Below, piece after piece: positions 1 through 64,000 of a DNA stretch of 64,000 bases. This DNA comes from Cytophagales bacterium (GTDB taxonomy: Bacteria > Bacteroidota > Bacteroidia > Cytophagales > Microscillaceae), in contig JAAFJG010000003.1 of the NCBI GenBank assembly GCA_013298075.1, forward strand, positions 1-64,000, written 5' to 3'. The notes under the pieces are model-generated. The model searched no databases, was not told the origin of the DNA, and saw only the letters and a list, made by a program, of their open reading frames with translations. Position numbers and translations under genes: made by a program. Numbering within the stretch: position 1 is the stretch's first letter; the number at the start of each line of letters is the position of its first letter.

Positions 1-78
1 TTCTGAGTTTAAGCAAAATATATTCAATTTTTTTGAGAATATTAAAACTTTCAAAGATAAATTGATGTCTTTAATCTC

Positions 79-561
79 TTGGAATTTTCATATTTCTCCA
101 AACAAAACCAATTAATTTTAAGTATATCTGAAATAGAAAATGTTAAAATTGACCAAAAATCTGCTCCATTTTCTGTGGTTACTAATCCTGATATAATCAA
201 TAAAGACCCAAGAATTACTCCTGAAAATACGCCTTTTAAAGATAATTTGTATTTACGAGGACGCAATGATGCAAATGTTTTTTACAAAGGTTATAAAGGA
301 GCCTCTACCGCTACTTATATTCTCAGTGCTTTCAATCCACCACTTGGATTGGCTACTGCACTTCTTTGTTCATTTAATCCACAAGATAAAAACTTAAATA
401 ATCCTTATCCTGATTTGATGAAAGATGCTGATTATATGCGTGGTTATAGAGAGCAAGCAGGTAGTATAAAAAGGCAAAAAGTGTGGGCAAATTTTGGATA
501 TGGCGTTTTGACTTTAATAGGTTTTTTTGCTCTTATTTTAGTATTATTATTACAAAGATAA
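79..561 (+). CDS. hypothetical membrane protein, N-terminus uncertain
   Basis: I do not recognise a named family with certainty. The C-terminal half (Y-KGYKGA...DADYMRGYREQA...KRQKVW, then a hydrophobic segment at about residues 138-157) resembles small Bacteroidota proteins that normally carry an N-terminal signal peptide. Here the only available start is TTG and there is no signal peptide. A second reading frame is open from the left edge of the window to 115 and overlaps the beginning of this one. The true N-terminus may therefore lie in the other frame (frameshift) or be lost. It is followed directly by an inserted inverted-repeat element at 568. Confidence 0.5.
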   Translation: MEFSYFSKQNQLILSISEIENVKIDQKSAPFSVVTNPDIINKDPRITPENTPFKDNLYLRGRNDANVFYKGYKGASTATYILSAFNPPLGLATALLCSFNPQDKNLNNPYPDLMKDADYMRGYREQAGSIKRQKVWANFGYGVLTLIGFFALILVLLLQR

Positions 562-567
562 ATATTA

Positions 568-722
568 ACTGATGTTACGCAGCCTTTAAATAATATTTGT
601 AATAAGTAGATTTTCTTTCATTTTATTCTGCTTTCTTAATTCTATATTCATTGAAAATCAATATTTTATGATAATGAAATTACCATTTTACAAATTAAAA
701 TTTTACCTTGCGTAACATCAGT
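568..722. repeat. MITE-like element with ACTGATGTTACGCA inverted ends
   Basis: The left end reads ACTGATGTTACGCA and the right end is its exact reverse complement (14 of 14). The AT-rich interior has no reading frame. ATTA lies immediately outside both ends (564-567 and 723-726), as expected for a 4-bp target duplication. It abuts repeat A at 727. Non-autonomous insertion element is an inference; no matching transposase lies in the window. Confidence 0.6.
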
Positions 723-726
723 ATTA

Positions 727-854
727 GTATTTTTTAAATGAAAGAGATTTTAGCACACAGATAACACGGATTTAGCGGATTAATACGGATTTTTTTCTTT
801 TTTCTCAAATTTTTAATGATTTTTGTCAATTTTTGGCTACCATTTAAAAAACTC
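727..854 (+). repeat. Repeat A, copy 1 (128 bp, MITE-like)
   Basis: The left end GTATTTTTTAAATGAAAG and the reverse complement of the right end (GAGTTTTTTAAATGGTAG) form imperfect terminal inverted repeats. TATTA flanks both sides (722-726, 855-859). The interior holds three degenerate nnCGGATT units. Further copies are at 12795-12920, 47252-47376 (inverted) and 52700-52768 (partial). With the element at 568 it fills most of the 562-1028 gap; nothing else is seen in 860-1028. Confidence 0.7.
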
Positions 855-1028
855 TATTAAAAAAAAATATTTTAATGCTCTATACAAATTTTCTAATAAC
901 CAAATGTATTGATAATAATTAAAAGTACTTCTTTAAAAAAAAACTTTTTTTTGAAATTTTTTAAGATTTTTTTGTATTTTTTCTTTATTTACTTTAATAT
1001 TGTAGCTCAATTATAAAAATAAAGAACA

Positions 1029-3164
1029 ATGAAAAAATATATATTATTATACTTACTTTTATTTACATTGACATTCGTTTGTAAAGCACAAGTAGATACT
1101 CAATTTTGGTTTGTCGCTCCTGATGTGGTCAGTATTGCACAAGCACACGCAGATAGACCTGTTTTTTTTACAATAGTTACTGGTAGTACAGCAGCTGCGG
1201 TTACGTTTTCTATACCTGCCAATAATACTTTTACGCCTGTCACATTTAACGTTCTTGCCAATAGTACTCGGAATTATGAACTTACTTCTATCATAGAGTT
1301 TGTAGAAAATAGACCTTTTGGACAAGTCAATAACACAGGTTTTTTGATAACTTCCACTGCTCCCATTAGTCTTTATTATGACGTGAGAGGTATAGGTTCT
1401 TTTAATGCAGACCCTAATTTGAATCAACTATTTCCACTTAATCCTGAGATTTTTGGTTTAAAAGGAAGTAAAGCATTAGGAAAAACTTTTTTTATTCCTT
1501 CTCAAAATTCATTTTCAAATGCCGTATCAGAAGCAAGAGAAAGTATTGATATTGTAGCTACAGAAGATAATACTTTGGTTACTTTTAATCTCACAAGTCA
1601 AGCACAACGCTCGCCAACAGAGTATCAATTCAATCAAGATTATACAATTACTTTGAACAGAGGACAAACATTTGCCCTAAAAGGAACGACAGGACATAGT
1701 AGTTTTTCATTCAAAGGCTCACGAATACAATCAGATAAACCGATTGCAGTTACAATCAGTGATGATTCGATAGATAGAGGTGGCTCTTGGGATTTGATAG
1801 GTGATCAATTATTGCCCGTAGAAAAATGGGGAACTGAATATGTAGTCGTAAGAGGTTTAGCAGGCGCAGGACAAGACAGAGTGTATATAGTGGCTGCCAA
1901 TGATAATACTTCTGTTACTTCAAATGGAGTTGTAAATATCATCAATCGTGGACAACAATTTGAACTCAATGATATATCTACTACTGCGTCTGTTTATATT
2001 ACTTCTACGAAGCCGATTTGTGTGATGCACTTAACAGGACATATTGGAAATAATAATAATGGCATCGAAAGTAACTCATCGATTATTCCACCTTTATCTT
2101 GTGGTGGTTCGACAAGTTTATCTTTTACGAGAAATACGCCCAATGATTTTAGTATGTATGTTTTGGTGAAAGATATAGCCAAAGGTGGTTTTTCTATCAA
2201 TGGTAATGCTGCTTTATTAACCGCAAGCGATTTTGTGGCTGTGGGGACTTCGGGCTGGTCTTTTGCTAATAAAAGTTTCGGAACTGCGCAAATTGCTTTT
2301 GCTGTCAATGCTAATGGAAGTCATATTATTTCGAATAGTATAGGCAATTTTCACTTAGGAATTTCTTCTGCTTTTCGGAATGCAGCCAATAATGTGGTCG
2401 GTTCAAATTGTGCTTATTTCTCAAATGTAGAACAAATTGCGGTTGATTTGGGCGCGGATAGGAGTATTTGTCAAGGACAATCTATTATTTTAGATGGTGG
2501 AATTGGTAATGGTTCGAGAATTTATAGATGGTCAACTCTGGGTAATCCGACCACGCAAACTATTTCTGTGAATACATCAGGAACATATAGTGTAACGGTA
2601 ACAGAAGGCACTTGTTCAGCCACTTCACAAATGACCTTGACCGTCAATCCTATTCCAACGCCCTCAATTATAACTAATTTTAATGCTACTTATTGCACCA
2701 CACAACCGCCAATTCCGATTGTGGTTACGCCTGCGGGAGGAATTTTGACTATCAATGGAGTACAAAATACGACTTTTAATCCTGCTATTTTGGGAGCAGG
2801 AAACTATACGATTGTTTATACATTAACCCAAAATGGTTGCACGAACACAAGCACAAAAAATGTGCAAGTGAATAATTGTTTGGTCAAAGATTTGTTTATT
2901 CCTGATTTATTTTCGCCCAATCAAGATGGAAAAAATGATAAATTTATAATTGCGGGAGAAATTATCAATGATTTTAGAATTAAAATTTTTACAAGATTTG
3001 GTACTTTGGTTTATGAAGGAAGTTTTCAAGACGCAAGCGTAAATGGTTGGGACGGCACGTATAATGGCGTACAACAACCCGCAGGCGTATATATGTGGCA
3101 AATCAGCGGAGAAAATATATCTTATAAAAATAAAAATACAGGTTATTTTTCATTGATTAGATAA
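1029..3164 (+). CDS. T9SS type-B sorting domain protein with IgGFc-binding-like N-terminal region
   Basis: This 711-residue protein has a signal peptide (residues 1-20, ending C-K-A-Q) and should be exported and then moved to the cell surface. Residues about 130-460 look like the IgGFc-binding N-terminal domain family, with repeated FFIPSQ/VEKWGTEY/HLTGHIG-type motifs. Residues 470-545 form a PKD/Ig-like repeat (DLGADRSICQGQSIIL...). The last 90 residues are a gliding-motility-associated C-terminal domain (IPDLFSPNQDGKNDKF, WDGTYNGVQQPAGVY), the signal for type IX secretion, sorting type B. Such substrates usually pair with a PorP/SprF protein. The only one here is 33 kb away (36321-37352), so a partnership is speculative. 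It is transcribed alone and ends at a terminator. Confidence 0.85.
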   Translation: MKKYILLYLLLFTLTFVCKAQVDTQFWFVAPDVVSIAQAHADRPVFFTIVTGSTAAAVTFSIPANNTFTPVTFNVLANSTRNYELTSIIEFVENRPFGQVNNTGFLITSTAPISLYYDVRGIGSFNADPNLNQLFPLNPEIFGLKGSKALGKTFFIPSQNSFSNAVSEARESIDIVATEDNTLVTFNLTSQAQRSPTEYQFNQDYTITLNRGQTFALKGTTGHSSFSFKGSRIQSDKPIAVTISDDSIDRGGSWDLIGDQLLPVEKWGTEYVVVRGLAGAGQDRVYIVAANDNTSVTSNGVVNIINRGQQFELNDISTTASVYITSTKPICVMHLTGHIGNNNNGIESNSSIIPPLSCGGSTSLSFTRNTPNDFSMYVLVKDIAKGGFSINGNAALLTASDFVAVGTSGWSFANKSFGTAQIAFAVNANGSHIISNSIGNFHLGISSAFRNAANNVVGSNCAYFSNVEQIAVDLGADRSICQGQSIILDGGIGNGSRIYRWSTLGNPTTQTISVNTSGTYSVTVTEGTCSATSQMTLTVNPIPTPSIITNFNATYCTTQPPIPIVVTPAGGILTINGVQNTTFNPAILGAGNYTIVYTLTQNGCTNTSTKNVQVNNCLVKDLFIPDLFSPNQDGKNDKFIIAGEIINDFRIKIFTRFGTLVYEGSFQDASVNGWDGTYNGVQQPAGVYMWQISGENISYKNKNTGYFSLIR

Positions 3165-3182
3165 TATTTAAAAAAATAAATG

Positions 3183-3216
3183 TACTCCAAAAATATGTTT
3201 CGTTGTTTTTGGAGTA
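3183..3216 (+). terminator. Rho-independent terminator-like hairpin
   Basis: An 11-bp stem (TACTCCAAAAA / TTTTTGGAGTA) lies 19 bases after the stop of the 1029-3164 gene. Confidence 0.6.
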
Positions 3217-3245
3217 TATTAATAAAAAAATAAAGGCACATCAAA

Positions 3246-3420
3246 AATTATTGTGGAAGTAATTTTATTCTAATATGAATAGCCATTTATTTTGAAAAAT
3301 ACAGGGATTTTGGCTAAGGCAAATGATTGAATTTTTTATTATCCTCCAGATAAATTTGGAGGCGGTTCAAAAAACACGTTTCAAAAAAATCATTTTTTGC
3401 ATAAATTTTCTGAGAATCAG
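3246..3420 (+). repeat. Repeat B copy (about 175 bp, degenerate)
   Basis: It shares the B-family order: an ATTATTGTGGA-type left end, TAATATGAATAG, a degraded GGCTAAGGC hairpin, TTGAAT, the CCTCCAGAT/ATTTGGAGG palindrome, then TTCAAAAAACA. Its right end reaches to within 6 bases of the stop codon of the converging gene at 3426. Confidence 0.6.
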
Positions 3421-3425
3421 TCTAA

Positions 3426-4055
3426 TTAAACGGTTTTATTACCAAATCTAATAATCAATTCTGCTACTATCATATTCGGAACCCAACTCAACCAAGCCGT
3501 TAGCCAAATCGTTGTGGTATATGGCACTCCCCAATCTAAACTCAAAATTGGCACCCAAATTCTAAGCATTACGGCAGAAAAAGTCAAGGCAAAACTTCTT
3601 ATCATCCAAATTTTATGCGATTCTACTTGTTTTTGTCTGATTTTTTGATAGGCAATATAAGAAATAGAAATCCAAAGAATGGATAATAAAGTAAAACCAA
3701 TTTGTGCTAATCTGCCTCCATTCGCAAAAAAAGCCATATACAAACCGCTTGGCGAAGCAATAAACAGCACACAAAAAATATAGGCTTTACCTAATTGTCG
3801 ATGTAAAAATAAATATTTTTTTCGGAAAGAAGAAATAAACAAAAAGGGTCCGATTGCCAAACAAATAATACTTCCCATTACGTGCATATAAAACGCAGAC
3901 ATCCACCACACGTCACGTATAAAAGCCTGTTTTTGTAATAAAAAACCTATATCTGTTTTAAAAGATAAATATTCAAAAGTTATCAGACTTAAATACACAG
4001 ATAAAAAAGCAATAATTACCCAAAAAAAACGTCTTAATCCAATAATTGCTATCAT
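3426..4055 (-). CDS. DUF2306-type membrane protein
   Basis: 209 residues with about six hydrophobic segments. The histidine-containing motifs match the DUF2306 family: YMHVMGSIICL, FLHRQLGKAYI, and ESHKIWMIRSFALTFSAVMLR. It is probably an integral inner-membrane protein. The family's function is unknown; its histidines could bind a metal or heme, but that is an inference. The 3' end faces repeat B. The gene lies downstream of the 4100-4468 and waaA genes on the same strand. Confidence 0.75.
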   Translation of the reverse strand: MIAIIGLRRFFWVIIAFLSVYLSLITFEYLSFKTDIGFLLQKQAFIRDVWWMSAFYMHVMGSIICLAIGPFLFISSFRKKYLFLHRQLGKAYIFCVLFIASPSGLYMAFFANGGRLAQIGFTLLSILWISISYIAYQKIRQKQVESHKIWMIRSFALTFSAVMLRIWVPILSLDWGVPYTTTIWLTAWLSWVPNMIVAELIIRFGNKTV

Positions 4056-4099
4056 TTTTATATTTCGTTAAGGTAGAGAATTATCATTATTTTTAGTTT

Positions 4100-4468
4100 T
4101 TAATCTTCATTATTTTTTGGCTTTGAGTGCCTGTCAAGAATACTATCTTCTTCATCTATTTTAATTCTCATACCCATTTTTTCTTGGACTACATTTTGTA
4201 AAAGTTGGTTAGATTTTACTAATTTTTCGTTTCTCTGTTCCAAATCATCAATGATTTTTTGGTATGCGTCATTTTTGAATAAATTGATTTTATACAATAA
4301 AAAAATAGACCAAAATACACATAAAATTAAAAAAATAATTCCTCCGTCCCAGCCTGTCAAATAAGTAAATATTGCCCAAGTAAAGCCCAATTCACCTATA
4401 CGCGACAAGAATCCTTCAAAATCTTTTCCGTTTAGATGTATTTCTACAATTGGTTTTTCATTTTCCAT
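4100..4468 (-). CDS. hypothetical membrane protein with C-terminal coiled coil
   Basis: 122 residues. One or two hydrophobic stretches at about residues 28-65 (FTWAIFTYL...IIFLILCVFWSIFLLY) are followed by a charged, probably coiled-coil region (YQKIIDDLEQRNEKLVKSNQLL). I do not recognise a family. The start lies only 7 bases from the waaA stop, so the two genes are almost certainly co-transcribed. Confidence 0.6.
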   Translation of the reverse strand: MENEKPIVEIHLNGKDFEGFLSRIGELGFTWAIFTYLTGWDGGIIFLILCVFWSIFLLYKINLFKNDAYQKIIDDLEQRNEKLVKSNQLLQNVVQEKMGMRIKIDEEDSILDRHSKPKNNED

Positions 4469-4475
4469 TTTTTAT

Positions 4476-5717
4476 TTATGATATTTTTGAAAAGAAACGA
4501 AATATTTTTTCAGTTCCTCCTGTATGATTATTGACATAATTTTTACAAATTTCACCTATTTCTTTTCTTTTTTCTTCGTCTGCATATAATCTATCAAAGT
4601 AAAGTTCTAATTCTTCTGGATTACTGATAGAAAAAGCCCCGCCATCTTCTACTAAGTCTTCTGCTTCAGGGAATTTTTCATATTTATCTCCAAAAAAAAT
4701 AGGCACGCCAAAAGTCGCTGGCTCCAAAATATTATGCAAACCTTCTCCAAAAGCCCCACCTATATACGCAAAATCCGCATACGCATAGATGCGTGAAAGC
4801 ATACCAATATTATCAATAATCAACACATTTTTTTTGATAAAATCTTTATTTTCTGCGATTTGAGAATATCTAATGGTATCTTTTAATTCTTCTTCTATTC
4901 TTTCTAAAATATTTTCTTTGATTTCGTGAGGAGCAATAATTACTTTGATAGGTTGTTGAAAATTATTTAAAAATGGAATAATCACATCTAAATCTTTATT
5001 CCAACAACTTCCTATCACAAATATTTTTTTATCTTGTTGAAAATTAGCAATTTGAGGCAAATGCACCAAAGAAGTAGAAGTTTCTTTTACTCTATCAAAA
5101 CGTGTATCGCCCACATTGATAACGTTGGTGATTTGATTATTTTCTAATACATCAATTGAGTTTTCATCTTGTACAAATATTTTTGTAAAATTACTAATTA
5201 TTTTTTTAAAAGGCTGTCCATACCATTTAAACATAAATTGCTCGGCTCTAAAAATAGCAGAAAATAACACACAAGGTATATTTCTTTTTTGAATTTCATT
5301 CAAATAATGAAACCAAAAATCATATTTTATCCAAAAAACATAGACAGGTTTTACTAAATTTAGTAATTTTTTGGCATTTTTGGGCGTATCCAATGGTAGA
5401 TAAAAAATATAATCCGCGTGTTCATAATTTTTATTTACCTCAAAACCAGAAGGCGAAAAAAAAGTAATCAATATTTTATGGTGATTGTTAGCTTGCAATT
5501 TTATTTTTTCTATCAAAGGGCGTGCTTGCTCAAATTCACCCAAGGAAGAAGCGTGAAACCAAATAATAGAATCCGTATTGTTGGCAAAGGCTTTTTCTAA
5601 GGAAATCCAAATATTTTTTCTACCATTTTTCCAAGCCTTTGCTTTTGCATTAAACAAAGAAACAATGCTAATTAAAAAACCATACAAATAAATAAATAAC
5701 GTGTAAAAAAATATCAT
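4476..5717 (-). CDS. waaA: 3-deoxy-D-manno-octulosonic acid (Kdo) transferase
   Basis: WaaA/KdtA moves Kdo from CMP-Kdo onto lipid A at the inner face of the cytoplasmic membrane. The 413-residue length is normal. The N-terminal membrane anchor (about residues 1-20) is present. The family motif WFHASSLGEFEQ supplies the catalytic glutamate, and the C-terminal sugar-nucleotide motif GEGLHNILEPATFGVPIFFG is intact. kdsA, which makes the Kdo precursor, lies at 41915-42763. It is the first gene of a three-gene leftward run ending at 3426. The only -7 box seen lies about 42 bases upstream of the start. Confidence 0.93.
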   Translation of the reverse strand: MIFFYTLFIYLYGFLISIVSLFNAKAKAWKNGRKNIWISLEKAFANNTDSIIWFHASSLGEFEQARPLIEKIKLQANNHHKILITFFSPSGFEVNKNYEHADYIFYLPLDTPKNAKKLLNLVKPVYVFWIKYDFWFHYLNEIQKRNIPCVLFSAIFRAEQFMFKWYGQPFKKIISNFTKIFVQDENSIDVLENNQITNVINVGDTRFDRVKETSTSLVHLPQIANFQQDKKIFVIGSCWNKDLDVIIPFLNNFQQPIKVIIAPHEIKENILERIEEELKDTIRYSQIAENKDFIKKNVLIIDNIGMLSRIYAYADFAYIGGAFGEGLHNILEPATFGVPIFFGDKYEKFPEAEDLVEDGGAFSISNPEELELYFDRLYADEEKRKEIGEICKNYVNNHTGGTEKIFRFFSKIS

Positions 5718-5758
5718 TCAAAATAAAAAATAGAAGGAAGTATCATCTAAGTTTATGC

Positions 5759-5766
5759 AAAATTAT
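5759..5766 (-). promoter_or_regulatory. -7 box for waaA
   Basis: Reads TAATTTTG on the minus strand, matching the Bacteroidota TAnnTTTG box. No TTTG is seen at the usual 19-base spacing, so this is a weak call. Confidence 0.4.
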
Positions 5767-5938
5767 TGATATTTTTTTAAATTATTTGTAATTATTTGAT
5801 TTATTTTTAGAATAATAATTTTTTAACCAAAAAAAGATTTTCTTAGGAGTAACAAAATCAAAAAAATCAAAAAATACCAAAAAATACCAAAAAAATCGAA
5901 ATATTTACATCAATTCTTATAAATTTTATATTTTTTAT

Positions 5939-5946
5939 TACCTTTG
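5939..5946 (+). promoter_or_regulatory. -7 box for the cystathionine beta-synthase gene
   Basis: TACCTTTG, an exact TAnnTTTG match 39 bases before the ATG at 5986. It overlaps a possible TTG start at 5944, which argues for the internal ATG as the real start. Confidence 0.6.
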
Positions 5947-5985
5947 CAAAGTTATTTTTATTTTTCAAATGTAGATTTATTTTTT

Positions 5986-7365
5986 ATGCAATATTATAAC
6001 TCAATTATCGAAACTATCGGTAACACTCCTCTTGTCAAACTCAATCGTATTTTTAAAGGAATCAAAGGAACAGTGTTAGCAAAAGTCGAATATTTTAACC
6101 CAGGTAATTCTGTCAAAGATAGAATGGCGGTCAAAATGGTAGAAGACGCTGAAAAAGCAGGACTTTTGAAACCCGGCGGCACCATCATCGAAGGGACCTC
6201 AGGCAACACAGGAATGGGCTTAGCCTTAGCCGCAGTTGCCAAAGGTTACAAGTGTATTTTTACAATGGCTGACAAACAATCGCAACAAAAAATCGATATT
6301 TTACGTGCCGTAGGGGCAGAAGTATATGTTTGCCCAACCAACGTCGCCCCCGATGATCCTCGCTCTTATTATTCGGTAGCACGCCGTTTGAACAAAGAAA
6401 TTCCTAATTCTTTTTATCCAAATCAATACGATAATTTGTCTAATGCCACAGCACATTATGAAACTACGGGACCTGAAATTTGGAAACAAACCGAGGGAAA
6501 AATTACGCATTATGTATCAACCGTAGGCACAGGCGGGACTATGTGTGGGGCTGCCAAATATTTAAAAGAACAAAATCCAGATATTTTTACGTTGGGAATT
6601 GATACGTATGGCTCTGTTTTCAAAAAATATAAAGAAACAGGAATTTTTGATGAAAACGAAATTTATCCTTATTTAACCGAAGGTTTTGGAGAAGATATTT
6701 TACCAAAAAATGTAGATTTTAGTTTGATAGATTTATTCATCAAAGTTACAGATAAAGATGCTGCGATTATGGCTCGAAGACTATCCAAAGAAGAAGGTCT
6801 TTTTATAGGTTGGTCGTGTGGTTCTGCGGTTTTTGGTGCGTTGGAATATGCTCGCCAAAATCTAAAAGAAGACGATGTGATGGTGATTATTTTGCCCGAC
6901 CACGGCACGCGTTATTTAGGAAAAATTTATAATGATGCTTGGATGAAAGACCACGGATTTTTAGAAATGCGTGATTTTGGCACTGCCAGAGATATAATTA
7001 AATATCACCAAAAACAAGGACGAAAAGAAGTTATCACGATTGATAAAGGTACAAAAGTAATAGATGCCATTAAAATAATGGGAAAAGAAGGCATTTCACA
7101 ACTTCCAATCACTGATGGAGAACATTTTATCGGTAGTATTACTGATTCAAAATTGTTGTATCAAATGATTGAAACGCCTGAAATTAAAGACCAATTAGTA
7201 ACAGAAGTAATGGGAAAACCTTTTAAATTTGTGGCTTTGGACAATACAATTGACGTTTTGTCGTCTTTGATTGACCAAGATAATAAAGCACTTTTGGTAC
7301 GTGATGACTTGTATAGAATTTATATTATTACGCAAGCCGATTTATTGGAAGCAATCTCAAATTAA
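5986..7365 (+). CDS. cystathionine beta-synthase (PLP enzyme with CBS pair)
   Basis: This PLP-dependent fold-type II enzyme probably condenses serine and homocysteine to cystathionine. Starting at 5986 gives 459 residues beginning MQYYNSIIETIGNTPLVKL, the family's normal N-terminus; an upstream TTG would fall inside the promoter. The PLP lysine lies in NPGNSVKDRM, the substrate loop in EGTSGNTGMGLA, and the phosphate-binding loop in STVGTGGTMCG. Residues about 340-455 form two CBS domains, which in this family bind adenosyl ligands. The full-length architecture favours cystathionine beta-synthase over cysteine synthase CysK/CysM, but a cysteine synthase activity cannot be excluded. It is monocistronic, with a promoter and a terminator. 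Confidence 0.85.
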   Translation: MQYYNSIIETIGNTPLVKLNRIFKGIKGTVLAKVEYFNPGNSVKDRMAVKMVEDAEKAGLLKPGGTIIEGTSGNTGMGLALAAVAKGYKCIFTMADKQSQQKIDILRAVGAEVYVCPTNVAPDDPRSYYSVARRLNKEIPNSFYPNQYDNLSNATAHYETTGPEIWKQTEGKITHYVSTVGTGGTMCGAAKYLKEQNPDIFTLGIDTYGSVFKKYKETGIFDENEIYPYLTEGFGEDILPKNVDFSLIDLFIKVTDKDAAIMARRLSKEEGLFIGWSCGSAVFGALEYARQNLKEDDVMVIILPDHGTRYLGKIYNDAWMKDHGFLEMRDFGTARDIIKYHQKQGRKEVITIDKGTKVIDAIKIMGKEGISQLPITDGEHFIGSITDSKLLYQMIETPEIKDQLVTEVMGKPFKFVALDNTIDVLSSLIDQDNKALLVRDDLYRIYIITQADLLEAISN

Positions 7366-7375
7366 GTTAAAAAAT

Positions 7376-7417
7376 AAAGTCAAATTATTGTTTTTTTAGA
7401 TAATAATTTGACTTTTT
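7376..7417 (+). terminator. terminator after cystathionine beta-synthase
   Basis: The stem AAAGTCAAATTATT pairs with AATAATTTGACTTT and is followed by T residues, between the 7365 stop and the 7427 start. Confidence 0.65.
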
Positions 7418-7426
7418 TAAGATAAA

Positions 7427-8158
7427 ATGAACAACGAAAATATTATTTCTATCAAAAATTTGTCTGTTAGTTATGGCGAAAAAAATGTATTAGAAAACAT
7501 TACATTTGACATTCCTGCGGGCATAATGTGTGGAATTGTGGGTATGAATGGATCAGGAAAAACCACACTTTTGAAGTCTATTTTACAACTTGTCAAGATA
7601 AAAAGTGGAGAAGTTAAAATTTTTGATACAGATTTAAAAAACGTAAGACAAAAAATTGCGTATATTCCACAAAGAGCAAGCATCGATTGGGATTTTCCTG
7701 CTATGGTGGCAGAAGTAGTGATGATGGGCAGAATCAATCCTAAAAATTTATTTTCAAGACCTCAAAAAGAAGACAAAGAAATTGTACAAAAATCATTAGA
7801 ACAAGTAGGTTTGACAAATTTTGCTCATAGACAAATTTCAGAACTTTCAGGTGGACAACAACAACGTACTTTTTTGGCGCGTGCTTTGGCACAACAAGCA
7901 GAATTATATTTATTTGATGAACCTTTTGCAGGCATAGATAGAGCAAGCGAAGATGCTATTGTATTGATTTTGAAGGAGTTACAAAAACAAGGAAACACTA
8001 TTATTATCATTCATCACGACCTAAATTCTATCAAAGAATATTTTAATGAATTGATTTTATTGAATAAAATTTTGGTAGCAGCAGGAAAAACGGAAGAGAT
8101 TTTTAATAAGGAAAATCTCGAAATTACTTATAATGGACGTTTGCCAATGTTTTTGTGA
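7427..8158 (+). CDS. metal (Mn/Zn-type) ABC transporter ATP-binding protein
   Basis: This 243-residue ATPase should energise uptake of a divalent metal at the inner membrane. Visible motifs are Walker A GMNGSGKTT (about residues 39-47), the signature LSGGQQQR, and Walker B LYLFDEPFAGID. The switch histidine lies in IIIIHHDLN. YIPQR-SIDWDFP and EVVMMGR are typical of the manganese/zinc (MntB/ZnuC-like) subfamily. No permease or binding-protein gene lies next to it. A terminator precedes it and a hairpin follows, so it stands alone and its partners must be elsewhere. Confidence 0.85.
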   Translation: MNNENIISIKNLSVSYGEKNVLENITFDIPAGIMCGIVGMNGSGKTTLLKSILQLVKIKSGEVKIFDTDLKNVRQKIAYIPQRASIDWDFPAMVAEVVMMGRINPKNLFSRPQKEDKEIVQKSLEQVGLTNFAHRQISELSGGQQQRTFLARALAQQAELYLFDEPFAGIDRASEDAIVLILKELQKQGNTIIIIHHDLNSIKEYFNELILLNKILVAAGKTEEIFNKENLEITYNGRLPMFL

Positions 8159-8160
8159 GA

Positions 8161-8198
8161 AAATAGGTAGGATAACATTTTTTTTATCTTACCTATTT
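8161..8198. terminator. bidirectional terminator between converging genes
   Basis: AAATAGGTAGGATAA pairs (with one mismatch) with TTATCTTACCTATTT across an 8-base T run. It serves the + gene ending at 8158 and the - gene ending at 8223. Confidence 0.6.
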
Positions 8199-8222
8199 GT
8201 ATTTTTGATAAATAACCAAAAA

Positions 8223-8763
8223 CTATTTTGTCTGCATTTTTATTTTTCTTTCGATTCTTTCGAGTGCCTTTTCAAGTTGTCTGATATGTTTTTTATCTTC
8301 TTCTTTATTTTGTTTGATTAAATCTGTTTTAGATTGGGTAAGAAATTTTTTAAATTCGTATAAACTTTGAAGAGATAATTCAAAATTTTTATTATCTTTA
8401 TTTTCTTTGTTAGTTGTTTTACTTTCGTTAGATTTAACTTCTTGTTTTTCGCCTATTTTTGCTAATAATCTGGCAGTTTTTTTAATATCTTCATATTTTA
8501 CCACCTTTCTCACGCTATATGCGAGCAGTAAAATATCCTCGAATATTTTTTTGTTCATTTCTGTACTTTCTTGTTTATATTCTTTGACAGACAAAACAAG
8601 ATTTTTTATTTCTGTTTCTGTTAGTTCTTTTGAATTAGAAACAGAAAGATACATTTGTTCGAGTGTTCTTTCTGTTTTTAAGTCCTCTCTTTGATTGTTA
8701 TTTTTAGTTTGACAAGTTGCAAAAAAAAAGCAGAAAAAATATTTTTACAAAAATGATTTTCAT
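8223..8763 (-). CDS. hypothetical lipoprotein, frameshifted at an A9/T9 tract in the signal peptide
   Basis: The intact downstream frame (8223-8654, 143 residues) is a charged helical protein of unknown function. In the other frame an ATG at 8763 opens a typical signal sequence (MKIIFVKIFFLLFF) that hits a stop just past a run of nine T (8721-8729 as A on the + strand). Removing one T joins the frames and gives ...FFATCQTKNNN..., a lipobox cysteine followed by the rest of the protein. The full product would be about 179 residues, anchored in a membrane by lipid. The single-base shift may be sequencing error, mutation or slippage-based on/off switching; the sequence cannot tell which. Confidence 0.55.
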
Positions 8764-8842
8764 TGGATTTAAAATTTAAAATGTGAGAAATTACCATTAT
8801 ATTTCAGGATATAATTACTTGTTAAAACGTTTTTATTCGAAA

Positions 8843-8888
8843 AAAGTTTGGTTTATTTTATAAAATTTTATAAAATAAACTAAACTTT
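8843..8888 (-). terminator. long hairpin downstream of the ABC-F gene
   Basis: A nearly perfect inverted repeat of about 22 bp (AAAGTTT-GTTTATTTTATAAAA...) with its end 18 bases past the stop at 8907. Confidence 0.6.
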
Positions 8889-8906
8889 ACAACTCATTTT
8901 ATATTT

Positions 8907-10772
8907 TTATTTTTCTGATAATTCCATCCAACGCATACTTTTTTCGTCCAATTCTTTGGCAATATTTTCCAATTCTTTGGCTGTTTTTGTAATTTCTTCG
9001 TGAGAAACTCCAACGGCATTATTCAGTTTTTCAGTGAAATTTTTATGTTTATTTTCGAGAGTAGGAATTTCTTGTGCCAATGTTTCCAATTCTTTTTGTT
9101 CTTTGAATGATAGTTTTTGTGAACGTTTTTGCGTGATTTGATTCAAAGCATTTGTTTCTTTTTTGGCTGCTTCTTCTTGGGCTGCCAACTCTTTTTCGTA
9201 TTCCATTGTCGCACTATATTCAGAATAAGTCCCATTAAAATCTCTCATTTTTCCTTCGCCTTCCAATGCCCAAATATGATCCACCAATCTATCCATAAAA
9301 TATCTATCGTGTGTTACGACCAATAAACAACCTTGAAAATCTGCCAAAAAATCTTCCAAAATTTGTAAAGTGATAATATCTAAATCATTCGTTGGCTCAT
9401 CTAAAATCAAAAAATTAGGATTTTGTGCCAAAATTGTCAATAAATACAAACGCCTTTTTTCGCCTCCACTCAAAGTCGAAACATATGTATATTGTTGTTT
9501 AGGCGGAAATAAAAATCTTTCCAACAAATTCATAGGCGTAACCGTATGATTTTTACCAATCGTAATCACCTCCGCAATATCCGTAACGACCTCAATAACT
9601 CTTTTATCTTCAGGCAATTTTAGTCCATCTTGTTTATAATAACCAAAACGAATCGTTTCACCAACTTCTATCACGCCTTTTTGTAGTGCGATTTGATTGG
9701 TTAAAACGTTCAAGAGAGTAGATTTTCCTACGCCATTTTGTCCAATTACGCCAATTTTTTCGCCTTTTTTAAATATATATGAAAAGTCATCTAAAATTTT
9801 AAAATCGCCAAAACTATGTGATAAATTTTTTATTTCCATAATTTTACCGCCAATTCTTTGCATATTGATAGACATCGAAAGGTTTTCTTTTTTGAGATTG
9901 GTACTTGCTTTTTGCTTCAATTCTTGGAAAGCATCAACTCTATATTTTGCTTTTGTACCTCTCGCTTTGGGCATTCTTCGAATCCAATCTAACTCTTTAC
10001 GCATCAAATTGCGTGCTTTCATTACTTCTGAAGCCTGATTATATTCTCTTTCTTCTTTTTTTTCTAAGAAATAAGAATAATTTCCTTTGTATTTATATAA
10101 TTGACCATCAGCCAATTCAAAAATATGATTACAAATATTTTCCAAAAAATATCTATCGTGTGTTACCATCAAAATCGTTAAATTTTGTTGCGTCAAATAT
10201 TCCTCCAACCATTCAATCATTTCTAAATCTAAATGATTCGTTGGCTCATCAAGAATAATAAATTCAGGATTTGACAATAAAACTTGTGCCAATGACAAAC
10301 GCCTTTTTTGTCCACCCGAAAGCAAGTCGAGTGAGCGTGTCATATCACTAATTTTTAGTTTCGTTAAAATTTGTTCTACCTTTTGTTCAAAATCCCAAGC
10401 CTTTTCGCTTTCCATTTCGTTCATAGCTTTGTCGATTTTTTTGGCATCATTCGAGAGCAAAGCTTGTTCATAATTTTTGATAATTTTTAAGGTAGAATTG
10501 TCGTCATTAAAAATAACATCTTCTATATTTTTTGCGTCCTTAAAATTTGGTTCTTGGGCTAAAAATGCAATTCTTACATCTTTTTTGAAGGCAAAACTTC
10601 CGCTATCTAAGTCTTCTGTGCCATATAATACTTTAAAAAGAGAAGTTTTTCCTGTGCCATTTTGAGCAACTAAGGCAATTTTATCTCCTTTTTCTAATCC
10701 AAAACTAATATTTTGAAACAAAATCTTTTCGCCATAAGATTTTGTAAGATTTTCTACTGATAAATAATTCAT
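8907..10772 (-). CDS. ABC-F family ATP-binding protein
   Basis: A soluble protein with two ABC ATPase domains and no membrane segments. ABC-F proteins act on the ribosome, in translation or ribosome protection. Domain 1 has Walker A AQNGTGKTS and signature LSGGQKRRL; domain 2 has GQNGVGKST and LSGGEKRRL. The linker between them and a coiled-coil C-terminal extension (about residues 530-620) are present. Start MNYLSVENLTKSYG at 10772 was chosen because it matches the ABC domain start and because the longer reading frame would include the promoter. The -7 box ends 5 bases before the ATG, so the mRNA may be almost leaderless. Confidence 0.9.
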   Translation of the reverse strand: MNYLSVENLTKSYGEKILFQNISFGLEKGDKIALVAQNGTGKTSLFKVLYGTEDLDSGSFAFKKDVRIAFLAQEPNFKDAKNIEDVIFNDDNSTLKIIKNYEQALLSNDAKKIDKAMNEMESEKAWDFEQKVEQILTKLKISDMTRSLDLLSGGQKRRLSLAQVLLSNPEFIILDEPTNHLDLEMIEWLEEYLTQQNLTILMVTHDRYFLENICNHIFELADGQLYKYKGNYSYFLEKKEEREYNQASEVMKARNLMRKELDWIRRMPKARGTKAKYRVDAFQELKQKASTNLKKENLSMSINMQRIGGKIMEIKNLSHSFGDFKILDDFSYIFKKGEKIGVIGQNGVGKSTLLNVLTNQIALQKGVIEVGETIRFGYYKQDGLKLPEDKRVIEVVTDIAEVITIGKNHTVTPMNLLERFLFPPKQQYTYVSTLSGGEKRRLYLLTILAQNPNFLILDEPTNDLDIITLQILEDFLADFQGCLLVVTHDRYFMDRLVDHIWALEGEGKMRDFNGTYSEYSATMEYEKELAAQEEAAKKETNALNQITQKRSQKLSFKEQKELETLAQEIPTLENKHKNFTEKLNNAVGVSHEEITKTAKELENIAKELDEKSMRWMELSEK

Positions 10773-10776
10773 AGTG

Positions 10777-10784
10777 CAAAGGTA
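10777..10784 (-). promoter_or_regulatory. -7 box immediately before the ABC-F start
   Basis: Reads TACCTTTG on the minus strand and ends 4 bases upstream of the ATG at 10772. It leaves little or no room for a 5' untranslated region. Confidence 0.55.
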
Positions 10785-10839
10785 CAATAAATACACTAAA
10801 ATATAGAAAAATAAAGCAATTTTATTCAAAAATATACAA

Positions 10840-10873
10840 AAAGCCTACAAAAACTGATATTTTTGTAGGCTTT
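10840..10873 (-). terminator. terminator for the 10923-11558 gene
   Basis: AAAGCCTACAAAAA pairs with TTTTTGTAGGCTTT around a short loop. Confidence 0.65.
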
Positions 10874-10881
10874 CGAATGTA

Positions 10882-10920
10882 TTATTATCCTCCAAATAAA
10901 TCTGGAGGCAATTCAAAAAA
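10882..10920 (+). repeat. Repeat B fragment
   Basis: Only the CCTCCAAAT/ATCTGGAGG palindrome and AATTCAAAAAA of the B family remain. They lie between the stop codon at 10923 and its terminator. Confidence 0.55.
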
Positions 10921-10922
10921 AC

Positions 10923-11558
10923 TTATTTTTTCTTTCCTTTTTTGTCTTCTTTTGGTTTTTCTTTCGGTTTTTCTTTTTTATTTTTTTCGAATTGATTATC
11001 ACCTAACATTTCTTGCAAATGTCCATCAATTTCTTGTTGTTTTTGTTTCGAATATTTTCCTGTGGTATGATAAACAATTTTTCCACTTTTATCTAACAAA
11101 TAAAAATAAGGCAATTTTCTTTCCTCTTTATCTGTACCCAATGCTAAATCAGGAAAACTTTCGAGGCTTTTTCCTTTTACTACTAAAATATGTTCTTTCC
11201 AATGCGGTTTTACATTTTCTTCGAGTTTAGATTTTACTTTCCCAGATACAATTCTTTTCGCACCTGTCAATAAAACCACAAATTTAATATTGGCATCATA
11301 AGGCTCAAAATCAAACAAATTAGTTCCGGGCGCTTGAATAAATAAATCAAAAAGAGGTTGTCGCCACGCTTTCAAAAACTCTTCTGCATCTTCCGAATAA
11401 GCAATCGCAACCAAAGTAACTTTGTTGTTAGACATAGGAATCGAAGTTTCTTTTCCTAATAAATTATCACCTGACATGGAAGGGTATTTTTTTCCTACTT
11501 GTGCAAAAGTGGTAGAAATAATAAAAATAAATAGCGAATAAAAAAATAAATGTTTCAT
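10923..11558 (-). CDS. exported thioredoxin-like protein without CXXC, lysine-rich tail
   Basis: 211 residues with a signal peptide ending TTFAQ. The body (VTLVAIAYS, LFDLFIQAPGTNLFDFEPYDANIKFVVLLTG, LPYFYLLDKSGKIVYHTTGKY) has the strand order and the DKSGKIVY motif of a thioredoxin/peroxiredoxin fold. There is no CXXC redox pair, so classical disulfide chemistry is unlikely. The last 20 or so residues are nearly all K, E, P and D, possibly for surface or nucleic-acid contact. The fold assignment rests on motifs only. Confidence 0.6.
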   Translation of the reverse strand: MKHLFFYSLFIFIISTTFAQVGKKYPSMSGDNLLGKETSIPMSNNKVTLVAIAYSEDAEEFLKAWRQPLFDLFIQAPGTNLFDFEPYDANIKFVVLLTGAKRIVSGKVKSKLEENVKPHWKEHILVVKGKSLESFPDLALGTDKEERKLPYFYLLDKSGKIVYHTTGKYSKQKQQEIDGHLQEMLGDNQFEKNKKEKPKEKPKEDKKGKKK

Positions 11559-11596
11559 TTTTCAATCAAATGTTTAAAAATAAATTATCTATAAAA

Positions 11597-11678
11597 ACTC
11601 CCTCACCTTTGGGGAGGGCTGGGGTGCATAATTTTATCAAAAAGCCCCACCCTAACCCTCCCCAGCGGTGAGAGAACT
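11597..11678. repeat. Repeat C, short inverted pair
   Basis: A CTCCCTCACCTTTGGGGAGG arm faces CCTCCCCAGCGGTGAGAG across about 20 bases. The same ends flank the longer element at 16164-16384. GC content is well above the surrounding DNA. Confidence 0.6.
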
Positions 11679-11753
11679 AAAATAGTTTTTTAATACCACA
11701 ATGATAACGAAAAAAAATGTAATTATATCAAAAATAAAAATATTTTTTTATTT

Positions 11754-12371
11754 TTATTTTTTATGTGTAAAAACTCTTGTCAAACCTTTTGAATTGGTTA
11801 AAGTAAGCGTCTTTTTTTCTTCATTATATTTTAATTTTACTTTACCTTCTTTTTTAAGCGTAATTTCAAAAGGTATATTACCAGTGATTACATCTTCCAT
11901 ATTATTGACTGCGGCTTCTTCGGGAACGGATTGTGGGGTGGGCATATAATAAAATTTACCAAAACCGACAGGCGTGTAAATAGCATATAATCTTTCTTTT
12001 CCACACTCAAAACCTTCTTCCCAAAAAAAATTTTGTACTGAACTATCACCTTTTCCTTCTTCTGTGAGTTGCAAAATAAACATTTGTGGACGTAAAATAT
12101 ATCTTTTTTTTGTTTTTGGATGTTCGATTTTTACTTCTCCTACTTTATCATAATCCCCTTGAAAATTTTCATAATCACCCAACAGAGTCATTTTTATTTT
12201 TTCTTTGTCTTTGCTTTCTCTGTAATAAATTTGTTTTGTTTGTTCTTGATTTTCGACATAAAAAAAAGCTGTTTTTTTGGGTTCTCTTAATGAATATTTG
12301 AAGTTATTTTGTGCTGTGATATTTTGAAAAAACATCAAAAATAAATAGGATAATAAAAAATATTGTTTCAT
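11754..12371 (-). CDS. exported hypothetical protein
   Basis: 205 residues with a signal peptide (MKQYFLLSYLFLMFFQNITAQ). The mature part is rich in charged beta-strand-like segments (KTAFFYVENQEQTKQIYYRES, KKRYILRPQMFILQLTEEG). No family or catalytic motif is recognised. It is probably periplasmic or on the outer membrane. Its 5' side borders the decayed gene and nested repeats at 12.5-12.96 kb. Confidence 0.6.
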   Translation of the reverse strand: MKQYFLLSYLFLMFFQNITAQNNFKYSLREPKKTAFFYVENQEQTKQIYYRESKDKEKIKMTLLGDYENFQGDYDKVGEVKIEHPKTKKRYILRPQMFILQLTEEGKGDSSVQNFFWEEGFECGKERLYAIYTPVGFGKFYYMPTPQSVPEEAAVNNMEDVITGNIPFEITLKKEGKVKLKYNEEKKTLTLTNSKGLTRVFTHKK

Positions 12372-12543
12372 ACAGTTAAATTTAAAATAGTTTATAACTT
12401 TGATTTTATACGTTTTTTTAGTGTAATTGTTTGGAATTTGTATAATATTATTTTATAAATTTCCATGAATTATCTTGAAAATATTTAACGTATTTTTGAT
12501 AATAAAAATTGAATAAATTTTTGGAATATCGAATAAAAATCAC

Positions 12544-12551
12544 TACATTTG
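12544..12551 (+). promoter_or_regulatory. -7 box of a lost gene
   Basis: TACATTTG matches TAnnTTTG, 88 bases upstream of an ATG (12640) whose gene has been cut off by repeat B. Confidence 0.4.
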
Positions 12552-12639
12552 CGTAGTTATTTTACTTTTCAAGTTATATACAATAATTTGCGTTAAATTA
12601 TCGAACTCTCTTATATTTTTTATCACAAAAATTTTAGTT

Positions 12640-12690
12640 ATGAAAAGACTTATTATTCTTTTGGTTCATGGGAAGTTATTGCGGAGCTAA
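12640..12690 (+). pseudogene. 5' remnant of an exported protein gene cut off by repeat B
   Basis: ATG at 12640 encodes MKRLIILL, the beginning of a typical signal peptide. The sequence then runs into the GGTTCATGG left end of repeat B (12663) and stops at 12690. A -7 box lies upstream. No continuation is visible past the repeats, so the rest of the gene is lost. Confidence 0.45.
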
Positions 12691-12960
12691 TTTTTTTCTA
12701 TAGTATGAATAATCTTTTATTAAAAAATATAGAAAAATATCCATCTCACAAACATAAAAATTTTGGCTAAAGCCAAGAATTGAATTTTATATTAGTATTT
12801 TTTAAATGAAAGAGATTTTAGCACACAGATACGAATTTAGCGGATTAATACGGATTTTTTTTCTTTTTTCTCAAATTTTTAATGATTTTTGTCAATTTTT
12901 GGCTACCATTTAAAAAACTCTATTATCCTGCAGATAAATCTGGAGACAATTCAAAAAACA
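12663..12960 (+). repeat. Repeat B copy interrupted by repeat A
   Basis: The left part (GGTTCATGGGAAGTTATTGCGGAG ends split here for brevity, ...GGCTAAAGCC...TTGAATTTTATATTA) and the right part (TATTATCCTGCAGATAAATCTGG...) are separated by repeat A at 12795-12920. Uninterrupted copies read TTGAATTTTATATTATCC at this point. Confidence 0.7.
12795..12920 (+). repeat. Repeat A, copy 2, inserted in repeat B
   Basis: 126 bp, with the same ends as copy 1 and a small internal deletion. TATTA is present on both sides (12790-12794, 12921-12925) but only once in uninterrupted B copies, so it is a 5-bp target duplication. Confidence 0.75.
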
Positions 12961-13073
12961 CATATCTTATTTTTAAGTTTACAAAGTTAAACAAAATATA
13001 TCTTTCTTCAAAAAAATTAGATATAAAACTAATAAAATTTTATTTTCTTGTTTATTATTCAACAAATATTTTT

Positions 13074-13081
13074 TAACTTTG
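13074..13081 (+). promoter_or_regulatory. -7 box for the HIT gene
   Basis: TAACTTTG, 42 bases before the GTG start at 13124. A possible TTG start at 13079 falls inside this box. Confidence 0.5.
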
Positions 13082-13123
13082 CAAAAGTTAGAATTAAATT
13101 TTTCACTCAAAAGAAGTAAAAAC

Positions 13124-13516
13124 GTGTCAATTTTTTCAAAAATTATCAAAGGAGAAATTCCTTGTTATAAAATAGCAGAAGATGAAAATTGTTTTGCATT
13201 TTTAGACATCAGCCCCAAAGCAAAAGGACATACATTAGTTATTCCTAAAAAAGAAGTAGATTATTTGTTTGATTTAGAAGAAGAAGAATATATTGCCTTA
13301 CAAAAATTTGTCAAAAAAATTGCAAAAGCACAAAAAAAAGCGTTTCAATGCCAGCGAATTTGTACGGCTGTGATTGGGTATGAAGTTCCACACGCGCATG
13401 TACATCTACTCCCAAGCAATAGTATGGCAGATGCGACGCTTTCAGGCAAAACAAAAATATTTTCAAAGGAAGAGATGCAAAAAATTGCAGAAGGAATTCA
13501 GAAAAATTTGGAATAA
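13124..13516 (+). CDS. HIT family (histidine triad) nucleotide-binding protein
   Basis: A small cytosolic hydrolase/transferase of the HIT superfamily, probably acting on nucleoside phosphoramidates or dinucleoside polyphosphates. The triad HAHVHLL sits near residue 98-102. The N-terminal SIFSKIIKGEIPCYK and DISPKAKGHTLVIPKKE are typical HinT motifs, and the 130-residue length fits. The GTG start gives VSIFSKII, the family's usual beginning. The stop lies 4 bases from the stop of the converging phosphatase gene, so any termination signals must lie inside coding DNA. Confidence 0.88.
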   Translation: MSIFSKIIKGEIPCYKIAEDENCFAFLDISPKAKGHTLVIPKKEVDYLFDLEEEEYIALQKFVKKIAKAQKKAFQCQRICTAVIGYEVPHAHVHLLPSNSMADATLSGKTKIFSKEEMQKIAEGIQKNLE

Positions 13517-13520
13517 TAAA

Positions 13521-15728
13521 TTAAATTTTGATGCCCATCAGTGTAATATCATCTCTTTGAGTGGCATTTTGTTGATGGTCATTTAATTTTTTTTCGAGCA
13601 TAATTTTTTGGTCTTTCAAAGACAAATAAGCAGAATTTCGTAAAAATTCTTTGAGTTGTGTACTGCCAATTCTTTTCTTTTTAGGATTGGCTTGGTCTGC
13701 ATATCCATCGCTTGCTAAATAAATATTGCTACCAATTTTTAGATTTAATTCTTGATTTTGATAATATTTTTCTCTACTTCCTGCAAATCCAATCGGTTCA
13801 GAAGTACCAATAACTTCTATCAGTTCCAATTCTTTATCTTCTTTTTTCTCCTCTACAATCCAGAGTGGTCTTTTTGCTCCTGCATATACTAATTGTACAC
13901 TTTGTTCCAAATATTGAAATCTACAAAGAGCAACCTCCATACCAATAGCAATATTTTCTGTTTGTCTTTCGATAATATTTCCCAACCCTTCATTCAATAA
14001 ATGTAATATTTGTGCGGGAGAATAAATATGTTGTTGATTGATAATTTCATTCAATAAAGTATGCCCAATCATAGTCATTAATCCACCAGAAACGCCATGA
14101 CCTGTGCAATCTACCACCGCCACAAATTTATATTTATCTAATTTTGCTACCCAATAAAAATCGCCAGAAACAACATCTTTTGGTTTAGAAATAATAAAAT
14201 AATCGCTTAAAATTTGTTGAATTTTATCATCGGGAGGTAAAATAGATTGCTGAATTGTTTCTGCATATCGAATACTATCTGTGATTTTGATATAAGTTCT
14301 TTCTAATTGATTAGATTTTTCTTCTAATAAATCACTTTTGGTTTCTAATTCTGTTTTTTGTTGTTGAATTTCTAAATTTCTTTGCCTTAATTGTTCATTT
14401 CTGAGTCTAATATCTCTGCGACTTTTATAAATTACGTACAAAAATCCACCTGCTAAAATCAACATCAAAACAGACACAATATTAATCACAAATTGTAATC
14501 TTACATTTCTTTCTAATTCTTGTCTTTGTTTATTTTCTATTTTTTCATTTTCAGCTTTGGCTGCGATAATTTCTTTTTGAATTTTTGATTCTCTATCTTT
14601 TATATCATATCCTAATCGACTTTGAATATCAGAAAAAGCAAAAACTTCGCTTTCATTATACAAAGAATCATGATAAGCTTTGAATAATTTGAAATTTTGA
14701 AAGGCAAATACTTGATTATTATTGGCTTCGTGTGCCAACGCCAATTTTTGATAACTATCTCTAATAATTTTTTTAGAATTGAGTTCTTTGGCAATTTGAA
14801 GGCTTTTAAAATAATGATCTATTGCTTTTGGGTATGTTTTGATGCGCATATATACATCACCAATACCAATATAACTAACGGCTGTTCCTTCGTTATAATG
14901 TGCATTTTCGTATAATTTTCGTGCTTCTAAATATAAAACTAATACTTCATTGGGCGAATATCCTGTCAGATTATAAATATTTGCTTTCCCTATCAAATTA
15001 CGGGCTAGTTCGCGTGAATTATTGGGCATTCTTCTAAAAATAATCTCTCCTTTTTTATAATATTCTAAACCCGTATTTAATAATTTTTTGCTTACAAACC
15101 ATTCTCCTATATTCGTTTGACAAGTCGCAATCAATAATTGATCTTGTAAATCGGTTGCCATTTTGAGGGCTTGGTCATAATTATCTTTGGCTAGATTATA
15201 ATTTTTAGCACTAAAATAAGTTTCACCTATCCACGTCAAACTGATAGCAATTTCTTGTTTAGCATCTATTGATTCAAATAATTTGATACTTTCTTGATAT
15301 TGTACGAGGGCTTGTTGATAATTTCCGAGATTATGATAAGTTCTTCCTATCAATCTAATGGCGGTTGCTTCTCCTTTTCTATTGCCTTTTTCTTTAGAAA
15401 ATTTGGCAGAACGAACAAAATATTCTAAGGCTTTTTGGTATTTTTCTAAGGCATAATACGCTTTGGCAATTTGAATCAAAGCCTCACCAATTCCTATATT
15501 AAAATTACTTTTTTCCGCAATCAAAAGTGCTTGTTGTGCATATAATAATGACCTTTCTGTTAAATTATCTAAAATACTTTTAGACATCATTATCAGTTTA
15601 CGTGCTTTTTCGTTTTCAGAATTATTATCTTTTTTTAATAGCACTTCCAAACTATCTTTCGAAGTTTTTTGGGCTATTAGATAATTTTGAGCAAGAAAAA
15701 ATAAAAATAAAATAAATAGAAAACGCAT
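13521..15728 (-). CDS. TPR-SpoIIE serine phosphatase (membrane-anchored)
   Basis: 735 residues. Order: a signal peptide (1-20), a periplasmic TPR array (about 40-380), a transmembrane segment (NIVSVLMLILAGGFLYVIY, about 410-432), a coiled coil (435-490), then a cytoplasmic PP2C/SpoIIE phosphatase. The metal-binding acidic residues are present in VVSGDFYW, VVDCTGHGVSGG and LASDGYADQ. It probably senses an extracytoplasmic signal through the TPRs and dephosphorylates a protein partner. It has the same architecture as the 53682-55703 protein but no SiaB/SiaC genes next to it, so its partner is unknown. A -7 box lies just upstream. Confidence 0.85.
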   Translation of the reverse strand: MRFLFILFLFFLAQNYLIAQKTSKDSLEVLLKKDNNSENEKARKLIMMSKSILDNLTERSLLYAQQALLIAEKSNFNIGIGEALIQIAKAYYALEKYQKALEYFVRSAKFSKEKGNRKGEATAIRLIGRTYHNLGNYQQALVQYQESIKLFESIDAKQEIAISLTWIGETYFSAKNYNLAKDNYDQALKMATDLQDQLLIATCQTNIGEWFVSKKLLNTGLEYYKKGEIIFRRMPNNSRELARNLIGKANIYNLTGYSPNEVLVLYLEARKLYENAHYNEGTAVSYIGIGDVYMRIKTYPKAIDHYFKSLQIAKELNSKKIIRDSYQKLALAHEANNNQVFAFQNFKLFKAYHDSLYNESEVFAFSDIQSRLGYDIKDRESKIQKEIIAAKAENEKIENKQRQELERNVRLQFVINIVSVLMLILAGGFLYVIYKSRRDIRLRNEQLRQRNLEIQQQKTELETKSDLLEEKSNQLERTYIKITDSIRYAETIQQSILPPDDKIQQILSDYFIISKPKDVVSGDFYWVAKLDKYKFVAVVDCTGHGVSGGLMTMIGHTLLNEIINQQHIYSPAQILHLLNEGLGNIIERQTENIAIGMEVALCRFQYLEQSVQLVYAGAKRPLWIVEEKKEDKELELIEVIGTSEPIGFAGSREKYYQNQELNLKIGSNIYLASDGYADQANPKKKRIGSTQLKEFLRNSAYLSLKDQKIMLEKKLNDHQQNATQRDDITLMGIKI

Positions 15729-15756
15729 TTGAACAAGTAATTTAGTCTTTAAAGTA

Positions 15757-15764
15757 CAAAAATA
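15757..15764 (-). promoter_or_regulatory. -7 box for the TPR-SpoIIE gene
   Basis: Reads TATTTTTG on the minus strand, 28 bases before the ATG. Confidence 0.45.
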
Positions 15765-15811
15765 ATGCGAATATGTATCAATTACTAATTTTTAAGTAAA
15801 AACTTTTTTAT

Positions 15812-16099
15812 TTATATAAATATAAATCCTTCTTCGTTTGTTTTTGGGTCAATTTGATAATCTAAAATGCTGTTAATTACATACATAAATTGCATTTTTT
15901 TAATAATTATTCTGATATTATTCTCAAAAAAAATTTCATCATTTTCTTTTATTGTATCGAACCCCATATATAAATTCTGGTTACAACCTGTTCCTTTGCT
16001 CCCAATTCGGAGTCCATATTCTTCTCCAATATTTTTATGTTGGATAATTTCGATAATTTTTTGTTGTGCTTTTGAAGTAATGGTAATTGGTAAATTCAT
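15812..16099 (-). CDS. HesB/IscA-like iron-sulfur assembly family protein
   Basis: 95 residues beginning MNLPITITSKAQQKI. The start at 16099 was chosen because the upstream extension runs toward repeat C and has no family similarity. The core EYGLRIGSKGTGCNQNLYMGFD matches the IscA fold, with one cysteine near residue 41. The C-terminal CGC pair of classical IscA is absent; the protein ends EEGFIFI, as in a Bacteroidota-specific subgroup. It may carry iron or a cluster with one cysteine or act as a scaffold-like protein; it need not be a broken IscA. Confidence 0.7.
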   Translation of the reverse strand: MNLPITITSKAQQKIIEIIQHKNIGEEYGLRIGSKGTGCNQNLYMGFDTIKENDEIFFENNIRIIIKKMQFMYVINSILDYQIDPKTNEEGFIFI

Positions 16100-16163
16100 T
16101 TTTTGGTTTGATTTTAAGGGAGCATATAAAAAATAAACTACCCACTCAAAAAAACCTATTTTT

Positions 16164-16384
16164 AGTTCCCTCACCGCTGAGGAGGGTTAGGGTCAGTGTT
16201 GTTAAATTCTTTTTTTTTAACAAGTAAAATAGAAATTAACTTGTATAATATTCTGTAAAAAATCTATAATTTTTTGAAAATCTTATAGATTTGGCAAATT
16301 ATATTTTGATTTGTAAAATAATTTACCTGACAAATATTAGAACTTAACAACACTGACCCCAGCCCTCCCCAAAGGTGAGGGAGT
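16164..16384. repeat. Repeat C element with about 46-bp inverted ends
   Basis: The left arm (TTCCCTCACCGCTGAGGAGG, then GTCAGTGTTGTTAAATTCT) and the reverse complement of the right arm match at most positions. About 130 bp of AT-rich sequence without genes lies between. It fills the gap between 16099 and 16510. It is related to 11597-11678 and 40066-40116. Non-autonomous mobile element is an inference. Confidence 0.65.
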
Positions 16385-16509
16385 TTTTTTGGGTATAATA
16401 TTTTCTACTTAGTCCCTAAAAGGTTATGTTTATAAAAAAACTTTCCAAAAGAAAAATATAATTTACCTTTGAAAAGTCTTTTTTTTGAAACTAATTATAT
16501 CAATATTTT

Positions 16510-17856
16510 CTAATCTAAATCAGAAAAATCAAAATCTTCTAAAAACTTTGTCGTAAAATCTCCTTCTCTAAATTTTGGATTATCCATCAATTTCAAATGA
16601 AAAGGAATAGTTGTTTTTACGCCTTCAATCACAAATTCTTGCAAAGCACGTTTCATTCTGATAATTGCTTCTTCTCTGGTTTGCGCACTCACAATCAATT
16701 TTGCGACCATCGAATCATAAAAAGGTGGAATCGTATAACCTGCATAAATATGACTATCGACTCGAATCCCATGACCGCCCGGAATATGTAAATTTATAAT
16801 TTTACCCGGACTTGGACGAAAACCATTTTTTGGGTCTTCTGCATTGATACGACATTCAATAGCGTGTAATTGTGGCTCATAATTTTTACCAGAAATAGCA
16901 ATTCCCGCCGCAATTTTAATTTGTTCTTTTATCAAATCAAAAGTGGTAACTTCTTCAGTGATTGGGTGTTCTACCTGAATACGTGTATTCATTTCCATAA
17001 AATAGAACTTTCCGTATTTATCCACCAAAAATTCGACCGTTCCTACGCCTTCATATTGAATAGAAGAAGCCGCTTTGATGGCTGCCTCTCCCATCGCTTT
17101 GCGCAATTCGGGAGTCATAATAGGCGAAGGAGTTTCTTCGACTAATTTTTGATGTCTTCTTTGAATACTACAATCTCTTTCAGATAAATGGCAAACCGTT
17201 CCGAACTGATCGCCTGCAATTTGAATTTCGATATGTCTTGGCTCAACTACAAATTTTTCCAAATATAAACCATCATTGCCAAAAGAAGCTCCTGATTCTT
17301 GTTTGGCTTCGTGCCATGCTTTTTCAAATTCTTCTTCAGATTTAATCACACGCATACCACGTCCGCCTCCGCCTGCTGTGGCTTTGATAATAACAGGATA
17401 TTCAATTTCTTTGGCAATTTTTTTACCTTGTTCTATTGATTCTAACAATCCATCAGACCCCGGAATAATTGGTACTCCTGCCGATTTCATCGTATCTTTT
17501 GCAGTAGATTTATCACCCATTTGGTTAATTTGTTCGGGAGTTGCTCCGATAAATTTAAAACCATTTTGTTGGCATATAGCCGAAAATTTAGCATTTTCAG
17601 ATAAAAAACCATACCCTGGGTGAATGGCATCAGCATTTGTAATTTCTGCTGCTGCAATAATATGTGGAATATTCAAATAAGAATCTTTGCTTGCTGGTTT
17701 TCCGATACAAACCGCTTCATCAGCAAATCTTACGTGCAAGCTATCTTTATCAGCAGTTGAATAAACAGCCACTGTTTTGATGCCCATTTCTTTACAAGTA
17801 CGAATAATACGCAATGCAATTTCTCCTCTATTAGCAATTAGTATTTTTTTAAACAT
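16510..17856 (-). CDS. accC: acetyl-CoA carboxylase, biotin carboxylase subunit
   Basis: AccC carboxylates biotin on its carrier protein, using ATP and bicarbonate, in the first step of fatty-acid synthesis. The 448-residue length is normal. [18 protein letters not shown] opens the protein. The glycine-rich ATP loop is in [13 protein letters not shown], and catalytic residues are in [26 protein letters not shown] and [16 protein letters not shown]. It starts 10 bases after accB ends on the same strand, a classic accBC operon. The carboxyltransferase genes accA and accD are not in the window. Confidence 0.95.
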
Positions 17857-17866
17857 ATTCCTCTTT

Positions 17867-18346
17867 TTATTTAGGCTCTACCAAAAATAAAGGTTGGTCA
17901 TATTCGACAGGTGTGGCATTTTCCACCAATACTTTCACAATTCTACCCGAAATTTCTGATTCAATTTCGTTAAATAATTTCATTGCTTCAATAATACAAA
18001 CTACTTGTCCTATTTTTACATCATCACCTACATTGACAAAAACAGGTGCATCTGGATTAGCAGTGCGATAAAAAGTACCAATCATTGGTGATTTTATCGT
18101 TACTAAATTACTCGTATCTAATTTTGTTTCTTTGGCAGTTTCTTGTGTTTCTACGCGTGTTTGGGCAGGAGCTGCATATATAGGTGGCACATATACTGGA
18201 GTAGAATTGACTACATTAGTTTGTACGTTTGCGATTTGAGAATAACGCTTTACGCTTAATTTTAGGTTTTCAGTTTCTATGCTCACTTCATCAAGTCCAG
18301 CTTTAGAAATAAAATCTAATAAACTTTGAATATCGGTTGATTTCAT
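17867..18346 (-). CDS. accB: acetyl-CoA carboxylase biotin carboxyl carrier protein
   Basis: 159 residues. An N-terminal helical region is followed by a proline/alanine-rich linker (about 45-75) and a biotinyl domain with the attachment lysine K123 in [33 protein letters not shown] is diagnostic of AccB, including the protruding thumb loop. It is co-transcribed with accC. It would be biotinylated by the BirA-like ligase at 37355-38125. Confidence 0.95.
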
Positions 18347-18441
18347 ACAGCGAAAATATATTGTTTATTTTATGAGTATTTTAAATTTGATGCAAATGTA
18401 AAAAATCAATATTAGAAATAAGAATAAAAATGATTTTTTTT

Positions 18442-18939
18442 TTAAAATTCTATTAAAATTTGGTTTTTTTCTACGTTATCACCTTTTTTGATACGAATAT
18501 TTTTAATAATCACATCAGCAGGAGATTTTAAAATATTCTCCATTTTCATTGCTTCTAATATCAAAATTGGCTCTCCTTTTTTGACACTTTGTCCTTCTAT
18601 TACTTTTATTTCCACAATCAAACCTGGCATGGGTGCTTTTAAATTTTCGGTTTTATTTTCGACCAATTTATCCATACCCATTTTTGCTAATAACAAATCT
18701 AAATTATTTTTAGCATTAATTTCATAGACATGATTATTGATACTTATCGAAAAAATTCTTTCTGTATAATCTGCTTTCAAAACATTAATCGTATAAGATT
18801 TATTTTGATGTAAAATATGATAAGATTGATTTTGTTTGAGTTCAAAAATATCTAAATTCATCAATTTTTGATTGATTTTAATACCTTCTTGTGTATTTTC
18901 AAAACTAAAATCTTGATTTTGTATTTGTATTTGATACAT
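18442..18939 (-). CDS. second biotinyl-domain carrier protein (acyl-CoA carboxylase type)
   Basis: 165 residues. The C-terminal 75 residues are a biotinyl/lipoyl domain with LEAMKMENILKSP and lysine K132. KAPMPGLIVEIKV is the propionyl/methylcrotonyl-CoA carboxylase type and differs from AccB at 17867. The first 90 residues (YHILHQNKSYTINV...) resemble the small domain before the biotinyl domain in acyl-CoA carboxylase alpha subunits. It sits 95 bases upstream of accB on the same strand. It may serve a propionyl-CoA carboxylase, or share the AccC at 16510. No matching carboxyltransferase is in the window. Confidence 0.8.
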   Translation of the reverse strand: MYQIQIQNQDFSFENTQEGIKINQKLMNLDIFELKQNQSYHILHQNKSYTINVLKADYTERIFSISINNHVYEINAKNNLDLLLAKMGMDKLVENKTENLKAPMPGLIVEIKVIEGQSVKKGEPILILEAMKMENILKSPADVIIKNIRIKKGDNVEKNQILIEF

Positions 18940-19096
18940 TTTTTTGTTTATATATTAAAATTAAAAATGATTATTATTATTTTTTGTATGATATTTTTAA
19001 AGAAGAAAAGTATTTGATAAATTAATGACCAAATTAACAAATTTGTCAGAAAACGAAATTGAAAATTTGCATAATCAAAAAATAATAACAAAGCAA

Positions 19097-19139
19097 GACA
19101 AAAAACGATTTTGTTCTAATAATAAAATCGTTTTTGTCT
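19097..19139 (-). terminator. terminator for the DUF4920 gene
   Basis: GACAAAAA-CGATTTT pairs with AAAATCGTTTTTGTC around a 13-base loop, 29 bases after the stop. Confidence 0.65.
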
Positions 19140-19167
19140 CCGAATGTTACAAATAAAATATTGCTTT

Positions 19168-19623
19168 TTATTTTACAATCACACCAACTGCTTCAAAAGT
19201 ATATTTCTCCTCTTCTTTGTTGATTTTCGCAATTTCTTCTGAAGATTTTCCTGCGTCTTCTGCGTAATGTTTAAGCGTAGGCACATCAATTACTTCTTTT
19301 TTTGCCACGCCTTCAATAATTGCTTTTTGTCCTTTCAAATCTTTGGGAACAAAAAAACCATAATCTTTAAATTTAATCATTAGTTTTTGTCCGTTTTCCA
19401 TTTCCATAGTCATCCAACAGCCTTTTTTGGTGCAAGATTGTATTATTTTTCCTGTCAATTTAGCCTTGACTTCTGCTTTACTTTTGAGCATTTTAGGTAA
19501 TTTTGATACATTATTTGCACCTTTTTCAGTGATTTTTTCACCATAAAATTTGTCTTGGGCTTGTACGTAGTTGCCTAATAAGGCAAAAATAAGTACAAAT
19601 AAAAATACTTTTAATTTTTTCAT
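19168..19623 (-). CDS. DUF4920-type exported protein
   Basis: 151 residues with a signal peptide ending NYVQAQ. The core (AKLTGKIIQSCTKKGCWMTMEMENGQKLMIKFKDYGFFVPKDLKGQKAIIEGVA) matches the DUF4920 family, a small OB-like periplasmic protein. A CTKKGCWM cysteine pair could bind metal or form a disulfide; that role is an inference. It is transcribed alone with its own terminator. Confidence 0.75.
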   Translation of the reverse strand: MKKLKVFLFVLIFALLGNYVQAQDKFYGEKITEKGANNVSKLPKMLKSKAEVKAKLTGKIIQSCTKKGCWMTMEMENGQKLMIKFKDYGFFVPKDLKGQKAIIEGVAKKEVIDVPTLKHYAEDAGKSSEEIAKINKEEEKYTFEAVGVIVK

Positions 19624-19856
19624 GAGAGATTTTTTTTATTTTATTGAGTGCAAAATTAGTACAAAAAAAATAAAATGGATACTAATAAAATGTTAATGTA
19701 ATTTTTTTTAGAAAATTATGTCAAAATTTATATAATTTTAATGCGTTTTCAAAATTTATTAGCTTGATTTTGAAAAATATATCTCCTAAAAAAATATTTT
19801 CAGTCTCCGCATAATAATTCCTAAGAACCAAAAAAACTTTATAAATGTAAAAAAAA

Positions 19857-20066
19857 GGTTCTTAGGAAATTTGTGCAGAAAATAAAAAAAATTGAAATAT
19901 GTTTTTTGAATTGCCTCCAGATTTATCTGGAGGATAATATAAAATTCAATTGTTGGCTTTAGCCGAAATCTCTACGTTTTTCAAATTGATATTTTTCTAT
20001 ATTTTCAAAATAAATGGCTACTTATAGTAAACCAAAAATTAACTCCGCAATAATTTCCCATGAACC
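19857..20066 (-). repeat. Repeat B copy, inverted, plus a second truncated B end
   Basis: Read on the minus strand it runs from GGTTCATGGGAAATTATTGC to AGGAAATTTGTGC-type ends, with the GGCTAAAGCC hairpin and CCTCCAGAT palindrome. A further inverted B left end (19804-19829) follows, and GGTTCTTAGGAA at 19857 can pair with it. Together these fill most of the 19624-20080 gap; nothing else is seen there. Confidence 0.65.
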
Positions 20067-20080
20067 AAAAAAATAAAAAT

Positions 20081-21259
20081 CTATAATTTTTCAATCACCA
20101 TCGCAGAAGCACCACCACCACCATTGCAAATGGCTGCTAAGCCATATTTGCCGTTTTTTTGGTGCAATACGTTGGTTAAAGTAGTAATAATTCGAGAGCC
20201 AGAACTTCCTAAAGGATGTCCTAAGGCTACCGCACCACCAAAAATATTCATTGTATCATAAGAAATTTCCATTACTTTTGCAAAAGACATCGCCACATTC
20301 GCAAAGGCTTCATTGACTTCAAAATAATCAATTTGACCAATAGTTAAACCTGCTTTTTTGAGTGCTTTCGGTGCAGCCAAAGTCGGTGCAGTCGTAAACC
20401 ATTCAGGTTCTTGTTCTGCATCAGCAAAACTAACAATTCTTGCCAAAGGTTTCAAACCTAATTCTTTTACTTTTTCACCACTCATCAAAACCAACGCAGA
20501 TGCACCATCATTAATAGTAGAAGCATTAGCAGCCGTAACCGTTCCATCTTTACTAAAAGCAGGTTTTAACGAAGGAATTTTATCGAAAAATACATTTTTA
20601 TATTCTTCATCTTGTGCCAAAATAATTGGCTCTCCTTTTTTTTGTGGAATTTCAATGCCTACAATTTCATTTTTAAAAAAGCCGTTTTCTGTCGCAGCCG
20701 CCGCTTTTTTATAAGAATTGATAGCATATTCGTCTTGTTGTTCTCTTGTAAAACCAAATTTTGTGGCTGTTCTATCCGCAAAAACGCCCATCGCTTGTTT
20801 ATCATACACATCTAACAAACCATCAAAAGCCAAACCATCTACCAAATTAGTATCGCCATATTTATATCCAAACCTTGATTTCATCAAATAATGAGGAATA
20901 TTTGACATACTTTCCATTCCTCCTGCTACTATTACGTCAAATTCGCCCATCATAATATCCATAGATGCCAACGCAACCGCTTTCATACCTGAGGCACAAA
21001 CCTTGTTTACAGTCGTACAGACCGTATTTTTTGATAAACCTGCATAAATGGCGGCTTGTCTTGCAGGTGCTTGTCCTAAGCCCGCACTTACTACATTGCC
21101 AAAATAAACTTCTTGCACTTGTTCAGGGCTGATATTGGCTTTTTCTAAAGCACCTTTGATGGCTTTTGCGCCCAATTCTGTGGCTGTAAAATTAGACAAA
21201 CCACCCATAAAACTACCCATAGCAGTACGGACAGCCGATACGATATATACTTCTTTCAT
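20081..21259 (-). CDS. acetyl-CoA C-acetyltransferase (thiolase)
   Basis: 392 residues, full length. The nucleophile cysteine lies in NKVCASGMKAVA (about residue 88), the base histidine in LGHPLGSSGSRI and the second cysteine in AAICNGGGGAS. VNEAFA is intact. It condenses or cleaves acetoacetyl-CoA. The neighbouring genes do not show whether it serves fatty-acid/amino-acid breakdown or biosynthesis. A LacI-type palindrome (21301-21314) lies in the likely 5' untranslated region. Confidence 0.93.
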   Translation of the reverse strand: MKEVYIVSAVRTAMGSFMGGLSNFTATELGAKAIKGALEKANISPEQVQEVYFGNVVSAGLGQAPARQAAIYAGLSKNTVCTTVNKVCASGMKAVALASMDIMMGEFDVIVAGGMESMSNIPHYLMKSRFGYKYGDTNLVDGLAFDGLLDVYDKQAMGVFADRTATKFGFTREQQDEYAINSYKKAAAATENGFFKNEIVGIEIPQKKGEPIILAQDEEYKNVFFDKIPSLKPAFSKDGTVTAANASTINDGASALVLMSGEKVKELGLKPLARIVSFADAEQEPEWFTTAPTLAAPKALKKAGLTIGQIDYFEVNEAFANVAMSFAKVMEISYDTMNIFGGAVALGHPLGSSGSRIITTLTNVLHQKNGKYGLAAICNGGGGASAMVIEKL

Positions 21260-21300
21260 TTCGAATTAAATTGATAATCAATGATTTAGATAAAAAATAA

Positions 21301-21314
21301 TGCAAACGTTTGTA
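21301..21314. promoter_or_regulatory. possible operator in the thiolase leader
   Basis: TGCAAACGTTTGTA is palindromic at 12 of 14 positions around a central CG, like LacI/PurR-family operators. It lies between the -7 box and the ATG, where a repressor could block transcription. No such regulator is in the window. Confidence 0.3.
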
Positions 21315-21333
21315 ATGCGTTTGAAAAGTGTTA

Positions 21334-21341
21334 CAAAGATA
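21334..21341 (-). promoter_or_regulatory. -7 box for the thiolase gene
   Basis: Reads TATCTTTG on the minus strand, about 74 bases before the ATG. Confidence 0.45.
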
Positions 21342-21410
21342 ATATTTATTTTATAAATTTAAAAATTATATCAAATTATTATTTTTTTGGTGGGAGATAT
21401 GAATAAAAAA

Positions 21411-21436
21411 ATCCTCACCAAAAAATATTGATGAGG
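21411..21436 (-). terminator. terminator for the 21466-22323 gene
   Basis: TCCTCA...TGAGGA stem followed on the minus strand by seven T. Confidence 0.6.
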
Positions 21437-21465
21437 AAAATAATATTTTACAAATAATACACAAA

Positions 21466-22323
21466 CTATTGTGGTATCATTCTTAGTTCTTGATTGAGTG
21501 GTAGATTTATTGGTACACCTAAAATATTGATGGTACCGTTAGTAGTAGCCCTTAACCTCAAGGTATTTGGTGAGGTTGTTGATACAGGAATCGTAATACC
21601 AAAGGCAACACTTCCACCTGCTGTTACGCCTAATCTTGGATAAGAAAGAATCAATCTATCTTTAGTAGCGTTCAAAGCCCAAGTAGCAGGCGTAGCAATT
21701 CCTCCAATAGTTACATAATTAATACCATAAAAAGTACCAAACTTAAGTGTTACATTTGTTTGTGCATCATTTGTCTTTGTACCTCCTGGAGCTGGTGCTG
21801 AGAAATAACCTGCATCTACACTTCCAAAACCTTTCCAGGTTACTCCTGTCAAAATTGGGTCTGTAACATTAGGAGCTACAGAACTTGGATTAAGTGTAAA
21901 ACGAAACTCTGAACCTGACTCTAAGTTTATTAAACCAAACAAAGAAATTGCATCAGTACCTAAAGGAGCAACCCATAATTCTGTTTCAGTTGATTTTGTA
22001 ATTTTTACGCTTTGACTTGAAAAAGTTACACTGCCCGAAGTAGTATAATTAGGATACATTAAAGTTAAAGTACTACCCGCCACAGACCACGTAGCCAACG
22101 GACCTAAATTTTGTCCATTGATAACCGTAGAATTGATAGTAGATTTTGAGAAACGAATTTTTAGATACGGACTAGCTTCAGCAGGTATGCCAGCCACAAC
22201 CATACCTTGCGCTTGCGTTTGCCAATCTTTATTAGCAATTAAAGCTTCAGCAGGCGTTGGTTCTGTTTCTTTACAAGACCAGAAAAATGGAATGATGAAT
22301 ATAAAAAGCAATAATTTTTTCAT
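21466..22323 (-). CDS. hypothetical lipoprotein
   Basis: 285 residues. A lipoprotein signal peptide ends in FFWSC at about residue 16. The mature part looks like two similar beta-rich halves (WSVAGSTLTLMYPNYTTSGSVTFSS... and WALNATKDRLILSYPRLGVTAGGSVAFG...), suggesting an internal duplication of a lipocalin-like or beta-sandwich domain. Each half begins with a tryptophan-containing segment (DWQTQA, TWKGFG). Function unknown. Confidence 0.65.
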   Translation of the reverse strand: MKKLLLFIFIIPFFWSCKETEPTPAEALIANKDWQTQAQGMVVAGIPAEASPYLKIRFSKSTINSTVINGQNLGPLATWSVAGSTLTLMYPNYTTSGSVTFSSQSVKITKSTETELWVAPLGTDAISLFGLINLESGSEFRFTLNPSSVAPNVTDPILTGVTWKGFGSVDAGYFSAPAPGGTKTNDAQTNVTLKFGTFYGINYVTIGGIATPATWALNATKDRLILSYPRLGVTAGGSVAFGITIPVSTTSPNTLRLRATTNGTINILGVPINLPLNQELRMIPQ

Positions 22324-22430
22324 ATTTTTTTTAAGAATTAATTTAAAATTTGTTATATTTATTACATACGTTAAAAATAGTTTAAAGTTTCTTTTTTTTT
22401 AGAAAATAGGACTATTTTTTTCGTTATTTT

Positions 22431-23351
22431 TTATTTCTGAGCCAAAAAAATCTCTGCAATCATACATCTTGCACTTCCTCCCCCATTATTTTCAATCGTA
22501 TAAAGTGGTGCGTGAAAAATTCGAGTATGTTTTGATATTTTTTCAATTTGTGTATTAGTAAGACTTTTAAATGCTCTTTCAGACATCACCAAAATACTTT
22601 CGTTTTTATTGGTTTGTAATTGTAACATATTGCCCGCAAAATTTTCTAATTGTTCAAAATTGACCTCAATCAATTCTTTGTTAGTTCTTTTAAAAACCTC
22701 TATAATATTTTGTTTTTGTGATTCATTGGGGACACATTCCAAACAAATCACGCCAAAAGTATCACCTATACACATCACGACGTTGGTATGATAAATAGGT
22801 TTTTTATGTCTATCCAAAGCATCAAAAACGACCATTTCATAGTTCATTTTTTGCCCAAATTCAGTCAATAAATCTTGATTGGCTCTTGGCGAAAGACAAG
22901 CATAAGCAATTTTATTTTCTCTATCTAAAATCAAACTTCCTGTTCCTTCCAAAAATTTATTTTCCTTTTCATATCCTGAAAAATCAATGATTTGATTGAC
23001 TTCGAAATCTTTTTTAAGTGTATCAATTATATCGTTTCTACGCTCCAAACGTCTATTTTCTGCTTGCATAGGATACAAAACGACTTCATTATTTTGATGA
23101 AATGAAATCCAATTATTAGGAAAAATAGAATCAGGCGTATGTGGCTCAGGCGTGTCCTCTATCACACGCACATCTACGCCTTCGTTGCGTAATTTTTCGA
23201 CCATATTATCGAATTCTTGCAAGGCTTTTTTTTGTGTATCATCTGCATTTTCTCTTAGTTCGGCATTTTGAAAAGAGTTACTTTCGGCAGTTTGTGTGTT
23301 ATAAGTAAATCGAACAGGACGAATCATCAAGACGTGAGAAGTAATTTGCAT
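22431..23351 (-). CDS. ctlX: citrulline hydrolase CtlX-like (amidinotransferase fold)
   Basis: 306 residues of the arginine deiminase/amidinotransferase superfamily. The opening ITSHVLMIRPVRFTYN, then SIFPNNWISFH and VLYPMQAENRRLERR, are characteristic of the CtlX group. The catalytic cysteine would be the one in GGGSARCMIAEIF near the C-terminus. The likely reaction is hydrolysis of citrulline or a related ureido/guanidino compound. It is 48 bases upstream of the CoA-transferase start on the same strand, but no metabolic link is evident. Confidence 0.8.
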   Translation of the reverse strand: MQITSHVLMIRPVRFTYNTQTAESNSFQNAELRENADDTQKKALQEFDNMVEKLRNEGVDVRVIEDTPEPHTPDSIFPNNWISFHQNNEVVLYPMQAENRRLERRNDIIDTLKKDFEVNQIIDFSGYEKENKFLEGTGSLILDRENKIAYACLSPRANQDLLTEFGQKMNYEMVVFDALDRHKKPIYHTNVVMCIGDTFGVICLECVPNESQKQNIIEVFKRTNKELIEVNFEQLENFAGNMLQLQTNKNESILVMSERAFKSLTNTQIEKISKHTRIFHAPLYTIENNGGGSARCMIAEIFLAQK

Positions 23352-23399
23352 ATTTTTTTGATATTTTTCTTTGAATATTTTTTATTTTAATGTTGCTTT

Positions 23400-24590
23400 T
23401 TAATTGATGATTTTTTTGTTTTTTAATTCGGCAATAGCACTTTCACTAATGCCCAATTCTCTCAAAATTTCTTCGTTGTCTTGTCCCAATAAAGGCGAGG
23501 CACGAAAGACTTCCGAAGGAGTACCCGAAAATTTGAGAGGAATACCAATATTTTTAATTTTTCCTGCGGTTTGATGTTCCACTTCTACAATCATTTTTCT
23601 TTCTTGTATATGTTCATCATTATCGAGTTCGTTTACTTCATAAATGGGAGTAATAGGCACGTCATTTTTTGTCCCTAATTCAATCCAAAAATCACTATTT
23701 TCAGTTTCAAATAAAGCCGACAAATCATTTTTCCAAACATCAAATTGTTCTTTATTGGGAGCAATCATTCGATTTAACCATTCATTTTTTTGAATAATTT
23801 GACAAAATTTTTGCCAAAATTTAAACTCCAACGCACCCAAAGCAATGTATTTTTTATCTTTACAACTATAAATATTATAGTTAATCATTCCTCCTGATAA
23901 AAAAGAAGTATCTCGATTTTCGGGCTTTCCAACTATCCAATTCCACGCTAAAGCATTGATAGCCAATGGCATAGCCCCATCTAACATTGCCACATCTATC
24001 CATTGTCCTTCGCCTGTACGCGTGCGAGCATACAACGCAGACAAGCACGCAATCACCGCCATATAACTTCCGCCTGCAATATCTGCCATTTGTACGTTGG
24101 GCATTTGTGGAGCGGAAAGTTGGTTGCCTGATAACCCTCCTGCAAAACCAATATAGTTGAGGTCGTGTCCTGCCAAATCTTTATATTTTCCTGTTTGTCC
24201 GTATCCTGTGAGCGAAACATAAATCAAACTTGGGTTTATTTTTTTCAAATCTTCGTATCCTAAACCAATTTTTGAGAGATAATTTGGTCTAAATTGTTCA
24301 ATAAAAATATCCGCAGTTTTGATAATATCTAATAAAATGGCTTTTCCTTCTTCTTGCATATAATCGATAGCAAGACTTTGTTTTGAATGATTATAATTCA
24401 AAAAAGCCAATGATTCTCCGCCTTTGTGTGGTGGAAAATTTCGAGCATAATCAGGTGATTTTGGTAATTCTACTTTGATAATTTCTGCTCCCAAATCGCC
24501 CATCAACATAGTTGCCAATGGACCGGGCAAAAGTCTTGTAAAATCTATTATTTTTAAACCTAATAAAGCCCCTTTTTCTGGTTTACGCAT
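23400..24590 (-). CDS. CaiB/BaiF family CoA-transferase
   Basis: 396 residues of the class III CoA-transferase/alpha-methylacyl-CoA racemase family. Typical motifs are GLKIIDFTRLLPGPLATMLMGDLGAEIIKVE, IEQFRPNYLSKIGLGYEDL, VSLTGYGQTG and VQMADIAGGSYMAV; the aspartate in the last is the catalytic position. The C-terminal GTPSEVFRASPLLGQDNEEIL completes the family pattern. Whether it is a CoA-transferase or a racemase cannot be settled from sequence alone. Confidence 0.88.
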   Translation of the reverse strand: MRKPEKGALLGLKIIDFTRLLPGPLATMLMGDLGAEIIKVELPKSPDYARNFPPHKGGESLAFLNYNHSKQSLAIDYMQEEGKAILLDIIKTADIFIEQFRPNYLSKIGLGYEDLKKINPSLIYVSLTGYGQTGKYKDLAGHDLNYIGFAGGLSGNQLSAPQMPNVQMADIAGGSYMAVIACLSALYARTRTGEGQWIDVAMLDGAMPLAINALAWNWIVGKPENRDTSFLSGGMINYNIYSCKDKKYIALGALEFKFWQKFCQIIQKNEWLNRMIAPNKEQFDVWKNDLSALFETENSDFWIELGTKNDVPITPIYEVNELDNDEHIQERKMIVEVEHQTAGKIKNIGIPLKFSGTPSEVFRASPLLGQDNEEILRELGISESAIAELKNKKIIN

Positions 24591-24700
24591 TTTATATTAT
24601 AAATTTATTGGCAAAAATAAGGAGAAATCTTTAGAAAAACAAATAATTATTATCAAAATAAAACGAAAATTATTGTAAAAATGTAAAGGTAATTCTATTT

Positions 24701-27700
24701 TTACAATAATTTTCTATAAAAAGAACTTCCTAAAAAAACCTCAAAAGCGTTCATTAAATCTAAAAAATCTTTGTTTATATCATTATTTTCTACTTGATTT
24801 GCTTTTAAATTTCTTTCAATTTTGGCGGCTTGCATAGCAATTTGCGTTACGCCTAATGTGCCTGCGTTGCCTTTGAGCGTGTGTAAATTACCTTTTAAAA
24901 TCGAAAAATTATTTTCTTTTAACGCATTTTCACAAGAAAGTAACAAATTTTTGGTATCTTCTGCAAACTCTATCAAACTTTCTTTTATCAATTCTTTTCC
25001 GCCATATTTTTCTAATTGTGCTAAAATATTTTCATCTAAAATCTCAAAAATAGGTTCTTTTTCAATAATTTCAGGAGATAAAATCGAATGAGTTGTTATA
25101 TTTGATACTACTTTTTCGAGTAATTTTTGGGCGTGAATTGGTTTAGATAAATAATCATCAAAGCCCTGACTTAAAAATTTTTGTCTATCTTCTTTCATCG
25201 AATAAGCCGTTAAAGCAATAATCGGTGGCAATTTTTTAATTGATAAATTTCTAATTTGATAAGTCGTTTGCACACCATCGAGGTCGGGCATTTGAATATC
25301 CATAAAAATTAAATCAAAATCATTATTTTGTACTTTTTCTATTGCTTCTTTTCCACTGCTTGCTTCTAAGATAGTACAGTTGTATTTTTTTAAGATTTCA
25401 GAAACGACTTTTCTATTGATACTATTGTCATCAACTACCAAAATTAATGGTTTTATTTTTCCTAAAATCTCTTTCCAATCATCATTTTTTGCCGTTGATT
25501 TTTCTTGTTCTTCAGGTTGTTTGTCTGTTTCATTCGTTAAAAAAGTAAACCAAAAAGTACTACCTTTTCCAAGTTCTGAATCTACGCCCATTTCTCCTTT
25601 CATCAATCTCGAAAGTTCTTTTGAAATAACCAACCCCAAACCTGTTCCACCATAATTTTTTGACCAAGACGAATCTAATTGACTAAAAGTAGCGAATAAT
25701 AATTGTAAATTTTCTTCAGCAATACCAATGCCTGTGTCTTTAATTTTTATTTTGATAGTAATACTTTTTTTTGTCTTTTTTTCGATATTTGTTTTGAGTG
25801 TAATTGTTCCTTTTTCTGTAAATTTAATCGCATTTGCCATCAAATTAGAAATAATTTGTAGCAAACGAGTTTCATCAGCAATGATAAAATTTGGTATTTT
25901 TTTGTCTATTTCAATGGCAATATTTAATTTTTTCTTTTCAGCTTGTTGCAAAAAAAGCGTACTTATTTTTTCAATCGTTTTCCTTAAATCCAAAGATTTA
26001 GGTTGCAATTTCATTTTTCCCGCTTCTATTTTTGATAAATCTAAAATATCATTAAGAATATTTAACAACGTAAAAGATGATTTTTTAACAATATTTACGT
26101 ATTCTTTTTGCTCTGTATCCAAATTAGTTTCGTTCAGCAAATCAATCATTCCGATGACTCCATTCATAGGAGTTCTGATTTCGTGGCTCATATTTGCCAA
26201 AAAACTTTCTTTCACACGCAAAGAATTTTCTGCTATTTCTTTTGCTTTTCGCATCGATTCACTATTTTCTTTGAGTTGAATTTCAGCAATTTTTTTGTTG
26301 GTTATATCGTGCGCAATGGCAGAAAGTTCCTCAATTTCTCCGTATATATTTTTGATAGGATTTAAAAAAACTTCCCACCAATAAAATTTACCTTTTCCTG
26401 CGGGCATTTTACACTCAAAATGTAGTTTTTTTCCTGTAAAAGCCTGCTCATATTGTCCGTACCAAAAATGATATAATTCTTTATTTTTCACACGATTTTC
26501 CATCGAAAGCATATCATTTTCTAAGGAATTATTTTGATTAGTTCCTTGATTATCAACAAATTGAAAATAATTTTGATTATAAGCCGTCAATGTATAATTT
26601 TTGTCAATCGTCCACATAATATGCGAGCTGCTATCAAAAACTGCCTCCAATCGAGCCGTTTGTTTTTCTAATTGTTCTTCATTTTTTTTTCTGTGAATAG
26701 CCAAAGCAATCTGCCCCGAAATAAAATCTAATAATTCTAAATCTTCGATGCTATATGTATTCTGATTTTTGTAACATTTCACAGAAATTAGTCCAATTAC
26801 TTTATTTTCATATTTCAAAGGTACGCCAATCCAAACTTTTGGCTTGGGTCCAAAAAGGATTAAATTTTCTTTTTCTAATATATCCGTAATTTCATTTTCA
26901 GTCAAAAAAAGTGCTTTTTCAGACTGCATTACGAAGTCTGTTAGTCCTTTTCCTGCCATTCTTTCTCTAATAATTGTTTGATTTTCTCGTGCTTCATCGG
27001 TATAATAAGGAAATAAAATTTTAGATTTATCTTCATTATAAAGTTTGATATAAAAATTATTTACTTCAATTATTTTTCCTAATTCTTCGTGAATACTTGT
27101 ATAAAGTTGGTCTAAATTATTACTTTTTACGGTCAGATTGGCGATAGAATAATATAAATTTTGTGATTTTTCTGCTCTTATTTTTTCGGTTAAGTTATGT
27201 AAAATTCCTCTCAAAACGACAGGTTTTTCATTTTCAAATTTACAACTAACATTACCTTCGAGATAAATTAAATTTCCTTTTTTTCCGACTAAAATTGTTT
27301 CAAAATCTCCTGCACTTCTTTTTTTGATAATATCTAAAACAGCTATTTTTGTTTGATATTTTACTTTTGAATAAATTAAATGATTGACATTCAACGTAAT
27401 AATTTCTTCAGTTTTATAGCCTAATGTGCGCCTACACGCCTTATTTGCGAATAAAAATTTTCCTTTTAAATCACAAATAAAAATTAAATCACTCGAATTA
27501 TCGAACAAATCTTGCATTACTTCATTGTTTTTTTTCAATGTTTCGACTGCTTGATAATTTTGCGTAATATTTTCGCCTATATGCGTTATCAATCCATTTT
27601 CTTCTTCAATGGTGGTATTAAAATGGACATAACAAATTTGATTATTTTTACATTTTAGTTCTTTGGTAACTTCTTTCCAAAGGTCATTTTCATTATTTTG

Positions 27701-27883
27701 TGTGATATTTTTTTGTTTGTTTTGTATAACTTCCGATAAATTTACACCGATTAATTCTTGAATTTTATACCCCAAAATTTTGGCTGCATACGGATTGATA
27801 TACATAATATTTTCTTCATTATCCAATGAAAAAACGAACAAACTAACCGTTGAAAAAAGTGGATTTGGAAAAATAAAAGGCAT
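24701..27883 (-). CDS. hybrid histidine kinase (PAS-PAS-GAF-PAS-HisKA-HATPase-REC-Hpt)
   Basis: 1060 residues with no clear membrane segments, so probably a soluble sensor. Order: PAS (about 10-110), PAS (118-235), GAF (245-400), PAS (405-530), HisKA with phospho-histidine H567 (NMSHEIRTP), HATPase (670-785; N box near 680, DTGIG, GGTGLGL), a receiver with D862 (FMDIQMP), and a C-terminal Hpt with H1001 ([11 protein letters not shown]). It carries a complete phosphorelay except the final receiver. Two single-domain receivers at 29208 and 29894 are candidate partners by proximity only. The three PAS plus GAF domains suggest ligand, redox or light sensing. Confidence 0.93.
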
Positions 27884-27929
27884 AAAAAAGTATTGGAAAG
27901 ATTTAAAAAATCAAAACAAAATTTTTAAA

Positions 27930-27965
27930 AAAAATCTCAAAATTTGAATGTAAATTTTGAGATTT
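27930..27965 (-). terminator. hairpin upstream of the hybrid kinase
   Basis: AAATCTCAAAATTT pairs with AAATTTTGAGATTT. It probably ends transcription coming from the tRNA side. Confidence 0.5.
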
Positions 27966-28008
27966 GAAGAGGAAAATAAGACCTAAAATCGTAATAATAT
28001 TAATTTTT

Positions 28009-28192
28009 CGGAATTATTGTGTAGCTAATTTTATTCTATTATAAATAGCTATTTATTTTGAAAATATAGAAAAATATCAATTCAAAAAACACAAAAATTT
28101 TGGCTAAAGCCAAGTATTGAATCTTATATTTGTCCTCCAGATAAATCTGGAGGCAATTCAAAAAATATTTTCAGCACAAATTTTCTACAATA
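28009..28192 (+). repeat. Repeat B copy
   Basis: GGAATTATTGTGTAGC left part, TTGGCTAAAGCCAA hairpin, then CCTCCAGAT/ATCTGGAGG and AATTCAAAAAA. The right end AGCACAAATTTTCTAC is degraded. It lies directly downstream of tRNA-Val. Confidence 0.65.
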
Positions 28193-28218
28193 AGAATAAT
28201 ATTTTAAAAAATATTTTG

Positions 28219-28293
28219 TGATTTTGGAGGGGCTCGAACCCCCGACCTCTGCCTTGTCGAGGCAGCGCTCTAAACCAACTGAGCTACAAAACC
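28219..28293 (-). tRNA. tRNA-Val (anticodon GAC)
   Basis: 75 nt with a complete cloverleaf. The 7-bp acceptor stem is GGTTTTG/CAAAATC. The D arm is GCTC/GAGC, the anticodon stem CTGCC/GGCAG, the variable loop AGGTC and the T arm GGGGG/CCCTC with loop TTCGAGC. The loop TCGACAA places GAC at 34-36, which reads valine codons GUC and GUU. Position 33 is C where almost all tRNAs have U. CCA is not encoded. Confidence 0.88.
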
Positions 28294-28329
28294 ATTTTTT
28301 TATACTTTACTTTGCTATAAAATCTGTTG

Positions 28330-28337
28330 CAAAGATA
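28330..28337 (-). promoter_or_regulatory. -7 box for tRNA-Val
   Basis: Reads TATCTTTG on the minus strand, 36 bases before the tRNA 5' end. Confidence 0.45.
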
Positions 28338-28359
28338 GTATTTTTTTAGATAAAAAAGT

Positions 28360-28405
28360 CATAATCAAATAAATTTTAGAAAATATTTTTATTTATTTGA
28401 TTATG
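28360..28405 (-). terminator. terminator for the DUF2911 gene
   Basis: CATAATCAAATAAA pairs perfectly with TTTATTTGATTATG, 30 bases after the stop. Confidence 0.65.
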
Positions 28406-28434
28406 AAATAGATTATTTGCTTATTCCGTCCTTA

Positions 28435-29007
28435 TTATTTTCCTTTTTTGAAAACAATCGGAATAGCAATTTTAGTTTTATCCCAAAGCAACAGCATTTC
28501 TGCTCCTTTTTTTGTTTGTTCAAATTGAATCGTGAAAGCCTCATATTCGTCTTGTGCTTTATCCACAGAAATAGCAATTTCAGCAATGTTTTGAGTCTTA
28601 TTTTCTTCGTATTTATAAGAACCCCATTGTCCTAAAACGCTATTAAAAATAATAGTCCATTTGTCTTCTTCAGGGATAGAAAAAACGGTATAAGTTCCTG
28701 CTTTTATATTTTTTTTCTCAATCACTACGTCTTTTGTAAACGTAACTTCTGTGGCTTCATTTGCCCCTGTTCGCCAAATTTTGCCGTAAGGAACAAGATT
28801 TCCAAAAATTTCTCGCCCTTTTTTGAGCGGTTGCCCGTAAGTTACCTTGACATAATTATTATCTTCTCCTACAAAATTTGCCAAACAAATTGGGCTAGCT
28901 TTTGAGCGTGGTTGAATAGTTTTTTGGGCTTGTAAAGGCATATTAATAGTTGTTAAAACTACTAAAACATTAAATAAATAAGCAAAGAAAATTATTTTCT
29001 TTTTCAT
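28435..29007 (-). CDS. DUF2911 exported protein
   Basis: 190 residues with a signal peptide ending PLQAQ. The conserved blocks VKVTYGQPLKKGREIFGNLVPYGKIWRTGANEATEVTFTKDV, KAGTYTVFSIP and WTIIFNSVLGQWG identify DUF2911. This beta-sandwich family is common in Bacteroidota and has no known reaction. It is monocistronic, with a -7 box upstream and a hairpin downstream. Confidence 0.85.
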   Translation of the reverse strand: MKKKIIFFAYLFNVLVVLTTINMPLQAQKTIQPRSKASPICLANFVGEDNNYVKVTYGQPLKKGREIFGNLVPYGKIWRTGANEATEVTFTKDVVIEKKNIKAGTYTVFSIPEEDKWTIIFNSVLGQWGSYKYEENKTQNIAEIAISVDKAQDEYEAFTIQFEQTKKGAEMLLLWDKTKIAIPIVFKKGK

Positions 29008-29047
29008 AGTTTTAAAAGGATTTAATTTGTATCATTAAATATTGGTG

Positions 29048-29055
29048 CAAAAATA
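29048..29055 (-). promoter_or_regulatory. -7 box for the DUF2911 gene
   Basis: Reads TATTTTTG on the minus strand, 40 bases before the ATG. Confidence 0.45.
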
Positions 29056-29207
29056 GTAAAAATATTTTTAATTATCACAATTTTATTTTTAATATTTAAG
29101 TTAATAATTTGTTATTGTAAAAAAAGTTACGATTTTTGATTACTTAATGTAACTACTTAGTATAAACGATAAGAAAAATAGTAAATTATTAAAAAAATTC
29201 TAACAAT

Positions 29208-29603
29208 ATGATAAAAACAAATTTTGAACGTGTTTGGTTAATTGATGATAACGAAATTGATAATTTCATTGCCACAACCGTTCTACAAAATGAATTTAAA
29301 GGATTAAAAATGACTAATTTTGTCAATGCTTTCACGGCATGGCAAACCATAAAAGGTACAAATACAGACGAACTACCCGAAGTAATTATTTTAGATTGGA
29401 ATTTACCTGTGATGTCAAGCCAAAAATTTATCGATGAATTAATAAATTTTTGGCCTACTTATATTCCCAAACCGACTATTTATTTGGTTTCGTCTTCTTT
29501 AAATAAAAAAGAAATTTTATCATTAGCAACTCACCCTTGGATTGATGGTTATATTTCTAAACCTTTGATGAAAGAAAATTTAATTTCAACTTTAAAAAAA
29601 TAA
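29208..29603 (+). CDS. single-domain response regulator (CheY-like receiver)
   Basis: 131 residues, one receiver domain and nothing else. The acidic pair is in VWLIDDNEID, the phospho-aspartate in VIILDWNLPVM (about residue 63), the serine/threonine in YLVSSS and the conserved lysine-proline in ISKPL. With no output domain it should act through protein contact or within a phosphorelay. The first of three small genes (29208, 29637, 29894). Confidence 0.88.
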   Translation: MIKTNFERVWLIDDNEIDNFIATTVLQNEFKGLKMTNFVNAFTAWQTIKGTNTDELPEVIILDWNLPVMSSQKFIDELINFWPTYIPKPTIYLVSSSLNKKEILSLATHPWIDGYISKPLMKENLISTLKK

Positions 29604-29636
29604 TATATTGGCTTCATCCATTATATAACCAGAAAA

Positions 29637-29789
29637 ATGACAAAAAAAAGTATATTACAACGCTATGCTATCCTAACTATCTTATTTTTTATACTATTTG
29701 CTTGGTTTTGTTTGTATTTTATTACGTTATATAAAGGCAAAAAAACAATTTTCAATAAAAATAAATTACAAATTATATTAAAAAAATAA
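29637..29789 (+). CDS. small single-pass membrane protein (50 aa)
   Basis: Begins MTKKSILQRYA. One strong hydrophobic helix (about residues 12-31, LTILFFILFAWFCLYFITLY) lies between positively charged ends. It starts 33 bases after the first receiver gene and ends 104 bases before the second. No family is recognised. The hydrophobic helix with a lysine-rich C-terminus is not what random AT-rich sequence usually gives, but conservation cannot be judged here. Confidence 0.4.
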   Translation: MTKKSILQRYAILTILFFILFAWFCLYFITLYKGKKTIFNKNKLQIILKK

Positions 29790-29893
29790 TTCTTTTTTTG
29801 TATATTCGAAAAATAAAACTAACTTTGTGGAATAATATAGTTATTTTGAAATATTAAGATAAAAAAAAATTAATAAAAAACAGTTATTAAACA

Positions 29894-30307
29894 ATGGCAA
29901 AACAAGTAAACTTAGTTTTATTAGTAGATGATAATGAAACTGACAACTTTATAAGTAAAAGAATTATAGAACTTACCAAATTCTCTCCTCGAATTATTGT
30001 AAAAAATTCAGGAAAAAGTGCTTTAGAATATTTACAACAAGTTCAAAATCAACCTGATGAATTACCTGATGTAATATTTTTAGACATCAATATGCCTATT
30101 GTTGATGGTTTTGTATTTTTGTCTGATTTTGAAAATTTAGCAGATACTATCAAAAATAAAACAAAAATTGTAGTTTTATCAAGCTCAAATAATAAAAGAG
30201 ATATTGGTAGAATTGTCGAAAGTGAGCATGTAATTAAATTTATTACAAAACCTCTTACAGAAAAATCTTTGAGTGAAATTAAACAAATTTTAGCAGAGGA
30301 AAGCTAG
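29894..30307 (+). CDS. single-domain response regulator (CheY-like receiver)
   Basis: 137 residues. Acidic pair in LLVDDNETDNFISKRII, phospho-aspartate in VIFLDINMPIVDG (about residue 62), KIVVLSSS, and ITKPL near the end. It is related to the 29208 protein but belongs to the RcpA-like group common in Bacteroidota. No kinase gene is adjacent; the hybrid kinase at 24701-27883 is the nearest. Confidence 0.88.
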   Translation: MAKQVNLVLLVDDNETDNFISKRIIELTKFSPRIIVKNSGKSALEYLQQVQNQPDELPDVIFLDINMPIVDGFVFLSDFENLADTIKNKTKIVVLSSSNNKRDIGRIVESEHVIKFITKPLTEKSLSEIKQILAEES

Positions 30308-30346
30308 CGTTCCATCAGAGTGAAAAATTTGTCTTTTATTTTGGAA

Positions 30347-30484
30347 CTAGTGTTCAGTCGGAGTGAAAAATTCGTTTTTTATTTTGTAAATAGCATCTAA
30401 AAAATAGGCATTAACTTTTATTTTTTAGACGAGAATCATGTTTTTATTTCATTCTCCGAAAATTTGAGAAAGACTGAATACTAG
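30347..30484. repeat. inverted-repeat element with CTAGTGTTCAGTC ends, next to a tandem duplication
   Basis: CTAGTGTTCAGTC (30347-30359) and GACTGAATACTAG (30472-30484) are inverted with one mismatch. Inside, TCTAAAAAATA/TATTTTTTAGA forms a hairpin. The left end is also an imperfect direct repeat of 30309-30345 (GAGTGAAAAATT, then TTTTATTTTG). A short TG microsatellite (30500-30524) follows. No genes are seen in 30308-30700. Confidence 0.5.
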
Positions 30485-30716
30485 AATAATTGTTTCTATT
30501 TGTGTGTGTGTGTATGTGTATGTAACAAGGACAATAAATATTTCTTTTTATTATCAATTTTTTTCATTGACAATAAATACATTATATCTATATTTTCAAG
30601 TTTTAAACATTTGAGAAAGGTAAAAGAATGTTAATTTTTTTTTTGATGCTGTCTTAATTTTCTTGCAATTTTATTTTTCATAAAAATATATCACAAATAA
30701 ATAAATTTCAGGGTAA

Positions 30717-30857
30717 TTTAGCCTCAAAAATGCGTTATTTTTGTAGTATTCATAATAAAAATACATTTCTAAGCCGACTATGGGCAATATCTTGTCTCTG
30801 ATAGTGGGCTTAAAATTTTGTTTATATATTTTGGTACAAAAATAACGCCCCGCTAAA
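30717..30857. ncRNA. candidate structured RNA, 6S-like architecture
   Basis: Nested inverted repeats. The closing arms are TTTAGC/GCTAAA. A 14-bp perfect stem GCGTTATTTTTGTA/TACAAAAATAACGC (30732-30745/30835-30848) is followed by two single-stranded sides of about 24 nt. An 11-position inner stem AAGCCGACTAT/ATAGTGGGCTT (30771-30781/30801-30811, one mismatch) has a 19-nt loop. A closing stem, large central bubble and apical hairpin are the general plan of 6S RNA. No T tract is seen. Strand is not settled; + is slightly favoured by a TAAATTTC box at 30702. A MITE is the alternative, but no target duplication is seen. Confidence 0.35.
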
Positions 30858-31009
30858 ATTTTATAAAAATTATAATTTGAGCAATCAAAAATATGTATTG
30901 CTTATTTTTCTTTTAAATTTACATTTTTTTTGCAAAGAATTTTAGGACAATTTGAAATAATTATTTTCAAAAAAAAATGTACTTTTTTAACAATAAACTA
31001 AAAAATTTG

Positions 31010-31017
31010 TAAATTTG
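31010..31017 (+). promoter_or_regulatory. -7 box for the deacetylase-like gene
   Basis: TAAATTTG, 53 bases before the TTG start at 31071. Confidence 0.45.
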
Positions 31018-31070
31018 CACGTTTTGTTATTATTCTTTGTTTTTATTTATTTAAAATTTCCATTAATATT

Positions 31071-31973
31071 TTGTTAAAAGTTGCCTATTCACCCAGTTAT
31101 TCACATCATTTACCAGAGGGACATCGGTTTCCAATGGAAAAATATGATATTTTATATTCCCAACTTTTATACGAGGGAACGGCTGAAGATACTAATTTTT
31201 TTATTCCTGAAATATTAGCAGAAAATATTATAACAACTATTCATACCCCAGATTATTGGCATCAACTTAAAAATTTGATGCTTTCTGCTGCGGAAGTTCG
31301 GGCAAGTGGCTTTCCACATTCTGACCAATTGATTACAAGAGAAAGAATTATTGCACAAGGAACATTAAATTGCACCTTTTTTGCAATACAATATGGAGTG
31401 AGTGCAAATATTGCAGGTGGTACGCATCATTCTTTTACTAATCGAGGCGAAGGTTTTTGTTTGTTGAATGATTTGGCAATGGCTGCAAAATATTTATTAG
31501 ACCATAAAAATTTCTCAAAAATATTGATTGTAGATTTAGATGTGCATCAAGGCAACGGCACTGCTGAAATATTCAAAGACGAAAAAAGAGTTTTTACGAT
31601 GAGTATGCACGGCGAAAAAAACTATCCATTGCGAAAAGAAAATTCTGATTTGGACGTAGGTTTGGCAGATGGAATCAGAAATGAAGAATATTTGAAAAAA
31701 TTGGCGTATCATTTGCCAACAATAATAGATAACTTTCAACCTCAAATTATTTTTTATCAAGCGGGAGTAGATATTTTGATAACAGATAAATTAGGACGTT
31801 TGGCTATCACACACGAAGGTTGTAAACAGAGAGATGAATTTGTGCTGAAATTAGCAAAAAAAAATAAAATTCCTATTGTAGTAACTATGGGTGGTGGTTA
31901 TTCACCAAAAATAAGTGATATTATAGAAGCCCATGCCAATACATTTAGGGCAATTCAAAATATATATTTTTAA
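31071..31973 (+). CDS. histone deacetylase family protein
   Basis: 300 residues of the zinc-dependent deacetylase (HDAC/AcuC/acetylpolyamine amidohydrolase) superfamily. Active-site histidines are in GGTHHSF, and zinc ligands in VDLDVHQGNGTA and YQAGVDIL. The TTG start gives MLKVAYSPSYSHHLPEGHRFPM, the normal family N-terminus; the next ATG (31132) would remove it. The substrate could be an acetyl-lysine protein, acetylpolyamine or another acetyl amide. A promoter box precedes it; no operon partner is evident. Confidence 0.9.
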   Translation: MLKVAYSPSYSHHLPEGHRFPMEKYDILYSQLLYEGTAEDTNFFIPEILAENIITTIHTPDYWHQLKNLMLSAAEVRASGFPHSDQLITRERIIAQGTLNCTFFAIQYGVSANIAGGTHHSFTNRGEGFCLLNDLAMAAKYLLDHKNFSKILIVDLDVHQGNGTAEIFKDEKRVFTMSMHGEKNYPLRKENSDLDVGLADGIRNEEYLKKLAYHLPTIIDNFQPQIIFYQAGVDILITDKLGRLAITHEGCKQRDEFVLKLAKKNKIPIVVTMGGGYSPKISDIIEAHANTFRAIQNIYF

Positions 31974-32051
31974 CAAAAAAAGTAAACCCCAATCCTGAAG
32001 GGTATTTTATCAATAATTATAAAAAAAAGATAAAATAAAAGGATTAAAATT

Positions 32052-33437
32052 ATGCTGGTTGGTCTGATATTGATAATTATTTTAGTTACCTTGAATGGTT
32101 TTTTTGTGGCTGCTGAATTTGCAATGGTGAAAGTTCGTACTTCACAATTAGCACTTAGCACGCAAGAAGGAAGTAGATTGAGAAAAATCACTGACCATAT
32201 CATCAAAAATCTCGAAGCATATTTAGCCGCTACACAATTAGGTATTACGATTGCAAGTTTGGCTTTGGGTTGGATAGGCGAAGATGTGGCACATAAAGGG
32301 GTTATATATTTAATGTCTTCGATTGGCGTAGATATTCATAGTGTAATTGCGCATCAAATTGCGATTGTACTCTCATTTTCTTTTGTAACTTCTTTGCACG
32401 TGATTTTTGGAGAGATGATTCCTAAAAATGTTGCCATTCGACACCCTTTAGAATTGACTTTATATTTAGCAGTGCCTTTGCGTATTTGTTATATTTTGTT
32501 TATTCCTTTTGTAAAAGTAGCGAATGGTTTGGCAAATTGGATTTTATTAAAATTTGGAATCCAAGCCTCAGACCATGGGCACGAAGTTCATTCGATGGAC
32601 GAACTACAACTTATTATCGAAAATAGTGTGAGTGCAGAAAAACACGCACACGATTCCGAAAAGGTAAATAAAAAAAACGAACAAAAAGAAAGGAAAGAGG
32701 CAGTAGAGGAAAAAGAAGTAAAATTTGATAAAATATCTATCATTCAAAAAGTCTTAAAATTTGATGACTTGGAAGTAAGAAAAGCAGCCGTCACGGGCGA
32801 GAGAGTGTATATGTTGGATAGTGAAATGCCTTTTGAAAAATTAGTAGAGGAAGTTATCAAAGAAGGATACTCACGTATCCCTCTCTATAAAGGAAGTCCT
32901 GATAATATTACAGGTATTTTATATACAAAAGATTTGATGAGATTATGGCAAGAAAACAAAGAAAAACCAGACGAGGAAATAAGTATAAAACAAATCGTAA
33001 AAAAGCCTTATTATGTGCGTGAACATGTAAAATTAGGTGAAGTTTTACAAAAATTCCAAGAAAAAGCAATACAATTTGCGATAGTAATAGATGATAAGAA
33101 AAAATTCGTGGGTATTATTACTATGGAAGATATTTTAGAAGAATTTTTGGGCGAAATTTATGATGAATATGATGATTTGCAAGATATTTTAGTGCCTATG
33201 GGAGATAACGAGTTCATTGTCAATGGATTAGGAAGATTAAGTAATTTGAATGAAATGCTACCCGAAAGAATGCCTGAAGGTTTAGATTATGATACGTTTT
33301 CTGGTTTGGTAATCTATGAATGCGGAAAAATACCTTCTATTGCTGAAATTGTTACGATTGGAAACTATCAAATTCAAGTTACAAAGTACCAGAGAAAAAG
33401 AATACAAACAGCTATGGTCAAATGGAATAAAAAATAA
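32052..33437 (+). CDS. hemolysin-family CNNM/CorC-type transporter
   Basis: 461 residues. An N-terminal DUF21/CNNM membrane domain has about four helices (LIIILVTLNGFFVAAEFAMVKVR, HVIFGEMIPKN). It is followed by a charged insert (about residues 200-225), a CBS pair (about 250-370), and a C-terminal CorC_HlyC domain (DNEFIVNGLGRLSNLNEML). Proteins of this group move or sense Mg2+ or other divalent cations. Annotation as hemolysin is historical. The lysine/glutamate-rich insert before the CBS pair looks longer than usual. Confidence 0.88.
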   Translation: MLVGLILIIILVTLNGFFVAAEFAMVKVRTSQLALSTQEGSRLRKITDHIIKNLEAYLAATQLGITIASLALGWIGEDVAHKGVIYLMSSIGVDIHSVIAHQIAIVLSFSFVTSLHVIFGEMIPKNVAIRHPLELTLYLAVPLRICYILFIPFVKVANGLANWILLKFGIQASDHGHEVHSMDELQLIIENSVSAEKHAHDSEKVNKKNEQKERKEAVEEKEVKFDKISIIQKVLKFDDLEVRKAAVTGERVYMLDSEMPFEKLVEEVIKEGYSRIPLYKGSPDNITGILYTKDLMRLWQENKEKPDEEISIKQIVKKPYYVREHVKLGEVLQKFQEKAIQFAIVIDDKKKFVGIITMEDILEEFLGEIYDEYDDLQDILVPMGDNEFIVNGLGRLSNLNEMLPERMPEGLDYDTFSGLVIYECGKIPSIAEIVTIGNYQIQVTKYQRKRIQTAMVKWNKK

Positions 33438-33518
33438 ATTTGTTTTTCTCAAAAAAAAATACGTCCTTTGTACTTTTAAAACTTATTATTATTCAAATAT
33501 TCAAAAAAAATTTAAACT

Positions 33519-34145
33519 ATGAAAAAAATTGTTAGTTTGTTTTGTTTTGTATTATTGATAAATACTATCAATGCACAAGATACAGACAAAAAAAATATTG
33601 TGAAATTAGGTATCCCAAGCTTTGTTTTTGGTACTTTTAATCTTTCTTATGAAAGAGTTTTTACGGACAAAATCACTGCTCAAATAAATTTCTTCTACAC
33701 TGGACGCAAAAATGAACCCGCAATTTATGGACCGACAGGCGGCTGGGGAATTACACCTGAATGTCGTTTTTACTTATCAGAAAACAAAACTGCTCCTACT
33801 GGATTTTTCTTATCACCTTTCATAACTTTACAAGGATTATCTTATAGGTACAAGGTCAACGAAAATACTACATTTAATAATGCTAATATTAGTAGTCAGG
33901 ATGGTGGAGCTAAATCAACCGTTTTTGGTATTGGTGCAACCGTAGGTTATCAATGGATTTTTAAAGATATTATTACTCTCGACGCATACATAGGACCTGG
34001 TTTTGGGATAGCAAGTATGAATGGAGAATCAAAACACGGTAATATCAGAGAAACTTCAAATATTGGTACAAATGCAATATTTCCATTTACTAAACAAACG
34101 GGACCAATTATGAGAGCGGGTATTTCTTTGGGTGTAATTTTTTAA
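33519..34145 (+). CDS. outer-membrane beta-barrel family protein
   Basis: 208 residues with a signal peptide ending NTINAQ. Alternating amphipathic strands (LGIPSFVFGTFNLSYERVF, ITAQINFFYTG, GWGITPECRFYL) and aromatic residues suggest a small 8-10-strand barrel of the DUF3575-like type. It starts 81 bases after the CNNM gene on the same strand, so co-transcription is possible. A terminator follows. Confidence 0.7.
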   Translation: MKKIVSLFCFVLLINTINAQDTDKKNIVKLGIPSFVFGTFNLSYERVFTDKITAQINFFYTGRKNEPAIYGPTGGWGITPECRFYLSENKTAPTGFFLSPFITLQGLSYRYKVNENTTFNNANISSQDGGAKSTVFGIGATVGYQWIFKDIITLDAYIGPGFGIASMNGESKHGNIRETSNIGTNAIFPFTKQTGPIMRAGISLGVIF

Positions 34146-34213
34146 TTTATCCAAATAAAATATACATATTCTATAAAAAAAGATACTTGTCTGATAATTT
34201 TTGTGGAAAATCT

Positions 34214-34258
34214 AAAATTGTGTCTGTACCGAAGTTTACGAAAGTCTGACACAATTTT
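34214..34258 (+). terminator. terminator after the barrel gene
   Basis: AAAATTGTGTC pairs with GACACAATTTT, followed by T residues. Confidence 0.6.
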
Positions 34259-34350
34259 TTGTATTAAAAATTTCAACGATTGTATTATAATTTCGTCTTG
34301 ATAAAAGAAATTTTTTTTTTCTCCACAAAATTGTCACACAACCATATTTT

Positions 34351-35319
34351 TTATTTTATTTTTAAAAATTCAGTTAAAAAACCAATTCCATACCCTAATA
34401 ATTGAATAAAAACCGCATAAATACTCAAAAAAGCAATTTTTATATTTTTAGTAGAACGAATAGCATCTGAAAAAATCACTAAAAAATAAAATAAAAACGA
34501 TAAACTTACTATCATTCCTAATGAAGTATTTATCAAAAAAGAAATCGGTAAAAATAACAAACCTAACACAAAAAATGCAGGAAAAGTATGGACTAATTTT
34601 AATTCTTTGGGAAAAAATCGTTTCACATTTATTCTTGCTCGTCCAAAAAAATGTAATTGTTTATAAAATTGATAAAAATTTGTTCTTCTTTTATGATAGA
34701 CAAATGCGTCAGGAATTAAGCCTACTTTAAAGCCATTTTTTTCGATTCTGATGCTAAATTCGATGTCTTCGCCCATGCGTGTGATTTTGTATCCGCCCAC
34801 TTTTTCGAATACTTTTTTGGAAATACCCATATTAAAACTGCGAGGTCTAAATTTTTCTGCTGATTTTTTATTTCCTCTAATTCCTCCTGTTGAAAATAAA
34901 GAAGTCATCGCATAACTAATTGCTTTTTGAATATCTGTAAAACTTTCGTGTGCTTTGTCAGGTCCGCCAAAAGCATCTAAATTTTGTTTTTGAATATTGT
35001 CGAATACGATTTGTAAATAATTTTCGGGGATAATACAATCAGAATCAAAAACGATAAAATAATCGCCTTTTGCGTGTTGAAAACCAACATTTCTCGAAAA
35101 ACCTTGTCCTGTATTTTCTTTAAAAAAATAATAAATTTCTAATTTTTCTTTGAATTTATCCACCAAAAAATTTGCTTTTCTGGTTGAGCCATCTTCTATC
35201 ACAATAATTTCAAAAGTTATTTTTTTTGTATCAAAAATTTGTTTTGTCAAAGAAAATAATAATTCTTCTAATTCATCAGGACGATTATAAACAGGAATAA
35301 TAAGCGAAAATTTAAACAT
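34351..35319 (-). CDS. family 2 glycosyltransferase
   Basis: 322 residues, GT-A fold. FSLIIPVYNRPDELEELL opens the domain. EIIVIEDGST and the metal-binding DSD in FIVFDSDCIIP are present, with GGYKITRMGEDIEFSIRI as the acceptor-side ED motif. Two hydrophobic helices near the C-terminus (about 245-310) anchor it in the membrane. It probably transfers a sugar to a lipid-linked or surface glycan. The substrate is unknown. Confidence 0.88.
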   Translation of the reverse strand: MFKFSLIIPVYNRPDELEELLFSLTKQIFDTKKITFEIIVIEDGSTRKANFLVDKFKEKLEIYYFFKENTGQGFSRNVGFQHAKGDYFIVFDSDCIIPENYLQIVFDNIQKQNLDAFGGPDKAHESFTDIQKAISYAMTSLFSTGGIRGNKKSAEKFRPRSFNMGISKKVFEKVGGYKITRMGEDIEFSIRIEKNGFKVGLIPDAFVYHKRRTNFYQFYKQLHFFGRARINVKRFFPKELKLVHTFPAFFVLGLLFLPISFLINTSLGMIVSLSFLFYFLVIFSDAIRSTKNIKIAFLSIYAVFIQLLGYGIGFLTEFLKIK

Positions 35320-35452
35320 TGTTAAAAGTTTTGTACTAAAAAAAAATTGATTAAAAAATTGGTGATTTTAAAAATAAAATTAAAAATATTTTTTTGCAAA
35401 TGTATCTATATTTTTTGAAATAATAATCTACTTATAAAAAATATTTGAAACT

Positions 35453-36232
35453 TCATTTAAACTTCAAAATACTTTCTGTGAGCATTTGATAAATCCTATG
35501 CAAATTTGGATTTTCGTTTAATAAATTGAGATGTTTATTGATAATTTCTGTGTCATTTCTTTTGGCGGGACCTGTTTGTGCATTTTTAGGGCTTATCAAA
35601 AATGCTTTTTCTAACGTTTCTTCTAATAAAGGTTTTAATAAATCAAAAGACAGATTTTTGTCACTTAAATATTCGTCACTCAAAGCCCACAAATGATTGA
35701 CAAAATTACACGAAAAAACTGCTGCAATATGTAAATATTTTCTTTGATTAGAATCAATAAAAACTTCTTTTGCCTTGATAATCTTACATAATTCAGATAA
35801 ATTTTTCTTTATCTTTATATCTTTTGCCTCGATACAAATATTCAAAGAAGAAAAATCAATTTCTTTTTCTTTGCTAAATGTTTGCAAAGGATAAAAAACA
35901 CCTATATTTTGTGTTAATTCTTCTAAAATTTCTAAAGGTTGGCTGCCTGATGTATGAAAAACAATGGTTTTCGGATTGATTTTTAGGTTACTAATCACAG
36001 ATTTTAAAGCATCATCTTTGACAGCAATCACAATAAAAGTTGCCAAACTATCACTTAAATCTAAACTATCCATGGCTTTTCCTTGTCCAATTTTTGAAAC
36101 TAATTGAATAGCATTTTCGATTTTTTGGCTATAAATTTCTTCTATTTTTATGGTTTTACTTTTTGAAAATTGTAAAGCAAGTTGAGTAGCTACATTGCCT
36201 GCACCAATAAAAGATATTTTAAATAATTCCAT
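35453..36232 (-). CDS. Rossmann-like/DUF2520 family protein
   Basis: 259 residues. N-terminal NAD(P)-binding domain FIGAGNVATQLALQFS (residues 9-24), then VIAVKDDALKSVI and VFHTSGSQPLEIL. The C-terminal half (HIAAVFSCNFVNHLWALSDEYL...PLLEETLEKAF...GPAKRNDTEIINKH) is DUF2520. It resembles a ketopantoate/6-phosphogluconate type dehydrogenase, but the substrate is unknown. Confidence 0.85.
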   Translation of the reverse strand: MELFKISFIGAGNVATQLALQFSKSKTIKIEEIYSQKIENAIQLVSKIGQGKAMDSLDLSDSLATFIVIAVKDDALKSVISNLKINPKTIVFHTSGSQPLEILEELTQNIGVFYPLQTFSKEKEIDFSSLNICIEAKDIKIKKNLSELCKIIKAKEVFIDSNQRKYLHIAAVFSCNFVNHLWALSDEYLSDKNLSFDLLKPLLEETLEKAFLISPKNAQTGPAKRNDTEIINKHLNLLNENPNLHRIYQMLTESILKFK

Positions 36233-36262
36233 ATAAAAATTAGATTAAGTTTTCAAAATAAA

Positions 36263-36289
36263 CCCGCAAGATTTTAAAAAAATTGCGGG
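36263..36289 (-). terminator. terminator for the PorP/SprF gene
   Basis: CCCGCAA pairs with TTGCGGG, followed on the minus strand by a T-rich tract. Confidence 0.6.
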
Positions 36290-36320
36290 ATTTTATATTT
36301 TGATAAAATTATTTTCTTGT

Positions 36321-37352
36321 CTAAAACCTTGGGCAAGGGAAAGAAAAATAAGATTTACGTTGTTGTCCTCTTGCTTGTTTTTGGATAATTACATAACGCA
36401 TCGAAACTTCATGCGCTCCACCCGAACCCATTCCTAAACCTGAAATAGTTAAATCATAACTATAACCAATATTCAAAGGTCCCATTTGTACGCCTACCAG
36501 ACCTATCAAAGATTCGTTGTTGCTTACGTTAATATTATATCTTTTAATAGGAATACCACGATAAAATACACCAAATACAATCGGTGATAAAGTCATATAA
36601 GCACCCAAATCTAATTGGTCAATTGGTCCTTGATGTTTGAATAAAAACGTAGGAGTAATACTTCTTTCACGATAACCCGGTTTATATTGGTCTCTCCAAT
36701 CAGATTCATCATCTAACATAAATTTCATACCGCCTTGCACCGAGATACGCATAGGCAAACGAGATTCGTTTCCACCTAAAATATCTTGTCTTGGGCGATT
36801 GATATTATGCACAGAAACGCCTAACCATTGTTTTTCAGAATATAAAAATCCGCCTGCTGATACATTGACATAACGGCGTGTATCTCTTAATCTTTCGTTG
36901 GTGGCTGCTCCTGTAAGTCCGTTATTGTTTAATTGGTCGCCAAATATGAGTCCATAAAAACCAACATCACGCAATACATACGAGCCTTGCAAGCCTGTAC
37001 GTAATCTCCAATTTTTGTTTAATTTAGTTTCATAAGCATATTGCACGCCAAAATCTTGTGAGCGAAGTCCTGCGGCTGTTCCTATATCTTGTGTAAATAG
37101 TACTCCAATTCCACTGTTATATTTTGATATTTTGGCATCAAAAGAGGCAGAATAAGTAGTAAAAGAAGAGGGCAAACCAGGCCACTGATTGCGATAATTT
37201 AAAATAACTCTTGGATAATCACCCGAACCTGCTAAGGCTGGATTGATATACAAAGGAGCAGCGTAATACTGCGAATATTGGGGGTCTTGTGCAAATGCCT
37301 GTCCGATAAGCAAAAAAGCAAAGATTGATAATTGAATAATTTTTTTCAACAT
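36321..37352 (-). CDS. PorP/SprF family type IX secretion-associated membrane protein
   Basis: 343 residues with a signal peptide ending GQAFAQ. DPQYSQYYAAPLYINPALAGSG and VILNYRNQWPGLPSSFTTYSASFD are the family hallmarks; the rest is an outer-membrane beta-barrel. PorP/SprF proteins attach type-B T9SS substrates to the surface. Such genes usually lie next to their large substrate; here the neighbours are DUF2520 and birA. It is 2 bases downstream of birA, hence co-transcribed. Confidence 0.9.
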   Translation of the reverse strand: MLKKIIQLSIFAFLLIGQAFAQDPQYSQYYAAPLYINPALAGSGDYPRVILNYRNQWPGLPSSFTTYSASFDAKISKYNSGIGVLFTQDIGTAAGLRSQDFGVQYAYETKLNKNWRLRTGLQGSYVLRDVGFYGLIFGDQLNNNGLTGAATNERLRDTRRYVNVSAGGFLYSEKQWLGVSVHNINRPRQDILGGNESRLPMRISVQGGMKFMLDDESDWRDQYKPGYRERSITPTFLFKHQGPIDQLDLGAYMTLSPIVFGVFYRGIPIKRYNINVSNNESLIGLVGVQMGPLNIGYSYDLTISGLGMGSGGAHEVSMRYVIIQKQARGQQRKSYFSFPCPRF

Positions 37353-37354
37353 AA

Positions 37355-38125
37355 TTATATAATAAATTCCACTTGTTTAAATTCAAAACTACAAATACCT
37401 TGCAAATTTTCTATGACTAATTTTCCCGAACTTTCTATGTCTATTATTTTACCTTCCCAAACTTCATCGTTAGTTTTAAAAAATGCTTTTGTATTGAAAC
37501 GATAAAGATGTGTTAAATAGTGCATTTTTAGACTAATATTTGTATTTTTTAACAATAAATAACCTTCTTCGATATACTTTAGTATAGTAATGAGTATATT
37601 TTCTAACAAATATTTCTTTCCTGTGATGTGTTGCATCGAGCTTGCGTGAGGATAATCAAAACTAATTTGATTGACATTTAAGCCAATTCCTATGACAGAA
37701 TTTTCAATTTGTGTGCCTTTCAACGTATTTTCTATCAAAACTCCTGCTATTTTTTTATTCCCACAAAAAATATCATTTGACCATTTTATTTTTGTTTCAT
37801 CGCCCAAAAAAATGCTTAGCGATTTTTGAAGTGCCAAACAAATCATCATATTGAGTTCAAATTGATTTTGTGCAGCCATAAAATTTGGTTTTAATAACAA
37901 AGAAAAAGTAAGGTTTTCGTTTGGATTTGATTGCCATTGATTGCCTCTTTGTCCTCTTCCAGCGGTTTGTTCTCCTGCTAAAATAATTGTTCCTTCTGAA
38001 TATTCATCTGATTTTTCTGTTAAATACGTATTAGTCGAGTTTATTGTTTCAAAATATACCAAATTACGCCCCACAAATAAGGTTTCTAATTTTAAATCGG
38101 CGTATTTGTGTGTGTAATGAAGCAT
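37355..38125 (-). CDS. birA: biotin--[acetyl-CoA-carboxylase] ligase
   Basis: 256 residues without the N-terminal DNA-binding domain of E. coli BirA, so a ligase only. Biotinyl-AMP loop in AGEQTAGRGQRGNQW; KIKWSNDIF and KIAGVLIE complete the active site. SH3-like C-terminal domain from about 210. It should biotinylate K123 of AccB and K132 of the second carrier. It overlaps an operon-like run with the PorP gene (2-base gap). Confidence 0.9.
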   Translation of the reverse strand: MLHYTHKYADLKLETLFVGRNLVYFETINSTNTYLTEKSDEYSEGTIILAGEQTAGRGQRGNQWQSNPNENLTFSLLLKPNFMAAQNQFELNMMICLALQKSLSIFLGDETKIKWSNDIFCGNKKIAGVLIENTLKGTQIENSVIGIGLNVNQISFDYPHASSMQHITGKKYLLENILITILKYIEEGYLLLKNTNISLKMHYLTHLYRFNTKAFFKTNDEVWEGKIIDIESSGKLVIENLQGICSFEFKQVEFII

Positions 38126-38224
38126 TATTTTTTATTTATTTCGCAAAATTACGTTTTTTTTGGATAAAATAAAAATGAATAGAAAAAATTATTAAAAAAA
38201 GTAATTTTTTTGTTTTAATTTGGA

Positions 38225-38360
38225 TTAAAAATGGTATTTATTCTGAAACAAAAAATATAAATGTAGGCTAAACCGACTATTGAATTTTATACTATTGTTC
38301 ATATAAATCTGGAGGTAATTCAAGATATATTTTCATTTTTTATATAAATTTCATAAGAGC
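38225..38360 (+). repeat. Repeat B copy, strongly degraded
   Basis: TGTAGGCTAAACC, TATTGAATTTTATA, then TAAATCTGGAGG-AATTCAA and ATTTCATAAGAGCC keep the B order, with the left palindrome arm lost. Confidence 0.5.
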
Positions 38361-38381
38361 CAAAATACTTTTAATTTTTTT

Positions 38382-39722
38382 TTAATTTCTCTCAAAACGA
38401 AGTCTTTCGCCTTTTTTACTTTCGTAAAAAATACCATTTTCATAAGCCAAATGCCCCGAAACAATCGTATGCGTAACTTGATTTGAAAATTTTGTATTTT
38501 CCAAAGGCGACCATTTTGATTTGTAAATAATATTTTCCTTTTGAACGATAAAAGATTTATTCGGATTGACAATCGCAATATCTGCCCAATATCCTTCTCT
38601 AATAAAACCTCTTTTTTCTATTTGAAAACAAATTGCGGGAGCGTGGCACATTTTTTCAACCACTTTTTCAATCGTTATTTTTCCTTCTTTTGCCTTTTCT
38701 AACATCATTATCAATGAAAATTGCACCAGAGGAAGTCCTGCAGGAGCATTCCAATAGTTTTGCTGTTTTTCTTCCCACGTATGCGGAGCGTGGTCAGTGG
38801 CGATAATATCCAATCTATCATCAAGCAACGCTTTCCAAAGATTATTTTGATGTCTTTGGTCTTTGATAGCAGGATTACATTTGATTTGATTGCCCAAAAC
38901 GGCATAATCATCACTCGAAAACCATAAATGATGTACACAAACCTCAGAAGTAATGCGTTTTTGTGCCAATGGAATTTGATTGGTAAATAAATTGAGTTCG
39001 TCAGTAGTCGTTAAATGTAAGATATGCAAACGTGTATTATATTTTTTAGCCAAAGTAGTTGCCAAACTTGAGGACAAAAAACACGCTTTTTCATTTCTTA
39101 TTTTTGGGTGAATGTCAGCCGTAGGATTTTCACCAAATTGCTTTCTAAATCGTTCTACGTTGTTTTTAACGGTTATTTCGTCTTCGCAATGCGTAGCAAT
39201 CAACAAATTAGCCTCTCTAAAAATTGTATCCAAAGTAACAGGATTATCTACCAACATATTGCCTGTCGAAGAACCCATAAAAATCTTCAATCCACAAACA
39301 TTTTTTATATCAGTTTTCAAGACTTCTTCCAAATTATCATTACCAACTCCCATAAAAAATGAATAATTAGCCAAAGAAACTTCTGAGGCACGTTGATATT
39401 TTTGGGCTAATAAATCTTGCGTTAGTGCGTTAGGAACTGTATTTGGCATTTCCATAAAAGAAGTTATTCCACCTGCGACTGCTGCTTTTGCCTCTGTATA
39501 AAGTTCTGCTTTGTGCGTTAAGCCCGGCTCTCTGAAATGCACTTGGTCATCAATCACGCCCGGTAACACAAAACTTCCTTTGGCATCAATGATAATATCG
39601 GCTGTGAGATGCGATAAATTTTTATCAATTTTATCAATTTTTTGGTCTTTAATCAAAATATCGGTTTCAATTTTTTGATTTTCATTGATAATATTGGCAT
39701 TTAAAATCAGAATAGTTTGCAT
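38382..39722 (-). CDS. dihydroorotase
   Basis: 446 residues, class I amidohydrolase fold. Zinc ligands and active residues in VIDDQVHFREPGLTHKAEL, LIATHCEDE and IIATDHAPHTWEEK; C-terminal WADIAIVNP is also typical. It closes carbamoyl-aspartate to dihydroorotate in pyrimidine synthesis. It starts 7 bases after the small membrane gene at 39730. A related allantoinase-like function cannot be excluded but is less likely. Confidence 0.9.
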   Translation of the reverse strand: MQTILILNANIINENQKIETDILIKDQKIDKIDKNLSHLTADIIIDAKGSFVLPGVIDDQVHFREPGLTHKAELYTEAKAAVAGGITSFMEMPNTVPNALTQDLLAQKYQRASEVSLANYSFFMGVGNDNLEEVLKTDIKNVCGLKIFMGSSTGNMLVDNPVTLDTIFREANLLIATHCEDEITVKNNVERFRKQFGENPTADIHPKIRNEKACFLSSSLATTLAKKYNTRLHILHLTTTDELNLFTNQIPLAQKRITSEVCVHHLWFSSDDYAVLGNQIKCNPAIKDQRHQNNLWKALLDDRLDIIATDHAPHTWEEKQQNYWNAPAGLPLVQFSLIMMLEKAKEGKITIEKVVEKMCHAPAICFQIEKRGFIREGYWADIAIVNPNKSFIVQKENIIYKSKWSPLENTKFSNQVTHTIVSGHLAYENGIFYESKKGERLRFERN

Positions 39723-39729
39723 AAAAAAA

Positions 39730-40029
39730 TTATGAATTTTTGATATATTTTTTCATTAAAATAAGTGCCATTACGCCTGCTAAAAAACAATGAATTCCCC
39801 AACGAAACGCAGGTAGATTATGTTTTTGGGCTGTAAAATAGCCATAAAATCCTTCAAAAATATGGATAATTAAAATTCCTATCAATCCTCCTTGTGCCAT
39901 TCCACGCCAAAAATCAGACGCTACAATGGTAGAAAAACCCAAGACTAATAAAAAAATTATTCCACCACCTACAAACAAAAACCACCAGATAGGCGACCAT
40001 TCAAAATCTATTTTTTCGTTTTTTTTCAT
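39730..40029 (-). CDS. small membrane protein (possibly DUF4499/TMEM254-like)
   Basis: 99 residues with three hydrophobic helices (WWFLFVGGGIIFLLVLGF, AQGGLIGILIIHIFEGFY, WGIHCFLAGVMALILMKK). The HIFEGFYGYFTAQKHNL...RWGIHCFL pattern recalls the TMEM254/DUF4499 group, a tentative match. It is co-transcribed with dihydroorotase (7-base gap). Function unknown. Confidence 0.65.
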   Translation of the reverse strand: MKKNEKIDFEWSPIWWFLFVGGGIIFLLVLGFSTIVASDFWRGMAQGGLIGILIIHIFEGFYGYFTAQKHNLPAFRWGIHCFLAGVMALILMKKYIKNS

Positions 40030-40065
40030 ATTTTTTTTGGATTACATAATAAATAATTAAGAAAT

Positions 40066-40116
40066 CCCTCACTTTTGGGGAGGGTTGGTAGTGTTGTTAA
40101 ATTCTATTATTAAAGC
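40066..40116 (+). repeat. Repeat C fragment
   Basis: CCCTCACTTTTGGGGAGGGT then TAGTGTTGTTAAATTCT, one arm of the element at 16164-16384. A B-like scrap (TCCTCCAAATAA) follows at 40134. Confidence 0.55.
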
Positions 40117-40156
40117 ATATATTTTTAAATTGTCCTCCAAATAATATTTGGCTTTT

Positions 40157-40488
40157 TTAAATTCGTTGTTCATAGTTTATAGTTAGAAAATTAAGTGCAA
40201 TCATATTAAAAACGCCTCTATTGATGGCAGAATTATGGTCTTTAGTTCTATTTTTATCTTGATTAAAATTTATATCTTTTGTTTTGTGTGCCATATTTTC
40301 TATTCCCCAATGTCCTCTTATTCCGTCATTAAATTGTTGGGCTGAGAGTTTATCATCATTAGAAAGATAAATTCGCTCTGTTTTTCTTCTTTGTTTGTAG
40401 GTGTATTAAGGATAGTTTTACATATCTTGACAATGGTTTTAACAGGTGTCCATTTTAAATAAATCGGACGCATAATCAAATGTATAGG
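40157..40488 (-). pseudogene. ISAs1-family transposase, C-terminal remnant
   Basis: Translating the minus strand gives KWTPVKTIVKI, then after a frame change RKTERIYLSNDDKLSAQQFNDGIRGHWGIENMAHK...NRGVFNMIALN and a stop at 40157. IRGHWGIEN followed by a basic tail is the C-terminal signature of ISAs1 transposases. The N-terminal two thirds are absent, so it is inactive. Fragments of repeats C and B lie on its downstream side. Confidence 0.7.
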
Positions 40489-40499
40489 CTATCCAAGTA

Positions 40500-40806
40500 A
40501 TTTAATATTTTGATATTTGATTCTTGATGTTTTTCTATGTTTTGTGATTTTTTTATAAACTTCCAACAAAATTACTTTTTTTGTTTAAAAAAAACAAATA
40601 TTTTAAAAGAAAATCGTAAAAAATATTTTATGAACGTAAAAATAGCTTGCTCAGGTGCTTTATCTTTCATTTTTTATCTGAAAAAAACTACTCATTCTAT
40701 CAATTCCACCAAAAAAATCATTTCAAAAAAAAATATCGAACTTGATTAAACCTTTTCGAATTATTTATATCTAATCATAAAAAATCAATAAAAAATAATT
40801 TTTATT
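40500..40806. other. AT-rich gap, no gene recognised
   Basis: It lies between the transposase remnant and the 40807 lipoprotein. A short + frame exists at 40537-40749 but is low-complexity and K/I/N/F-rich. I see no clear promoter box or hairpin. Confidence 0.5.
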
Positions 40807-41760
40807 ATGAATATTCAAAATAAATTTAAAACATTTACGCTTGTGGTGCTTGCGTGTGTTACCCTAACTTTCAGTGCTTGTAAAAGAAATAAAGATGTAG
40901 ATGATGATAGCAATCAAAAAGTTGCCGTTGATAATTCTTTTGCAGAATCAGAAGTAAATGCGTCATTAGATATGTCAGAACAGGCTTTAGAAAACCCAAC
41001 TGTACAAGCAAGAACCGCTAATACTTCTAATGAAAAAGTGCCTATTATTTTTCCACAAGGTGGCATAGGTGGTTGTGCTACGATTGATATAGTAACTCCT
41101 GCGGGACAGCCTAACGTAAGAAATGTTACGATAGATTTTGGGACACAAGGTTGCACAGGTAATGATGGACGTGTAAGACGTGGAAAAATTTTAGTTACCT
41201 TTACAAGACCTTCAAATACGGTGGGAGGTTTCAATCCATTCAATGTAGTCGGTACAAGTTCTGTGATTACTTTTGATAATTATTATACAAATGATGTAAA
41301 AGTAGAAGGTACAAAAACGATTACGGTCAATGAATTTACTGCCCCAACTCCTAACAATAATTTTGCTTTTTTGCGTCGTGTAAATATTCAAATGGTAAAC
41401 GGAAAATTAACTTTTCCTGACGGAACTACGCATCTTTGGAATACCAATCGTAATCGTAGATTATCTGGTGTTTTTACTCCAATGCAAACTCCTCAACAAT
41501 GGCGTTCAACAATGCTTTTGAATATTTGGGGAAATTATGCAGGTGTCAATCGTAATGGGGTAACTTATTCGGGGAATTGCAACGAAACTCAACCTTTGTT
41601 ATTCAAATATTCTTGTCCGCCAACGATTCGCAGACCTGTTTCAGGGGTTTTGACAATCACTCGTTCTACTCGTCCTAATGCAGTGTTAGATTTTGGGCAA
41701 GGAAGTTGTGATAATATATTTACGGTAACGGTGAATGGTAACACTTATACAATTAATTAA
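40807..41760 (+). CDS. hypothetical lipoprotein
   Basis: 317 residues. Lipoprotein signal peptide ending LTFSAC (about residue 25), followed by a charged linker (KRNKDVDDDSNQK). The mature part has several cysteines (GGCATIDIV, GTQGCTG, SGNCNE, KYSCPP, GSCDNIF) spaced as possible disulfides and FGQGSCDN-type motifs. It is a surface or periplasmic protein of unknown function. Monocistronic, ends in a strong hairpin. Confidence 0.7.
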   Translation: MNIQNKFKTFTLVVLACVTLTFSACKRNKDVDDDSNQKVAVDNSFAESEVNASLDMSEQALENPTVQARTANTSNEKVPIIFPQGGIGGCATIDIVTPAGQPNVRNVTIDFGTQGCTGNDGRVRRGKILVTFTRPSNTVGGFNPFNVVGTSSVITFDNYYTNDVKVEGTKTITVNEFTAPTPNNNFAFLRRVNIQMVNGKLTFPDGTTHLWNTNRNRRLSGVFTPMQTPQQWRSTMLLNIWGNYAGVNRNGVTYSGNCNETQPLLFKYSCPPTIRRPVSGVLTITRSTRPNAVLDFGQGSCDNIFTVTVNGNTYTIN

Positions 41761-41800
41761 AGTTTGTATTCCTATCTATAATAAAATATTTTGTTCTATA

Positions 41801-41842
41801 AAATAATCCTTTGAAAATCATTTTTCAAAGGATTATTTTTTT
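41801..41842 (+). terminator. terminator after the 40807-41760 lipoprotein
   Basis: AAATAATCCTTTGAAAA pairs with TTTTCAAAGGATTATTT, followed by T residues. Confidence 0.7.
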
Positions 41843-41914
41843 TATTGTGATAACTTGTGTGAAAAATGAAAATATATTTTCATTTCCTATGTAAAATTCC
41901 TGAGAAATATCAAT

Positions 41915-42763
41915 CTAATATTCAATTTTATAATCTTGATATTTTCGAGCAATTTGATGGATTTCGATGATAGGTTTCATAAATTCTTCTAAATCATACA
42001 TCGATAATTGGCTTGCAGCATCACATAAAGCACTTGTTGGATTGGGGTGCGTTTCTACAAACATTCCATCGATTCCCGCTCCTGCTCCTGCACGTGCCAA
42101 CACAGGTAAAAATTCTCTTGCACCGCCTTTTTTGTCTGCACTTGGAATACCATATTTACGAATACAATGCGTAACATCAAACACAACAGGATAACCAATC
42201 AAATTCATGTGATAAAAACTTCTTGGATCGACAATCAAATCATTGTAACCAAAAGTAAAACCTCTTTCGGTTAAAATAATATTATGATTTCCTTCGCTTT
42301 CAATTTTTTTGACAGGATGTTTCATATTATCAGGGGCTAAAAATTGTCCATGTTTTAGATTCACCACTTTTCCTGTTTTAGCAGATTCGACCACCAATGT
42401 TGTTTGCATACATAAATAAGCAGGAATTTGAATAATATCTAACACTTCAGCCGCAGGTTTGGCTTGGTCAGGATAATGAATATCAGAAAGAAGCGCAAAA
42501 CCAAATTCTTTTTTTATTTTTTGTAAAATTTTCAAACCTTCATCTATGCCCGGTCCTTGATAATAATCTACCGAACTTCTGTTATCTTTTTGAAAAGAAG
42601 ATTTATAAATAATTTTAAGATTAAGATTTTCGCTTACTTTTTTAAGATGTTCGGCGGTACGCATCATAATACTTTCTTCTTCGATAACACAAGGACCCGA
42701 AATTAAAAATAATTCATCGCCTCCGCACTCGATATCGCCTACATTTACTTTAAATTTTGACAT
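41915..42763 (-). CDS. kdsA: 3-deoxy-8-phosphooctulonate synthase
   Basis: 282 residues, TIM barrel. KdsA condenses PEP with arabinose-5-phosphate to make Kdo-8-phosphate for lipopolysaccharide. LFLISGPCVIEEE, YKSSFQKDNRSS and FDVTHCIRKYG are diagnostic. Whether it is a metal-dependent or metal-free type cannot be firmly judged. It is followed on the same strand by nothing until the + strand lipoprotein, and preceded by the GreA-like gene 28 bases upstream. Confidence 0.94.
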   Translation of the reverse strand: MSKFKVNVGDIECGGDELFLISGPCVIEEESIMMRTAEHLKKVSENLNLKIIYKSSFQKDNRSSVDYYQGPGIDEGLKILQKIKKEFGFALLSDIHYPDQAKPAAEVLDIIQIPAYLCMQTTLVVESAKTGKVVNLKHGQFLAPDNMKHPVKKIESEGNHNIILTERGFTFGYNDLIVDPRSFYHMNLIGYPVVFDVTHCIRKYGIPSADKKGGAREFLPVLARAGAGAGIDGMFVETHPNPTSALCDAASQLSMYDLEEFMKPIIEIHQIARKYQDYKIEY

Positions 42764-42791
42764 AATTTTACTTTTATTTTAAATATTTTTG

Positions 42792-43259
42792 TTAAAAAAT
42801 CTCTTGAATTTGATACGTTTTATTTCTAAACGAAAAAGAATCGCCTATATTTTTTCCGAGCATTTCTTTTGCCAAAGGTGAGTCCAAAGACATTCCAAAA
42901 AAGTTTTCATCGCCCACTTTGAATTGTCCAATATTAATACAAAAGAAAAAATTTTGTAAATTTGTCTTGATAATTGCGCCCAAAGATGCTTTTTCATTTT
43001 TAAGCTGGTATTGAATTTTTCTCAAAATATTCAATCCGTTCAAAGCCTCATTGTATTGTTTTGCATACATATCTTGGTCATTTCTTAGTTGTTCTTTGAA
43101 AGAATCGAAACCTTCTTCGGCAGACGGTTCTTCATCATTGGCTACTTCATTAATATTTTCCATAGCCTCTCTCGAAGTATCAACTCTTTGACTTTGTGTA
43201 GCAACGCAATATTCCAATAGTGCTTTTTTTAATTCTAATTGCGATTGTGATAGTTCCAT
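42792..43259 (-). CDS. GreA/GreB-like domain protein
   Basis: 155 residues. Predicted N-terminal helices (SQSQLELKKALLEYC...) followed by a C-terminal FKBP-like domain of the transcription elongation factor type (FFGMSLDSPLAKEMLGKNIGDSFSFRNKTYQIQEIF). In Bacteroidota such proteins are often annotated as hypothetical or, wrongly, as an acyl-carrier synthase. It might bind RNA polymerase in the secondary channel. It starts kdsA's transcription unit; nadD is divergent. Confidence 0.65.
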   Translation of the reverse strand: MELSQSQLELKKALLEYCVATQSQRVDTSREAMENINEVANDEEPSAEEGFDSFKEQLRNDQDMYAKQYNEALNGLNILRKIQYQLKNEKASLGAIIKTNLQNFFFCINIGQFKVGDENFFGMSLDSPLAKEMLGKNIGDSFSFRNKTYQIQEIF

Positions 43260-43469
43260 TTTATGATATTTTCCCCATTCCCAAAAGGGTTTTTTTGTCT
43301 TTTTAAATATTCTGTTTGGGTAACAGAAACAATATTTTTATAAATTTATTTTTTAATTAGAATAGTTTCAAAAATTAAGCACAAAATTACACAAAAAAAA
43401 ATATTTTAGCAAATATATAAAAAAAAATAATTATTTTGATACTTTCAAAAATATAATTGAAAAAAATCT

Positions 43470-43477
43470 TATATTTG
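43470..43477 (+). promoter_or_regulatory. -7 box for nadD
   Basis: TATATTTG, 50 bases before the ATG. Confidence 0.45.
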
Positions 43478-43527
43478 CGTACATATTTAGATATTTGAAA
43501 GCACAATTATTATAATTTTGATAAAAA

Positions 43528-44100
43528 ATGAAAATTGGTTTATTTTTTGGCTCTTTTAATCCAATTCATATTGGACATTTGATTATTGCCAATACAATGG
43601 CGGAAAATACAGATTTAGACCAAGTTTGGTTGGTCGTTTCTCCTCAAAATCCTACTAAAAAAAGCAATGCTTTACTCCACGAATTTGATAGATATGATAT
43701 GGTCGAAAAAGCCATTGCTGATAATCATAAATTGAAAGTTACTGATATAGAATTTCATTTGCCTCGCCCAAGTTTTACGATTGACACGCTCACGTATATA
43801 CAAGAAAAATATCCTACAAATCAATTTGCCGTTATTATGGGAGGGGATAATTTGGTCAATTTACCCAAATGGAAAAATGCAGAAAAAATATTAGAATATT
43901 ATGAAATATACGTATATCCTCGCCCAAATACAGAAAAATCGGAGTTAGAAAATCATCCAAAGGTAAAAATTGTGGCTGCTCCTTTGGTTGATATTTCTGC
44001 TACTTTTATCAGAAGTCAATTACAACAAAATAAATCTATTAAATATCTCACGCCAGAAATAGTAGAAGAATATATCAAAAAGAAAAAATTTTATGTTTAA
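43528..44100 (+). CDS. nadD: nicotinate-nucleotide adenylyltransferase
   Basis: 190 residues. NadD adenylates nicotinate mononucleotide in NAD synthesis. GLFFGSFNPIHIGHLIIA holds the nucleotidyltransferase (H/T)xGH motif. VVSPQNPTKK and VDISATFIRSQL (ISxTxxR) are both present. Divergent from the GreA-like gene; ends in a terminator. Confidence 0.93.
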   Translation: MKIGLFFGSFNPIHIGHLIIANTMAENTDLDQVWLVVSPQNPTKKSNALLHEFDRYDMVEKAIADNHKLKVTDIEFHLPRPSFTIDTLTYIQEKYPTNQFAVIMGGDNLVNLPKWKNAEKILEYYEIYVYPRPNTEKSELENHPKVKIVAAPLVDISATFIRSQLQQNKSIKYLTPEIVEEYIKKKKFYV

Positions 44101-44121
44101 AACATCAATAAATATAAAAAA

Positions 44122-44158
44122 AAATATCCCCAAAAAATAAAATATTTCGGGGTTATTT
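44122..44158 (+). terminator. terminator after nadD
   Basis: AAATATCCCC pairs with GGGGTTATTT. Confidence 0.6.
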
Positions 44159-44336
44159 GTATCCTACCTAAACTATCATCGATAAAATTATATTCTATTG
44201 ATAGCAATACCTATACAACTATATGAATTTTACTTTTGTTTCAAAAAAGTAATTTTTTTTTTAAACTGACTTTCTGAACCTTATTTTTAAAAATGAAAAT
44301 AATGTTTTTTTTATTTCTTATTTCAAACCTATAAAA

Positions 44337-44361
44337 GTAAGGTCGCAAATTGCGACCTTAC
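44337..44361 (-). terminator. perfect 25-bp palindrome, terminator of the DJ-1 gene cluster
   Basis: GTAAGGTCGCAA pairs with TTGCGACCTTAC around a single base, 45 bases after the 44406 stop. It is the most GC-rich hairpin in the area. Nothing else is seen in 44159-44336. Confidence 0.55.
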
Positions 44362-44405
44362 TCACTACAATAAACAAATATTTTTTGTATTTATAGTCAA
44401 AAATA

Positions 44406-45188
44406 TTATTTACTTAATCTTAAAATTATAGCATCAACAAAATCAGCCAAATCTATAGGCGCTCTGCTTGTAATTAAATTCCCATCGATTACTACTGGTA
44501 AATCCAAAACAATACCACCTGCATTTGATAAATCGATTTGCATAGACCACCAAGAAGTAATTTTTTTACCTTTAACTAAATTTGCACTAATCAAAGTTTG
44601 TGACCCATGACAGATAGCTCCAATTAATTTATTTTGTTTGTTCATTGCATTTAAGAAATCTAAACTTGGTTTATTAGCTCTTAATGCGTCTGGATTCCAA
44701 GCACCACCAGGCAAAAGTACTGCATCATAATCTTCTGCTTTTACATCTTCAACAAATTTATCAATTTTCATCCATCCCGCATTATCCATATAGTGAGAGG
44801 TCAAAATATGAGTACTACGAATGGCAGGAACTTGAACTGCAAATTGTGATGGATAATCAGGTGCTTTTGGTGAAACTAAATGTGTCTCAGCGCCCCGCTC
44901 TTTTAGTAACAAGTATAGAAAAGTTAATTCTACTTCTTCAACGCCATCAGTAGACAAAATAGCAATCTTTTTACCTTTTAGTAAATTAGGGTTGGGACTT
45001 TCTAATAACTTATTTTTCAATTTAGTATTAGCCGGGTCTGTTATCAAAAGATTTGTATTTACATTAATTGCCTCTGGACCTTGATATAGTTTCTCAATTC
45101 GTTTAACGAGTTCTACATTAGATTGTCCAAATACGTTTGTTGTAATAACAATAAATGTTATCAACATGAAGGATTTTATATTTTTCAT
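44406..45188 (-). CDS. exported DJ-1/PfpI family protein
   Basis: 260 residues with a signal peptide ending TNVFG. GKKIAILSTDGVEEVELTFLYLLLKERGAETHLVS starts the fold, and the nucleophile cysteine is in LIGAICHGSQTLI. Family members act as glyoxalase/deglycase, protease or chaperone-like proteins; here the activity is unknown, and export is unusual since most are cytosolic. It starts 4 bases after the ABM gene and is the last gene of the three-gene run downstream of the Crp/Fnr gene. Confidence 0.85.
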   Translation of the reverse strand: MKNIKSFMLITFIVITTNVFGQSNVELVKRIEKLYQGPEAINVNTNLLITDPANTKLKNKLLESPNPNLLKGKKIAILSTDGVEEVELTFLYLLLKERGAETHLVSPKAPDYPSQFAVQVPAIRSTHILTSHYMDNAGWMKIDKFVEDVKAEDYDAVLLPGGAWNPDALRANKPSLDFLNAMNKQNKLIGAICHGSQTLISANLVKGKKITSWWSMQIDLSNAGGIVLDLPVVIDGNLITSRAPIDLADFVDAIILRLSK

Positions 45189-45192
45189 TTTT

Positions 45193-45537
45193 TTAATTAA
45201 GTGTTTTTAATTCCGTTATAACTAATTCCGTTTTTTTTATTTTATTCAACATTTTAAACCACTCAACGACATAAGGTTGTTTTAAATGATTTTTAAAGGC
45301 ATTATCATCAATAAAAATTTCAAAAATCACAATTGTATTTGGCTTTTGTGATATAGTATTTATATTGAAACTCACACATCCTTTTTCTTCTCTTGTTAGT
45401 TTAATTAAACTTTTAGTTTGAGAGAAAAAAGTATTATCAGTTTGTTCGTTGAGTTCAACTTGTGCCAAAATTATTTTTTGAGCAAAAGCAAAATGTGTCA
45501 TCAAGAACAAAGTAATTAACATTATCAAGTATTTCAT
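45193..45537 (-). CDS. exported ABM-type (antibiotic biosynthesis monooxygenase) domain protein
   Basis: 114 residues with a signal peptide ending HFAFAQ. Ferredoxin-like ABM fold: LAQVELNEQTDNTFFSQTKSLIKLTREEKGCVSF and IVIFEIFIDDNAFKNHLKQPYVVEWF. Such domains oxidise quinols or remove reactive carbonyls without a bound cofactor. Its place between two exported DJ-1 proteins suggests a role against reactive electrophiles in the periplasm. Confidence 0.8.
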   Translation of the reverse strand: MKYLIMLITLFLMTHFAFAQKIILAQVELNEQTDNTFFSQTKSLIKLTREEKGCVSFNINTISQKPNTIVIFEIFIDDNAFKNHLKQPYVVEWFKMLNKIKKTELVITELKTLN

Positions 45538-45624
45538 AATAATATGTTTTTAAGTATTTTTTAAAAAGCAAAAACAGTAGTAGAAAGAAATTTTCGTCTT
45601 CCGCCTTTGCTTTTTAAGTAAATT

Positions 45625-46407
45625 TTAATTTATTTTTTTCAACTCTACTAAGGTTGCCTCGCCAACACCTTGTGCCGATTGTGGATTTTGTCCTGTTACA
45701 ACTCTCTGGTCAACGGTGACGTGTTTTTGCCAAAGTCCTGATTTCTCAAATTTTGCACCACGTTCAATTAATATTGTTTCTAACATAAAAGGAACAACAT
45801 TTTCTAACTTTACAGCAATTTCTTCTTCGTTGGTAAAGGCATTTATTTTTTTACCGTCCACCAAATATTTACCATCGCTTAATTTAACGTTTACTAATCC
45901 TGCGGGTCCATGGCAAACCGCACTTACAACGCCATTGTTTTCATATATTTTTTGTGCAATAATTGCAAGTGCTGCATTATCAGCAAAGTCCCACATTGTG
46001 CCGTGTCCGCCTGCATAAAGTATGGCAGAATATTCTTCTGTTTTTACTTCATTTGGTTTCATTGTGTTTTCAATTTTGGTGCGATATTTTACATCCTCCC
46101 AAAATTTCTTATTGATTGGATCTTCCAAATTAAAACCATCAACTGGCGCTTTTCCACCTTGTGGACTTACGAAATCAATTTCATAACCTGCATTATGTAA
46201 CACTTCCCAAGGGTGTGAAACTTCTGCTAAATAATAACCCGTAGGCTGACCTGTGTCGCCTTTTTTGTCGTGGCTTGTAACCACAAATAATACCTTTTTC
46301 ATCTTACTTACTTTTTTAGTTTCTGCTGTTGCTTCATTGAAAGAAAAAATGGTGCAACCTGCAATTACCATTATTCCTATTACGATTGTTAAAAATGTTT
46401 TTTTCAT
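45625..46407 (-). CDS. lipoprotein/exported DJ-1/PfpI (Hsp31-like) protein
   Basis: 260 residues. The signal peptide has a lipobox-like VIAGC near residue 18, so membrane anchoring is likely. The body KVLFVVTSHDKKGDTGQPTGYYLAEVSHPWEVL...FVSPQGGKAP and the catalytic cysteine in GVVSAVCHGPAGL are of the Hsp31/type 1 glutamine-amidotransferase-like subgroup, different from the 44406 protein. First gene of the run, directly behind the promoter and operator at 46435-46503. Confidence 0.88.
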   Translation of the reverse strand: MKKTFLTIVIGIMVIAGCTIFSFNEATAETKKVSKMKKVLFVVTSHDKKGDTGQPTGYYLAEVSHPWEVLHNAGYEIDFVSPQGGKAPVDGFNLEDPINKKFWEDVKYRTKIENTMKPNEVKTEEYSAILYAGGHGTMWDFADNAALAIIAQKIYENNGVVSAVCHGPAGLVNVKLSDGKYLVDGKKINAFTNEEEIAVKLENVVPFMLETILIERGAKFEKSGLWQKHVTVDQRVVTGQNPQSAQGVGEATLVELKKIN

Positions 46408-46434
46408 TTTTTACATTGTTTAATTATTACAATG

Positions 46435-46465
46435 CAAAGGTAGTAACAAGGTAACAGATGGCAAA
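46435..46465 (-). promoter_or_regulatory. full-consensus Bacteroidota promoter for the DJ-1 cluster
   Basis: On the minus strand TTTG (46462-46465), exactly 19 bases, then TACCTTTG (46435-46442). It lies 28 bases upstream of the ATG of the first DJ-1 gene and matches the published TTTG-N19-TAnnTTTG consensus at every fixed base. Confidence 0.8.
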
Positions 46466-46474
46466 GGAGCTAAA

Positions 46475-46503
46475 TCACAAGTTTTTTGTGAGGTATATCA
46501 CAA
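46475..46503. promoter_or_regulatory. Crp/Fnr-type operator, three alternating half-sites
   Basis: TTGTGA-N6-TCACAA (46486-46503) contains the full TGTGA-N6-TCACA pattern bound by Crp-family proteins. A third half-site TCACAA (46475-46480) forms a second inverted pair with TTGTGA at 46486. It lies just upstream of the -33 box, centred about 63 bases before the expected transcription start, an activator-like position. The Crp/Fnr gene ends at 46504. Confidence 0.6.
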
Positions 46504-47064
46504 TTAAGTAATACGACTTAGTGTTTCTCTTGAAACACCAAGATATGCAGCTATTAAAGTCTTTGGAACTCTCTGAAATAAGGTTGGATATTGTAAAAGT
46601 AATTGTTCATATCTTTCTTTAGCATTACTATTAAGCATTGATAATATTCTTTGTTGCAATGCTACATAACCCATATTAGATTTTCGCCTAAAAAAGTGTT
46701 CAATCTTATGCAAATCTGCACAAATTTTATCTCTGTTGTGAAGCGATAAACAGAGTATTTCAACGTTTTCAATACAATCAATGTGTAAGGTTGCTTTTGA
46801 TTGGCTAAAATAGGCTTGATAGTCAGTAATCCACCAATCTTCCATTCCAAATTGCATAATATATTCTTTACCTTCTTTATCAATATGATAAGCTTTCAAA
46901 AGTCCTTTCACTACAAAATAATCGTTAGTTACACTATCGCCTTCTTGAATTAAAAATTGATGTTTTTTGAGTTTTTTGGTTGTAAAATGTGATAAAATAT
47001 AGTCAAACTCTTGGTCTGTCAATGGTGTAATTTTTTCAAAATGTCGTCTTAATTCTATACTCAT
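46504..47064 (-). CDS. Crp/Fnr family transcriptional regulator
   Basis: 186 residues. N-terminal cyclic-nucleotide-binding-like domain (about 15-125: FLIQEGDSVTNDYFVVKGLLKAYHIDKEGKEYIMQFG); a C-terminal helix-turn-helix (PKTLIAAYLGVSRETLSRIT) ends right after the recognition helix, which is short even for this Bacteroidota group. The classical cAMP-contact residues are not evident, so the effector is unknown. It is on the same strand as the DJ-1 genes, 96 bases upstream of them, and a likely direct regulator. Confidence 0.85.
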   Translation of the reverse strand: MSIELRRHFEKITPLTDQEFDYILSHFTTKKLKKHQFLIQEGDSVTNDYFVVKGLLKAYHIDKEGKEYIMQFGMEDWWITDYQAYFSQSKATLHIDCIENVEILCLSLHNRDKICADLHKIEHFFRRKSNMGYVALQQRILSMLNSNAKERYEQLLLQYPTLFQRVPKTLIAAYLGVSRETLSRIT

Positions 47065-47251
47065 TTTTTGTTGATGTTTAATGTTTGTAGGCAGTTTCGC
47101 AGCCTTTCAGATAATTGTAAATATACAAAACCTACACACACAACAAAAATAAACAAAACAACTTAAAATACCAAATATTTTTTAGATTATTTTTTAAACT
47201 CTCAAAAGCAATATTTTAAAAGTATAATACAAAATATCTTAAATAATAATA

Positions 47252-47376
47252 GTGTTTTTTAAATGGTAGCCAAAAATTGACAAAAATCATTAAAAATTCG
47301 AGAAAAAAGAAAAAAATCCGTATTAATCCGCTAAATCCGTGTTATCTGTGTGCTAAAATCTCTTTCATTTAAAAAA
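47252..47376 (-). repeat. Repeat A, copy 3 (inverted)
   Basis: Carries the same inner blocks as copy 1 in reverse orientation. TAATA lies on both sides (47247-47251, 47377-47381). It lies 11 bases from a repeat B copy. Confidence 0.65.
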
Positions 47377-47386
47377 TAATAATGTT

Positions 47387-47601
47387 GGTTCATGGAAAAT
47401 TATTGCGGATATAATTTTCTTCTGTATGAATAGAAATGGCATAAATGCCATTTATTTAAAAAAATATCCATTTGAAAAATGCGGAGATTTCGGCTAAAGC
47501 CAACAATTGAATTGTATATTAACCTCCAGATAAATCTGGAGGCAATTCAAAAAATACAATTCAAAAAAAAATTTATTTTCTACACAAATTTCCTAAGAAA
47601 C
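47387..47601 (+). repeat. Repeat B copy, most complete
   Basis: GGTTCATGG left end, a palindrome AATGGCAT/ATGCCATT, TTTCGGCTAAAGCCAA hairpin, then CCTCCAGAT/ATCTGGAGG and right end ACACAAATTTCCTAAGAAAC. It reaches to 18 bases from the restriction-modification stop codon. With copy 3 of repeat A it fills the 47065-47618 gap; nothing else is seen there. Confidence 0.7.
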
Positions 47602-47618
47602 AAACTTATTTTTGTATT

Positions 47619-50600
47619 TTATTCCAAACTTACTTGCGGCAACTTTTCTATAATATCCAAACTTGCCAAACTAAGATGAATAACGCTCAAAAGTAAATCG
47701 AAAATATACTTCGGATTTTCACACTCTGAAGCCCAATCATTCGGATTATTATCTATTTTGCTTTCTTTGTGTTGTGTAATTTGGTAACGTTCCATAATCC
47801 ATTCTATAGCACTTTTGCCATTGACTACATACTCATAAGCACGCAAAGGTATATTTTGAATACTAATTTGACTATTGTAATCTATTATACTTTTGTCAGT
47901 TTCTTTATCTTTTTTAGCAAAACGCATTTTATAGACTTTGTAATCTACCAAAAGACCTTCTTTGATATACAAAACTAATTCTTTTGGCTTAGGATGATGC
48001 TCATATTCTAAATGCAACTTCGCTAATTGCTTGCCCGCTTGACTAAATGCCCAAAAATCCTTCCCATCTTCTACCAAAGGCAAACGAGGTAACATCTTTT
48101 TTAAGTCATTAGCAAAAGTCTCTTTGTAGTGCGGACTATGCAAAAAACCATATACATAATAAAATATATCCTCTTTTTGTACCAAATTACCATACGTACC
48201 ACGCGCCTGACCTAATACAAAATCCGAAATGCCATCTCTGCGAACATATTCCTTCATATTTTTATCAAATATATTATGCTGCTCTTTTTTTACCTCCTCA
48301 TAATAATACAAAGGAAAACATTGAGAAACTGACACAATACCTAAATCAGGAATAATATTTGAGATTAATACCGAAAAATCTTTCGTATTACCAAGCCCAG
48401 AAACACAAATTAATTGATTTTCTAATGTAGTATTCGGAAAAAGTTGCCTATGAATACCAGGACGTTCTATAAAAGGATTATCAAAATATAAATTTTGTTT
48501 ACAAAAAGGACGATAATGACCTGCTATTATGTATTTACTATCAAAAGAATGATTTTTATTTCTATGAATATCATTTTTCAAATTCACTGTCCAGCTTATT
48601 TTGATAGGATTAGTGTCTATGAGATTTTGGACTTCTATATTTTTATTTTCTTTTTTTGCGTTGGCAAATGTTTTTTGCTGTTCGTTATAAAAATCTATCA
48701 TTCTTTTCATATTATTTTCCAAATTATTTTTTGAAAAATTATATACCCATGCATCTCTATTGCTGACCATTCCGATAGCATACGTATTAAAAAATGCGTT
48801 ACTTTTTTTATCCAATTTTTTTTCGGGTGCGAGTGGTAAAAAAGTTTCAAATCCTTCGTTTCTTTTGGCAATCCAGTCGCCTTTTTCGTTGGGTTCGAGT
48901 GTTTGTAGGGCTAGATTTTTGATACTTTTTTGGTCTTCGAGTATTTTTAGTTTTTGTTCTCTGTTATGATAGTCGCCAATATCATAATAAAAAATTTGTG
49001 TTTTTTCTGTATTTTTATGTGGATTTTTGACTAGAAATGTAAGGCTTACGGGTGTTCGTGAGCCTGAGCCAAATATTTTTCCACCTTCTTTTCTGCTTAG
49101 TTCACCGCTTGTTCGTTGGTTTCCTCTTAAATTAAATACATAAATACTTGAAAATTCTTTGGTTATGGTTTTTCGGAATCCGTCTGCACTATTGCTATCG
49201 AGCCATGCGCCGTTGGTTACAAAGGCAATAATTCCGCCATTTTCTTGGTCTAGTCTATCAGAAGCCCATCTGAATGCTTTTATATATGAGTCATAATTTG
49301 ATTTATTAAGTCCTGAGTTTGAGGCGTTTGCATAAGTTTGGTCGATTCTGCTATCGAGTTGTTCATATTTTTGGTTTTGTGCGTTATCGTTGGCAGATTT
49401 TTGTCCTACTGAGTAAGGTGGGTTTCCTATTATAATTCGGAGTGGTGCGTTTTTTTGTGCTTGTATTTTGGCGTTATTTTCTTGTAAATAGTCTGGGAAT
49501 AATTGATTTGTTTCTTTTTCAGAGAGTTGGAAAGTATCTGTGAGTACAATTCCCTCAAAAGGTGCGTATTCTTTTTGGTTATTGAGGTCAAAGAAAGTAG
49601 TTTCCATGTTGATGGCGGCTATATAATAGGCGAGTAATACTATTTCGTTTGCGTGGAGTTCGTTTTTAAATTTTCGGTGTAAGTCTTGTTGTTTTATGAG
49701 TCCGCTTTGTAGCAATCTGACCATGAAAGTACCTGTTCCTGCGAATGGGTCTAGGATATGTATATTTTGGTCTGTTATACTTCTATTAAATTCTGTTTGG
49801 AGTATATTTTCTACTGAGTGGATAATAAAATCGACTACTTCTGTGGGTGTGTAGACGATGCCGAGTTTTTCGACCATTTTAGGGAATGCATTTTTAAAAA
49901 ATTTGTCATAAAGTTCGATGATTATTTTTTGTTTTCCTTTTGCGTTGTCTATTCCTTCGGCTCTTTTTTTAACTGAGTCATAAAATTTTTGGAGTATTTC
50001 TGTATCTTTTTCGAGTGTTTGGTTTTCGAGTGTTTCTATCATTTTTTGCATTGATGTAGAAACGGGGTTATTTTTGACGAATGAATATTCTTGAAACAAG
50101 GCATCGAACACTGGTTTTGTGATAAGATGTTGTGCGAGCATTTCGATGGCTTCTGTTTGTGAGATAGCGGGGTTTATATTTTTGCGTAGTCCGCCTAAAA
50201 ATTGGTGAAAAGCATTTTTTTGAATTTCTTTTGTGTTGATAAAGTGTGTTATTTTTTCGATATATTTTTCGGCTATAATGGCTACATCTTTTGCCCATTG
50301 TTCCCAATATCTTCTGTCTCCTACTTTTGTAACTATTTTAGCAAATATATATTTTTGTAATTCTTTAAAATGTATTGCTAATTGGTCTTTTAATTTTTTT
50401 GTCGCTTCTTCGTCTGGTTTTTTGTTACCTTCGGTATTTGTTTCGACTACGTGTATTTTAGATGGTTTTTTTTCGTTGAGTTCAATTTGATTGATAGTTG
50501 TATTAAATGTTTCATCATGCGCTCTGAGTGCATTGAGTACGTCCCAAACTATTTTATATCTTTTGTTATCATCGAGTGCTTGGTCTGGTGCTATATCAAA

Positions 50601-52469
50601 AGGAATAACGATAGGAATAATAATGTATCCGTATTTTTTGTTGGGTGCTTTTCTCATCACACGTCCTACAGATTGTACTACGTCTATATGGGAGTCACGT
50701 GAGGCTAAAAAAATGACTGCGTCAAGTGCTGGCACGTCAATTCCTTCGCTTAGGCATCTTGCATTGGTTAATATTCTACATTCGTTGTCTGCGGGTTTTT
50801 TTAGCCATTGTAATTTTTGTTCTCTTTCATTTATTTGCATTTGACCGTCTACGTGTTGTGCATTTACGTTTACTAATTTTTCTTTTTTTTCGGTGGTAAC
50901 TTCTTCGTAATATACGTTTTTTAGGTCATTAAATAGTTTGGTAACATTTTTTGAGTCTTTTATTCTTGAGGCGAAAGCGACTGCGGTTTTCATGGGTTGC
51001 GGGTCTGAGTTGGCTATTGTTCCATCATCTCCTATTACCTGTTTCGAGAATGCATTGATACAACCGATAAGTTTTGCGGTTATTTCGGTGTCTATTTCGT
51101 TATTTTCGTTGGCGATCATTTCTTGTACTTTTTGGGGTATTTCATTTTCATTGAGCGTAAGTATCAATACTTTGTATTCAGTGAGCAATCCTCTTTCGAC
51201 TGCTTCTCCAAATCCGATTCTATACATTTCTTTTCCGTAAATGGTTTCGTCGTCCATTGAGCATAAAACGGCATCATATCTATTTGCTTTTGATTTAGCA
51301 CTATCGCCATATAATTTTGGGGTTGCTGTCATATAAATTCTTTTTTTTGCTTTCAAAAAGTTATTATCGTGTACTTTTATAAAGGCTGATTCGTCTTCGT
51401 TGGCAAGTTTTATGCCTGATGTTCTGTGTGCTTCGTCACAAATAATAAGGTCAAAGACTCCAAAATTTTTATTTTGTTTTAATAATTCTTTTTGTGCTTC
51501 TGCTATGACGTGTATAGATTGATAGGTAGAAAAGACGACGGTCATACCTTCATTTTTATTTATTTTTTTGATAAACTCAAATTGCCTTAAAATAGTATCT
51601 ATTTTGGTAGATGCGGGGAGTGCTAGGTCGATTGTACTAATATCTCCTTCATCGTTTTGATTTTTTTTTGTACTTACATTTGCGTCTGAGCATATACAAA
51701 TAGCATTAATTTTAGTTTCGCTTTCTGCGCTCCATTCTCTGAGTGTTTGTCCTAATAAAGCAATAGATGGAACGAGAAATAAAATAAGTCCTTTTTTATT
51801 GGTTTCATTTTCGGCTATTTTTAGGGAGGTAAATGTTTTTCCTGTACCACAAGCCATAATAAGTTTTCCTCTATCATTGGTTTTGAGATATTCATTTGTT
51901 TTTTGGAGTGCAAAATTTTGATGTTCAAAGAGTATTTTTTTTGTTATTCTTGCTTCTTCGCCTTTCATTCCTTTGTCTAATTTTTCCCAGTCAATAGGTG
52001 CATTAATTAGTTGGTATAAACTTATTCTTTGAAATGGGATAGTAAGGTTTTTAACTACTTCTTCTGCATTTTTTCCAAATTCTTTTCCTGTGGTATCTAC
52101 CCAAAGTCGAGTTACAAATTTGTTTCTTTGTAGATTTGCATCTATAAATTCTCTTCCTGAAGTAGCCAAAAAACTATCGATGGCTGGTTTATCTATGGTT
52201 GTTCCTTCGGCAAAAAATTTACATTGTATTGCCCAATAATCACCGTTGTATAATTGTGCTACCAAATCAATGCCTGTATCTACTCCACCGAGTTCGGTTC
52301 GGGCTGGAAATTCATTCCAGAGCCAAATTTTTTCGAATTGATTGGCGTATAGAGGGTCTGTTTGTAGATAGTTTTTGATAAGTTGTTCAAATTTATTTCC
52401 TTTTTGTCTTTGAGACAAAGATTCTTCTCTGTATTTTTCTAATATGATATTGAAGTAGTTGGTACTCAT
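47619..52469 (-). CDS. single-chain ISP-type restriction-modification enzyme
   Basis: 1616 residues from the ATG at 52469, which gives MSTNYFNIIL; the longer upstream frame is AT-rich and would overlap the promoter. Order: an Mrr-like nuclease (D68 in GIDLVA, Q82-C-K84); an SF2 helicase with Walker A ACGTGKT (206-212) and DEAH (345-348); an N6-adenine methyltransferase with LDPFAGTGTF (906-915) and NPPY (1016-1019); then a target-recognition/ISP C-terminal region. Known relatives such as LlaBIII both methylate and cut, translocating along DNA. One gene therefore gives restriction, modification and specificity. It has its own promoter, and repeat A copies lie on both sides. Confidence 0.9.
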   Translation of the reverse strand: MSTNYFNIILEKYREESLSQRQKGNKFEQLIKNYLQTDPLYANQFEKIWLWNEFPARTELGGVDTGIDLVAQLYNGDYWAIQCKFFAEGTTIDKPAIDSFLATSGREFIDANLQRNKFVTRLWVDTTGKEFGKNAEEVVKNLTIPFQRISLYQLINAPIDWEKLDKGMKGEEARITKKILFEHQNFALQKTNEYLKTNDRGKLIMACGTGKTFTSLKIAENETNKKGLILFLVPSIALLGQTLREWSAESETKINAICICSDANVSTKKNQNDEGDISTIDLALPASTKIDTILRQFEFIKKINKNEGMTVVFSTYQSIHVIAEAQKELLKQNKNFGVFDLIICDEAHRTSGIKLANEDESAFIKVHDNNFLKAKKRIYMTATPKLYGDSAKSKANRYDAVLCSMDDETIYGKEMYRIGFGEAVERGLLTEYKVLILTLNENEIPQKVQEMIANENNEIDTEITAKLIGCINAFSKQVIGDDGTIANSDPQPMKTAVAFASRIKDSKNVTKLFNDLKNVYYEEVTTEKKEKLVNVNAQHVDGQMQINEREQKLQWLKKPADNECRILTNARCLSEGIDVPALDAVIFLASRDSHIDVVQSVGRVMRKAPNKKYGYIIIPIVIPFDIAPDQALDDNKRYKIVWDVLNALRAHDETFNTTINQIELNEKKPSKIHVVETNTEGNKKPDEEATKKLKDQLAIHFKELQKYIFAKIVTKVGDRRYWEQWAKDVAIIAEKYIEKITHFINTKEIQKNAFHQFLGGLRKNINPAISQTEAIEMLAQHLITKPVFDALFQEYSFVKNNPVSTSMQKMIETLENQTLEKDTEILQKFYDSVKKRAEGIDNAKGKQKIIIELYDKFFKNAFPKMVEKLGIVYTPTEVVDFIIHSVENILQTEFNRSITDQNIHILDPFAGTGTFMVRLLQSGLIKQQDLHRKFKNELHANEIVLLAYYIAAINMETTFFDLNNQKEYAPFEGIVLTDTFQLSEKETNQLFPDYLQENNAKIQAQKNAPLRIIIGNPPYSVGQKSANDNAQNQKYEQLDSRIDQTYANASNSGLNKSNYDSYIKAFRWASDRLDQENGGIIAFVTNGAWLDSNSADGFRKTITKEFSSIYVFNLRGNQRTSGELSRKEGGKIFGSGSRTPVSLTFLVKNPHKNTEKTQIFYYDIGDYHNREQKLKILEDQKSIKNLALQTLEPNEKGDWIAKRNEGFETFLPLAPEKKLDKKSNAFFNTYAIGMVSNRDAWVYNFSKNNLENNMKRMIDFYNEQQKTFANAKKENKNIEVQNLIDTNPIKISWTVNLKNDIHRNKNHSFDSKYIIAGHYRPFCKQNLYFDNPFIERPGIHRQLFPNTTLENQLICVSGLGNTKDFSVLISNIIPDLGIVSVSQCFPLYYYEEVKKEQHNIFDKNMKEYVRRDGISDFVLGQARGTYGNLVQKEDIFYYVYGFLHSPHYKETFANDLKKMLPRLPLVEDGKDFWAFSQAGKQLAKLHLEYEHHPKPKELVLYIKEGLLVDYKVYKMRFAKKDKETDKSIIDYNSQISIQNIPLRAYEYVVNGKSAIEWIMERYQITQHKESKIDNNPNDWASECENPKYIFDLLLSVIHLSLASLDIIEKLPQVSLE

Positions 52470-52503
52470 AAAAAATGCTTGAAATAATTTATTTATTTTT
52501 GTA

Positions 52504-52535
52504 CAAAAGTATAATTTTTTTTTAAATATAACAAA
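52504..52535 (-). promoter_or_regulatory. promoter of the restriction-modification gene
   Basis: On the minus strand TTTG (52532-52535), 20 bases, then TACTTTTG (52504-52511), 34 bases before the ATG. Confidence 0.6.
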
Positions 52536-52699
52536 TTTTTGTTTATTTTTGATGATAAAATTTATTTTTGTTTGTAATATAATCAAATTTAGATAGATTA
52601 TTTGATTTCCGTTATTTGAAATTGATTTTTATTCTTACAAATCGATCTATTTTTTATCTAATCAAGTATTAATAAATTTGATTTTTATATTTGAAGTTT

Positions 52700-52768
52700 T
52701 TTTTGAATGAAAGAGATTTTAGCACACAGATAACGCGGATTTAGCGGATTACTACGGTTTTTTTTTCT
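52700..52768 (+). repeat. Repeat A, partial copy 4
   Basis: The left half is kept (GAATGAAAGAGATTTTAGC, then the CGGATT units); the right half is missing and replaced by an unrelated hairpin. Opposite orientation to copy 3 on the other side of the restriction-modification gene. Nothing further is seen in 52536-52699. Confidence 0.6.
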
Positions 52769-52803
52769 CCTTGTTCTGTGTGCCACAGATGGAGGAGAAA
52801 AAA

Positions 52804-52836
52804 ACGTTTACAAGGATTTTAAAATCTTGTAAACGT
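52804..52836 (-). terminator. terminator of the SiaC cluster
   Basis: ACGTTTACAAG pairs with CTTGTAAACGT around a TTTTAAAA-centred loop, 69 bases after the 52906 stop. Confidence 0.65.
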
Positions 52837-52905
52837 CAGAAAAAATAATTATTGCTAATTTTATTTAGTTTTTTGAAGGGATAGAGAAGGTAAAATATAC
52901 AATGA

Positions 52906-53295
52906 TTATATAATTTCTTCACAAGGGATCATTTCGAATTTAATATCAGAAAAGGAATTAAAATCTTCTCCCAAATCTTTCATATCCTCGTCTTCTTGTT
53001 CATAATACCATTGAATAACGATTTGTAAATTAGGATCATCACCTGATTCTAATTGCTTAATAATTCGTCCTAACACAGCCGAGGTACTTGTATTGACATA
53101 AATAAGTTTGAAAGCCATTTGAATTTTTTCGGGTCTTTCATCTCTCATATATGTTTCGATGGCTTCTAATATAGGGGCATAAAATTCTTCCGTATCTTCA
53201 GGAATAGATACGCCTTTGATTTCAAATTCACTTTTTTCGAAGTTAAGATGCACTTCTGGAGTGGTTGGTGATTCTTTTATAATAATATCTTCCAT
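52906..53295 (-). CDS. SiaC family regulatory phosphoprotein (paralogue 2)
   Basis: 129 residues, DUF1987. STAS-like fold with the phospho-acceptor region LIYVNTSTSAVL (T69 is the likely target). SiaC proteins switch partners depending on phosphorylation by SiaB and dephosphorylation by a SpoIIE-type phosphatase. It is the last gene of the leftward cluster 56918-52906. The sequence differs clearly from the 55853 paralogue, so each may have a different target. Confidence 0.85.
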   Translation of the reverse strand: MEDIIIKESPTTPEVHLNFEKSEFEIKGVSIPEDTEEFYAPILEAIETYMRDERPEKIQMAFKLIYVNTSTSAVLGRIIKQLESGDDPNLQIVIQWYYEQEDEDMKDLGEDFNSFSDIKFEMIPCEEII

Positions 53296-53336
53296 TTTTA
53301 ATAATATATATTTTTGTGTAAGTAGAATTTTTTATT

Positions 53337-53660
53337 TTATCTTATTTCTACTCCCTTTTTATTGCTTTGATTGATAATCACTAATTTTTGGAAAGATATA
53401 GATGAAAAACTTGCTTCTACTTCTTCCGAAAAAATTACTTTTCCTGTGATTAATTTTATTTTTCCGTTTTCATTGCGTAATATTTGGCTAATATGCAATG
53501 TTATTTTTTCTTCTTTCAATGTTGTTTTTAAATCGTCAATGTTTTTTTCAGTCATTGTATTGATAAGAAAAAACTTTACCTTTATTTCATCTAGATTTTC
53601 TGTTTTTAAACTTGAAAATAAAGAGATAAATAATACAAAAGTAATGATTAAATGTTTCAT
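53337..53660 (-). CDS. small exported hypothetical protein in the Sia cluster
   Basis: 107 residues with a signal-peptide-like N-terminus (MKHLIITFVLFISLFSSLK). The rest (KITLHISQILRNENGKIKLITGKVIFSEEVEASFSS) is small and beta-rich, of no recognised family. It lies 21 bases after the phosphatase gene and 41 before siaC-2, so it is part of the operon. Proximity suggests it could be a periplasmic input to the TPR domain of the phosphatase; that is an inference. Confidence 0.6.
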   Translation of the reverse strand: MKHLIITFVLFISLFSSLKTENLDEIKVKFFLINTMTEKNIDDLKTTLKEEKITLHISQILRNENGKIKLITGKVIFSEEVEASFSSISFQKLVIINQSNKKGVEIR

Positions 53661-53681
53661 TTTTAATTATTTTTTTTATGG

Positions 53682-55703
53682 TTAATTCATTGGATTCATT
53701 CTAAAACCTATGACCAAAATGTCATCCATTTGTCTATTTTCGCCCATCCAATCGATTAAAGTTTTATTTAAAATTTTTCTTTGTTCTTGCATTACCTCGT
53801 GATGATGTTCCAATAATAAATCATCTAAACGTTGCTTAGAAAATTTACGACCTTTTGGACCTCCAAACTGATCTTGAAATCCATCAGAAAATATATAAAA
53901 ACAAGTTGGTTTATCAATTTTTAACGTATATTTTTGAAAAACTCTTTCTCTATCTTTTTGAAAACCACCAATAGGCAATTTACAAGATTCATACGCTTGC
54001 ATTTGTCCATCTTGCACAAACAATAAAGGTCTAGCTGCCCCTGCATATTCCACCGTATTTTTTCGTGGGTCAATCACACACAAAGCCACGTCCATTCCAT
54101 CTTGATTTTTGGTTTCTTCTTGATTCAAAGCAGAGCCAATACTTTGGTGCAATTCATTCAAAATCCATTCTGGGTCTGTAATTCCTTGCAAATTGATGAC
54201 TTGATTTAAGTAAGAATCACCTAACATAGACATAATTGCGCCCGGAACTCCGTGACCTGTACAATCTAAAACAGCAATAAAAATTTTTCCGTGTTTATAC
54301 GCAAACCAATACAAATCACCTGAAACAATATCTCGAGGTCTGAATAATACAAAATAATCTTTCAAACCTTCGTTCATTTGTTGAGTAGTTGGCAATAGAG
54401 ATTCTTGTATTCTTTTGGCATAATTGATGCTGGCGGTAATATCTTTATTTTTCCTTTCGATTTCTTTAAAAGCAGCCTCTAATACATCATTTTTGCGGTT
54501 AATGGCTTCATTTTGTATTTCGATTTGATTTTTTCTTTCTTCTGATTCTTTATTTTTTCTTTCGATTTCGATTTTTTGTTGTTCTAGGGCAGATTTTTGT
54601 GCTTCTAAAACTACATTTTGTTGTTCAACGCCTAATTTTTGTGTGCCTAATAATTGATTTATTTTTACTTTTTGTCTATTATTTCTATATAAAAATACAA
54701 TCAAAACCAAAGCAGATATTACAAAAATAGTAGAAACCAAAATCAATAATTGTGAAATTCTATTTTGAGCGGTTAATAATTCTCTTTCTTGGGTTTGTTT
54801 TTTGATAATATCATCGGTTACTCTGATTACGTCTTGTGCGTCAGTTTGTTGGTCTTTAAAAATAGATTCTTTTAATTTAACGTATTCTTGATGATATTGA
54901 AATGCTTTTTTGTAGTCTTCTTGTGCTACATACAGTTGCGAAAGTCCTAAATATGCTCTTTGTAATTCTATTTTACTATTTTCTTTTTTTGCTTTAAATT
55001 CTTGTTGTTCATAACTTCTTCTTGCTTCATAATAATCTTTTAACTTAAAATAATTTTCTCCCAGGCGATATAAATTTGCGATAATTAATTTAGCATCTGG
55101 GATATTATCAGCAATTTCTAATGCCTGTTTATGATAACGAATGGCTTCATTGTAATTTCCTTCTTTATAATATACGACTCCTAAATTAGTCAAAGTATTG
55201 GCAATTCCTTTTTTATCTTTTAGTTTTTCTCTCAATACTAAAGATTTTTGAAAAGCTTCTACGGCTAATTCATTGTCACCTTTTACCACATAAGCTGTTC
55301 CAATTCGGTGATGTCCTTCTGCAATTCCTACTTCGTCGTTTGTATTTTGTCTTAATTTTAAGGCTCTGGTAAAATAATTAATTGCCATTTCAGGTTCACT
55401 ATTTTGTGTGAGATATAAATCACCCAAAAAATTAGCATTTTTTAATATTCCGTCGTTATATTTTTCATTTTCTGCTTCTTTGAGTGCTTGTTCGGCGAAT
55501 TTTTTTGCTTCTGCAGAATTTTTAGACAAATAAGTAGTAGCCAAACTATATAAAATATCAGATCTTTCCTTTCCTGTTTTTGCAGCACTTAATTTTTCAT
55601 TGAGTTCTTCTATATCGCTTTTGGGCAAAACTTTTGGGGTTTGTCCTGATGCGAAGGAAAAACAAAGGAAAAATAAAACTATAAAAACTAAAAAGTAACG
55701 CAT
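53682..55703 (-). CDS. TPR-SpoIIE phosphatase (SiaA-like role)
   Basis: 673 residues. Order: a signal peptide (1-21), TPRs (about 30-290; repeated GIA-T-LG-VYY-GNY-EAI patterns), one transmembrane helix (LLILVSTIFVISALVLIVFLY, about 322-343), a long coiled coil (345-425), and a PP2C/SpoIIE domain with acidic metal-binding residues in VSGDLYW, VLDCTGHGVPGA and IFSDGFQDQFGG. It takes the place of SiaA in the SiaABC system, but its sensor is a TPR array instead of the usual periplasmic/HAMP unit. Likely substrates are the two SiaC proteins. Confidence 0.88.
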   Translation of the reverse strand: MRYFLVFIVLFFLCFSFASGQTPKVLPKSDIEELNEKLSAAKTGKERSDILYSLATTYLSKNSAEAKKFAEQALKEAENEKYNDGILKNANFLGDLYLTQNSEPEMAINYFTRALKLRQNTNDEVGIAEGHHRIGTAYVVKGDNELAVEAFQKSLVLREKLKDKKGIANTLTNLGVVYYKEGNYNEAIRYHKQALEIADNIPDAKLIIANLYRLGENYFKLKDYYEARRSYEQQEFKAKKENSKIELQRAYLGLSQLYVAQEDYKKAFQYHQEYVKLKESIFKDQQTDAQDVIRVTDDIIKKQTQERELLTAQNRISQLLILVSTIFVISALVLIVFLYRNNRQKVKINQLLGTQKLGVEQQNVVLEAQKSALEQQKIEIERKNKESEERKNQIEIQNEAINRKNDVLEAAFKEIERKNKDITASINYAKRIQESLLPTTQQMNEGLKDYFVLFRPRDIVSGDLYWFAYKHGKIFIAVLDCTGHGVPGAIMSMLGDSYLNQVINLQGITDPEWILNELHQSIGSALNQEETKNQDGMDVALCVIDPRKNTVEYAGAARPLLFVQDGQMQAYESCKLPIGGFQKDRERVFQKYTLKIDKPTCFYIFSDGFQDQFGGPKGRKFSKQRLDDLLLEHHHEVMQEQRKILNKTLIDWMGENRQMDDILVIGFRMNPMN

Positions 55704-55852
55704 TTTTTATAAAAATAAAAGATAAGATAAATTATTCCAGACTAATATATAAGAAGGAATAAATTGAACAAGGAATTGAACAATAGACAAATAAATATTT
55801 TAGTGATAAAATAAAAAATAGATTTTATCACTAAAATAAATACAACAAAAAA

Positions 55853-56248
55853 TTAATCTTCAGGTTCGAAAGCAAACATATTGATTTTTAAACCTGTGTC
55901 TTTTGTATAGTCTTCTGCTTCTTCAGCAATACTATCATCATCTTCAGGATAATACCAATTTACGACTACTTGCCCACTATCATCTTCATATTTTTTTAAT
56001 ACACGCAAAATATTCAAGATACTTCTTGAGGAGCTTGTATTAAAATAAGTCAAACGGAAGTTAAAAGTAATTGTCTTTCTTACTTCTTTGATATAGTTTT
56101 CGAGCCATTGAATTAAATTGTTATAAAATTCGTCTGTATCTTCTAAATATGATTCGCCTGATATTTCACAGATACCAGAAGTAGCATTAAGTTTTACTTC
56201 AGGAATGAAATAAACGCCGCTTTCTCCTTTAATTTCGAGATTCTCCAT
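55853..56248 (-). CDS. SiaC family regulatory phosphoprotein (paralogue 1)
   Basis: 131 residues, DUF1987. FRLTYFNTSSSRSILNIL carries the likely phospho-threonine T71. It is 100 bases downstream of the kinase gene and so most probably the direct SiaB substrate. Acidic C-terminal tail. Confidence 0.85.
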   Translation of the reverse strand: MENLEIKGESGVYFIPEVKLNATSGICEISGESYLEDTDEFYNNLIQWLENYIKEVRKTITFNFRLTYFNTSSSRSILNILRVLKKYEDDSGQVVVNWYYPEDDDSIAEEAEDYTKDTGLKINMFAFEPED

Positions 56249-56348
56249 CTAATAGAATAAAAATTATATAATCTAAGTTTTAAAATAATTGCAAAAGTAA
56301 TAATAATTATTTGTTTTTTAGGTATAAATACAAAAAAATAAATAATTT

Positions 56349-56918
56349 TTATTCCGTTTCTTCTGTTGAGTGTTTAGGAACAGACACAAAAAGTGCATAA
56401 AAAGCAAATTCTCCTCCCGGTAATTCTTTAATTTTTACTTCCAAAGGTCCGCCTGCTGTCAAAGCTACTTGCACCAAACCGATCCCAGCCCCTTTACTTT
56501 CTTCTCCCTGCGGATCATTGCGTAGTTTACGTTTATATTCACGCAAAGCCTCTCTATCCAACGCATTGATAGTATTATATTTTTCTACCAATCTTGTCAC
56601 GGCATCTTTATAAACTAAATTACCTGTAATTAGTTTAAAGGAATCCTCTGTTTGCACAATCACCAAAGTCCCTACTTTGTCTTGATTGCCAAAATGATTG
56701 ACTTCTTTCGAATAATAAAGTACGTTTTGTGCTAATTCCATAAAAATAGCGAATACTTTTTTTCCAATTTTGGGACTTTCCTGTTGCAATTTCAAACGAA
56801 TATCGCGGCTAAATTCAGCCAACAGCACATCAGTAAGCGGTCCCTTATAAGATAAAATAATATTATCTTGGGTAATTTGAGAATGATACTCAAAAAAATT
56901 AAACTCCTTAGTAGTCAT
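56349..56918 (-). CDS. SiaB family protein kinase
   Basis: 189 residues, GHKL ATPase/kinase fold. N box in FAIFMELAQNVLYYSKE (about 56-72) and glycine-rich box in GAGIGLVQVAL; there is no phospho-accepting histidine domain. SiaB kinases phosphorylate a threonine in SiaC. First gene of the leftward cluster. Confidence 0.87.
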   Translation of the reverse strand: MTTKEFNFFEYHSQITQDNIILSYKGPLTDVLLAEFSRDIRLKLQQESPKIGKKVFAIFMELAQNVLYYSKEVNHFGNQDKVGTLVIVQTEDSFKLITGNLVYKDAVTRLVEKYNTINALDREALREYKRKLRNDPQGEESKGAGIGLVQVALTAGGPLEVKIKELPGGEFAFYALFVSVPKHSTEETE

Positions 56919-57180
56919 AAGTTTTTGATTTTGTTTAAATTTTAAGATTTATTCTTGTTTTATTGTTATGTTTAATCTATCAAATTACCAACACTTTGTA
57001 AAATTTTATCAAAAGTAATTACTATTTATGAGAAAAAAAAATATTCAACAAAATTTTCTAAAAACTATTCAATTTTTATGCCTATTACATCAAAAAAGTT
57101 TTTAAAATCAATAAAAATACAAACAAACCTAAAAAAATCAAAAACATTAATGAAAAAATAATTGTTATCATTTTTTTTTA
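56919..57180. other. divergent promoter region between siaB and apbC
   Basis: No gene and no repeat seen. The siaB side shows only weak promoter matches; the apbC side has a clear -7 box at 57181. Confidence 0.5.
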
Positions 57181-57188
57181 TACCTTTG
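57181..57188 (+). promoter_or_regulatory. -7 box for apbC
   Basis: TACCTTTG, 72 bases before the ATG at 57261. TTG is seen at 57162-57164, 16 bases upstream of the box. Confidence 0.55.
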
Positions 57189-57260
57189 CCAATCAAAAAA
57201 ACATATAATAATAAATGGTATATAAATAAAAAACATACATTATATATCTATCCAAAAAAA

Positions 57261-58325
57261 ATGACAGAGCAAGATATTTTAAAAGCTTTATCAACCGTAG
57301 AAGAACCCGATTTGAAAAAAGATTTGGTTACTTTGGGAATGATAAAAAACATAGAAATTACAGCCAATCGTGTAAGATTTACAGTCGTATTGACCACGCC
57401 TGCTTGTCCACTCAAAGAATTGATTAGACAAAGATGCGAAACGGCTATTCATTCGCAGGTCGATCCAAAAGCAGAAATCGACATCGAAATGACCGCAGAA
57501 GTTACAAGTATTAGAAATCAAGGACAACTTTTGCCCAATGTAAAAAATATTGTTGCCATTGCATCGGGAAAAGGCGGCGTAGGAAAATCTACCATTACAG
57601 CCAATTTAGCCTTAGCACTCTCACGCACAGGTGCCAAAGTAGGCATTATTGATGCGGATATTTCAGGTCCTTCTATTCCGATAATGTTTGGAGTAGAAAA
57701 TGAAAAACCTTATGTAAGGCAAGAAAATGGCAAAAATTGGATTATTCCGATTGAACGTTTTGATATGAAAATTATCTCGATGGGTTTTTTAGCTCCTTCA
57801 GAAAGTGCGGTCGCTTGGAGAGGTCCGATGGCAAGCAAGGCTTTGATGCAATTTTTAGGTGATACAGATTGGGGACATTTAGATTATTTATTGATTGATT
57901 TACCGCCCGGAACTGGTGATATTCATATTAGTTTGACGCAAGCATTGCCTTTGACAGGCGCAGTAATTGTTACGACTCCACAAAAAGTTGCGTTGGCTGA
58001 TGCTTTGAAAGGCGTAGCAATGTTCAGACAACCTGGTACAAAAGTACCTATTTTAGGATTGGTAGAAAATATGGCGTATTTTACTCCCGCAGAATTGCCT
58101 AATCATAAATATTATATTTTTGGACAAGATGGCGGTAAAAAATTTGCAGAAAATAATGTATTGCCATTTTTAGGACAAATTCCGTTGGTGCAAAGTATTA
58201 GAGAATCAGGCGATATGGGTATTCCTGCAGTTGCAAATGCCGAACCTGCCACAATGGAAGCATTTGAGGAATTGGCTCGTAAGGTTGCTCAACAAATTGC
58301 GATTGTTAATGCAGAAAAAAATTAG
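57261..58325 (+). CDS. apbC: Mrp/NBP35 (ApbC) iron-sulfur carrier ATPase
   Basis: 354 residues. N-terminal DUF59/MIP18-like domain (ILKALSTVEEPDLKKDLVTLGMIKNI), then a P-loop ATPase with a deviant Walker A ASGKGGVGKST, and DIDADISGPSIP-type switch motifs read here as IIDADISGPSIPIMF. ATP-dependent iron-sulfur cluster carrier. ATG at 57261 gives the usual MTEQDILKAL beginning; the upstream in-frame extension is AT-rich and includes the promoter. The C-terminal CXXC found in many Mrp proteins is not visible. Confidence 0.9.
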   Translation: MTEQDILKALSTVEEPDLKKDLVTLGMIKNIEITANRVRFTVVLTTPACPLKELIRQRCETAIHSQVDPKAEIDIEMTAEVTSIRNQGQLLPNVKNIVAIASGKGGVGKSTITANLALALSRTGAKVGIIDADISGPSIPIMFGVENEKPYVRQENGKNWIIPIERFDMKIISMGFLAPSESAVAWRGPMASKALMQFLGDTDWGHLDYLLIDLPPGTGDIHISLTQALPLTGAVIVTTPQKVALADALKGVAMFRQPGTKVPILGLVENMAYFTPAELPNHKYYIFGQDGGKKFAENNVLPFLGQIPLVQSIRESGDMGIPAVANAEPATMEAFEELARKVAQQIAIVNAEKN

Positions 58326-58360
58326 TTTTTTTTGTGGAAATATTTTTTTGATAAGAAAAT

Positions 58361-58402
58361 AAAAGTGTAAGCAAAAATATAGATTTTTTTACTTACACTT
58401 TT
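58361..58402 (+). terminator. terminator after apbC
   Basis: AAAAGTGTAAG pairs with CTTACACTTTT, followed by T residues. Confidence 0.65.
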
Positions 58403-58413
58403 TTTATGATTTA

Positions 58414-58631
58414 GAGGAAAATATTGCAAATATAATTTTATTCTGTATGAATAGAAATGGCATTTATGCCATTTATTTAAAAAATATAAAAATATCAATT
58501 TGAAAAATGCAGAGATTTCGGCTAAAGCCAATAATTGAATTTTATATTATCCTCCAGATAAATCTGGAGGCAATTCAAAAAACATATTTCAAAAACATAT
58601 TTTTATTTTTCTCACAAATTTCCTAATAACC
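58414..58631 (+). repeat. Repeat B copy
   Basis: AATGGCAT/ATGCCATT palindrome, TTTCGGCTAAAGCC hairpin, CCTCCAGAT/ATCTGGAGG, and right end CACAAATTTCCTAATAACC. It is an uninterrupted version of the site hit by repeat A at 12.79 kb. Confidence 0.7.
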
Positions 58632-58635
58632 TTTT

Positions 58636-59415
58636 TTATTGATTATTTCCTTCTAAAAAATGGCTAAAAGTATCTCCGCGAAGTCCCAAACGCAATGTTT
58701 CTAACGGAATAACTTCGTTAGTAGCAATATTTCCTAAATTTACATTTGCCCCCAACATCTTAATAAACCAAACTTGTTGAGATTTTTGTGGTGCTTCCCA
58801 AATAATTTTTTCAGATGGAACAGAACGCACAATTTCTTTAATCAAACCTTGTCGAACTTCTCCTGAATCTCTAAAAAGTCCTACATTTCCTGCTTCTCTT
58901 GCTTCTCCAATCACTTTCCACGCACCTGCTGCCAATTCTTTATTCATCAATTCTATCCATTCGTAAGGGGCTAATATTTTTTCTGCATCTTTGGAGCCAA
59001 CTTCCGAAAGTACTCTTGTTTGTTTGGCTAACATTTCGATATATTTGCATTTTTCATCATGATCAAGTTCAATCGAGCCATCAGAAACTTCGCACAAAGG
59101 CATTTCATATTTATCTAAAACTGCTCTGTAATCGTCAATTTGTCCGCGTACTAAAAATGCTTCGAATAAAGTTCCACCAAAATAAAAAGGAATATTAGCA
59201 TTTTTATAGATGTCTAATTTTTTTTTGAGGTGAGGCGAAACATAAGAAGTTGCCCAACCTAATTTTATCATATCAATATATTCTCCCGAAGATTCTATCA
59301 AATCTTCTGCTTCACGTGTGCTAAGTCCTTTATCCATCACCATAGTTAGTCCTTTTTGGCGTGGTTTTTCATCTCTTTCTGGGAGATCTTTCAAAAAATA
59401 ATTTTTTTCTTCCAT
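58636..59415 (-). CDS. phosphosulfolactate synthase
   Basis: 259 residues from MEEKNYFLK. It adds sulfite to PEP to give phosphosulfolactate (ComA fold). PRQKGLTMVMDKGLSTREAEDLI, VSDGSIELDHDEK, IGEAREAGNVGLFRDSGEVR and the C-terminal RLGLRGDTF match the family. In archaea it starts coenzyme M synthesis. In Bacteroidota a role in sulfolactate or sulfonolipid metabolism is plausible but not shown. No other genes for such a pathway are adjacent. Confidence 0.87.
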   Translation of the reverse strand: MEEKNYFLKDLPERDEKPRQKGLTMVMDKGLSTREAEDLIESSGEYIDMIKLGWATSYVSPHLKKKLDIYKNANIPFYFGGTLFEAFLVRGQIDDYRAVLDKYEMPLCEVSDGSIELDHDEKCKYIEMLAKQTRVLSEVGSKDAEKILAPYEWIELMNKELAAGAWKVIGEAREAGNVGLFRDSGEVRQGLIKEIVRSVPSEKIIWEAPQKSQQVWFIKMLGANVNLGNIATNEVIPLETLRLGLRGDTFSHFLEGNNQ

Positions 59416-59636
59416 TTTTAAAATCAAAAATAAAATAAATTGTTACGAGTTGCAATATTAGTATTTATTTCGCAAAATCTAACTCTTTTATAAATTTTTT
59501 GATGTTAAAAAAGATTTTTACTTTTATTAAATTGTATTTTTTTTATTTTTGATTGGGTTTATTGTAGATTTTTGATGGTTATGTCTTTCTTTAAAAAATA
59601 AAATATTTTTGGGTTGATATATTCATCATAAAATAT

Positions 59637-59681
59637 TTTTTGGAAGTTCGTCAAGTCTTTGGTATTGACAAACTTCCAAAA
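59637..59681 (-). terminator. terminator for the Rpn-family gene
   Basis: TTTTTGGAAGTTCGTCAA pairs (one mismatch) with TTGACAAACTTCCAAAAA. Confidence 0.65.
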
Positions 59682-59698
59682 AAACAATCAAAAATTAC

Positions 59699-60709
59699 TT
59701 ATTTTTTTGATAATTCTTTCCTAATTTTTTCTATCTCTGAAATAGGCAAATTAGTAATTTGATGAATGGTTTGGTTATCCAATCCTAAATGAATACAATT
59801 AATCGTATTCATTTTATTTGTTTCTTTTGCCCCTTTTTGTAAGCCTTTTTGCAAACCAATCACCTCGCCTTTTTGCAAGCCAATTATTTCACCTTTTTGT
59901 AAGCCAATTATTTCACCTTTTTGCAAACCTTCTTCACGATAAGTAATCATAGAGTTTTTTAAATCTCTATAACTTTTTAAACTATCTTCATAAGCTGACA
60001 TTTCTTCAGGAGAATAATTAGCTACTTCTGCAATTTCAAATACTTCCATAAATATACCTTGGTTTAAAATTTCGGGGGCATCTTCAAATTTTGAAATGTT
60101 TTTTAGAATATACAACCATTTATCATAATCACTTTCGAGTTGCTCGATAGTTTTGTTAAAATTTGGCATTTCTAAATAAACAAAACGTAGTTTGTCATAA
60201 AATATTTTATTTGTTTCGATATTTAATAACATCACGTCATGTTTGACCTGATTTCCTTCGCTTTCTTCTCCAATCATATCAAATTTAAAATCCATCACAG
60301 CAATCGTATAAACGTTTGCTAATTCATAATTCCAAACAAAATCAGGTTCTCCACTTCCTTTTTCGGCTTTTTTATCTTTTTTTGCTTGAGATAAAATCAC
60401 ACTTGACGCATAAAAAACACCTCTATCTTTGAAATATTTTTGTTTTGCTTTTTGCATTTCGATAATAAAATGCTCGCCTTTTTCATTTTGACAATACAAA
60501 TCAAAAATAGATTTTCTATCTTTTTCTTGTTTGCCCAAATGTTCATTTTTCAGGTATTTTATTTTAGTAATTCTAACATCAACCAATAAAGTATTCAAAA
60601 AATTGATGAGCAATTTCTTGTTTGCCTCTTCGCCAAATAATTTTTTGAAACCAAAATCTGTGAAAAAATTGATATATTTTCCTAATTTTTCTTCTGTTTT
60701 CTTTGCCAT
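59699..60709 (-). CDS. Rpn family recombination-promoting nuclease/putative transposase
   Basis: 336 residues, PD-(D/E)XK nuclease fold. INFFTDFGFKKLFGEEANKKLLINFLNTLL at the N-terminus; catalytic residues in SIFDLYCQNEKGEHFIIEMQKAKQKYF (D-x..-ExQxxK). Near the C-terminus lies a tandem array of QKGEIIGL units (24-nt DNA repeats, 59846-59930). Rpn proteins cut DNA and promote RecA-independent recombination; many Bacteroidota carry multiple copies. Confidence 0.85.
   Translation of the reverse strand: MAKKTEEKLGKYINFFTDFGFKKLFGEEANKKLLINFLNTLLVDVRITKIKYLKNEHLGKQEKDRKSIFDLYCQNEKGEHFIIEMQKAKQKYFKDRGVFYASSVILSQAKKDKKAEKGSGEPDFVWNYELANVYTIAVMDFKFDMIGEESEGNQVKHDVMLLNIETNKIFYDKLRFVYLEMPNFNKTIEQLESDYDKWLYILKNISKFEDAPEILNQGIFMEVFEIAEVANYSPEEMSAYEDSLKSYRDLKNSMITYREEGLQKGEIIGLQKGEIIGLQKGEVIGLQKGLQKGAKETNKMNTINCIHLGLDNQTIHQITNLPISEIEKIRKELSKK
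59846..59930 (-). repeat. 24-bp tandem repeats inside the Rpn gene
   Basis: About three and a half units, each coding for an octapeptide of the QKGEIIGL type. Units two and three differ by one base. Confidence 0.8.
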
Positions 60710-60974
60710 TTTTTTATTTTATTAAATTTTTGAGATTTGATACATTTATAAACGTTATAAAAATACAAAAATAAATATTTTTTTTGGAATAAAAAATAAA
60801 GAAGGAAAAAACGATTAAAAATAATTCCTAAATTCTCGTTTTTAATAAGCAAAATATAGTTTTTTAAATAAAATAAAAAAAAACATAATCAAGTTTTCTT
60901 AATAAAAATAAAAATAGTTACACTTTTTAAAACATTTTTATTGACAATGCGTTATAAGAAAAATGCCTAAAAAT

Positions 60975-61448
60975 ATGATAAAAAAAACCTTCATTTTCGT
61001 TTTAATTGTTCTTTTGATGACTGCTTGCTTTCAACCTACTCCTTGTCAAGAATCTACAGGAGCGATAGCACACCTACAATTCAAAAATGCTAATGGTAGA
61101 AGAATACAATCTCCTTATTCAAGAGTATATGAAAAAAGTATGATGACAAATATAGATAGTATCAAAGCAGGAAGAGACACACTCTATACTCCTAATTATC
61201 ATTTACCTTTTCCAACGGTAGCCAATCCAAAAATACTCTGTTTTGTATTCGAAAAACCAAATGGACAAAAAGATAGTATCACCATAAAAGGTGATTTATA
61301 TTATAGTTATGAAAGTAGAAGTTGTGGTATATATACAAAATACAAAAACTTAAATATTATCACAGACAAAACATCGTTTCCTATAGCTAACATCAAATTA
61401 TCAGAATATTCAGTTTACATTCAATATGCTTTACAAATTACTTTATAA
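60975..61448 (+). CDS. lipoprotein (possibly DUF6452)
   Basis: 157 residues. Starting at 60975 gives MIKKTFIFVLIVLLMTAC, a textbook lipoprotein signal; the ORF is open from 60963 but those four codons weaken it. The mature part starts FQPTPCQESTGAIAHLQF and carries NPKILCFVFEK. Its order with the following barrel protein resembles the DUF6452/DUF6048 pair, a tentative match. It overlaps the next gene by 23 bases, so translation is likely coupled. Confidence 0.65.
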   Translation: MIKKTFIFVLIVLLMTACFQPTPCQESTGAIAHLQFKNANGRRIQSPYSRVYEKSMMTNIDSIKAGRDTLYTPNYHLPFPTVANPKILCFVFEKPNGQKDSITIKGDLYYSYESRSCGIYTKYKNLNIITDKTSFPIANIKLSEYSVYIQYALQITL

Positions 61449-62157
61449 ATTTATATTAGTGTATTGTATAACGACTTCGTTGCAAGCACAACTACCTGAT
61501 TTATATCCTGAGAAGAAAAAAACAAATCAAGATACCATCAAACCAACGCAAAAAATAGCCAATGAAAAAAGGTTTATTTTGGGGCTGAATTTTAGTAAAA
61601 TGGGTCTTAGACCGCTTGTAGGTGGATTTACGATAGATATGGAGACACATAAATTATTCAAAAAATCTTGGGCGTATGGAGCAGAATTTGGTTATACTGA
61701 ATATTATTTTAGGTCGAGAAATTTCAATGTACATAACAAAGGGGTTTATTTTAAACCTATGATTTCATATTTATTGAAAATATCTGATGATAATACAATT
61801 ATGTTTTCTACGGCTGTGCCTTTGGGTTTTTTTGAAGAAAGTGGTAGATTATTCGTTGGAAATTATTATTATACATTCAATCCAAACGAAATTAATTTTT
61901 ATCGTCCTAATCAATTTTTTTATGGGTTAGAATTTATTGCGACCGTAAAAACAAAAATTGCCTCAAATTTATATGTAGGTTTTGGAGGACGTTATGCACC
62001 TTTTATCTATAGCCAAAATATCAATGATAATTTTCCAATGAATACAAGATATTTTACAGGATCAGGCTATAATTTAGATTATAATGATATAAATCAAAGG
62101 CAAAGTAATCAGCATAGGGCGTTTGCTTTGTTTGGTAAAATATTTTTGTATTTTTAA
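61426..62157 (+). CDS. outer-membrane barrel protein (possibly DUF6048)
   Basis: 243 residues with a signal peptide ending TSLQAQ. ILGLNFSKMGLRPLVGGFTIDMETHKLFKKSWAYGAEFGYTEYYF and an aromatic C-terminus (GKIFLYF) suggest a 10-12-strand barrel. Coupled to the lipoprotein before it. The pair probably forms an outer-membrane complex; function unknown. Confidence 0.65.
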   Translation: MLYKLLYKFILVYCITTSLQAQLPDLYPEKKKTNQDTIKPTQKIANEKRFILGLNFSKMGLRPLVGGFTIDMETHKLFKKSWAYGAEFGYTEYYFRSRNFNVHNKGVYFKPMISYLLKISDDNTIMFSTAVPLGFFEESGRLFVGNYYYTFNPNEINFYRPNQFFYGLEFIATVKTKIASNLYVGFGGRYAPFIYSQNINDNFPMNTRYFTGSGYNLDYNDINQRQSNQHRAFALFGKIFLYF

Positions 62158-62158
62158 A

Positions 62159-62201
62159 AAAATAATTACCAAGAATTAAAAAAAGTCTTGGTAATTATTT
62201 T
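62159..62201. terminator. bidirectional terminator
   Basis: AAAATAATTACCAAGA pairs perfectly with TCTTGGTAATTATTTT. It ends the + gene at 62157 and could end a small minus-strand transcript from 62308. Confidence 0.7.
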
Positions 62202-62308
62202 ATTTCAGTTTGTTACCCTCACGAATAGATTCGCAAACACTGAGATAAACCTCTCCTTTCATCTTTTTTTATATAAAAATGGTATATAATTAGTGGAAAT
62301 CATTGAAT
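62159..62308 (-). ncRNA. candidate small transcript with a 20-codon ORF
   Basis: A minus-strand promoter (62312-62342) and the hairpin at 62159-62201 delimit about 150 nt. An ORF at 62200-62262 encodes MKGEVYLSVCESIREGNKLK, with its stop in the terminator stem. It could be a small protein, an sRNA or the 5' stub of a lost gene. Confidence 0.3.
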
Positions 62309-62311
62309 ACG

Positions 62312-62342
62312 CAAAGGTAAACCACTTTTTTGACAATTCCAA
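62312..62342 (-). promoter_or_regulatory. promoter facing leftward in a gene-free region
   Basis: On the minus strand TTG (62340-62342), 20 bases, then TACCTTTG (62312-62319). Confidence 0.45.
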
Positions 62343-62533
62343 GTAAAAACTTCCAGCACAAAATGATTTTTTAAGACTCTTTTTTGACCTAAAACGTTTA
62401 TTATCAAAACAATTAGACGAAAAATCGTGTCAAAGCCAAGAAAAAATGTAGAATTGAAAGCGGCGAACAAAATTTAGAGGAAGAATAAAATCATATAAAT
62501 ATTTTGGGCGATAACAGGCTATCGTGCAAGCAC

Positions 62534-62588
62534 AGAGACAAAAAGGCAAAAACACTTCGTTCCTACGTGTTTTTGCCTTTTTGTCTCT
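62534..62588. repeat. 22-bp perfect inverted repeat
   Basis: AGAGACAAAAAGGC-AAAAACAC pairs without mismatch to its complement around an 11-base loop. GC-richer than its surroundings; probably a terminator of the porin gene or part of an inserted element. A short stretch 62370-62450 reads like decayed coding sequence, of no recognised family. Confidence 0.5.
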
Positions 62589-62646
62589 ACAATACTGCTT
62601 CTATCCTTATCGCAAACAGCCAATTTTGAAACAGCCAACTATTTTC

Positions 62647-63882
62647 CTATTTGAATAAAAAACAAGTTAATTGCAATTTTACTTCTCCGCCTGATTTTGT
62701 TTCTGTAGTCAAACCATTGAAACGACCATAAAAAATTTGTTCATATTGCAATTTTAAATTACAATTAAAATCATTGATATAATAATTTAATCCGCCACCA
62801 ATTCTTGATTCTGAAAAAACAGTATTAAAACTACCTTTAGATTGTGAAGTAGCATTGATTGGAAACGAATTATTTGCCACTCTATTTGGGTTTAATAAAT
62901 ATTGCGTATCACTCACATTCATATTTTGTGCTTCGTATTTGATATAAGGTTGCAGTTTTGAGTTTGGAAAATAATAACCAACTTCTCCAAAAATAATACT
63001 TTGATTTGGTACTAATGGCGTAAAAGATTTTGCATTAGTGGTATTATTACCGCCTGACAAATACATATATCCTGCGTGTGCGGTCAATGCCCCCTCCCCT
63101 ACTGTTACATCAGCAAAAACATCCCCTGCAATATTGAAATAATCGTCTTGTATATCAATCCCCGCTCCTACTGCAAATATTTCTTTTTGTCCGAGATTAG
63201 TTCCTGAGTAATAATGTTCTTTTTCTACGTCTAAAAAGTTATAATTTAATCTTAAATTTGCCCTTAGATTTGAATATTTACTCGTTGCACGCCCTCTAAA
63301 AACTCCTCCTCTAATTTCTAATCTTTCCTCAAATACATAACTTCTAAAACTAACTCCCAAATCACGTCCAAAATTATTTTGTAAAGCTTGATTTTGAAAT
63401 AAATTATAAGGATATTGATACCAACCAAATTCCAAACCCATCAAAGTAACAGGCGATTGCATTCCTTGTCGATTTACGCCTGTGAGTTGCATACCCGCAT
63501 AAATCAAAAAATTATCAGACACTTTATGTTCTACTTGTGCATCTAAAATAATTAGTTTTGGGTCTTGTATGCTTTTGGTCGAATCCACAAAACCAATCGG
63601 TGATAAAATTTCAGTTTGCATAAATACAGAAGTTTTTTCTGTTAATTTTGCCCCTGCCATTAACCTTGCTCTCCAAATTTGTAGTTGAGTTCCCCAACCG
63701 CGCCCATTGTCTAATAAAGGACTTTGTGGTCTATCTTGTGTAAAAACGCCTTGCATTTGCAAAAAAGCACCAAACTGCACAGAAGGTTTAAAAGTGGTCG
63801 TGTCTTTTGTTTGTGCCAATATAGATAAAGGCAAAGCACACAAAAATAACAAAATTGAATATGTAAATAATATTTTTTTCAT
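62647..63882 (-). CDS. porin-like outer-membrane protein
   Basis: 411 residues with a signal peptide ending LSILAQ. Repeated amphipathic strands (IWRARLMAGAKLTEKTSVFMQTEI, IYAGMQLTGVNRQG, LRANLRLNYNFLD) and a terminal FLFK suggest a 16-18-strand barrel, resembling the phosphate-selective porin O/P group. Substrate is unknown. Confidence 0.7.
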   Translation of the reverse strand: MKKILFTYSILLFLCALPLSILAQTKDTTTFKPSVQFGAFLQMQGVFTQDRPQSPLLDNGRGWGTQLQIWRARLMAGAKLTEKTSVFMQTEILSPIGFVDSTKSIQDPKLIILDAQVEHKVSDNFLIYAGMQLTGVNRQGMQSPVTLMGLEFGWYQYPYNLFQNQALQNNFGRDLGVSFRSYVFEERLEIRGGVFRGRATSKYSNLRANLRLNYNFLDVEKEHYYSGTNLGQKEIFAVGAGIDIQDDYFNIAGDVFADVTVGEGALTAHAGYMYLSGGNNTTNAKSFTPLVPNQSIIFGEVGYYFPNSKLQPYIKYEAQNMNVSDTQYLLNPNRVANNSFPINATSQSKGSFNTVFSESRIGGGLNYYINDFNCNLKLQYEQIFYGRFNGLTTETKSGGEVKLQLTCFLFK

Positions 63883-63964
63883 ATTGTTGTATTTTTTTTT
63901 AAATGAAATAAGATAAAAATAAAGTAAATAAAGTAAATAAATAAATTCAAAAAAGTATAAAGCA

Positions 63965-63994
63965 AAAAGAGTGCCTTTTACAAGGCACTCTTTT
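63965..63994. terminator. terminator at the right edge of the window
   Basis: AAAAGAGTGCCTT pairs perfectly with AAGGCACTCTTTT. It belongs to a gene to the right, outside the window, or to readthrough from it. Confidence 0.65.
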
Positions 63995-64000
63995 AATTTT

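What the first reader, a model, noticed from the sequence alone, without database searches (positions are those of the whole stretch)
52906..56918. SiaB-SiaC-phosphatase cluster with two SiaC paralogues and a small exported partner
Seen: gene order siaB, siaC-1, TPR-SpoIIE phosphatase, a 107-residue exported protein, siaC-2, all on one strand. Known: in Pseudomonas, SiaA and SiaB set SiaC phosphorylation and SiaC controls the diguanylate cyclase SiaD. Here no GGDEF protein is present in the window and the phosphatase senses through extracytoplasmic TPRs. Inference: SiaC would control different targets, and two paralogues could branch the signal. The small exported protein might be the input ligand.
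Basis: partly seen in the sequence, partly recalled or inferred. Interest (0 to 1): 0.6.

Follow-up and report, generated by a model that had tools for sequence, protein, structure and literature searches.

The report
Dual-SiaC switch in c-di-GMP-free bacteria
A set of bacterial signalling genes known from Pseudomonas for switching on the messenger c-di-GMP is kept, with two copies of its switch protein SiaC, in a whole bacterial family that has no enzymes of the type that makes c-di-GMP, so the switch must control something else there; the small exported protein next to it is an unrelated, probably recent, insertion.

Summary
In detail: siaB, siaC-1, a TPR-TM-SpoIIE phosphatase, a 107-aa exported ORF and siaC-2 lie on the minus strand at 52906-56918. 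T71 (SiaC-1) and T69 (SiaC-2) align with phosphorylated T68 of P. aeruginosa SiaC.

Interpretation: partly supported. The block siaB-siaC1-phosphatase-siaC2 occurs in 13 of 15 genomes (10 of 11 genera) of this Microscillaceae-like family. The two SiaCs are separate ancient clades with different, internally conserved contact residues. All 15 genomes have SiaC (7-44 copies; here 14, plus 10 SiaB and 37 SpoIIE) and none has a GGDEF domain, so the output cannot be a SiaD-type cyclase.

New: SiaC-adjacent genes elsewhere in the phylum (GGDEF, histidine kinase, SpoIIE, stand-alone, membrane proteins) share an N-terminal stalk matching, in register, SiaD's two SiaC-docking motifs. Six GGDEF-free relatives carry it on a membrane protein beside siaC. 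The commonest other SiaC neighbour in the family is an ABC-2 transporter (11 of 15 genomes, including this one). Targets of the window's own two SiaCs remain unknown.

The parts
56349..56918 (-). siaB: SiaB-family Ser/Thr protein kinase (DUF6272), 189 aa; N-box E61-L-A-Q-N
   Evidence: Pfam DUF6272 2.9e-34; NCBIfam SiaB_fam_kinase over its cut-off; PDB 6kko SiaB 1.5e-21; E61
55853..56248 (-). siaC-1: SiaC switch protein, 131 aa
   Evidence: Pfam SiaC 3.1e-40; PDB SiaC 1.6e-14; orthologues average 81% identity; one clade
56036..56038 (-). codon of T71 of SiaC-1, equivalent of P. aeruginosa SiaC T68
53682..55703 (-). SpoIIE/PP2C phosphatase, 673 aa: N-terminal hydrophobic segment, TPRs, TM about residue 319, coiled coil, PP2C domain
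   Evidence: Pfam TPR_12 1.3e-27, SpoIIE 3.4e-20; PDB SiaA-PP2C 1.3e-44 with the metal-site aspartates conserved; hydrophobic segments
53697..54293 (-). PP2C (SpoIIE) catalytic domain of the phosphatase
53337..53660 (-). 107-aa exported ORF, an insertion found only in this genome's cluster; not judged part of the conserved module
   Evidence: absent from the other clusters; remote homologues elsewhere; low GC 0.235 against 0.31-0.36 for the neighbours
52906..53295 (-). siaC-2: second SiaC paralogue, 129 aa
   Evidence: Pfam SiaC 3.3e-36; PDB SiaC 8.3e-12; present in 13 of 15 family genomes; own clade 98/99
53089..53091 (-). codon of T69 of SiaC-2, equivalent of P. aeruginosa SiaC T68

Best explanation
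This is a SiaB kinase / SiaC switch / SpoIIE phosphatase module that works without c-di-GMP. SiaB phosphorylates the Thr of the Y-x-N-T motif on SiaC-1, and probably on SiaC-2. A signal read by the extracytoplasmic TPRs activates the PP2C domain across the membrane; in many relatives a second SpoIIE phosphatase with another sensor, encoded just upstream of siaB, feeds in too. Dephosphorylated SiaC exposes its N-T-S face and binds targets encoded elsewhere. Because SiaC-1 and SiaC-2 have conserved but different contact residues, they most likely bind different targets, giving one kinase/phosphatase pair two outputs. Shown here: gene content, conservation, motif residues, absence of GGDEF. Inferred: enzymatic direction (from P. 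aeruginosa), specificity, two outputs. The targets of these two SiaCs are not known.
For: Gene order siaB-siaC1-phosphatase-siaC2 in 13 of 15 family genomes, 10 of 11 genera. GGDEF in 0 of 15 and SiaC in 15 of 15. Phosphosite and metal-site residues conserved (known roles from PMC7647112 and PMC8457831). SiaC-1 and SiaC-2 are two clades (97/93 and 98/99), 31% identical between groups, with different, internally conserved contact positions. Extra upstream phosphatases with GAF/PAS or propeller sensors in eight relatives. Other SiaCs of the phylum sit next to effectors that share one docking stalk with SiaD, and six GGDEF-free relatives have that stalk on a membrane protein beside siaC, so SiaC targets other than GGDEF are likely.
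Against: No output gene is conserved beside this block, and no docking stalk was found in the own genome. That both SiaCs are substrates of this SiaB is assumed. SiaC-2 is less conserved (56% against 81%), as a modulator rather than an output might be. No binding or phosphorylation data.
Confidence: 0.6

Rival explanations
1. SiaC-2 is not a second output but a buffer: it competes with SiaC-1 for SiaB and the phosphatase, or acts back on the TPR phosphatase it is encoded beside, tuning one output carried by SiaC-1.
For: siaC-2 directly follows the phosphatase gene in 13 genomes, evolves faster than SiaC-1, and no separate output gene accompanies it.
Against: SiaC-2 keeps its own set of contact residues within the clade, which suggests a specific partner; the phosphatase itself could be that partner.
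Confidence: 0.25
2. The exported 107-aa protein is a dedicated input ligand or periplasmic partner of the TPR domain.
For: It is encoded between phosphatase and siaC-2 on the same strand, 21 and 41 bp from them, and has an N-terminal hydrophobic segment.
Against: Absent from all 12 other complete clusters although the TPR phosphatase is conserved there; homologues elsewhere are not beside siaC.
Confidence: 0.05
3. The module does control c-di-GMP, through a GGDEF protein missed in the assembly or a divergent cyclase.
For: SiaC-1 falls in the tree clade that holds P. aeruginosa SiaC and the GGDEF-linked SiaCs.
Against: No GGDEF in 15 genomes, 12 of them at least 90% complete, while the same search rings in 8 of 14 control genomes; most SiaC positions that contact SiaD outside Y-x-N-T are changed in SiaC-1 and SiaC-2.
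Confidence: 0.04

Closest known systems
SiaABCD of Pseudomonas aeruginosa (PMC7647112, PMC8457831)
   Same: SiaB kinase, SiaC with the Y-x-N-T site, PP2C domain closest to SiaA among solved structures
   Different: TPR sensor on the phosphatase, two SiaCs, no SiaD and no GGDEF protein in the genome or family
SpoIIE-siaB-siaC-GGDEF operons of other lineages in the phylum (L081, L082)
   Same: Same kinase, switch and phosphatase families in one operon
   Different: siaC is followed by a stalk-GGDEF protein, which the window's family lacks
Partner-switching systems with STAS-domain antagonists (RsbU/RsbV/RsbW type)
   Same: PP2C phosphatase, GHKL-type kinase and a STAS-like switch protein phosphorylated at the start of helix 2 (from PMC7647112 and PMC8457831)
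   Different: SiaC is its own Pfam family, SiaB is DUF6272, and no sigma-factor gene or RsbW was recognised beside the block

Membership tests
SiaB/SiaC module (subfamily level) | SiaC domain over the Pfam cut-off | tested here: met
   137 and 124 bits against 24.5
SiaB/SiaC module (subfamily level) | SiaB-family kinase over the NCBIfam cut-off | tested here: met
   157.9 bits against 85
SiaB/SiaC module (subfamily level) | phosphoacceptor N-T on SiaC | tested here: met
   T71 and T69 on the T68 column; N and T invariant in both clades
SiaB/SiaC module (subfamily level) | SiaA-like PP2C domain with its metal-site aspartates | tested here: met
   6k4e 1.3e-44; GD, D-x-x-GHG, DG and DD motifs aligned
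SiaABCD (equivalog level) | SiaA, SiaB and SiaC equivalog scores | tested here: not met
   208.6 of 700, 92.1 of 225, 71.4 and 85.7 of 150 bits
SiaABCD (equivalog level) | SiaD diguanylate cyclase as target | tested here: not met
   GGDEF in 0 of 15 genomes
SiaABCD (equivalog level) | SiaB phosphorylates and the phosphatase dephosphorylates SiaC | not testable with these tools
   needs a biochemical assay

The most novel reading that the evidence does not exclude
SiaB/SiaC/SpoIIE is a general, c-di-GMP-independent phospho-switch network: many membrane and cytosolic phosphatase sensors converge on a set of SiaC adaptors, and SiaC reorganises diverse helical-stalk targets (histidine kinases, phosphatases, membrane proteins) and perhaps ABC-2 transporters; the cyclase SiaD is one specialised client. 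The window operon is the family's conserved two-output core.
Probability: 0.45. Interest if true: 0.78.

Novelty: new variant of a known kind. Interest (0 to 1): 0.6.

Why it matters
SiaC has been studied as an activator of one diguanylate cyclase in Pseudomonas; the library searched holds no study of it elsewhere. Here is a family with 7-44 SiaCs per genome and no GGDEF domain. A sequence signature for SiaC docking turns 'what does SiaC control?' into a search: a protein with the stalk is a candidate client, and the siaC-linked stalk/membrane protein and the siaC-linked ABC-2 transporter can be tested directly.

Tried and rejected
Exported protein as module member or ligand: rejected; no Pfam or NCBIfam family and no solved relative; its AlphaFold model (3-sequence alignment, mean pLDDT 62) gives no PDB match at E 0.001 or better. 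Docking stalk in the own genome: two profiles, nothing convincing, best E 0.165 in a 76-aa frame. A shared output gene beside the window block: none recurs in relatives. SiaC-2 as a recent copy of SiaC-1: rejected by the tree. A strict regex for the docking motif in the Microscillaceae loci held at that time: no hit.

Full report
OBSERVATION. The five ORFs are at the stated coordinates on the minus strand. Pfam and NCBIfam place them as SiaB-family kinase, SiaC, TPR plus SpoIIE phosphatase, a small exported protein of no family, and SiaC. Against solved structures, SiaC-1 and SiaC-2 match P. aeruginosa SiaC (1.6e-14, 8.3e-12), SiaB matches the SiaB chain of the SiaB-SiaC entry 6kko (1.5e-21) and the phosphatase domain matches SiaA-PP2C (6k4e, 1.3e-44). 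T71 and T69 sit on the T68 site, and the metal-site aspartates named for SiaA in PMC7647112 have counterparts in the alignment.

GENOME CONTEXT. The genome (4.71 Mb, 97.9% complete) holds 14 SiaC, 10 SiaB and 37 SpoIIE proteins and no GGDEF domain. Across the 15 genomes held for its family, GGDEF is found in none and SiaC in all, 7-44 copies. Contig lengths shared with titled records point to Microscillaceae, Cytophagales; this is an inference, since the window's own record is not named. In an even phylum sample of 247 genomes only 14 have SiaC (this genome included), while 134 have GGDEF, so the expansion is lineage-specific.

SYNTENY. The block siaB-siaC1-phosphatase-siaC2 is present in G000-G005, G007, G008 and G010-G014: 13 of 15 genomes, 10 of 11 genera. 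G006 has siaB-siaC1-phosphatase, and the stretch after its phosphatase holds no SiaC reading frame. For G009 (82% complete) the block was not in the region fetched, and it was not searched for further. In eight genomes a second SpoIIE phosphatase sits directly before siaB; the seven examined carry GAF/PAS or propeller/Y_Y_Y sensors, so the sensor side is exchangeable. The exported gene occurs only here: the other phosphatase-siaC2 gaps are 23-311 bp with no comparable ORF, and its two remote homologues (27% and 26% identity) lie away from siaC. Those homologues and its own signal-like start suggest that it is a real gene, but not a part of the module.

TWO SiaCs. SiaC-1 orthologues share 81% identity on average, SiaC-2 56%, and the two groups 31%. 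Each is one clade (97/93 and 98/99) and they lie far apart. All keep the N67-T68 equivalents. Most other residues that contact SiaD in PMC8457831 differ between the groups and are nearly fixed within SiaC-1 and largely fixed within SiaC-2. Inference: each has its own partner.

WHAT SiaC COULD BIND WHEN THERE IS NO SiaD. SiaC loci from other lineages of the phylum showed that the gene following siaC differs: GGDEF (L081, L082), histidine kinase (L079, L088), SpoIIE (L087), stand-alone 85-99 aa (L084, L085), membrane protein (L083). These share an N-terminal stalk ending in a motif like K-I-T-R-I-[SG]-D-x-x-Q-x-K-L. A profile of it picks up SiaD (7e6g) at both of its SiaC-binding motifs, in register with S50/Q54 and S82/D83/Q86 (residues from PMC8457831). 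That match alone is weak (E 0.015, and a designed coiled coil scores alike), so its weight rests on the register. Leave-one-out profiles recover every left-out effector at E 1.6e-11 or better, and every other protein listed at E up to 10 is also siaC-linked. That set was chosen by being next to siaC, so the independent test is the next one: in the 15 GGDEF-free genomes the profile finds six strong matches (4e-13 to 1e-18, and one at 5e-13 among them), each within about 200 bp of a siaC, on roughly 180-210 aa proteins with one TM segment. None is in the own genome, although its C82 siaC has the same contact residues as those stalk-linked SiaCs.

SECOND LINKED CANDIDATE. A census of 125 loci in 15 genomes shows that the most recurrent SiaC neighbour other than SiaB and SpoIIE is a 1.0-1.1 kaa protein with ABC_tran and ABC2_membrane domains (a TerB hit in L074 only), 112-449 bp from siaC on the same strand in 11 genomes including this one (contig C69, L029:9727-13152), and also in two genomes of another family of the order and, facing siaC from the other strand, in one of the class. 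No docking stalk was seen in it, so how it would be bound is open.

MECHANISM. Best supported: SiaB and the TPR phosphatase set the phosphorylation of two SiaC adaptors that bind targets other than a GGDEF protein, encoded elsewhere. Shown: genes, residues, conservation, absence of GGDEF. Inferred: enzymatic direction (from P. aeruginosa), specificity, two outputs. Main rival: SiaC-2 is a buffer or acts back on the phosphatase. The targets of the window's SiaCs remain the open point.

NOVELTY. A new variant of a known kind. The library holds no study of SiaC outside Pseudomonas that these searches could find; PMC8457831 itself suggests that DUF1987 proteins modulate adjacent proteins, which these data make concrete. 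The c-di-GMP-free setting, the conserved SiaC pair and the shared docking stalk are, as far as this library shows, undescribed; subscription journals and preprints were not searched.

Noticed in passing
L079, L081, L082, L083, L084, L085, L087, L088; L089-L094: Genes next to siaC share an N-terminal stalk with the SiaC-docking motif of SiaD on different output domains (GGDEF, histidine kinase, SpoIIE, stand-alone, membrane protein); no Pfam family covers it.
   Followed up: partly
L029:9727-13152 (own contig C69); L074:6042-9113; L195:852-4280: An ABC-2 transporter with fused ATPase (TerB hit in L074) follows siaC in 11 of 15 family genomes, usually as SpoIIE-siaB-siaC-transporter.
   Followed up: partly
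own contig C71 (L035:8830-9399); L044-L047, L049, L050: A close paralogue of the window's siaB (1e-79 in the own genome) stands without any siaC beside it and recurs in relatives, in L046, L049 and L050 apparently beside an enolase gene (by eye).
   Followed up: no
L083:5462-7339: A natural fusion of response-regulator receiver, SpoIIE and SiaB-like (DUF6272) domains directly upstream of siaC.
   Followed up: no
L165:5023-6570; own contig C107 (L034:14405-17014): PAS histidine kinases sit within 2-122 bp of a siaC in several family genomes; no docking stalk recognised.
   Followed up: partly
window 13521-15728 (-): A second SpoIIE phosphatase (735 aa, N-terminal and central hydrophobic segments) in the same window with no siaB or siaC beside it; one of 37 in the genome.
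   Followed up: no
window 47619-52469 (-): A 1616-aa protein with DEAH-helicase and NPPY-methylase motifs by eye, like a single-chain restriction-modification enzyme, lies downstream of siaC-2.
   Followed up: no
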